Below, piece by piece: positions 1 through 36,742 of a stretch of DNA of 36,742 bases (within the stretch, counting starts at the first letter, position 1; every line of letters begins with the position of its first letter). This DNA is from Candidatus Stoquefichus massiliensis AP9. Its GTDB lineage: Bacteria > Bacillota_I > Bacilli_A > Erysipelotrichales > Coprobacillaceae. A model generated the notes under the pieces. That model had not been told where the DNA came from. It was given only the letters and a program-made list of their open reading frames with translations, and did not search any database. The translations under genes and the position numbers were made by a program. Location of the stretch: NCBI RefSeq assembly GCF_000455285.1, contig NZ_HG005287.1, positions 91,135-127,876 on the forward strand, given 5' to 3'.

Positions 1-645
1 ACTTAATATTTTCTCCATTAATGGCATCGCTAGTTCTAATTGACCTTCACACTCACCTTCATTAACAATTTGGTATTGTGGATATAGTTGAATTGTATCC
101 AAGAAACCATCAATACGATCTTTAGCTGATTTGGCTGTTGTATGTTTCAATAAAACAATATTTGCCTGACTCAGTCTTTTCATCATATCTTTTGCACATT
201 GAACACCAGCATCATAATTATCAGAAACAATTGTACAATTCACCAATTGTTCATCTAACACAGGTGCATCCACGACAATGACTGGAATATTTGCTTTTTT
301 TGCTGCTTCAATAGCTGGTTTGATTTTTTGTGAATCTATAGGATTCACAAAAATGCCATCTACTCGCTGTTTAATAAAAGAATAGATCTGCTGATTTTGT
401 TTATCAACATCTAAGGCAGGATCAAGAGTCATTAATTGATCTCCATTCTCTTCAACAACTTTTTGAATTTCATTATTAATGACTTCATAAAAAGGATTAT
501 TCATCGTCATATATGTCACTCCAAAAACTTTACGAGTAGTAGAACGTGTATCAAAATAACTTGTTAAAATAATCCCAATAACCATAGCAGTTATTGTTAT
601 AATAATTCCTAAAACAGCTTTTTTATTCTTTTCATGTTGTTCCAT
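1..645 (-). CDS. Sugar-binding protein of RbsB/LacI-like type, 3' end outside window
   Basis: The first 215 codons are present and the frame runs open off the left edge, so the C-terminus is missing. ATG at 645 follows an AGGGTGA ribosome binding site. A short basic N-terminus and one hydrophobic segment (about residues 10-28) give a signal peptide or membrane anchor. No lipobox cysteine is visible. The remainder has the pattern of periplasmic-binding-protein family 4 sugar receptors: VFGVTYMTMNNPFY near the start, a VDGIFVNPID segment, then IPVIVVDAP followed by a Cys and a VSDNYDAG segment. Such proteins bind a pentose or hexose for an ABC importer or a membrane sensor. The ligand cannot be told from this part, and the partner genes lie outside the window. 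The fold assignment is fairly secure; the substrate is unknown. Confidence 0.75.
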   Translation of the reverse strand, partial: MEQHEKNKKAVLGIIITITAMVIGIILTSYFDTRSTTRKVFGVTYMTMNNPFYEVINNEIQKVVEENGDQLMTLDPALDVDKQNQQIYSFIKQRVDGIFVNPIDSQKIKPAIEAAKKANIPVIVVDAPVLDEQLVNCTIVSDNYDAGVQCAKDMMKRLSQANIVLLKHTTAKSAKDRIDGFLDTIQLYPQYQIVNEGECEGQLELAMPLMEKILS

Positions 646-714
646 AACATCACCCTACTTTTTTTCATTCTATCATGATTTATGTCATAGAGAAAAGTGA
701 CAAAAGTCATAAAA

Positions 715-743
715 TAGAAAAAACGAGTGATTTTCATCACTCG
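715..743 (-). terminator. Intrinsic terminator of the P-type ATPase gene
   Basis: The stem CGAGTGA/TCACTCG (724-730 with 737-743) has a 6-nt loop and is followed on the minus strand by a run of T. The stop codon of the ATPase gene lies inside the stem. Confidence 0.85.
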
Positions 744-3058
744 ACAATATCTTTATCTAAATAACGATTTATAAAGAAAGAAATGATTGTTGCTAAAATA
801 ATACCAGCCCCTACAATAAAAAGTATATATTGTATAAGCACTGTCGTCATTGGTGCTAGTTGTAACCAATTCCAAAATAGGCATGTTGCAATAATAAAAC
901 CAATCACATCTAAAACAAGAACGAATCCACGATACCAATTTATTGGACAATAAATACGATAAATTAAGTGAATAGCAAGCATTGCTGTGGAGAAATAAAG
1001 GATGGTAAATAACTCATTTAAATCTAATCCTAATTTGCTTGATAAAACACTCATGACAATAACACTTATAATAACAGATACAGCATTAGGTACTGAATAT
1101 CTTAAGGTATGTCTTGCAATAGATTCTTTTTGTTTATTAATATTCTTTTCAAAGAGTATCATAAATGATGGAAAACCTTCTACAAAGTTATCTAATAAGG
1201 TCATTTGGAAAGGAATAAATGGATATGGCATATTTAAAAGGACCATTGCTATTGCAATAAAGATTGTATAGATTGTTTTTAAATAATACATAGATGCTGA
1301 ACGTTCAACATTGTTCGTATCTAAACGTCCCTCTTTCACAACATCTACCATCGTTGATAATTCACCATTAATCACAACAAACTGAGATATCTGTTTCGCT
1401 GCATCAGATCCTGAACCCATAGCAATAGAAACATCTGCATCTTTTAAAGCTAAAACATCATTAACACCATCACCTGTCATGCCTACTTTATATTGATGTT
1501 TTTGTAGTGCTAAAATCATCTTATGTTTTTGATATGGTGTTGCACGACCTATAACATTGTATTCCATAATTGCTGATTCTATATCTTCATCACTTTCAAG
1601 TGTTGTTGCATCTAAATAATGTGTTGGATTCTTGATACCTGCCTGTAATGCTAATGCACTTACTGTCACTGGATTATCTCCTGATATCACTTTCACTTGT
1701 ACATCATTTTCTTGGAAGAAAGCAATTGTTTCATGCGCATCGACACGTAATGGATCAAGAATAATAATACATGCTAATGGAGTCGCATATTCAAGATGAT
1801 CTTGAAATGTTTGAAAATCCTGATAATGTGCAACCAACAAAACACGAGCACCTTTTTGTTTTGCAGACTCAGCACTTTTAGGTAACTTTAAACTTGGAAT
1901 AATAAATTCTGGTGCTCCAACAATAATCGTCCCTACCCCATCTAATAATGAAGCACTCCACTTTCGAGCTGATGAGAATGAAACCCTATCTATTGTTTCA
2001 TACTTTGCATTCCCTTGAAAATATGTTGATAATGTTTGAAAAGTTGCATTATTATCTAAACTTCCATTGACAAATGAAGTCATAATATCTATCGTATCAA
2101 AAGGCAATGAATGCTCAAAAGGAATCACAGATTGAACTTCCATTTTTCCTTGTGTTAATGTTCCTGTTTTATCTAAACACAAAACATCAACATGAGATAA
2201 TGTTTCAATACTAAACATCTCCTGCACTAATACTTCTTTTTTACCCAATCGTACAACACTGGCTGCCATAGATACACTTGTTAATAAAACCAACCCTTTA
2301 GGTAACATCCCTAACAATGCTGTTGAAGTATTGACAATAGCCATAGTTATAGATTCATCACGAACTATTAATGCCTGATAAAGCATAAGAATACTTAAAG
2401 GTAAAACAAGTAAACTTGTTAATTTTGTTACCTTATTAAAGAAAGTGATCAACTCAGAAGTCACTGGTTTACGAATTCTAGCTTCATTAGCAATCTTTGT
2501 GGCATAGTTATCAATACCTACATGCTCGACTTGTGCATGACATGCTCCTGAGACAATAAAACTTCCAGATAAAAGATGATCTCCAACTTTTTTAAGTACT
2601 GGGTCAACCTCACCAGTTAACAAAGATTCATCAACTTCTACATTTGTATCTAACACAATAGCATCTGCAGAAATTTGTTGTCCAGTTTCTAAATAAATAA
2701 CATCGTTTAAAACGATCTCTTCATTATCAATATCTAAGAGTTCTTGATTTCTCAAAACTTTCGTTTTAGGAGAAATAATGAGATTTAATTTAGCTACCAT
2801 ATTACGAGATCTTATTTCTTGATAAATCCTAATGACTGTATTTGATGTTACAATCACTACAAAGAATAAACTAGACCATGCTCGAACTGCAATAAGTGCA
2901 CATGCAATGACAAAGTTATAAGCATTAAATAGATTAAATACATGTTCAATAACGATTTGTTTATTACTTTTAACCAATGGCTTAACTGCTCTATTCACAT
3001 GCCCTTGCTGTTTTTGATATTCAACTTCCTGATTTGTTAAACCTGTTATTTTTTTCAT
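737..3058 (-). CDS. Cation-translocating P-type ATPase, CtpE/Exp7-like
   Basis: This is a 773-aa membrane pump that couples ATP hydrolysis to cation transport. Visible landmarks are the actuator TGE (about residues 148-150), the phosphorylation motif DKTGTLT with catalytic Asp296, ISGDNP near 458 and the hinge GDGVND at about 529-534. Two N-terminal hydrophobic segments, a central pair (about 212-270) and a C-terminal bundle after residue 580 give the usual topology. The MLPxGLVLLTS segment before the phosphorylation site resembles the CtpE/Exp7 subgroup, in which CtpE was linked to calcium uptake. At the M4 position where Ca/Mg pumps carry PEGL, this protein reads PKGL (253-256). ATG 3058 is chosen over the in-frame GTG at 3070 because GGGTG sits 6 nt upstream of it. 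The ion is not certain. Confidence 0.88.
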   Translation of the reverse strand: MKKITGLTNQEVEYQKQQGHVNRAVKPLVKSNKQIVIEHVFNLFNAYNFVIACALIAVRAWSSLFFVVIVTSNTVIRIYQEIRSRNMVAKLNLIISPKTKVLRNQELLDIDNEEIVLNDVIYLETGQQISADAIVLDTNVEVDESLLTGEVDPVLKKVGDHLLSGSFIVSGACHAQVEHVGIDNYATKIANEARIRKPVTSELITFFNKVTKLTSLLVLPLSILMLYQALIVRDESITMAIVNTSTALLGMLPKGLVLLTSVSMAASVVRLGKKEVLVQEMFSIETLSHVDVLCLDKTGTLTQGKMEVQSVIPFEHSLPFDTIDIMTSFVNGSLDNNATFQTLSTYFQGNAKYETIDRVSFSSARKWSASLLDGVGTIIVGAPEFIIPSLKLPKSAESAKQKGARVLLVAHYQDFQTFQDHLEYATPLACIIILDPLRVDAHETIAFFQENDVQVKVISGDNPVTVSALALQAGIKNPTHYLDATTLESDEDIESAIMEYNVIGRATPYQKHKMILALQKHQYKVGMTGDGVNDVLALKDADVSIAMGSGSDAAKQISQFVVINGELSTMVDVVKEGRLDTNNVERSASMYYLKTIYTIFIAIAMVLLNMPYPFIPFQMTLLDNFVEGFPSFMILFEKNINKQKESIARHTLRYSVPNAVSVIISVIVMSVLSSKLGLDLNELFTILYFSTAMLAIHLIYRIYCPINWYRGFVLVLDVIGFIIATCLFWNWLQLAPMTTVLIQYILFIVGAGIILATIISFFINRYLDKDIVE

Positions 3059-3194
3059 AATCACACCCACTTTTAGATATCAATTTATCATATTTTTCCA
3101 TATATAGAAACTCTTTAATCAAAATTTTACTCAATCTTAACATAAATATATGGAAATACCATGAATATTTGCCAAAGAATTTCTAAAGAAAAAT

Positions 3195-3230
3195 GAAAAA
3201 TTCCTAGGACAATACACTTCTTAGGAATTT
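3195..3230 (-). terminator. Intrinsic terminator after the EIIB gene
   Basis: A 9-bp stem, TAGGAATTT with AAATTCCTA (3222-3230 with 3198-3206), is followed on the minus strand by a T-rich tail just past the EIIB stop codon. Confidence 0.7.
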
Positions 3231-3240
3231 TATATAACTT

Positions 3241-4983
<1,743 letters not shown>

Positions 4984-4987
<4 letters not shown>

Positions 4988-5154
4988 GATTGTTTCTCCT
5001 GAGAAAGTTTTTCTTTCTTTAACAAATCTTTATCATATGCTTTAAAAAATGGGAGATAAATAAAGATCTGAATCACCAAAATAAGTAATTGTAAAACTGT
5101 TTCCTGCCATCCATCATTCCCCATCAGAATTGCAAATGACAAAATAACATCATT
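4984..5154 (-). pseudogene. C-terminal remnant of a second PTS EIIC gene
   Basis: About 56 codons remain open with no start codon or ribosome binding site; an in-frame TAA at 5155-5157 precedes them. The segment starts DVILSFAILMGNDGWQE, continues with one hydrophobic helix and ends with IYLPFFKAYDKDLLKKEK. This matches the last transmembrane helix and tail of cellobiose-family EIIC proteins; compare the LYYPFFKLMEKQKL end of the intact EIIC next door. Its TGA overlaps the ATG of the glucosidase, as expected for an EIIC-bglA-EIIB operon. The first 400 or so codons have been lost, leaving the terminator of the neighbouring EIIC gene directly upstream. Confidence 0.75.
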
Positions 5155-5161
5155 TTATGTC

Positions 5162-5194
5162 AAAAAATCCTAAGAAGTCATAAACTTCTTAGGA
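5162..5194 (-). terminator. Intrinsic terminator of the intact EIIC gene
   Basis: A perfect 11-bp stem (TCCTAAGAAGT with ACTTCTTAGGA, 5168-5178 and 5184-5194), a 5-nt loop, then six T on the minus strand. It separates the intact EIIC from the decayed operon behind it. Confidence 0.9.
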
Positions 5195-5240
5195 CATCAG
5201 ATGAAGAATAATCATTGTGTGTGATGAATCTTCTCATATG

Positions 5241-6611
5241 TTATATATTTTTGAGTTGATTTTCCTCATCTAATTTTTGTTTTTCCATTAATTTGAAGAA
5301 TGGATAATAAAGACAAATATCTAATAAAATTAAACCAATAACCATAATTCCTGCTCTAACATCCATACAACCCAATGCTGCACCTAATGGGGCAGGTGTT
5401 GTCCATGGTGTCTCAATAATTCCTTTTCCAACAATATTGAATGTCATACAAGTATAAGCAATAATGGAATTCACAACTGGAACAAAGATAAATGGAATCA
5501 TCATCAATGGGTTTAATACCATTGGTAAACCAAAGATAATTGGTTCATTAATATTAAAGATAGCTGGTCCAATTGATAATTTTCCAAGTGTCTTTAATTC
5601 AACAGATTTAGATCTTAATAAAAGAATACATAATCCAAGTGTGGCCCCTCCACCACCAAGGGTAATGACATAAGACCAAAATGGTTGTGTAAAGAAATGA
5701 GCAATTGGTTCTCCTGCACTAAATGCTGTAATATTCGCAACTAGATACATTTGCATAAATGGTAAACGAATTGGTTGCGTAATACTTGCACCGTGTAATC
5801 CAAAGAACCAGAATGTTTGTGCTAAAATCGTAATTAAGCATATTCCTAATAATGAATCCAAACCAGAAATAGCTGGGGCTAATAATGTCATAATCATACT
5901 TGGTAAGAGTTCCCCACTGATATTTTGTACAAATAATGACAATGCATAGAAAACAATAACACAAACAAAGAGTGGCATAATAGCATCAAAAGATGAACTG
6001 ATTGCTGGTGGAACACCTTCTGGCATCTTAAAGCGAATATTCTTTTTTAACATAAAATGCATAATTTCTACACAACCAATAGAAACAATAATGGCACTAA
6101 ATATTCCTTTAGCATCTAAAAATGTTGTTGGAATATAATTGCCTGCCTTGGTTAAAAGATCTGCAACATTTGTACCTTCACTCATCAGACTCGCAGGTAC
6201 TGCTGAAACAACTGGTGATGATACAATTAAAAAAACTGCGGTAGAAACAATGGCGGCATTCAATGTTGCCATTTCATATTTCTTTGCCAAATGATAAGCA
6301 ATTGCAAATGCAACAAACAATCCCATCAATGCCATTGTCATATTGTATGGAACCTGTAGCATTGCTTTATTCGCTTGTGCCCAATTGTACCATCCCATCA
6401 ACATATCACTTACAAATCCCCAATTTGGTAATGTCTCTGGTTTAAATGGTGGTGTTGAAATAATCAAACAAACGCCACCTAAAATAGATAGTGGAATTGC
6501 AACAACCATTCCATCACGAATTGCAGCAAGATGTCTTTGATTCCCCAACTTATTTGCAATTGGAACTAGTGTACGATCTGCAAGTTCATTAAATCTTTCC
6601 ATAAAATTCAT
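5241..6611 (-). CDS. PTS lactose/cellobiose-family EIIC permease
   Basis: This 456-aa integral membrane protein imports a beta-glucoside or similar disaccharide and phosphorylates it with EIIB and EIIA. It has about ten hydrophobic segments, the N-terminal RHLAAIRDGMVVAIPLSILGG stretch, and the family hallmark NINEPIIFGLPMVLNP in the C-terminal half. Length is normal. ATG 6611 is chosen because GGGAGG lies 9 nt upstream; an in-frame extension to 6665 would run into the promoter. The gene has its own promoter and terminator and diverges from the NagB-like gene across two operator-like palindromes, so the two are likely co-controlled by the RpiR protein at 8221-9015. The exact sugar is not readable. 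Confidence 0.9.
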   Translation of the reverse strand: MNFMERFNELADRTLVPIANKLGNQRHLAAIRDGMVVAIPLSILGGVCLIISTPPFKPETLPNWGFVSDMLMGWYNWAQANKAMLQVPYNMTMALMGLFVAFAIAYHLAKKYEMATLNAAIVSTAVFLIVSSPVVSAVPASLMSEGTNVADLLTKAGNYIPTTFLDAKGIFSAIIVSIGCVEIMHFMLKKNIRFKMPEGVPPAISSSFDAIMPLFVCVIVFYALSLFVQNISGELLPSMIMTLLAPAISGLDSLLGICLITILAQTFWFFGLHGASITQPIRLPFMQMYLVANITAFSAGEPIAHFFTQPFWSYVITLGGGGATLGLCILLLRSKSVELKTLGKLSIGPAIFNINEPIIFGLPMVLNPLMMIPFIFVPVVNSIIAYTCMTFNIVGKGIIETPWTTPAPLGAALGCMDVRAGIMVIGLILLDICLYYPFFKLMEKQKLDEENQLKNI

Positions 6612-6642
6612 GATTCTTTTCCTCCCTTCATGACGTACACAG

Positions 6643-6672
6643 ATTATATAATTTTCAACACTCATAATTCAA
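6643..6672 (-). promoter_or_regulatory. Promoter of the EIIC gene
   Basis: TTGAAT (6667-6672) and TATAAT (6643-6648) on the minus strand, 18-bp spacer, ending about 32 bp before the start codon. Confidence 0.75.
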
Positions 6673-6675
6673 TTA

Positions 6676-6716
6676 TTTTCCATATTGTCGAAATTATTTC
6701 CACATTGTGGAAATAA
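6676..6716. promoter_or_regulatory. Tandem operator between divergent promoters
   Basis: Site 2 (6694-6716) is a perfect 11-1-11 palindrome: TTATTTCCACA, T, TGTGGAAATAA. Site 1 (6676-6694) is a degenerate copy centred on 6685, exactly 20 bp from the centre of site 2, about two helical turns. Each abuts the -35 box of one of the two divergent promoters. RpiR-family dimers bind such symmetric sites, and an RpiR gene lies 1.5 kb downstream. Whether binding represses or activates cannot be told. Confidence 0.7.
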
Positions 6717-6717
6717 G

Positions 6718-6747
6718 TTGATTTCAAAACAATATATTCCCTATAAT
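6718..6747 (+). promoter_or_regulatory. Promoter of the NagB/YieK-like gene
   Basis: TTGATT (6718-6723), 18-bp spacer, perfect TATAAT (6742-6747), about 44 bp before an AAGGAGG ribosome binding site. Confidence 0.8.
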
Positions 6748-6791
6748 GGAGCGTGTGTGATGATAATCTTCTTGTTTAAGGAGGAAAAACA

Positions 6792-7511
6792 ATGAAATTA
6801 ATTATTGAAGAAAACGAACAAAAAATGAGTGAAAGTGCTATGCAGATTCTATTAGGTGCTATGATGCAGGATAAACGAGTGAATATCTCTCTGACTGCTG
6901 GAAAATCACCTATTCATCTTTACAAGATGATGGTTCCATATGTTAAAGATCAAGAAAAATTCAAAGATATTCAATATTATCTTTTTGATGAAGCTCCATA
7001 TCTTGATAAACCACATGGTCCTAATTGGGAAGAGATGCAAGAATTATTCTTTAAAGAAGCGCATATTCCTGATGAAAGAATCCATACAACAACAATGGAA
7101 AATTGGGAAACCTATGATCAGGAAATTCGTGATGCTGGTGGGATTGATGTAATGTTAATCGGTTTAGGATTTGATGGTCATTTCTGCAGTAACTGTCCTC
7201 GCTGTACACCAATGGATAGTTATACTTATCCAATGGATCGTGCAACAAAGAATGCTGCCAATCCAACATACCCAGCCAAACCACATTTACCTGTTACACT
7301 GACAATGGGCCCAAAAAGTTTAATGCGTGTGAAACATCTGGTTATGATTGTAACAGGAAAAGAAAAAGCACAAATCTTAAAAGATGTTTTAGATTCACCA
7401 ATTACTGATGAGTTACCTTCAACTGTCTTAAAACTTCATCCAAACTTTACAGTCATCTGTGATCAAGATGCTGCATCACTTTTAAATATGGATGATTATA
7501 AAAGACTTTAA
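6792..7511 (+). CDS. NagB/6-phosphogluconolactonase-family sugar-phosphate enzyme (YieK-like)
   Basis: A 239-aa cytoplasmic enzyme of the glucosamine-6-phosphate isomerase/6-phosphogluconolactonase fold. The phosphate-binding SLTAGKSP is near residue 37 and a YYLFDEAPY strand follows. The catalytic-loop segment is GLGFDGHFCSNCP where true NagB has GxGxDGHIAFNEP, so the family Glu of that loop is not there. That puts it with the YieK/AgaI-like branch rather than standard GlcN6P deaminase. E. coli yieK likewise sits among phospho-beta-glucoside genes. Start is ATG 6792 after AAGGAGG. It probably works on a 6-phospho sugar or lactone released from the PTS substrate; the precise reaction is open. 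Confidence 0.8.
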   Translation: MKLIIEENEQKMSESAMQILLGAMMQDKRVNISLTAGKSPIHLYKMMVPYVKDQEKFKDIQYYLFDEAPYLDKPHGPNWEEMQELFFKEAHIPDERIHTTTMENWETYDQEIRDAGGIDVMLIGLGFDGHFCSNCPRCTPMDSYTYPMDRATKNAANPTYPAKPHLPVTLTMGPKSLMRVKHLVMIVTGKEKAQILKDVLDSPITDELPSTVLKLHPNFTVICDQDAASLLNMDDYKRL

Positions 7512-7520
7512 TTGATTTTC

Positions 7521-7553
7521 AAAGGAAGATGACTTTGGTCATTTTCCTTTTTA
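7521..7553 (+). terminator. Terminator after the NagB-like gene
   Basis: A 13-bp stem with one G-U pair (7521-7533 with 7538-7550), a TTTG loop and a short T-rich tail. It also covers the spurious upstream start of the RDD reading frame. Confidence 0.8.
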
Positions 7554-7594
7554 TACACATATTGCAAAATATGATCAGGAAAGAGGAAAATAAT

Positions 7595-8161
7595 ATGTCA
7601 AAAAAGAATGTACAAATGAATAAAACAGATATCATTGAAGTGAGGATGAAAAGATTTTTTGCGATGATTATTGATTGGTATTTAACCAATATGTTCGCTG
7701 TGCTACCTATTACTTTTTATTTACGTGATGGTGATTACTTACAGCCATTCATGTTTGATCTTTCACAGTATTCATTTCAGACTGGTTTTTTACTTGGACT
7801 ATATGGCATTAGTATTGGTCTTATTTATTATTTATTTATTCCCTCTTTTATCTGGAAAGGCCAAACGCTGGGTAAAAAAATATGTAAAATCCATGTCGTT
7901 AGTGAAAAACAAGAGGAAATCACTTTTAAAACAATGTGTATAAGAGAATTATTAGGAGCTATCTTATTAGAGGGTGGCATTGTCATAAGTGCAACATATA
8001 TAAGAAAGATCATGCCATTAGTTGGTTTGAGTTCTTTCGTTACTCCCTTAAAATATATTGCCTATGCACTCACAATCCTATCTATTCTTTATGCTTATTT
8101 TCAGCCAAACTCACAATCCTTTCACGATAAATTCGCAAAAACAGTTGTTATCAAGAAATAA
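7595..8161 (+). CDS. RDD-family membrane protein
   Basis: A 188-aa protein with three or four hydrophobic segments. It shows the family layout: an Arg near the start of the first helix (RMKRFFAMIIDWYL, with the Asp), a GQTLGKKICKI loop in the middle, and SFHDKFAKTVVI at the end. RDD proteins are small membrane proteins; some have been linked to ion exchange, but the role is mostly unknown. ATG 7595 is chosen because AGAGG lies 7 nt upstream; the longer in-frame start at 7529 lies inside the preceding terminator. It sits between the sugar-phosphate enzyme and the RpiR gene, with no clear functional link to either. Confidence 0.8.
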   Translation: MSKKNVQMNKTDIIEVRMKRFFAMIIDWYLTNMFAVLPITFYLRDGDYLQPFMFDLSQYSFQTGFLLGLYGISIGLIYYLFIPSFIWKGQTLGKKICKIHVVSEKQEEITFKTMCIRELLGAILLEGGIVISATYIRKIMPLVGLSSFVTPLKYIAYALTILSILYAYFQPNSQSFHDKFAKTVVIKK

Positions 8162-8162
8162 A

Positions 8163-8191
8163 TTGTATTCTTTTCCTTTTCGTGCTATATA
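8163..8191 (+). promoter_or_regulatory. Promoter of the RpiR regulator gene
   Basis: TTGTAT (8163-8168), 17-bp spacer, TATATA (8186-8191), then a GAGG ribosome binding site before ATG 8221. Confidence 0.55.
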
Positions 8192-8220
8192 TTATATATA
8201 TGTCGAAAAGAGGAAGAAAG

Positions 8221-9015
8221 ATGTTTAACTTAATGATTATTCTGCTATCTACCATTAACAGTGAACCAAAAGATTCAAATAATTATAAAATCGCAAAGTT
8301 TATTATTGAAAACATCCATGATTTAGAGGAATTTTCTTTAACAGATTTTGCTCAGCATTGCTATGTTTCAAATTCTAGTATTTCTCGTTTTTGTAGAGAC
8401 ATTGGTTTAAGAGACTTTAGTGCATTAAAAACGCAAATCGCAAGATATGCGATTGAACATGCTCATGCGAAGGGTAAATTTGATTTTAAAGAATTTGATG
8501 CACCAACTTTACCACAATCTTATATTTTAAGTGTGATAGATAACTTAAAAAGACTTTATCAAAGTTCATTTGAAAAAGACTTAAATGATTTGGTTAAAGA
8601 TATTCATCAATATAAAAATGTTGCAGCATTTGGATATATGCAATCTGAAAATGTTGCATTAAATTTGCAGTATGATTTACAAACAAATGGAAAAATCCTT
8701 TTTACCTGTATTAAGTTTATTGATCAGGTAGAATATATCAATCATGCTGATGAAGACACATTAATTATTATTTTCTCTGAGTCTGGAACATATTTCGATC
8801 GTGTTTTTCAACGTACTAAACCTTTCAAACAGTTAAAGAATAAACCTAAAATCTATATGATTACTTCCAATTTTAGTGTGACTCTGCCTTATATCGATGG
8901 TTATATTCGTTATCAAAGTCGTAGAGATTTTGCAAGTCATCCTTATCCTCTAATGATTATTACTGATTTAATATGTGTTCAATATGCAAAAATATTACAA
9001 GATAATTGTCAATAG
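8221..9015 (+). CDS. RpiR-family transcriptional regulator (HTH + SIS)
   Basis: A 264-aa regulator. Residues about 20-75 form the RpiR-type helix-turn-helix, with SLTDFAQHCYVSNSSISRFCRDIGL as the recognition region. Residues about 110-235 form a SIS sugar-phosphate binding domain, seen in NVAAFGYMQSENVAL and DTLIIIFSESGTY. Such proteins sense a phosphosugar and control the matching uptake and catabolism genes. ATG 8221 follows GAGGAAG; an in-frame upstream start at 8182 lacks a ribosome binding site and overlaps the promoter. The likely target is the paired palindrome at 6676-6716 between the EIIC and NagB-like genes; this is inferred from position and symmetry only. Confidence 0.88.
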   Translation: MFNLMIILLSTINSEPKDSNNYKIAKFIIENIHDLEEFSLTDFAQHCYVSNSSISRFCRDIGLRDFSALKTQIARYAIEHAHAKGKFDFKEFDAPTLPQSYILSVIDNLKRLYQSSFEKDLNDLVKDIHQYKNVAAFGYMQSENVALNLQYDLQTNGKILFTCIKFIDQVEYINHADEDTLIIIFSESGTYFDRVFQRTKPFKQLKNKPKIYMITSNFSVTLPYIDGYIRYQSRRDFASHPYPLMIITDLICVQYAKILQDNCQ

Positions 9016-9049
9016 AAAAATGATTTCTCAAAAAGCAGAAATCATTTTT
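9016..9049. terminator. Bidirectional terminator between convergent genes
   Basis: A perfect 13-bp stem (9016-9028 with 9037-9049), AAAAATGATTTCT with its complement, is flanked by A and T runs so it can end transcripts from both sides. The stop codon of the minus-strand gene lies inside it. Confidence 0.85.
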
Positions 9050-9317
9050 GTTTATAATGATGGATATAATTAGATAAAATTGTGATACTCCCAGCCAAAA
9101 GAGTTCCTATAGCCCACAAACTTTTTCCCATCACGCATTGTATAACACCAATACATACCAAACTTTCACCAATCATCGTTCCAATTGTTGTTCCGATTTT
9201 ATCTACTTTCTTTGATGGATGACGCATTTTTTGCGATTGTAATAATGCAGATTGAGTCATTTGATGTGATTTATTGATTGCTTTCTTTGTGAGTTCGTCC
9301 ATTTTCTTCTCTACCAT
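9042..9317 (-). CDS. Small membrane protein of unknown function
   Basis: 91 aa, not recognised. The first 40 residues are hydrophilic and rich in Lys, Gln and Ser; two hydrophobic segments follow (about 42-62 and 66-84), then a basic tail. ATG 9317 has a GAGGAGA ribosome binding site. The gene overlaps the end of the upstream 6-TM protein gene by 47 nt, so the two are translated together and probably act together. Confidence 0.65.
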   Translation of the reverse strand: MVEKKMDELTKKAINKSHQMTQSALLQSQKMRHPSKKVDKIGTTIGTMIGESLVCIGVIQCVMGKSLWAIGTLLAGSITILSNYIHHYKQK

Positions 9318-9963
9318 TTTCTTTCTCCTCTTTTCTTTGATTGAAACTAACTGTGTTATACAATAAGATGCTTGCTATGAATGTGGAAATAACGAGAATC
9401 ATCCATGTATATTGACTTTCATTGATTGTTATATTTCCATAGATAGGAACCAAAAGAATTGTACTTATAAAAATCATTAATGATGATTTTTTTAAAAGAC
9501 CAATTCCCATAGACATCATACCAATCATGCAAACTGATACTATAGAAACCAAAATCATTTGTATGATTTCTATTGATAATTGTATTGTGAAGGTATCTGG
9601 TATAAAATGCATAAAACTCTCTAATAACATAAATAGTCCTATTGGCATCACTGTGCATAACAACATTGATGCCAAGAGAAAAGAATACATTGACACAACT
9701 CTATGAAATAATGTGTTCTCCTGATAATCAGATTGATTATATAAGTATGGTTTCATTATAAAGTTATGAGACATGATAGCACTCAAAATACAAAATGATA
9801 TGAGGCTAACTCCTAATGTTAATCTCAAAATATTTTTATAAGTGTGAAACTCAAATACATCTTCTACATTTGTTACAAGAACAACAAAATAAATAAACAC
9901 AAATAAACCAATACCTAATCCCAAAACAACCTTTGAATATTTTTCTAAATCCTTTCTTCCCAT
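9271..9963 (-). CDS. Six-TM membrane protein in a TetR-controlled pair
   Basis: 230 aa with six hydrophobic segments (about 12-32, 46-66, 88-112, 125-155, 158-178, 184-204) and a charged Glu/Lys/Arg-rich C-terminal tail. No family recognised. It could be an ABC-2-like permease half or a stress membrane protein, but no ATPase is nearby. ATG 9963 follows GGAGG. The gene overlaps the next small membrane-protein gene. An 8-1-8 pseudo-palindrome at 9983-9999 lies directly upstream of its ribosome binding site, which suggests control by the adjacent TetR protein. Confidence 0.7.
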   Translation of the reverse strand: MGRKDLEKYSKVVLGLGIGLFVFIYFVVLVTNVEDVFEFHTYKNILRLTLGVSLISFCILSAIMSHNFIMKPYLYNQSDYQENTLFHRVVSMYSFLLASMLLCTVMPIGLFMLLESFMHFIPDTFTIQLSIEIIQMILVSIVSVCMIGMMSMGIGLLKKSSLMIFISTILLVPIYGNITINESQYTWMILVISTFIASILLYNTVSFNQRKEEKENGREENGRTHKESNQ

Positions 9964-9982
9964 CTTTATTTTCCTCCATTTA

Positions 9983-9999
9983 AAACCGACCGTTGGTTT
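9983..9999. promoter_or_regulatory. Putative TetR operator upstream of the 6-TM gene
   Basis: AAACCGAC, C, GTTGGTTT is an 8-1-8 near-palindrome (one mismatch per half) 14 bp before the ribosome binding site. It shares the ACCGA core with the operator at 10690-10714. Confidence 0.6.
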
Positions 10000-10009
10000 C
10001 TATATATTT

Positions 10010-10036
10010 TTAAGAAAAGACTGTTTTATAACAGTC
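10010..10036 (-). terminator. Terminator after the TetR gene
   Basis: Stem GACTGTT/AACAGTC (10019-10025 with 10030-10036), 4-nt loop, then TTTTCTT on the minus strand. Confidence 0.75.
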
Positions 10037-10045
10037 ATGAAAGAC

Positions 10046-10678
10046 TTACCATCTATATGATTCGATTATCGCATCAATAAAAGCATCATCAATAATATCT
10101 AATCCTAATTGTGCCATCATAAACTTTAAGTAAACCAATCGTTCTTTTGTCTCTATAGCATTTCTTCCAAACAAAACAGGATTTGCCCAATAATTCAATA
10201 AGATTAAAAAAACTTCTGAACATAATTCTGGTTGAGCAGTATGAAGAGAACCATCTTTTATTCCTGCTTTGATTAACTCACAGATAATAGGAGCATCTTT
10301 TTTAACAGCGGTTTGTATTCCGTTAACCACAAAATGGGAATGAATATGTGAACTTAAGACCGTATCAAATGCTTGTGTTTGTGTATCTGTCACCAGATGA
10401 TATAAAATCTTCTTTAATTTTTCTTTTGTGTTCTCAGCAGTGGTATTCTGAATCAGATCATACAATCTATCAATGACATACTGAGTCCTTTTTTGCATCA
10501 CAGCTTCAAGGATTTCTTCTTTTGATTTAAAATGATGATAAAGTCCACCTTTAGATAAATTCATAGTATTTAATATATCTTGTATACTTGTCTGTTCATA
10601 TCCTTTTTCCATAAAAAGTTGAGTAGCTGTCGCTATGATTTTTTCTAATGTTTCTTCTGGATGTTTATTTCTAGCCAT
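10046..10678 (-). CDS. TetR/AcrR-family transcriptional regulator
   Basis: A 210-aa repressor. The N-terminal TetR helix-turn-helix reads ATQLFMEKGYEQTSIQDI, then LSKGGLYHHFKSKEEILEAV (about residues 17-62). The C-terminal ligand-binding half is not recognisable. ATG 10678 follows GAGGAGG. A perfect 10-bp inverted repeat lies directly upstream of that ribosome binding site, so the gene probably represses itself. A related site precedes the downstream membrane-protein pair, which reads as its target. The ligand is unknown. Confidence 0.88.
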   Translation of the reverse strand: MARNKHPEETLEKIIATATQLFMEKGYEQTSIQDILNTMNLSKGGLYHHFKSKEEILEAVMQKRTQYVIDRLYDLIQNTTAENTKEKLKKILYHLVTDTQTQAFDTVLSSHIHSHFVVNGIQTAVKKDAPIICELIKAGIKDGSLHTAQPELCSEVFLILLNYWANPVLFGRNAIETKERLVYLKFMMAQLGLDIIDDAFIDAIIESYRW

Positions 10679-10689
10679 AATACCTCCTC

Positions 10690-10714
10690 GTATACAGACT
10701 ATCGGTCTGTATAC
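10690..10714. promoter_or_regulatory. TetR autoregulatory operator
   Basis: GTATACAGAC and GTCTGTATAC form a perfect 10-bp inverted repeat around 5 nt, directly upstream of the TetR ribosome binding site. Confidence 0.75.
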
Positions 10715-10808
10715 ATCATAACAACTTCTTTATGAGAAGTCAATATGAATTATATACAAAGGAGTTATATCTCAATAGAAAGCATTTCATAATTTCCTCC
10801 GCATTAAT

Positions 10809-10833
10809 CAAAAAAGACAGACTTTCTCTGCCT
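10809..10833 (-). terminator. Terminator of the DUF1963 membrane-protein gene
   Basis: Stem of 7 bp with one G-U pair (10815-10821 with 10827-10833) followed by T6 on the minus strand; it overlaps the stop codon. Confidence 0.75.
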
Positions 10834-13246
10834 AATAACAATCCCAATCATAAACAACATGATCAAATCTTCGATTAACCAAGTCATCTTTTGTCATATA
10901 GAAATGACATGTTCCATAATCTCCCCACATCATATATTCTTCATCACTTACAAGCTGCAATAAAATCACCTGCTCATCATTTCTAGGATCTTCTTGGGCA
11001 AAATAACCTTGTCCTCCTAATTTATTACATATTGCTGTTGCACTACATTCATCATATATTTGTTCCATTAATAAGTCATTATTCATGAAATCATCTAGTA
11101 ATGATGTATCTTTAAGTGATTGTAATTTTTCTAGAAAATGATAATCCGATGAAGAGAGTCCAACTTCCTCAGTCCATAAAAGTTTCAACTTTGTTTCTTT
11201 GAGAATAGGAGAATCTTCATAAAAGATATGTTCTATATCTTGGAGATGATCTTGTTGATAATCAACTGTCTCATGATAAATCACTTTGTATTTTAAACTG
11301 TCTGTATTTCCATCAAAATCACATCCATAACAATCATCTACTTTTATAAAGAATTGGAGCATACCATGTGTTGGATAATCTGATATTCCTGATCCTTCAA
11401 ATTCATCAAAATTGATTTGTAATAATAACATGAGTGGTTCATCGCCATATTTAGGTATATCTTGACCTTTTAATAAATAAGGAACTCCACCCAATTGACT
11501 ATTATAGCGTGTTGGTTGTTCATCAACACATTCTAATTTTATGATAGGTTCTACATATGTTTTCAATGCATCAAACAAAGAATCTAACTGATACTCTTCA
11601 ACAATTTCATAAACTTCATTATTTTTAACAACCATACTTTCTTTACGATGTATAACATATCGTACTATAAGATAGAATGACTTTGCGACTTCAATAGCAA
11701 TAATTAATAATAATAACTGACATAATGCTTTTTGAAAACCCTTTATAAAACTTCTAATTAATGTTAAAGCAACAAAAGCTAAAAAAGCATTTTTCTCATA
11801 ATTATGTAATGTTCGTTCCTTATTCATTGTTAGCTTTAATCTCTTTAAATACAACGGAAACATTATAAGTTCGCCAATTACAAAAACAGCAAATATCATA
11901 TATACAGTTTCTGCAGACTCACCAACAATCATACAATACCAATCTTGAACTGGCTTTATCAACACAAACCCAAGAAACAAGATCCATATACAAACCATAT
12001 GATAAATCATTCTTGTATTAGGATAAGTCAGATTTTTATAATTCTTCTGTACCTGTTCATACGTACTCCAACGAATAGGACGAAAATGATTAACAGGAAT
12101 CAGCGCTGCCCATATACCATAAATGAGAAAACCAATTCCAACAACAATTGTCATAAAAATATTGAAAAGAATTCCATTTTTCACATCATTATCTTCTTCA
12201 TCTTTCCTATCTTCTTCTTTTTTTCTACGTATAAAACGCCTTGCTTCTAATTGCTCATATTGTTCGCTGCGATGCCAATCTTTTCCTGACCACACTTCTA
12301 CTGTAAAAGGAACCTTCTCATACGTTAATCGCATTAACAGCATTTTCATAAATTTTATATCATAATACATTTTTTCATCAAATGTATAGAAAGGCATATT
12401 TTTTAATATTGCATTCATACAGATATCCCTATTGAATCCAAATTCTTCTAAAACATCAAGAGCTTTATCCAATTGTCCATCATTAACTATTGTAACTCGC
12501 GCTTTTAAAGATGTATGAGATGAACCTAAAGTTCCATCATGATAAAGTTTTTCATAATCCATAAATTCAATATTCATTTCATTATAAAATGATCTTGCGA
12601 CAGCCGTTCTTCCACCTTGATAAGCTAAGAATGTCACAACAAAAGTGATTAGAATTATTTTTGGAATATCCTGTAATCCTGATCCTGCTAGAATCAAAGT
12701 GAAGAAAAATGCAATCATCAAAACAATAATCATTGTCCATTCAATATAACGAAGTGTCTTTTTTTGATAAATAACTTTCTCATTTTGGAGTTTTGCTTTT
12801 ATCATGATATAACTCATTCCAATCACAATTATTGCATATAAACAAAGATAAAAACTCATATAAGATACTGGCATAATGAAATCATTATTTTCAACAATCG
12901 ATGTATATATCAACATGATAAAACCTGGAATCATGGATACGAATGCAATCGGTAAATAACGTATTAGTTGATGTTTATCACTTTGATGTAAGTGTACAGA
13001 ATAATTTTTATACAGTGCATACAAACATCCTATTCCCCCTACAATACAAAATAATGATAAACCAAAGAAGGCTAAGTATGTTGTATAAATCTGAATATAA
13101 GGAATAACACTTTCTAGCATCGTTATAGAAAAGAAAAGACCAACAAAGCCAAATAAAGCACACAAAAACATTGTTATCTTATAGGCATTCGTTTGATCAA
13201 ATGTGTCAAGTATATCTTGTACAAATCTTTCTTTATTTTTATTCAT
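10832..13246 (-). CDS. Large multi-TM protein with C-terminal DUF1963/YwqG-like domain
   Basis: 804 aa. About residues 20-205 hold six hydrophobic segments. Residues 215-330 are soluble and include a stretch starting DGQLDKALDVLEEFGF. A Lys/Glu-rich linker and a second group of hydrophobic segments follow (about 350-540). The C-terminal 230 residues match the YwqG/DUF1963 pattern: SQLGGVPYLL, MLLLQINFDEFE, PTHGMLQFFIKVDDCYGCDFD, then a KVIYHE stretch. YwqG proteins stand alone at about 260 aa and their function is not known. Fusion to a large membrane part suggests an envelope-facing role. ATG 13246 follows GAGGGG and is preferred to the in-frame ATG at 13261, which forms part of that ribosome binding site. 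An extended -10 (TGTTATAAT, TATAAT at 13281-13286) lies upstream. Confidence 0.75.
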   Translation of the reverse strand: MNKNKERFVQDILDTFDQTNAYKITMFLCALFGFVGLFFSITMLESVIPYIQIYTTYLAFFGLSLFCIVGGIGCLYALYKNYSVHLHQSDKHQLIRYLPIAFVSMIPGFIMLIYTSIVENNDFIMPVSYMSFYLCLYAIIVIGMSYIMIKAKLQNEKVIYQKKTLRYIEWTMIIVLMIAFFFTLILAGSGLQDIPKIILITFVVTFLAYQGGRTAVARSFYNEMNIEFMDYEKLYHDGTLGSSHTSLKARVTIVNDGQLDKALDVLEEFGFNRDICMNAILKNMPFYTFDEKMYYDIKFMKMLLMRLTYEKVPFTVEVWSGKDWHRSEQYEQLEARRFIRRKKEEDRKDEEDNDVKNGILFNIFMTIVVGIGFLIYGIWAALIPVNHFRPIRWSTYEQVQKNYKNLTYPNTRMIYHMVCIWILFLGFVLIKPVQDWYCMIVGESAETVYMIFAVFVIGELIMFPLYLKRLKLTMNKERTLHNYEKNAFLAFVALTLIRSFIKGFQKALCQLLLLIIAIEVAKSFYLIVRYVIHRKESMVVKNNEVYEIVEEYQLDSLFDALKTYVEPIIKLECVDEQPTRYNSQLGGVPYLLKGQDIPKYGDEPLMLLLQINFDEFEGSGISDYPTHGMLQFFIKVDDCYGCDFDGNTDSLKYKVIYHETVDYQQDHLQDIEHIFYEDSPILKETKLKLLWTEEVGLSSSDYHFLEKLQSLKDTSLLDDFMNNDLLMEQIYDECSATAICNKLGGQGYFAQEDPRNDEQVILLQLVSDEEYMMWGDYGTCHFYMTKDDLVNRRFDHVVYDWDCY

Positions 13247-13409
13247 CTCTTTTCCCCTCATTAAATAAATTCATATATCTATTATAACATAAGAAAAACT
13301 ACTATAAATATAAAATCTTTTAATGAATATTCATTGACAACCACATGAATCTTAAAAAATGATTGCTATTATTCGACAAAATCCGTCATTTGTCTACATT
13401 CATTTATTA

Positions 13410-13415
13410 TATAAT
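13410..13415 (+). promoter_or_regulatory. -10 box of the putative toxin RNA (RNA I)
   Basis: Perfect TATAAT. The best upstream match, TTGTCT at 13390-13395, is only 14 bp away, so the -35 is weak or the promoter needs help. Confidence 0.45.
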
Positions 13416-13514
13416 ATTTCTTGGATATGCATTCCACAGCATCTGACAGGTTGCTGGACGCAGACGTGCATCAGTGAGTATTCACAAAGTTTTATATTTA
13501 ATGGAGGATGACAT

Positions 13515-13559
13515 ATGTATTTGAAAGCACAACACGAAAGTGAGGGTGCCAACGGATAA
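13515..13559 (+). CDS. 14-aa leader peptide ORF in RNA I
   Basis: Encodes MYLKAQHESEGANG, a hydrophilic peptide. GGAGG lies 7 nt before the ATG. It ends 16 nt before the next ORF, so it may couple translation to the hydrophobic peptide, as mok does for hok. The ribosome binding site is the part that can pair with 13690-13699. Confidence 0.45.
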   Translation: MYLKAQHESEGANG

Positions 13560-13575
13560 ATAAGGAGAAACAGTA

Positions 13576-13638
13576 ATGAGTGATCGCTTTTGGTTGGTCA
13601 TTATTATTACAATTCTAGCGTTGATTTATAAATTATAA
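13576..13638 (+). CDS. 20-aa hydrophobic peptide, candidate type I toxin
   Basis: Encodes MSDRFWLVIIITILALIYKL: a short charged start, a single membrane-spanning helix and a Lys near the C-terminus, the form of small membrane toxins such as Ibs and TisB. AAGGAG lies 8 nt upstream. The 3' end of the ORF can form a hairpin (GTTGATTT with AAATCAAC). No specific homologue recognised. The toxin call rests on the peptide's nature plus the antisense-RNA layout around it. Confidence 0.55.
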   Translation: MSDRFWLVIIITILALIYKL

Positions 13639-13681
13639 AATCAACATCCTTACACCTATAGGTTGATCACCTTTTAGGTCT

Positions 13682-13696
13682 ATATTCGTTGTCATC
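13682..13696 (+). repeat. Direct repeat copy 1, in RNA I
   Basis: ATATTCGTTGTCATC, identical to 13809-13823. It lies just upstream of the shared terminator and overlaps the segment that pairs with the leader-ORF ribosome binding site. Confidence 0.85.
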
Positions 13697-13707
13697 CTCT
13701 CAAGCAA

Positions 13708-13747
13708 AAAAGAAAAGGGACGAGTTACCAGCTCTCCCTTTTCTTTT
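13708..13747. terminator. Shared bidirectional terminator of the convergent RNAs
   Basis: Stem of 13 bp (13708-13720 with 13735-13747) plus 3 bp (GAG/CTC) past a 1-nt bulge, with a 7-nt loop. A-rich on one side and T-rich on the other, so it can terminate both transcripts; the minus-strand tail (TTTTCTTTTTT) is strong. Confidence 0.85.
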
Positions 13748-13808
13748 ATTCCCATATAAAAATGAAAAATACATAAAACTTTTCATATGGAAACAAATTG
13801 ATCATAAA

Positions 13809-13823
13809 ATATTCGTTGTCATC
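13809..13823 (+). repeat. Direct repeat copy 2, at the 5' end of RNA II
   Basis: ATATTCGTTGTCATC, 127 bp from copy 1 in the same orientation, on the far side of the terminator. Because the RNAs converge, same-direction repeats make them complementary. Confidence 0.85.
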
Positions 13824-13835
13824 TTTGACATTTAC

Positions 13836-13865
13836 ATTATACTCATAGCGAATTCCTCTTGTCAA
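13836..13865 (-). promoter_or_regulatory. Strong promoter of the antisense RNA
   Basis: Perfect TTGACA (13860-13865) and TATAAT (13836-13841) on the minus strand with an 18-bp spacer: the best sigma-A promoter match found in the window. No protein gene follows it. Confidence 0.85.
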
Positions 13866-13897
13866 GATTTTGAATATTTTTTCTCCCTTAATATAAC

Positions 13898-13932
13898 AAT
13901 AGCCTTGAAGACATTGATTCTTCAAGGCTATT
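13898..13932 (-). terminator. Terminator of the ilv-leu operon
   Basis: A perfect 14-bp stem (13898-13911 with 13919-13932) right after the ilvB stop codon, with a moderate T-rich tail. Confidence 0.85.
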
Positions 13933-13936
13933 ATAT

Positions 13937-15613
13937 TTATTCTTCTACATCTTTTTCATCAAAGACTTCATCAATTGCTGCTCCTGGAGCAACCATTGGG
14001 AAGACTTTATCATCTTCTTGAATAATACATTCAATCACAACTGGTCCATTGTAATCCATCGCTTCTTGAATAGCAGGAACAACTTCTTCTTTTGTTGTAA
14101 CCTTAATGGCTTTACATCCTAAACCTTCAGCTACTTTACAGAAATCAACTTTATCATCTAAAATAGTTGCTGAATAACGTTTACCATAGAACAATGTTTG
14201 CCATTGTCTAACCATTCCTAAGACATGATTATTTAAAATAACTTCAATGATAGGAACATTATAACGAGATGCAGTTGCTAATTCATTCATGTTCATTCTA
14301 AAACATCCATCTCCAGCAATATTAAAAACATATTGATCTGGTGAAGCGTATTTAGCACCTATAGTTGCTCCTAAACCATAACCCATTGTTCCAAGTCCAC
14401 CACTTGTAATCAATTGACGTGGTCTTTTATAATGGTAATATTGTGCTGCCCACATTTGGTTTTGACCAACCTCTGTACAGATAATAGCATTATTATCTGT
14501 TAAAGCTTCTATTTGTTCAATCACATATGGTCCTGTTAAAATATCTGGATTATATGATAATGGATATTGTTCTTTTAAAGCTCTGATTTCTTTTAACCAT
14601 TGTGGATGATTTTGTTGTTTTAATAAGAGATTTAATGCACTTAAAACACTCTTAGCATCACCAACAATACCTAAATCAACAACGACATTCTTATTAATCT
14701 CTGCCGCATCAACATCAATATGAATAATTTTTGCATGACGAGCAAATTTCTTTGCATTTCCAGTCACACGATCACTAAATCTTGCTCCTACAACAATTAA
14801 TAAATCACATTGTGAAACACCTAAGTTACTCGCTTTAGTTCCGTGCATTCCTAACATTCCAGTATATCGTGGATTGGTACCATCAAATGCCCCTTTACCC
14901 ATTAATGAATCAGTAACCGGAGCATCAATTTTTTCAACGAATTCTCTTAATTCTACTGATGCATTAGCAGCTACTGCTCCACCACCAACAAAGATAAATG
15001 GCTTTTCACTTGCTTCTATCATTTCAATAGCTTGTTTTAATGTTGAAGTTGGATAAGTATAACTTCTTCTTTCGATAATTTCAGGTTCAGTTTTTATATA
15101 ATCACAATGTGCTAAAGTGACATCTTTTGTAATATCAACAAGTACAGCTCCAGGTCTACCTTCTTTAGCAATCTGAAACGCTTTACGAATTGTCGGAGCT
15201 AATTCTTCCACTTTCTTAACTATAAAATTATGTTTTGTAATTGGCATTGTCACACCAGCAATATCAACTTCCTGAAAGCTGTCTTTTCCAAGCAGTGAAA
15301 CAGCTTGGTTAGCAGTAATTGCAACAAGAGGAATAGAATCCATCTGAGCTGTTGCAATACCAGTAACCAGATTGGTTGCTCCTGGACCACTTGTAGCCAT
15401 ACATACGCCAACTTTACCAGTTGCACGAGCATAACCATCAGCTGCATGAGAAGCCCCTTGTTCATGAGAAGTCAAGACATGGTTAATCTTATCCTGATAT
15501 TTATACAAACTATCGTAGATTTCAAGAATTGTTCCTCCTGGATACCCAAACACAGTGTCTACACCTTGTTCAAGCAAACATTCAACAACAATATCTGATC
15601 CTTTCATTTCCAT
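13937..15613 (-). CDS. ilvB: Acetolactate synthase, catalytic large subunit
   Basis: A 558-aa ThDP enzyme that condenses two pyruvates, or pyruvate and 2-oxobutyrate, in the first common step of valine, leucine and isoleucine synthesis. FGYPGGTILEIYD with the following HEQGASHAADGYARATG carries the catalytic ThDP-activating Glu. The C-terminal ThDP-binding segment starts at about residue 440 with NIAGDGCFRMNMNELATASR, and a VRQWQTLFYGKRYS stretch follows. Length is normal for anabolic AHAS. ATG 15613 follows AAGGAGG. It is the last gene of the operon, while the regulatory subunit ilvN is the second. Confidence 0.95.
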   Translation of the reverse strand: MEMKGSDIVVECLLEQGVDTVFGYPGGTILEIYDSLYKYQDKINHVLTSHEQGASHAADGYARATGKVGVCMATSGPGATNLVTGIATAQMDSIPLVAITANQAVSLLGKDSFQEVDIAGVTMPITKHNFIVKKVEELAPTIRKAFQIAKEGRPGAVLVDITKDVTLAHCDYIKTEPEIIERRSYTYPTSTLKQAIEMIEASEKPFIFVGGGAVAANASVELREFVEKIDAPVTDSLMGKGAFDGTNPRYTGMLGMHGTKASNLGVSQCDLLIVVGARFSDRVTGNAKKFARHAKIIHIDVDAAEINKNVVVDLGIVGDAKSVLSALNLLLKQQNHPQWLKEIRALKEQYPLSYNPDILTGPYVIEQIEALTDNNAIICTEVGQNQMWAAQYYHYKRPRQLITSGGLGTMGYGLGATIGAKYASPDQYVFNIAGDGCFRMNMNELATASRYNVPIIEVILNNHVLGMVRQWQTLFYGKRYSATILDDKVDFCKVAEGLGCKAIKVTTKEEVVPAIQEAMDYNGPVVIECIIQEDDKVFPMVAPGAAIDEVFDEKDVEE

Positions 15614-15631
15614 AGTATTTCCTCCTTCTCT

Positions 15632-17296
15632 TTATTTAACTTTTAAAACGGCTCCCGTATTTGCTGAAGTGACCATAGAAGCATATTTCTTTAAATATCC
15701 TTTGACTTCAGGAAACTTTGGTTCCCAGTTTTTCTTTCTTTCTGCCATTTCTTCATCACTAATGAGTAATTCAATTTTATGATTTGTAATATCAATATCA
15801 ATCATATCGCCTTCTTGAACAAAGGCAATTGGTCCACCAACTGCTGCTTCTGGGGAAACATGCCCAATAGAAGCCCCACGTGTTGCTCCTGAGAAACGTC
15901 CATCAGTAATTAATGCAACATCTTTATCTAATCCCATACCAGCGATTTCACTTGTTGGTGATAACATTTCACGCATTCCTGGTCCACCTTTAGGTCCCTC
16001 ATAACGAATCACCACGACATCACCCGCAACAATCTTCCCAGCGCGAATAGCAGCAATGGCATCTTCTTCACAATCAAAGACTCTTGCTGGTCCCTTATGC
16101 TGCATCATTTCAGGTGCCACAGCACTTTGTTTGACAACACAACTATCAGGTGCTAAATTTCCTTTTAAGACAGCAATTCCACCTGTTTTACTATAAGGAT
16201 TTGTTACTGGACGAATAATATTTTCATCAAGGTTCTCACAACCTTCAATGTTTTCTTTTAATGTCTTTGTTGTACAAGTTAAAACATCTGTATTTAATAT
16301 ACCTAGCTTATCCAATTCATTCATAACTGCATAAACACCACCAGCATCATTTAAATCCTCCATAAACGTATCACCAGCAGGCGCTAAATGACATAGGTTT
16401 GGTGTCTTTTTACTGATTTCATTGGCAATTTCCAAATTCAATTCAACACCAGCTTCATAAGCAATAGCTGGTAAATGTAACATAGAGTTTGTTGAACATC
16501 CTAAAGCCATATCTACAGTTAAAGCATTCATAAATGCTTTTTCATTCATAATATCTCTTGGTTTGATATCCTTTTCAACCAATTTCATAATTTGCATACC
16601 AGCATGTTTTGCTAATCTGATTCTTTCACTATAAACTGCTGGAATTGTACCATTACCTTTTAATCCCATTCCTAAAACTTCTGTTAAACAGTTCATAGAA
16701 TTAGCTGTATACATACCAGAACATGATCCACATGTTGGACATGCTTTTTCTTCAATTTCTTTTAATTTTTCTTCTGTGATCTTTCCTGAGTTAAACTGAC
16801 CAACAGCTTCAAACAATGAAGATAAACATGTTTGTTGTCCATCAACACGACGTCCTGCTAACATTGGCCCACCACTGACAAAGATTGTTGGAATATTAAT
16901 ACGAGCAGCTGCCATTAACAATCCAGGCACATTCTTATCACAGTTAGGAATCATTACCAAACCATCAAATTGATGAGCATTGGCTAAACATTCTGTACTG
17001 TCACAAATCAATTCTCTTGTCACTAATGAATATTTCATTCCTGTATGATTCATCGCAATTCCATCACATACTGCAATGGCCGGAACTTCAATTGGTGTTC
17101 CACCTGCTAAATAAATACCTTTTTTAACTGCTTCAGCAATTTTATCTAAGTTCATATGTCCAGGAACAATTTCATTATATGAATTGACAACTCCAATTAA
17201 AGGTCTAGACAATTCTTCTTCTGTCATTCCTAATGCATTAAATAAAGATCTATGAGGGGCTCTTTCTACCCCTTTTTTCACATTATCACTTTTCAT
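15632..17296 (-). CDS. ilvD: Dihydroxy-acid dehydratase
   Basis: A 554-aa iron-sulfur dehydratase that turns 2,3-dihydroxy-isovalerate and its methylvalerate analogue into the 2-oxo acids. Motifs: [18 protein letters not shown] and [20 protein letters not shown] hold the cluster cysteines; the C-terminal half has [21 protein letters not shown]. Start ATG 17296 is chosen because GGGGAGG lies 6 nt upstream, while an in-frame start at 17311 overlaps the leuB stop. It lies 18 nt before ilvB. Confidence 0.95.
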
Positions 17297-17310
17297 ATGT
17301 GACCTCCCCA

Positions 17311-18393
17311 TTATAAATTTTCAACAATCAAATCCCCCATTTGTGAACAAGTGACTTGTTGTTTATCTTCTGACATAATATCAACTGTACGATAACCAGC
17401 CTTTAAGACTTTTTCAATCGCATCTTCAATATTTTTTGCTTCCTCATCCATATCAAATGAATAACGTAACATCATTGCTGCTGAAAGAATTGTTGCGATT
17501 GGATTCGCAATATTTTGTCCAGCAATATCAGGTGCACTCCCATGACTTGGTTCATACATACCTAATGTATCTTCTCTTAGTGATGCACTTGATAACATAC
17601 CTATTGAGCCTGTCACCATACTTGCTTCATCACTTAAAATATCACCAAACATATTTTCTGTTAAAATGACATCAAATTGGCGTGGATCTTTAACCAATTG
17701 CATGGCAGCATTATCAACTAACATGTGTTCTAATTCCACTTCAGGATAATCAACAGCAACTTCATTAACAATTTTTCGCCACAAACGAGAAGTATCTAAG
17801 ACATTCGCTTTATCAACACTTGTCACTTTCTTTCTGCGTTTCATTGCAATATCAAAACTGCGTTTAGCAATTCTTCTAATTTCTGATTCACTATAAACAA
17901 GATTATCATGAGCAACCATTTGCCCATCAATTTCTTTTGTTTCACGTTCACCAAAATATAAACCACCTGTTAATTCACGCATAATCATCATATCGAAACC
18001 ACCTTCAGTGATTTCTTCTTTTAAAGGACAAGCTCCTTTTAATTCATCATATAAATATGCTGGTCTTAAATTTGCAAATAAACCTAATTCTTTACGCATC
18101 TTTAATAATCCAGCTTCTGGTCGAAGTGTTGGTTCTAATTGATACCAAGGTGAAGTATTGGTATCTCCTCCAATAGAACCAAGTAAAACAGCATCACTTG
18201 CTTTTGCAATTGTAATAGCTTCATCTGTTAATGGGACACCATATTTGTCAATAGATGCACCACCCATATCAATATATTGATATTCAAATGTATGTTTATA
18301 TTTTTGAGCAATAGCTTCAATAACCTTTAATGCTTCATTGACAATTTCAGGTCCAATACCATCACCTTTAATGACTGCAATTTTCTTTTCCAT
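17311..18393 (-). CDS. leuB: 3-isopropylmalate dehydrogenase
   Basis: A 360-aa NAD-dependent dehydrogenase that oxidises and decarboxylates 3-isopropylmalate. [15 protein letters not shown] opens the protein, a [13 protein letters not shown] segment and [15 protein letters not shown] carry substrate contacts, and the C-terminal half has [19 protein letters not shown] with [15 protein letters not shown] 18393 follows AGAGAGG; that ribosome binding site lies in the last codons of leuD, and the in-frame start at 18423 lies inside leuD. Confidence 0.95.
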
Positions 18394-18397
18394 AATT

Positions 18398-18892
18398 CTA
18401 ACCTCTCTTCTTCTCATTGACATAGTTAACTAAGCCATTTGCTTGAATCATATTTTGTAAGAACTCAGGGAAAGGTTGAGCCTGATATTCTTTATTCTTT
18501 GTTTTATTGTAAATTTTTCCACTGTCAAAATCAATTTCAACATCATTTCCTTCATCAATATCATTTGCAGCTTCTTCACATTCTAAGATTGGAAATCCAA
18601 TATTAATAGAATTACGATAGAATATTCTTGCAAAAGATTTAGCAATCACACAACTCACACCAGCTGTCTTTAAAGCCAAAGGTGCATGTTCGCGTGACGA
18701 ACCACAACCAAAGTTTTTCCCAGCCACCATAATATCACCAGGATTTAAACGTTCTACAAATGTTGGATCAATATCCACCATCGCATGACTTGCAAGTTCT
18801 TTTGCATCAAATGAATTTAAATATCTTGCCGGAATAATGACATCTGTATCTACGTTATCTTCATATTTTAATACTTTACCATTTGCTTTCAT
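18398..18892 (-). CDS. leuD: 3-isopropylmalate dehydratase, small subunit
   Basis: A 164-aa swivel-domain subunit that works with LeuC. It shows [14 protein letters not shown], then [18 protein letters not shown], the family substrate-binding motif, and an [16 protein letters not shown] segment. The length fits the short LeuD paired with the LeuC/HacA-type large subunit. It starts one nt after the leuC stop. Confidence 0.95.
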
Positions 18893-18893
18893 C

Positions 18894-20165
18894 TTATTCC
18901 CCTACCTTTCTTGGATCAGCAATATAACCTGCAATTGCACTTGCCGCAGCAACTTCAGGAGAAGCCAAATAAATTAATGCTTCTGTATCACCCATTCTTC
19001 CAACAAAGTTACGATTTGTTGTTGAAACACATTTTTCACCTTTTGCCATAACACCCATATGACCACCCATACATGGTCCACAGCTTGGTGTATTAAACGC
19101 ACATCCAGCCTCTACAAAGATTTCAGCCAATCCTTCTTGAATACATTGCACAAAGATTTTCTGGGTTGCTGGCACAACCATTACACGAACTCTTTCTGCC
19201 ACTTGTTTTCCTTTAAGAATAGCAGCTGCTTTGCGTAAGTCACTCATACGTCCATTCGTACAAGATCCAATCACAACTTGATCTATATATACTTTTTCAT
19301 CATTGTTTATTTCATCCATTGTATGCGCATTCCCTGGTAAATGCGGAAAAGCCACTGTTGGTATAATCTTTGATAAATCAATTTCAATGACTTCATCATA
19401 GACTGCATCTTCATCTGCTACATATTCTTTATATGTTTTCTTGGAATGCTTATCCATATATTCTCTTGTTTGTTCATCAACAGGGAAAATTCCATTCTTA
19501 GCCCCTGCTTCTATCGCCATATTACAAATTGTAAAACGATCATCCATTGATAATTCTTGGACCCCTTCACCAACAAATTCCATTGATTTATATAAAGCAC
19601 CATCAACACCAATTTGTCCAATAATGTGTAAAATCACATCTTTTCCACTGACATAAGGCTGAAGTTTCCCTTTTAAAACAAACTTGATAGCACTTGGCAC
19701 TTTAAACCATAATTCACCTGTTGCCATTCCAGTTGCTATATCTGTTGTTCCGACTCCTGTAGAAAATGCTCCTAAAGCACCATAAGTACATGTATGAGAA
19801 TCCGCACCAATAATACATTCTCCAGCGACAACAATTCCTCGCTCTGGTAAAATCGCATGTTCCACACCACATTTTCCTTGTTCCATATGATGAGTTAAAC
19901 ATTGATTTAAAGAAAACTCTCGGATTGCTTTAGAGTTTTCTGCTGATTTAATATCTTTATTTGGTGTAAAATGATCAGGCACCAAAACAACTTTATCCTT
20001 ATCAAAAACGTGATCAGCCATTTGTTTAAAAATAGGCAATGCCATAGGACCTGTAATATCATTGGCCATTACAACATCTAACTTAGCTTCAATAAGCTGT
20101 CCTGCCACAACTTCTTTTAAACCTGCATGATCTGCTAATATTTTTTGTGTCATTGTCATTGACAT
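18894..20165 (-). CDS. leuC: 3-isopropylmalate dehydratase, large subunit
   Basis: A 423-aa aconitase-family subunit. Cluster cysteines sit in VIGSCTNGR and in [28 protein letters not shown] is the N-terminal hallmark. The length and form fit the shorter LeuC/HacA-like class, in keeping with the short LeuD. ATG 20165 is chosen because GGGGG lies 9 nt upstream; the in-frame start at 20201 would begin next to the hairpin pair that follows ilvC. Confidence 0.94.
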
Positions 20166-20201
20166 AATGATTTCCCCCTTTAATTCTTTGTATGTCATCA
20201 C

Positions 20202-20246
20202 TAAAGAGTCTTTGACTCTTTACTGAACACACACAAAGTGTGTGTT
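20202..20246 (-). other. Two adjacent hairpins between ilvC and leuC
   Basis: Two perfect 9-bp stems with 3-nt loops stand side by side: TAAAGAGTC/GACTCTTTA (20202-20222) and AACACACAC/GTGTGTGTT (20226-20246). Neither is followed by a T run on the minus strand, so they are more likely mRNA processing or stability elements than terminators. Confidence 0.65.
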
Positions 20247-21275
<1,029 letters not shown>

Positions 21276-21279
21276 CTAT

Positions 21280-21792
21280 TTATTCCTTTTCATATTTTTT
21301 TATATCAAAATCACTGAGACCTCTTGAAATACCAGCTAAACCAGTACGTACAATCTCAACGATATTGAAACCATCTAACATGGCTAATAAGCCATCAATC
21401 TTACTATGATCACCTGTCACTTCAACAACCATTGAATCAGGCGATACATCAACAATCTTTGCTCTAAAGATATCTACAATAGAAACAATATCAGCTCTTG
21501 TCGATTGATCTGCCTCAACCTTAACCATTAATAACTCACGATAAACAGATGAACTTCTTGGTAATGCAAAGATTTCAATCACATCTTCCAACTTTCTTAA
21601 CTGTTTCTCAATTTGTTCAAGAATCAACTGATCCCCTTGAGCAACCACTGTCATTCTCGAAATACCTTCTGTACTTGTAGGTCCAACAGTCAGGCTGTCA
21701 ATATTGTAACCTCTTCTTGCAAATAAACCACTGACTCTGGTTAAAACACCAGCACTGTTATGGACAAGAATTGATAGAATGAGTTCTTCCAT
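21280..21792 (-). CDS. ilvN: Acetolactate synthase, regulatory small subunit
   Basis: A 170-aa regulatory subunit that activates IlvB and gives valine feedback inhibition. The N-terminal ACT domain reads LVHNSAGVLTRVSGLFARRG, then a YNIDSLTVG stretch. The C-terminal half (about 85-165) is the usual second domain. ilvN/ilvH naming varies in Bacillota. It lies 3 nt after leuA. Confidence 0.93.
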   Translation of the reverse strand: MEELILSILVHNSAGVLTRVSGLFARRGYNIDSLTVGPTSTEGISRMTVVAQGDQLILEQIEKQLRKLEDVIEIFALPRSSSVYRELLMVKVEADQSTRADIVSIVDIFRAKIVDVSPDSMVVEVTGDHSKIDGLLAMLDGFNIVEIVRTGLAGISRGLSDFDIKKYEKE

Positions 21793-21795
21793 AAT

Positions 21796-23481
21796 TTATC
21801 CTTCTTTCTTTAGAATTTTATGAATACGATTCATTGCTGAAATCATTGCCTTAATTGTTGCAGTTGTAATGTTTGGATGAACACCGACACCAAATTCACA
21901 AACTGAACTTCCTTTTGGTCTTAACTGCACATAAGCAGCTGCTTTGGCAGATGATCCAGATGTTAAAGCATGTTCACTATAATCTAATAAATGTGTATAT
22001 AAGAAATCTTCTGAAGAGTTCAAAGCATTCTTCACAGCATCGATTGGTCCATTTCCATAACCAATCAAAGTTTTCACTTCACCATGATCTTCAATTGTAA
22101 CTTCTGCTCTTCTTTCATATTCACTATCATCTTCACTAATATCAATTAATTTCTGTCTTATAAATTTATAAGGTTCTTCATTATCAATATATTCTTTCTT
22201 AAATGTATCATAGATTCTTTCCGGTGAAACTTCACCTTCAGTTTCACTAATATTTTGAATGGCTTTCGCAAAATCAGCCTGTAATGCTTTTGGTAAATGA
22301 TAACCAAAGACTGTATCCATCACAAAGGCAACACCACCTTTACCTGATTGTGAATTAATACGTACAATGGGTTCATATTGTCTATTCAAATCAGCTGGAT
22401 CAATTGGTAAATAAGGAACTTCCCAAACATCTCCACCTCTTTGATGATAAGCATACATTCCTTTATTAATCGCATCTTGATGACTGCCAGAGAAAGCTGT
22501 AAAGACAAGTTGTCCTGCATAAGGATGACGAGGTGGAACTTCCATCTTTGTATCTTTTTCATAAATGGCTTTGATATGATTCATATGACTTAATTCCAAC
22601 TGAGGGTCAATACCATGTGTATACATATTTAATGCTAAAGTGATGATATCTACATTTCCAGTTCTTTCGCCATTACCAAATAAAGTTCCTTCAACACGAT
22701 CAGCTCCAGCTAATAAACCAAGTTCTGTTGTGGCAACACCACATCCTCTATCATTATGAGGGTGTAAACTGACAATCACACGTTCTCTGTCTTTAAAGTT
22801 ACGACACATCCACTCAATTTGATCAGCATAAACATTTGGTGTATCCATTTCTACTGTTGAAGGTAAATTAATAATCACTTTATTGTCTTTTGAAGCACCC
22901 CATGTCTCCATCACTGCTTCACAAACATCTAAAGCATAATCAACTTCAGTCCCTGTAAAACTTTCTGGTGAATATTCAAGAATGACTTTCCCTTCAAATT
23001 CCTGTGATAATTCTTTTACTAATTTTGTTCCTTCTACAGCAATCTTTTTAATTTCTTCTTTGCTTTTACCAAAGACAACATCTCTTTGCAGAACTGATGT
23101 TGAATTATAAATATGAACAATCGCTTTATCTAATCCTTTTAAAGATTCAAATGTTCTTCTAATTAAATGTTCTCTTGCCTGAGTCAAGACTTGAACAGTG
23201 ACATCATCAGGAATCAAATGTTCATCAATCAATAATCTTAAAAAATCATATTCAATTTGTGATGAAGAAGGAAAACCAACTTCTATTTCTTTAAAACCTA
23301 AATCCACTAATAATTGAAACATTTCCACCTTTTCTTCAATTTTCATTGGTGTAATTAATGCCTGATTCCCATCACGTAAATCAACTGAACACCAAGTTGG
23401 AGCCTTTTCAATTTCATTGTCTGGCCAAGTACGATCTTTCAATTTAATCGTTTCAAATCTCTTATACTTTTTATAGTTCAT
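21796..23481 (-). CDS. leuA: 2-isopropylmalate synthase (type 2 LeuA)
   Basis: A 561-aa enzyme that condenses acetyl-CoA and 2-oxoisovalerate, the first leucine-specific step. The TIM-barrel start TWCSVDLRDGNQALITPM and the metal motif SLHPHNDRGCGVATTELG are present. The C-terminal 130 residues form the leucine-sensing regulatory domain with a GPIDAVKNAL stretch. Its N-terminal KYKRFETIKLKDRTWPDNEI opening and length fit the type 2 (yeast/actinobacterial-like) class. ATG 23481 follows AGGAGG; the longer in-frame start at 23526 lies in the T-box terminator. Confidence 0.94.
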   Translation of the reverse strand: MNYKKYKRFETIKLKDRTWPDNEIEKAPTWCSVDLRDGNQALITPMKIEEKVEMFQLLVDLGFKEIEVGFPSSSQIEYDFLRLLIDEHLIPDDVTVQVLTQAREHLIRRTFESLKGLDKAIVHIYNSTSVLQRDVVFGKSKEEIKKIAVEGTKLVKELSQEFEGKVILEYSPESFTGTEVDYALDVCEAVMETWGASKDNKVIINLPSTVEMDTPNVYADQIEWMCRNFKDRERVIVSLHPHNDRGCGVATTELGLLAGADRVEGTLFGNGERTGNVDIITLALNMYTHGIDPQLELSHMNHIKAIYEKDTKMEVPPRHPYAGQLVFTAFSGSHQDAINKGMYAYHQRGGDVWEVPYLPIDPADLNRQYEPIVRINSQSGKGGVAFVMDTVFGYHLPKALQADFAKAIQNISETEGEVSPERIYDTFKKEYIDNEEPYKFIRQKLIDISEDDSEYERRAEVTIEDHGEVKTLIGYGNGPIDAVKNALNSSEDFLYTHLLDYSEHALTSGSSAKAAAYVQLRPKGSSVCEFGVGVHPNITTATIKAMISAMNRIHKILKKEG

Positions 23482-23500
23482 ATTCCTACCTCCTATTCCC

Positions 23501-23813
23501 TTATAATAAAAAATCTCGTTCCTCATTATGAAAACAAATTCATAATAGAGGACGAGAGTTATTCACTTCGTGGTTCCACCTCATATTTATTATTGCCTCA
23601 CAGCAATAACCTTATCAAGTACGCTTAATTCTAAGTTCATACTCTAGCGTGATAACGGTCGCAAGTTCCGTAGCAGCTTACTCCTACTGTTTCAGTGCTC
23701 CACTCAAGGATGAGTTCAATAATGTCATCACGATTCCTTTCACCAACCGAAATCTCTCTACGCATCTTACACTATCTACTATTTCCTATCTTTGTATTTA
23801 CTATAGGGTTGTT
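23501..23813 (-). promoter_or_regulatory. Leucine T-box riboswitch of the ilv-leu operon
   Basis: On the minus strand the leader has a stem I region with AGAGAG and GGTTGGTGAAAG, a specifier segment TTGAACTCATCC whose codon CTC (23714-23712) reads leucine, then the T-box AGGTGGAACCACG (23581-23569). A long terminator stem (23556-23515) is followed by a run of T. Uncharged leucine tRNA should pair at both the codon and the T-box and favour antitermination, switching on the operon when leucine is short. Confidence 0.93.
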
Positions 23814-23819
23814 GCATAT

Positions 23820-23848
23820 ATGATATACCTTTTCCATTTTTTAGTCAA
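23820..23848 (-). promoter_or_regulatory. Promoter of the ilv-leu operon
   Basis: TTGACT (23843-23848), 17-bp spacer, TATCAT (23820-23825) on the minus strand, just upstream of the T-box leader. Confidence 0.8.
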
Positions 23849-23855
23849 CACTATT

Positions 23856-23896
23856 TTCAATATTTTGTTTGTGAATTTTTAGTTTTGTAAAATTGT
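23856..23896 (+). repeat. 41-bp direct repeat, left copy
   Basis: Exact match to 29000-29040 in the same orientation. It starts TTCAATATTTTGTTTGTGAA and lies just upstream of the ilv-leu promoter. Confidence 0.9.
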
Positions 23897-24006
23897 AAGT
23901 GTTAATTTTAGTTTTTTCATAAAATCAGCATATTTTAATCACTTTTTCTCTTAGCAAGAAAATATTCTTTGATTATCAATTCTCAATATCATTATCTTTT
24001 TATCAA

Positions 24007-24801
24007 TTAAAATGAGTTGTTATTTAATTGACTCTTAATATATTGATTATAATTGTAAATAACGGTTCCTTGTTCACACATATTATCATCATCTTGATAA
24101 TCTCTATTTTGTCCCATTAATTCATATCCATTTTCTATTAATTCTCCATTATAATAAAACAAGTAATGATGATCTGGCACTTTATCATATTCAATATTTA
24201 CTGATTCCTTTGTGATTATTATTATTGCATTCGCGTTTTTCACTTCATTAATCAATGCTTTTGCTATATCTTCATTATCACAAACAAATATCATATAAAG
24301 TCCACTCTGTTTTTCAAAAAGCTTATCTAAAGTATAACCATTATGAATACAAAATGAAGGACTATAATATTTTGTATAATCTTTAGCTATTCGATCATTA
24401 TCTTTTGTATAATCAAATGGTAAAACCTGTGGACGAATTGCATTATATGCATTTCTTACATACAAATCAATATTTTGATCTCCGATACGTTTCTTGAGTT
24501 CATCATATTGAATTGAGGTATACATTTCTTCTAATTGTGTAAATAAGCTTTCTTCATTATGTATTATCACTTGTTGTGAATGATTGTTTCCATATTGTAT
24601 TTGTGTCTCTGCTGGTATCTTTCCTTCACCACTATCAATAGAATGTCCAGCTTTATAATAATCATCATAATCTCCAAAATATCTTTCCAATATTTCACTA
24701 TATCTATCAGGAAAGGTATTAACCTGAAAAGTATGTGCTATGATTGTACACCCAAAGAAAGAAACAACAAAGCAAGTGATTCCCAATATGATTTTTTTCA
24801 T
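24007..24801 (-). CDS. Secreted or membrane-anchored protein of unknown function
   Basis: 264 aa, not recognised. A basic N-terminus and hydrophobic segment (about 3-22) give a signal peptide or anchor; a Cys at about 18 in a FFGCTII context is a possible but poor lipobox. The rest is hydrophilic and rich in Asp, Tyr and Asn, with no transmembrane segment. GGAGG lies 7 nt before ATG 24801 (another ATG is at 24804). The gene appears intact, unlike most neighbours. The region up to 23897 holds no gene. Confidence 0.65.
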   Translation of the reverse strand: MKKIILGITCFVVSFFGCTIIAHTFQVNTFPDRYSEILERYFGDYDDYYKAGHSIDSGEGKIPAETQIQYGNNHSQQVIIHNEESLFTQLEEMYTSIQYDELKKRIGDQNIDLYVRNAYNAIRPQVLPFDYTKDNDRIAKDYTKYYSPSFCIHNGYTLDKLFEKQSGLYMIFVCDNEDIAKALINEVKNANAIIIITKESVNIEYDKVPDHHYLFYYNGELIENGYELMGQNRDYQDDDNMCEQGTVIYNYNQYIKSQLNNNSF

Positions 24802-24875
24802 CATTTATCCTCCTATCATTTATCTTTATTATATCAGTAATCATTCATTCAATCCTTAATAATTCATTAATATTC

Positions 24876-24913
24876 AATAATAGGAGAATTCAAAAATGAA
24901 TTCTCCTATTATT
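24876..24913 (-). terminator. Long perfect hairpin, likely terminator
   Basis: A 16-bp perfect stem (24876-24891 with 24898-24913) with a 6-nt loop, directly downstream of the damaged secreted-protein gene. The T tail is weak. Confidence 0.65.
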
Positions 24914-24931
24914 GTCTTTATTGCATTACAC

Positions 24932-25857
24932 TTATGATTCTTTTATTCTATCATCAAATTGATGAAATATCTGGTTATCAATAACTTCATTAAAAGACAA
25001 TTGATTCATTTGAACCTTAAAAGTTTCCTTGCCATTGTTCTTGATAGAAGCTTTTAACAAAACACCTGTACTCCATCAATCAATAAATTCATCTCTTTAC
25101 CATGATGCTTATTCTGATAATAATCATTGAAATGTGTAGATATCTCAACACAATGTCTACCCAGATATTCCTGATTAGAAACAATATCCCATTTTGTATA
25201 ATCAGTTCCCATAAATCCAATTGCAAAGTCTTCTGGTAATAATGCAGTCTTTGTAATCCCCATTAATGATACATCCATTTTTCTTATATATGACTGTTCC
25301 TCATCCAACCTCTCATCTATTGTTTCAATAGATTTTGATGATTCAAGATATTGACTAGGAATTTCTATTTTATTTGTAACAAATGGCAAATAATCAGATT
25401 CCTTAAATGTTTTATCAGTCGCTAACATAGCTTTTATATAATCATCATTTCTCATAACTGAATAATTTTCACCATCAAAAAGACTTTCTTCTTGTGGAGA
25501 AACAATATCTTTTGTCTTTAAATGATTGTAAACATTTTTTTCATATGATTTATGATTTAAAATATCTACCGCAAAAGTAATTGTCATATCAGTATCTGCA
25601 TTAGCAGAGTAATAATCAAATTCTCCCTGAGCATTCTGAAAATAGTTAATAGAATTAATCATCAGATTAATAAGTTCTTTCTTATCACTATCATTATTTT
25701 GAAATACCTTTTGACTTTCTTCAATTATTGGTTTTGTATCAGTTGCTTTAACATTTATGAAATCAATATTATTATGATTTTGATTATTCACCAAATTAAC
25801 TGTTAAAAGACTAACACCCAATGTTATACCTGTTACTAATAAAAATTTACTTTTCAT
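24932..25857 (-). pseudogene. Secreted protein gene with a C-terminal frameshift
   Basis: Starts at ATG 25857 (AAGGGGATG upstream) with a signal peptide (about residues 3-23) and a soluble domain. The frame ends early at 25054 with DGVQVFC. If one base is added near 25074-25077 it continues as DWSTGVLLKASIKNNGKE, then FKVQMNQLSFNEV, and ends naturally at 24932. A strand pattern of xxDxxTGVLLK is common at this point in LolA-like and sigma-regulator-like secreted proteins, so the longer frame is the original. The intact product would have been about 308 aa. Family membership is only suggestive. Confidence 0.7.
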
Positions 25858-25928
25858 TTTTACATCCCCTTTTTGACATTCTATCAAAAAGATATGAACA
25901 ATTTGTGAAAAAACAATGTCATATACTT

Positions 25929-26192
25929 TTACATTACTTTTATAACCTTCTTATCGTCTATTTCAAATATACAGTCCGCAAAACAATCATCATCTTCACT
26001 ATGACTTGTATAAATCAGTTGTCTATTTTCATCTTCAGATAAATATTGATTTATATAATCTCCTGAATAATTCTTGATTTCTGCTGCATTTCTATTAAAT
26101 AAGTTTTGTATTTTTTGAATATCATTCTCTAACCCAAAGTATTTAATCAACCTCATGATTTCATAAATACTCAAAGCAATCAAGTTAATCAA
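25929..26192 (-). CDS. Small ORF of uncertain status in decayed region
   Basis: Up to 87 codons from a TTG; a hydrophobic start (LINLIALSIYEIMRLIKYFG) and an acidic tail with YTSHSEDDDCFADC. The nearest purine-rich site (AAGGA) is too far from the TTG. It may be the end of a longer membrane protein that has lost its 5' part. Not recognised. Confidence 0.35.
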   Translation of the reverse strand: MINLIALSIYEIMRLIKYFGLENDIQKIQNLFNRNAAEIKNYSGDYINQYLSEDENRQLIYTSHSEDDDCFADCIFEIDDKKVIKVM

Positions 26193-26224
26193 AGATAAGA
26201 AAAATAATGTTCCTTAACTCTACT

Positions 26225-26632
26225 TTAATTTGGAATATTATGAAAATAATCCAAACCTTTAAAAATACAAATCATCAAAACATAAAGAAGAATACCTACC
26301 ATAATAAATTGTAGAAAAGACCCTTTAGCATATTCCATAAAAGATAAAAGAACTATATATAGAATATAAAACATACTTACATAAAACATATAATAGAACT
26401 GATATTCATGATTTAAAATACAAACAATGATAAAACTAACCAAAATCATCACTATCATTTTTAAGACATTAGCTTGATAACCTATCAATATATCAATAGA
26501 AACTAAAATAAAACTACCAGCTAATATTGTCATAACCAAATTTATTAAAGAAGGCTTATTATCAAAATATCTATATAAGCAAAAAATCAAACAACATACA
26601 TAAGATATGCAATATGATTCTGTACTAAACAA
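26225..26632 (-). CDS. Membrane ORF, possibly a remnant sensor domain
   Basis: About 135 codons from a TTG with no good ribosome binding site. Nearly all of it is hydrophobic, with four or five predicted membrane segments, and it ends in LDYFHNIPN. It directly follows a damaged LytTR-type response regulator, where an AgrC-like sensor would be expected, but no kinase domain follows. Probably the membrane remnant of such a sensor; could also be an unrelated membrane protein. Confidence 0.35.
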   Translation of the reverse strand: MFSTESYCISYVCCLIFCLYRYFDNKPSLINLVMTILAGSFILVSIDILIGYQANVLKMIVMILVSFIIVCILNHEYQFYYMFYVSMFYILYIVLLSFMEYAKGSFLQFIMVGILLYVLMICIFKGLDYFHNIPN

Positions 26633-27006
26633 ACTATATCACCATCTGAATTGAATTGGATTGTCTTTTGATTCAATATCTAATGAACGGCTTAATTTAT
26701 CACCTGATAATATCCTTTTTCATTATCATTCTTTTCAATAAAACCATAAACATTACGGCCAAAAACTTCCTTCATTCGCCGTCTTTGATTTGTTATAAAG
26801 GCAATATATTTATTCAAATGTTGTTGCGCATAATGGACACCATCATAATCAGGCATATCAATATCCAGTAATATCAAGTCAAAATGAATCTCTGTTTTTC
26901 CATATCCAATACACTCGTAAATGAATAAAAATGATGATTCATATCTGATATTATTGTTTGAATACTATCTAAAATTTTTTTGATCATCTACAATAGCAAT
27001 ATTCAT
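26633..27006 (-). pseudogene. LytTR-type response regulator, multiple frameshifts
   Basis: ATG 27006 with GGGGAGAG upstream starts MNIAIVDDQK, the receiver opening with its acidic pair, then hits TAG after an A7 run. In a second frame it continues KILDSIQTIISDMNHHFYSF. In the first frame it resumes as HFDLILLDIDMPDYDGVHYA, the phosphorylation-site strand, and then as a NVYGFIEK segment. Further on, FNSDGDIVCLVQNHIAYL resembles the start of a LytTR DNA-binding domain but lies behind stops. At least two frameshifts and two stops make it a pseudogene of an AgrA-like regulator. The 3' limit is approximate. Confidence 0.7.
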
Positions 27007-27172
27007 GATAGTCTCTCCCCTTAATCTCTTGTTATTCTACAGCTATAACATACCTGATTAAAATGGAGATTCCATACTAACTTAGTACATTCAAATCAGA
27101 CAAACACTTTTTATTTATCTAGATTCTACCAAACTCTTATGAATTTCATGTATAATAATATAAAGATTATTC

Positions 27173-28988
27173 TTAATTGACATTTCTTAATATCGTTGTG
27201 ATGTCTTTCTTTAAAGTATATTGTAATGAAATAATTATTGGGATAATTCTAGTTATTACGATATAAAAAACCACTTTTACAAAAAGTAACACTATGACTA
27301 TAAAAGAAAATTCCAAATGAAAATATAATTTTAAGAATAAAGCCATCAAAATACTTAGTATCATTGTTATAAAAACAAGTGTTTTATTTTCATAATAATA
27401 TAAATGATACAATTGTCTTTTTTCAACTCCATTAATTCTTAAAACACCTATTTCATTTTCCCTTGATTTATTTTGTAATGATTGAATAATATAAGTGATT
27501 ATAACTGTTCCTATAATTAATACAAATTTTAATATTAATATAAATTGCTGAAGTGTTTTTATATTCTCTATCTCATCTCTATAATGATCTCCATGAGATG
27601 ATACCGTTGCATAACTAAACCAATTTTTTATTTCTTTGACTGTTGAATCTATATTTTTAATATCATCACAATAAACAATAAATGCACTACTTGTTTCAAT
27701 ATTTTCTTTTGCTAACATTTCTTTGATCATAGAAGTTGGCATATAGATAACAGCATTAAGATCATCTTGAATCTTATATTGATTAATGGTTTGATTAAAA
27801 CTATATTCTTGATTATTTAATTTTAGTACACTCATAATTGTTATATTTGCATCGATATTATTAATTATATGAGAAGAAACAACACATGTATCTATATCTA
27901 TTTTAGGTAAGATTTTAGCTTGTATTGTTTTATTTTGAATATTGACTATGGCATCTAATTCCCAATAATATTCTACACTTTGAATGTGTTTTATTTCTTT
28001 TAACATATTCATTTGATCATGTGTAAATAATTGACTTGAACCGTTATATGTCGTATGGGGCAATACCTCCATATGTCGTATGGGGCAATACCTCCTTTGT
28101 ATTCACAACAATAATTTCATTAGTTTTCAATGATTGATATAGTGATTCTTGTTGGTTTAATAACATATCTAAAATCATTGGAACAACACATAATATAATA
28201 ATAACAATAACATATAAGATATTTAACCCATAATGTATTTTATCGTGATGTCTCTTTTTATAAATATGATAAAATAATTTATTTATTTTTTGGTCTTTTT
28301 TTATCACAACTGATTGTGTTTTATCCATAGTATCTTTCTTCATAATCAAATAAGAATGATCAATGATATATAAAACATCAGCATATTCAGCAACAAATGA
28401 ATCATGTGTTGCAATGACAACCATCTTATTATACTCTTTGCATATATAACGAAGAATATTCATAAGTTCTTTTGCATTTTCTTGATCTAGAGCTGATGTT
28501 GGCTCATCGCATATAATCAAATCTACATCTTTAATCAAAGCTAATAATAATGCAAATCTTTGTCTCTCACCCCTAGATAAAGATAAAGGCATTTGATCTA
28601 ATGAAACATTTAATTTTAATTGATGAAAATATTGATTAACCTCTGCACTATTATACTCTTGACCAATTAATGCAAACATACATGCAATATTATCTTTTAA
28701 AGTTAAACTTTCACTAATAAGTTCTAAATCCTGTAATATAAAACCTATACGTGTTCTTCTTATTTCTGCTCGTTGCTGATCTTTTAACTTATCAATTCTT
28801 ATATTATCCCACTTATATTGAGCATTTGTATAATGTGATAAAAGAGCAATTTCATGTAGTAAACTCGTTTTCCCCGAACCACTTTCCCCCATAATAACAT
28901 GAATATTCCCATCATAGATATGCATTGATTCATTAACTAACAATACTTGGTTTTGAATTTTCAAATGCAAATTATCTAATGTTATCAT
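27173..28988 (-). pseudogene. ABC ATPase-permease fusion split by a 25-bp tandem duplication
   Basis: The 5' frame (to 28044) has Walker A GESGSGKTS, signature LSRGERQR, Walker B LIICDEPTSALD and H-loop ATHD, then a linker and one membrane segment. It ends EVLPHTTYGGIAPYDI. The second frame (28072-27173) repeats EVLPHTTY and continues with an extracellular domain, three membrane segments and ENEIGVLRINGVEKRQL, a MacB/FtsX-type permease motif. A perfect 25-bp tandem repeat (28046-28095) accounts for the shift: removing one unit gives one continuous frame of about 600 codons. Such fusions act in peptide export or antimicrobial-peptide immunity. ATG 28988 has GGAG 7 nt upstream. The two halves could still be made separately, but no ribosome binding site suits the second. 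Confidence 0.85.
28046..28095 (-). repeat. Perfect 25-bp tandem duplication in the ABC gene
   Basis: Two identical 25-bp units, 28046-28070 and 28071-28095; each starts on the minus strand GGAGGTATTGCCCC. As 25 is not a multiple of three, it shifts the frame. Confidence 0.95.
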
Positions 28989-28999
28989 AGGCATACTCC

Positions 29000-29040
29000 T
29001 TCAATATTTTGTTTGTGAATTTTTAGTTTTGTAAAATTGT
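29000..29040 (+). repeat. 41-bp direct repeat, right copy
   Basis: Exact match to 23856-23896, 5,144 bp away. It ends one base into the ribosome binding region of the ABC gene. Confidence 0.9.
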
Positions 29041-29183
29041 TTATATATTATTTCGTATTTCCATAAAAACCACTTTATTATTAATAATTCCCTCATTTCT
29101 ATCATGAGATATAAAAACTTTAAACCCAATATCTTCCCTTAAACTTTTTTTGACCCATAATTCTATAAACAAAAAAACTCACA
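29041..29183 (-). other. Probable decayed coding segment
   Basis: No intact gene. Each minus-strand frame holds a short coding-like piece: LILLIIVNVSFFVYRIMGQKK (a membrane segment) in one, then SLREDIGFKVFISHDRNEG in another, joined by a shift at an A7 run; a third gives RELLIIKWFLWKYEIIYKQF. This may be the N-terminus of a bacteriocin-associated permease or the lost end of the preceding 7-TM gene. AT richness makes this uncertain. Confidence 0.3.
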
Positions 29184-29789
29184 TTAACTATTATTAGTAA
29201 TATAAGTTTGCAAATATGAAAGTAGAAAATTCACACCTACCCATGCTATCATAGAAATATAAACATAATTAATCATGCCTATATCATAAATTTCTATTTG
29301 ATAAATAATCCTTGTTAATATAATCCATACTATATATGCAACTATATTAAAAATAAATTTCATACCCAGTCCATTATATTTTATACATTTGAAATAATAT
29401 AAACTATAGAATATCATAACACTTAAAAATATTGGCAAAAAATAGAAAATCATATTATTTATTGGGTATATAAACCTATAATATATAAAAATATAATTTA
29501 TAAATTGCACTATCATTTGAAACACAATGACATAAAACACTGCTTTCTTCTTAGTATTAGATAAATATAATGCTAACCCAATATCCAACAAACAATAAAA
29601 ACGATACCATAACTGACTTAAAGTTGAGTTAAGGATAAGCGTTGCTAAAAAATAAACTACTATTACTAAATGAATATTTTTCTTTTTTAAATCTATTGAA
29701 TGAGTTTTCCATAATATAAAAATTAAAAAGATATTTAATAAAATTTTTTCTATTGCAATCCATATCTGATAATTATAACCATTATCCAT
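29184..29789 (-). CDS. Seven-TM membrane protein, AgrC-sensor-like layout without kinase
   Basis: 201 aa, with seven hydrophobic segments (about 10-27, 40-55, 60-78, 85-106, 111-135, 145-163, 172-193) and almost no soluble part. ATG 29789 has GGAGGG 8 nt upstream, so translation starts here. Size and topology resemble the sensor half of AgrC-type histidine kinases, but the protein stops at LQTYITNNS where a kinase would begin. It could be a truncated sensor, an immunity protein or an unrelated membrane protein. No sequence motif settles this. Confidence 0.5.
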   Translation of the reverse strand: MDNGYNYQIWIAIEKILLNIFLIFILWKTHSIDLKKKNIHLVIVVYFLATLILNSTLSQLWYRFYCLLDIGLALYLSNTKKKAVFYVIVFQMIVQFINYIFIYYRFIYPINNMIFYFLPIFLSVMIFYSLYYFKCIKYNGLGMKFIFNIVAYIVWIILTRIIYQIEIYDIGMINYVYISMIAWVGVNFLLSYLQTYITNNS

Positions 29790-30010
29790 GTTTAAAAGCC
29801 CTCCACATTATCTATTTTGATTTGGAATATCCCTTACTTATGAAATCTAACGTTAAACTTATTTAACAATATTTTTATGTACTAAGAATAAATGTATCTC
29901 TATCCTAACTATAGGTAAGGTTTTGAAGTTATCTCCACCTTTTTCGCAGTTCTACACCATACAAGAATGTTTCGCACCTTTAGTCTTATGTTGTATCCCA
30001 TTATCAATCA
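29790..30010. other. Intergenic region without a recognised gene
   Basis: No ORF with a ribosome binding site. Positions 29905-30003 have a higher G+C content than the flanks and short Pro/Cys-containing frames broken by stops on both strands, which may be the remnant of an unrelated gene or mobile element. No terminator identified. Confidence 0.4.
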
Positions 30011-30409
30011 TTATACTTTTACATTCTTACTTCCATACCAATCATCAACACCATCTTCATATATAACCAAAAACTGAACATTAACAGTTTCAGAATCCAA
30101 CATTTCTGCATTTGATCTATAGACTTTACTATTGGTAGGTCCATTGTATTTATATGTCAAGTTTGTAACACCCACACAATGACCATTAATATCATTGTAC
30201 TTATACTCAATCTCTGCATCAATATAAAAATTTTTGCCTACTTTATCAAATTTACCTTCCACTCTAACTTTTTTGGTAGCAATACCATAATTTAGTAAAG
30301 ATATATTATAATCTTCAGGATCATATAAAGCATTTACTTTAACTATGTTTGATAATAATAAATTCCCTGATAAAAACAATCCAACTACTAATATAATAAT
30401 TTTCTTCAT
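30011..30409 (-). CDS. Small secreted protein of unknown function
   Basis: 132 aa. MKKIIILVVGLFLSG and the following hydrophobic stretch end in KVNA, a good signal peptidase I site near residue 27. The mature part (about 105 aa) is hydrophilic, probably beta-rich, with one Cys, and has YNISLLNYG and NVQFLVIYEDGVDDWYG. No family recognised. The ribosome binding site is weak (AGAAAG). It lies between the agr locus and decayed genes, on the same strand, so agr control is possible but not shown. Confidence 0.6.
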   Translation of the reverse strand: MKKIIILVVGLFLSGNLLLSNIVKVNALYDPEDYNISLLNYGIATKKVRVEGKFDKVGKNFYIDAEIEYKYNDINGHCVGVTNLTYKYNGPTNSKVYRSNAEMLDSETVNVQFLVIYEDGVDDWYGSKNVKV

Positions 30410-30601
30410 CTTTCTATTTAATAAACTTTATATAAATTTATTATTCTCCTTTCATATTTATTATTAAGTTAGTAACTATTTTGAAGAAAGTAATAAATTC
30501 AAGTCCTTAGAATGGACTTATAAGATATTGAATGAATCATAATCTCAAAAATAGTATCACATTATTTTAAAACCAAAACCAATACATTTAAAGATGTTTG
30601 A

Positions 30602-31273
30602 TTAAAAATACAAATTAACATTAGGTTTTATTGGGTCATAATATATTTTTGCTGCTCCCCCATTGTGAATGACTTGACCCCATAAAGTAATTACAAAATT
30701 TTTATAATAAGCATTATATCCGTTATTAATAATCCCATAGTCAGCTGTCACTTTATACCCACAATCTGAAAATGCAGGATATGCATAAACCCTAATAGCA
30801 GGTTGACTTATTGAGGTATATTTACCTGTATTATCATTATAAGATACTCTGCCACATGCATAGTAAGCAAATTCAAATGAAGTAGCATAACCATCTCTTT
30901 TTAAAATTGTATAACATAATGAACTTTCTTTTGATACATTAGTCATATAATATGGAGATATAACGGGCAATTCTTCAATTATACAATTAGCTTCAGTAAT
31001 AAAATTATCAATTATATGATTAAAATTCTTATTTTCATAGTATGTATAATTATCATAATAAAATTGCTTTGTAATATCTTCATCATCGTTATTATAAATA
31101 ATAATATTTTCATTTCCTTCAAACAATGATTGTAGTTTTGCTGAGATTAAAGGGTAATCATTTCCCCAATCTACACTTTCCATTGCAAACACTGCATTTG
31201 TAATCAATGAGCCAAACAACATGCCACTAATTAATAATACTTTTAAAAGTAACACTTTACCTTCTTTTTTCAT
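30602..31273 (-). CDS. Secreted protein of unknown function downstream of agrD
   Basis: 223 aa. A basic start and hydrophobic core end in AVFA at about residue 30, a clear signal peptidase site. The mature chain has three or four Cys, is rich in Tyr and Asn, and ends in YYDPIKPNVNLYF. No family recognised. ATG 31273 has GAGGAG upstream. It is the first gene after agrBD on the same strand, 269 bp away, with no strong terminator between, so it is a candidate agr-controlled effector. The 269 bp hold a single LytTR-like half site (TACGTTAAT on the minus strand) but no clear paired site. Confidence 0.6.
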   Translation of the reverse strand: MKKEGKVLLLKVLLISGMLFGSLITNAVFAMESVDWGNDYPLISAKLQSLFEGNENIIIYNNDDEDITKQFYYDNYTYYENKNFNHIIDNFITEANCIIEELPVISPYYMTNVSKESSLCYTILKRDGYATSFEFAYYACGRVSYNDNTGKYTSISQPAIRVYAYPAFSDCGYKVTADYGIINNGYNAYYKNFVITLWGQVIHNGGAAKIYYDPIKPNVNLYF

Positions 31274-31542
31274 TGGTTTTTCTCCTCTTTTAACTTTGCT
31301 CTTATTTCAATCATCACTGAATCTGATTTTTACTCTTAATACAATCGTTATCTCTTACTTACAATAATATTAACGTAAAACATACCTATTCACTTAAATC
31401 GAAAAATAATCATGTGATATTTATCTATATCTTTATGTATTTGTATTAAGTACACTCTTAATTTATTATATTGACATATGAATGTCTGTAGTGTCTTGTT
31501 TACAAATATAAAGATTTAGATATTCTTAAAATAACCATACAA

Positions 31543-31677
31543 CTAAATCTTCTTCATTTTCTTTAAAACTTTGGGTTCTTTTCCTTGGTATGAACCAGAT
31601 CTTGAAGCTCCACTAATCGCTCCTGCCGCCATAAACACAGACAACAGTGAGATAAATCTTAATAGTTTAACTTTCAT
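31543..31677 (-). CDS. agrD: AgrD autoinducing peptide precursor, cysteine-free
   Basis: 44 aa. An amphipathic N-terminal helix (MKVKLLRFISLLSVFMAAGA) leads to a small Gly/Ser segment, ISGASRSGSY, then QGKEPKVLKKMKKI, which matches the charged xPKxLKK recognition tail of AgrD precursors. The ATG lies 11 nt inside the end of agrB, as in other agrBD pairs. There is no Cys at all, so a thiolactone is impossible. Ser25, Ser27 or Ser29 could make a lactone instead, as in enterococcal FsrD. A ring ending at Tyr30 would have six residues from Ser25 or four from Ser27; the boundaries are inferred. Confidence 0.82.
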   Translation of the reverse strand: MKVKLLRFISLLSVFMAAGAISGASRSGSYQGKEPKVLKKMKKI

Positions 31678-32200
31678 AGTTTCTGATACAAGCAATAATA
31701 AGTATACTGACTATTAAAATAACATATGTAAGAATATTTGCATAATGACTTATATAAGAGAATGTTATAAATCCTATAATAATGATGAGTGATAGAATTT
31801 TATATTTTCTATATTCACTATTATCTAATTCTCTATTTCTTACTGGACTGAATATTATAAATACAAGTATTGCAAATATTTGAATATATAACATCCAATG
31901 ACTATAATATTGAAATGTTATAAGATAAACGATAAATAATGAAACATGTAGACTGATACAACGAAAGTATGTTTGACAATGATATCCACCACTAAACTTT
32001 CTTATAATCCAAAATGCAAGATAATAGATAATTGCATCTTCCAAATGTCCCATTATAAATCCAATACCTAAAATAAGTAGAACATCAATAGTCGTTGATA
32101 TCATGACTTCAATTCCATAACGATGGACTTCAAATTCATCATAACATACTTTCATTTTAAACATATATTGTGTTATTTTATTAGCCAAATCTTGTATCAA
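31667..32200 (-). CDS. agrB: AgrB peptide-processing membrane endopeptidase
   Basis: A 177-aa membrane cysteine protease that cuts AgrD and helps form the cyclic pheromone. The catalytic pair is in GGYHCQTYFRC: His74 and Cys81, with the family spacing of seven. Five or six hydrophobic segments follow. The start is TTG 32200, 7 nt after GGGAGG; the frame is open to 32302 but upstream ATG codons have no ribosome binding site and run through the promoter. It overlaps agrD by 11 nt. The start IQDLANKITQYMF matches AgrB N-termini. Confidence 0.9.
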   Translation of the reverse strand: MIQDLANKITQYMFKMKVCYDEFEVHRYGIEVMISTTIDVLLILGIGFIMGHLEDAIIYYLAFWIIRKFSGGYHCQTYFRCISLHVSLFIVYLITFQYYSHWMLYIQIFAILVFIIFSPVRNRELDNSEYRKYKILSLIIIIGFITFSYISHYANILTYVILIVSILIIACIRNYES

Positions 32201-32222
32201 TATCTCACCTCCCTTTAGTTTT

Positions 32223-32228
32223 ATTATA
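32223..32228 (-). promoter_or_regulatory. -10 box of the agrBD promoter
   Basis: TATAAT on the minus strand, 23 bp before the TTG start. No good -35 at the proper distance, as expected for a promoter that depends on AgrA. Confidence 0.6.
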
Positions 32229-32257
32229 ATAATTTTTAAAGAAAAAGATAGACGAAA

Positions 32258-32286
32258 AGGACGTTTGGTTTCTATAGAGGACGTTT
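32258..32286 (+). promoter_or_regulatory. Putative AgrA (LytTR) binding site upstream of agrBD
   Basis: Two identical 9-bp direct repeats, AGGACGTTT, at 32258-32266 and 32278-32286, with an 11-bp gap. LytTR regulators bind paired 9-bp repeats about two helical turns apart. They lie just upstream of the -35 position of the agrBD promoter, which fits pheromone-driven autoinduction. Confidence 0.7.
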
Positions 32287-32308
32287 TACATATTTTAGTC
32301 AAAAAACA

Positions 32309-33514
32309 TTACTGCATGAGTAATGTTATCTGAATTTCAAACTCTTCTTGATTATGTATGATGTTCATTACACCTTGATATTTTTTTACAATTCTATTTA
32401 TACTTTTTAAACCAAAACCATGACTTCGATGATCTTTTTGAGTAATCAATTCAGGAGATGATTTCTGTGGATCAACTGTATTACTTACTTTAATATGCAA
32501 TAACATATTATCCTGCACTATATTTATTCTAATTAAACCTTCATTATTATTTTCAATTGCATTATCTAACACATTAGACAAGAGTGTATTTAAGTCATAA
32601 TCGTGAATGAAATTAATATCATGAATAGAAATGACAGATTCTACTTTTATATTTTTTGAATAAGCTTCTAATATTTTCCCATTAATTACTGTATTGAGCA
32701 ATTTGTTACGAGTAGAGAATAATGTAGGCATACTATCTACAATATCTTTCTTAGAGTTTATAAGTTCTTGAACTTTACTATAATCTTTTTCAGTTAAATA
32801 ATATTGTAATAATTGATAATCATGTTTAAGATCATGTTTTGTTATTTTTAATTGTTCATATAAATAAAGTAATGTTTTTTCATTTTTTATATCTTGTTTA
32901 AGTTTTTCATATTCCTGCTGATCTTTATTCATTTGAGCAACCTTTGATAAAATGATCAATAACCCTATCACACAACAAAATAACATGACAAATAAAATAA
33001 TTAATTCAGGTATCTCTACCTTTAATATAAGATAAACCTGTAATAAATTTTGCATAATAAAATGTAGTCCAAATAAAATAATTCCTATAACTAAGTATAT
33101 ATTTTGATTATAAAAGAATATTTTATTTTTCATATATTTTATCAATAACAATGCCAATATAAAATATATAATCTTTCCTAAAGGATGAACAATCTCTAAA
33201 TGAAATATATAATTAATCATGACAGATAAAATAATTGTAAATGAATTAAATACATTCTCGAAGCAACATATAAAAAATAATTCATTTAAACTCTCTTCTA
33301 CAAATAGATATGAAAGGGAAACATTACATATTATTAAAAATGATGTAAGAAAGATATCATACATATTGATGTAATTAGATAATGTAATGATTGTTAAATT
33401 CAATATACATATTAAAAAACGATATAATCCTTTTTTTCTTTTGATATGCACAAGTGAAGTAAGAAACCATGTTAATAAAATAGATTCAAATACATTAATT
33501 ATTATCCATTCCAT
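32309..33514 (-). CDS. agrC: AgrC-like pheromone-sensing histidine kinase
   Basis: 401 aa. Residues 1-190 carry six or seven membrane segments that sense the peptide. Residues about 195-401 are an HPK10-type kinase: ITKHDLKHDYQLLQYYL with the phosphorylated His (His227 or His231), the N box LLSNVLDNAIENN (about 311) and a G box HGFGLKSINRIVKKYQG. The start codon lies 13 nt inside the end of agrA. The protein appears intact and is likely the receptor for the AgrD product. Confidence 0.9.
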   Translation of the reverse strand: MEWIIINVFESILLTWFLTSLVHIKRKKGLYRFLICILNLTIITLSNYINMYDIFLTSFLIICNVSLSYLFVEESLNELFFICCFENVFNSFTIILSVMINYIFHLEIVHPLGKIIYFILALLLIKYMKNKIFFYNQNIYLVIGIILFGLHFIMQNLLQVYLILKVEIPELIILFVMLFCCVIGLLIILSKVAQMNKDQQEYEKLKQDIKNEKTLLYLYEQLKITKHDLKHDYQLLQYYLTEKDYSKVQELINSKKDIVDSMPTLFSTRNKLLNTVINGKILEAYSKNIKVESVISIHDINFIHDYDLNTLLSNVLDNAIENNNEGLIRINIVQDNMLLHIKVSNTVDPQKSSPELITQKDHRSHGFGLKSINRIVKKYQGVMNIIHNQEEFEIQITLLMQ

Positions 33515-34197
33515 ATTTTATTACCTCGATATCTTAAATAAGCATTAACAAAAGGAACTTCACTATTTCGTGTAAATTTCAGTTTATCTCCATTTGACAT
33601 CAATATTCTTTTTTTATCAAAGTTCAGTATATGATCAAAATTAATAATCGTAAATGAATTCAATCTATAAAAATATTTTTCATCTAATAAAACCATTACT
33701 TTTTTTAGACTCATATAAATTGAATATATACTTTTTTGTGTATAAATATTTATTTTATTTTTATTTGATGTTATATAAATAATATCATGTTGTAACAGTT
33801 CAATGTTTTGATTAGCATATGAAATAGTTATAGTTGCAGAACTATGTGATATAGATTTTGTGTATTTCTTATAAAATGCAGTTAAATCATCATGAAGTTT
33901 TTCTTTTCTGACAAAAAAGAAACTTTCTTGTTTGTAACTATCATAAACAAAATCATTGAGACTTGAGATATACACAAGGACCGTATCTGGACAAAATTCT
34001 AATATTTTTTCTCCATATTCAAAACTTTTATCTAATCCTAACATCACATCTAAAAAAACAATATCATATTGATTTTGATAAAATTCTAGATATGCACTAG
34101 CAAATATATCTATTTGTGCTGATGGATAAAATTTTATAAGTTTTTCTTTTAAGATTAAAGCGAACTCTTGTTCATCATCTATAATCGCTATCTTCAT
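33502..34197 (-). CDS. agrA: AgrA-like LytTR response regulator
   Basis: 231 aa. The receiver domain shows the acidic pair Asp7-Asp8, the phosphorylated Asp50 in DIVFLDVMLG, and the Lys region FFFVRKEKL near 95. Residues about 125-225 are the LytTR domain, with a LQHDIIYITSNKNKINIYT strand set and FYRLNSFTIINFDHIL. ATG 34197 has AAGGATG upstream. It leads the agrAC operon, 67 bp behind ddl, and probably activates agrBD through the repeat at 32258-32286. Confidence 0.9.
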   Translation of the reverse strand: MKIAIIDDEQEFALILKEKLIKFYPSAQIDIFASAYLEFYQNQYDIVFLDVMLGLDKSFEYGEKILEFCPDTVLVYISSLNDFVYDSYKQESFFFVRKEKLHDDLTAFYKKYTKSISHSSATITISYANQNIELLQHDIIYITSNKNKINIYTQKSIYSIYMSLKKVMVLLDEKYFYRLNSFTIINFDHILNFDKKRILMSNGDKLKFTRNSEVPFVNAYLRYRGNKIWNG

Positions 34198-34237
34198 ATT
34201 ATCACATCCTTTTTCTTATTTTACCATTTTTTATACG

Positions 34238-34265
34238 AAAACAAAAAGATGTTTTTCAACATCTT
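34238..34265 (-). terminator. Terminator of the murF-ddl operon
   Basis: Stem AAGATGT/ACATCTT (34246-34252 with 34259-34265), 6-nt loop, then TTTTGTTTT on the minus strand; overlaps the ddl stop codon. Confidence 0.8.
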
Positions 34266-35301
34266 ATCTATCAAATGCTAATTCAATTAATTTATCTATA
34301 AGGTCACAATAAGGGATTCCATAGTCAGCCATTAATTGTGGATACATTGAGATTTTTGTAAATCCAGGCATTGTGTTAATTTCATTAAGATAAACACGAT
34401 TTGTTTTCTTGTCTAAAAAGAAATCAACACGAGAAAGTCCATGTCCATCAATAGCTTTAAAGACTTTAAGAGCATAGTTTCTAATTTCTTCTTGAATCTT
34501 TTCATCAACTAATGCTGGAATACAAGTTTTACTCTCTTCATCTTCATACTTAGATTCAAAAGTATAAAATTCTCCATGAGGCATAATTTGTCCTACACGA
34601 GAGACTACGGGATCATCATTCCCTAAAACTGCTGTTTCAAGTTCAATGCAATCTATACATTCTTCAATAACAATATGACTATCGTACTGTGCTGTTTCAT
34701 TTAATCTTTCATAGAACTCTTCTTCATTGTCTACTCTATAACAGCCAACACTTGAACCTGAACGACTGGCTTTCATAAAACATGGGAATCCCATTGTGTC
34801 TTTGACTGCTTTAATGATATCTGTAGATTCATCAAACTGGTTGTTTACAGCGACCATTGTTCCATCATATCTTTTTTTTACATATAAAGATTTGACTTGT
34901 GGAATGCCAACAGTTTCTAAAATCTTCTTTGTATAGATTTTATCCATAGCAACTGCTGATCCCATTGTCTTACATCCAACATAAGGAACTTGAGCAAGTT
35001 CTAATAATCCCTGTATTGTTCCATCTTCACCATACTTTCCATGCAAAACTGGAAAAACAACATCATGTTGTTTGAGTAGTCCATAAATATCTTGAATAGG
35101 TTCTGAATTTTCTAACCATGTCTCTTTTGCAAAATCCTCTTGGCTTTGATCTAGAAGATACCAGTTTCCACCTTGATCAATACCAACTACTGTTAATTCA
35201 TATTTATCTTTATGAATATTTTTTAATACTGAAGTACAAGACATTCTTGAAATAATATGTTCAGTTGACTGTCCTCCACAAATGATTAACAACTTCTTCA
35301 T
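34264..35301 (-). CDS. ddl: D-alanine--D-alanine ligase
   Basis: A 345-aa ATP-grasp enzyme that makes the D-Ala-D-Ala dipeptide used by MurF. It has GGQSTEHIISRMSCTSV (family GGxSxEHxxS), HGKYGEDGTIQGLLEL, the ATP loop SRSGSSVG and the metal-binding ending NEINTMPGFT. Length is normal. The start follows the murF stop directly, so translation is coupled. Nothing suggests a D-lactate (Van-type) ligase, though the specificity residues were not aligned. Confidence 0.94.
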   Translation of the reverse strand: MKKLLIICGGQSTEHIISRMSCTSVLKNIHKDKYELTVVGIDQGGNWYLLDQSQEDFAKETWLENSEPIQDIYGLLKQHDVVFPVLHGKYGEDGTIQGLLELAQVPYVGCKTMGSAVAMDKIYTKKILETVGIPQVKSLYVKKRYDGTMVAVNNQFDESTDIIKAVKDTMGFPCFMKASRSGSSVGCYRVDNEEEFYERLNETAQYDSHIVIEECIDCIELETAVLGNDDPVVSRVGQIMPHGEFYTFESKYEDEESKTCIPALVDEKIQEEIRNYALKVFKAIDGHGLSRVDFFLDKKTNRVYLNEINTMPGFTKISMYPQLMADYGIPYCDLIDKLIELAFDR

Positions 35302-36648
35302 TTATTTTCTCTCCTTTAAAAACTCAACAACTTCTTTAAGATGCATTCCATTTGATCCCTTAATTAAAAGAACATCATTCTCTTCTAATAATTCATCTAA
35401 ATAGTTTTGAAGACTTTGATTATCTTCAAAATGATAAGCTTCCATTCCTAACTCTTGTGCCTTATCGACAATATACTGACTAGCCAAACCAACACATAAA
35501 AGTTCATCAATTCCTTTTTCTACAATATATTCTCCCACTTCTTCATGAAGTGCTTTTTCATATTCACCAAGTTCTAGCATATCTGCTAAAACAGCAATCT
35601 TTCTATTTGTATATTGAGATAAAACATCTAAACTAGATTTCATTGAATCTAAATTCGCATTATACGTTCCATCAATAATCTTGATTCCATCCTTAAGTTC
35701 AATAATATCCATTCTATTTTTCGTTAATTCAAAATGTTCAACACCTTGAATACATAATTCCATATCAATTCCTAATGATAAGCCTATTCCAATCGCAAAC
35801 AATGCATTATATACAAAATGTTCACCTGATACAGGAACATGCACATGATATGTCTGTCCTTGATAATCTATATCAAAGTAAGATTCTTCTAATTTTAAAT
35901 CAACATGATAAGCTTTTAAGTCACAACCTTCATTTTGCCCTACTCGCAATAACTGATAACTATGTTCCTTAATTGTATGAAGCATATCATTATCACCATT
36001 AATCACTAAAATACCATTTTCTGATAACGCATCAACAATTTCCATCTTTGCTTTTAAAATATTTTCTCTTGAACCCAATTCTCCAATATGTGCTGTCCCA
36101 ACATTTGTAATAGCTGCAATATCAGGTTTCGCAATACGAGTTAAATGATGAATTTCACCTAAATGATTCATACCCATTTCTAATATCATGACTTCTTCAT
36201 CTATATATCTTAATATTGTTAATGGTAAACCAATGTGATTATTATAATTTCCTAAAGTTTTTAATGTTTTATATTTTGTAGACACAACAGAATAAATCAT
36301 ATCCTTAGTACTTGTCTTACCAACACTACCCGTAATCCCAACAACCTTGACATTGCGATGTTCTCTTAAATAAGTTGCCATGTCTGTTAAAGCTTTTAAT
36401 GTATCTTCTACAAAAATCACATTCTTATCAGGATAATTAATAGTATGTGATGTAATCACTGAACTTGCACCAGCTTGAAAGGCTTGTTCAATATAATCAT
36501 GTCCATCTACCTTTTCACCAATTAATGGAATATACATATCTCCAACTTGTATTTTTCTTGTATCTTGCGTAAAACCATGAATATCATCTTCTAAATGACC
36601 ACTCAACAATTTCCCATTAGTCGCTTCTATAATCTCTTTTATTAGCAT
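35302..36648 (-). CDS. murF: UDP-MurNAc-tripeptide--D-Ala-D-Ala ligase
   Basis: A 448-aa Mur ligase that adds D-Ala-D-Ala to the UDP-MurNAc tripeptide in the cytoplasm. The N-terminal domain starts with SGHLEDDIHGFTQDTRKIQ; the P-loop is GITGSVGKTSTKDM (from about residue 105). TLGNYNNHIGLPLTIL and EMGMNHLGEIHHLT are MurF hallmarks, and DGTYNANLDSMKSSL lies in the C-terminal third. ATG 36648 has GAGGGAAA upstream. It forms an operon with ddl. Confidence 0.94.
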   Translation of the reverse strand: MLIKEIIEATNGKLLSGHLEDDIHGFTQDTRKIQVGDMYIPLIGEKVDGHDYIEQAFQAGASSVITSHTINYPDKNVIFVEDTLKALTDMATYLREHRNVKVVGITGSVGKTSTKDMIYSVVSTKYKTLKTLGNYNNHIGLPLTILRYIDEEVMILEMGMNHLGEIHHLTRIAKPDIAAITNVGTAHIGELGSRENILKAKMEIVDALSENGILVINGDNDMLHTIKEHSYQLLRVGQNEGCDLKAYHVDLKLEESYFDIDYQGQTYHVHVPVSGEHFVYNALFAIGIGLSLGIDMELCIQGVEHFELTKNRMDIIELKDGIKIIDGTYNANLDSMKSSLDVLSQYTNRKIAVLADMLELGEYEKALHEEVGEYIVEKGIDELLCVGLASQYIVDKAQELGMEAYHFEDNQSLQNYLDELLEENDVLLIKGSNGMHLKEVVEFLKERK

Positions 36649-36678
36649 AAAATTTCCCTCATTTTTAATATATGCCCT

Positions 36679-36684
36679 ATTATA
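36679..36684 (-). promoter_or_regulatory. Extended -10 box of the murF-ddl promoter
   Basis: TGATATAAT on the minus strand, with the TG extension, 31 bp before the start codon. The -35 is weak. Confidence 0.6.
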
Positions 36685-36742
36685 TCACAGAATGCCACTT
36701 TAGAAAGCCTAAATTTATTTTAATTTTACTTCTAATTGAACT

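Follow-up and report, generated by a model that had tools for sequence, protein, structure and literature searches.

An agr locus with a cysteine-free AgrD and A-C-B-D gene order in Candidatus Stoquefichus massiliensis AP9: a probable serine-lactone autoinduction circuit

How the pheromone ring is closed when the AgrD precursor has no cysteine was the question raised by an agr locus of Candidatus Stoquefichus massiliensis AP9 (Coprobacillaceae). The locus was explored in a stretch of 36,742 nt, which is referred to as the window and within which all positions are counted. The results favored a complete agr autoinduction circuit that probably functions and is of the serine-lactone type, with a probability of about 0.78.

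Layout of the locus and the agrBD promoter region

The four genes occupied the minus strand in the transcription order agrA, agrC, agrB and agrD, and all four ORFs were intact. Their ORF coordinates agreed with a preliminary description of the window, and each gene was identified via domain searches. The features were as follows.

33502..34197, minus strand: agrA, LytTR response regulator, 231 aa (PF04397 LytTR, 47.6 bits; orthologs in L105-L110)
32309..33514, minus strand: agrC, sensor histidine kinase, 401 aa (PF14501 HATPase_c_5, 69 bits; orthologs to E 8e-86)
32259..32286, minus strand: direct repeat AAACGTCC-N12-AAACGTCC, period 20, putative AgrA (LytTR) operator of agrBD (pattern and shuffle tests, counterparts in relatives)
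32223..32228, minus strand: TATAAT, putative -10 box of agrBD, located 30 nt downstream of the second repeat
31667..32200, minus strand: agrB, AgrD protease/cyclase, 177 aa, with H74 and C81 (PF04647, 99 bits, cut-off 23)
31543..31677, minus strand: agrD, pheromone precursor, 44 aa (TIGR04223, 29.3 bits, curated cut-off 19, E 7e-7)
31591..31605, minus strand: predicted ring Ser25-Arg26-Ser27-Gly28-Ser29, lactone bond between Ser25 O and Ser29 C=O, with Tyr30 as the next residue (column alignment; same spacing in the Clostridium thermocellum AgrD)

The locus contained an AgrB-family peptidase with a His/Cys pair, an adjoining AgrD precursor of a known family and, by domain matches, an AgrC-type kinase and a LytTR response regulator. 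The GHKL domain of AgrC and the LytTR domain of AgrA scored above their cut-offs, and the receiver domain of AgrA was weak (Response_reg, 17 bits, below its Pfam cut-off). agrA and agrC overlapped by 13 nt, agrC and agrB were separated by a gap of 108 nt, and agrB and agrD overlapped by 11 nt. agrB started at TTG 32200, which was preceded by the Shine-Dalgarno sequence GGAGGTGA. The most likely start of agrD was ATG 31677, which was favored over TTG 31695 because an ATG was identically placed in the G041 ortholog. The Rfam search of positions 28900-36742 returned no match, hence no known RNAIII-like RNA was placed near agr. No solved structure resembling the window AgrB by sequence was found.

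For a LytTR regulator such as AgrA, the expected operator is a tandem pair of sites spaced by roughly two turns of the helix. A LytTR-type direct-repeat sequence was present at the agrBD promoter. The AAACGTCC repeat was the sole match in the window at up to three mismatches (0.10 expected), and a 9/9 repeat in the agrC-agrB gap was reached by 3 of 300 shuffles. The proposal that agrBD had its own promoter was borne out by a perfect direct repeat and a TATAAT box in this gap; the region had no good sigma-70 match and no -35 consensus. A diverged repeat pair occurred at the same place in the A-C-B-D relatives (ATCGTCC and ATTTGTCC in L105; ATTTGTCC and ATTTATCC upstream of agrB in L110), and other agrB promoters carried repeats of their own with a period of 20-21, for instance two copies of CCGAATTTGT in L114. 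Shuffles were often as good as the relatives' repeats taken alone; the support that the relatives lend to the operator comes from position and recurrence, and five of these loci were close kin. By its sequence, the direct repeat fits an AgrA autoinduction site. A pattern search of the genome gave no clear further site of this type (one extra match with two mismatches, against three control matches), and no AgrA target gene is named because nothing exceeded the control.

The A-C-B-D order, described earlier as differing from BDCA, was confirmed, but it was not peculiar to the window, being common to six other loci (L105-L110, in the family genomes G034, G037, G038, G040, G041 and G042). These six loci shared with the window the gene order, an SRxxxY AgrD and a direct repeat before agrB, and differed from it at ring positions 3 to 5. 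Elsewhere in the family, loci showed the order D-A-C-B or had BD divergent from AC, indicating that agr gene order is fluid in the family. The staphylococcal BDCA operon was rejected as a model of the window locus on the basis of the A-C-B-D order.

The residue that closes the ring and the size of the ring

The window AgrD was MKVKLLRFISLLSVFMAAGAISGASRSGSYQGKEPKVLKKMKKI. The earlier claim that it is cysteine-free was upheld, with no cysteine among 44 residues, yet its TIGR04223 score exceeded the curated cut-off. An amphipathic helix had also been described; a simple moment test gave no support for it, as the hydrophobic moment was 0.18 and two thirds of the shuffles were equally high. The segment is a basic-then-hydrophobic leader.

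AgrDs were collected from 43 genomes of Coprobacillaceae and from 392 genomes sampled across the phylum. For the alignment, an HMM was trained on confirmed AgrDs, and the column of Ser25 was read. Among the distinct AgrDs, this column held serine in 34, cysteine in 15 and threonine in 4, with one further cysteine row misaligned by one place. Within the family (43 genomes, rows tallied by genome), the counts were 32 serine, 10 cysteine and 3 threonine. Serine closure, considered a minority form in the preliminary description, was hence the majority in this family. Judged by this column, it is the usual form in Coprobacillaceae, and the window locus is not an oddity. Serine occupied the ring-nucleophile column of the window AgrD, and all close relatives of the window AgrB were paired with serine, which strengthened the serine lactone as the likely chemistry. 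The window ring is very probably closed via serine and not via cysteine. Homologues with a cysteine, which the earlier account had named as a possible sign of a mutated copy, did exist, but their AgrB partners lay on the opposite side of the AgrB tree. On this alignment and tree, Ser25 is not a mutated cysteine.

Three serines ahead of an aromatic residue had been listed as candidates for the ring. All three were present, and closure by Ser27 or Ser29 in place of Ser25 could draw on them, but the alignment singled out Ser25. Ring and cut in the nearest relatives read SRIGM|Y, SRWGD|Y, SRWSD|Y, SRWAD|Y and SRIGD|Y, with Ser-Arg and Tyr kept in all, and the relatives varied at position 27 (S/I/W/G) and position 29 (S/M/D/Q), whereas position 25 was conserved. 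Closure by Ser27, named earlier on a par with Ser25, or by Ser29 is thus extremely improbable. It is also very unlikely that the window AgrD has degenerated through loss of a cysteine and can no longer give rise to a cyclic signal. Such decay did occur in a related locus, and the genome has other agr copies. The AgrB scan of named genomes returned one relative only, Longibaculum muris DSM 29487, which belongs to the same family but to another genus. In it, a 130-nt ddl piece was fused, with loss of 16 nt, to the 3' portion of agrB; downstream of this decayed agrB, agrD was still open (48/50 identical), and agrA and agrC were absent from this stretch. The L. muris stretch is a relic of a sister locus. 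However, the DNA identity to the window was 92% over agrD and the agrB end, and the serine ring was unchanged. The four window genes were intact, and all close relatives had serine in the ring column, which also argues against decay.

The size of the ring was read from the spacing to the conserved Pro35, with the nucleophile column at -10 and Tyr30 at -5. In the AgrD of C. thermocellum, a lactone from S25 to F29 is followed by Y30 and P35; it was confirmed by LC-MS/MS, and the linear peptide was inactive (PMC5322536). This shared spacing of residues 25, 29, 30 and 35 predicts a five-residue lactone from Ser25 to Ser29, with the cut before Tyr30. A pheromone ending at Tyr30, as proposed earlier, is less likely on the same grounds. 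The same circuit with a six-residue ring from Ser25 to Tyr30 was weighed as well, because the predicted SRSGS ring was wholly polar and the autoinducing peptides tabulated in PMC12312760 carry hydrophobic ring residues. The absence of a hydrophobic residue is, from the sequence, the most unusual feature of the predicted ring, and Tyr30 would supply a hydrophobic end. Moreover, Tyr30 was nearly invariant in the Ser/Thr AgrDs of the family, and the ring of C. acetobutylicum has six residues; rings of six and nine residues are known exceptions to the usual five (PMC4916163). However, C. thermocellum is cut before Y30 with S25, Y30 and P35 at the same positions, and the tyrosine was constant across serine and threonine rings of very different composition, which fits a cleavage-site residue and not a specificity residue. 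The six-residue ring is therefore considered unlikely, and the five-residue SRSGS lactone is preferred.

The C. thermocellum AgrD Clo1313_2818 resembled the window AgrD in its Ser25 lactone pentapeptide, Tyr30 at the cut and Pro35 (PMC5322536), but its ring ends in Phe29, its gene lies outside any apparent agr operon, and it belongs to another bacterial class. RIPT[STGFF] of Staphylococcus pseudintermedius/intermedius also has a five-residue ring closed by serine (PMC12312760, PMC3673130), as predicted for the window, with a hydrophobic ring end and the BDCA order as differences. The agr2 peptide NSA[SSWVA] of Clostridioides difficile has a serine ring in the table of PMC12312760 and a complete four-gene locus, but its order is BDCA and the rest of its ring is unrelated. 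The Enterococcus faecalis pheromone FsrD/GBAP, QN[SPNIFGQWM], is a serine lactone as predicted here, but with a nine-residue ring. Moreover, fsrD lies within fsrB, whereas the window agrD was an ORF of its own that shared only 11 nt with agrB. This overlap and the spacing that predicts five residues ruled out an Fsr system.

AgrB lineages and the proposed circuit

The claim that AgrB keeps His74 and Cys81 was confirmed, and neither residue varied among 44 AgrBs, be it Cys, Ser or Thr that occupied the ring column of the partner. A maximum-likelihood tree was built for these 44 AgrBs, each paired with its own AgrD. The ring residue changed 4 times on the tree; with shuffled labels, 16 changes were needed on average. 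The Cys-partnered AgrBs formed one side of a branch (support 89/84), and the window AgrB fell inside a group of 12, all paired with serine. The split between Cys and Ser/Thr was not absolute because L117, from another family, had a serine AgrD and an AgrB on the cysteine side; the deep branches of the tree were long. On this basis, it is a tentative suggestion, more doubtful than not, that the AgrBs of Coprobacillaceae comprise a Cys-thiolactone line and a Ser/Thr-lactone line, with the window branch of the latter making fully polar, Arg-bearing rings (SRSGS) and Thr-closed rings arising elsewhere in it. The residues that best separated Cys-type from Ser/Thr-type AgrBs included 39, 36, 78 and 75, in a ranking with ancestry still mixed in. 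Residue 75 (about 31976-31978), beside the catalytic His74, was Cys in 22 of the 29 AgrBs that pair with a Ser or Thr AgrD; in AgrBs with Cys partners it was mostly L, F, A or S. This pattern may reflect mere ancestry.

In the proposed circuit, AgrB Cys81, with His74, would attack AgrD behind Ser29, so that the tail Tyr30-Ile44 is released and a thioester remains. Attack on this thioester by the hydroxyl group of Ser25 would then close a ring of five residues, the lactone SRSGS, which may also carry a short N-terminal tail. Once the leader has been removed and the peptide exported, AgrC would sense it, and phosphorylated AgrA would bind the AAACGTCC direct repeat in the agrC-agrB gap and raise agrBD expression. 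Because the repeat is located downstream of agrAC, the receptor and the regulator could stay constant while the signal is amplified. Cyclisation, ring size, AgrA binding and regulation are all predicted from the known agr systems compared above. Serine closure would be the rule in a gut-associated lineage, and the ring prediction names an exact chemical structure. Furthermore, the natural Cys, Ser and Thr AgrB/AgrD pairs are material for asking how thiolactones or lactones arise from a single family of enzymes.

Other agr copies and a possible downstream cassette

Five agrB copies were found in the 3.5-Mb genome (G000: contigs C16, C4, C3, C11 and C6). Three of the other four had an AgrD nearby, all with serine in the ring column (SRGHQ, SFIGP and SWVWI), and the remaining agrB ended at a contig border. 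At least four Ser-type AgrDs in one genome would suggest several parallel peptide channels, and such copy numbers raise the question of how the signals stay apart.

Threonine and no cysteine was observed in the AgrDs of L091 (G040), L092 (G034), L035 (G010) and L120 (G326), with rings such as TWIWM|Y, TWFGV|Y and TWGGL|Y; in each, threonine took the nucleophile column. These are candidate threonine-lactone pheromones, a type for which a brief search of the literature turned up no report. L007/L058 (G001, same genus) had SCNHQ|Y, with serine in the nucleophile column and cysteine directly after, for which a lactone or a thiolactone would both be possible.

Downstream of agrD, positions 28044-31273 encoded two proteins predicted to be secreted (132 and 223 aa) and a family-less membrane protein, all between agrD and an ABC gene. 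The model nearest to the ABC ATPase was TIGR03608, for the lactococcin-972 exporter, with a score of 150 bits that fell short of the cut-off of 255. The downstream genes were read at G041 and L108. ABC genes and a small secreted ORF also followed agrD in G041, and a bacteriocin-like cassette under agr control is thus possible; it stays a lead because the A-C-B-D locus L108 had no such cassette. The ABC transporter gene (27173-28994) contained a perfect 25-nt tandem duplication at 28046-28095, which shifts the frame and could be decay or a reversible switch; its relative in L110 (55-1842) was one 595-aa ORF.
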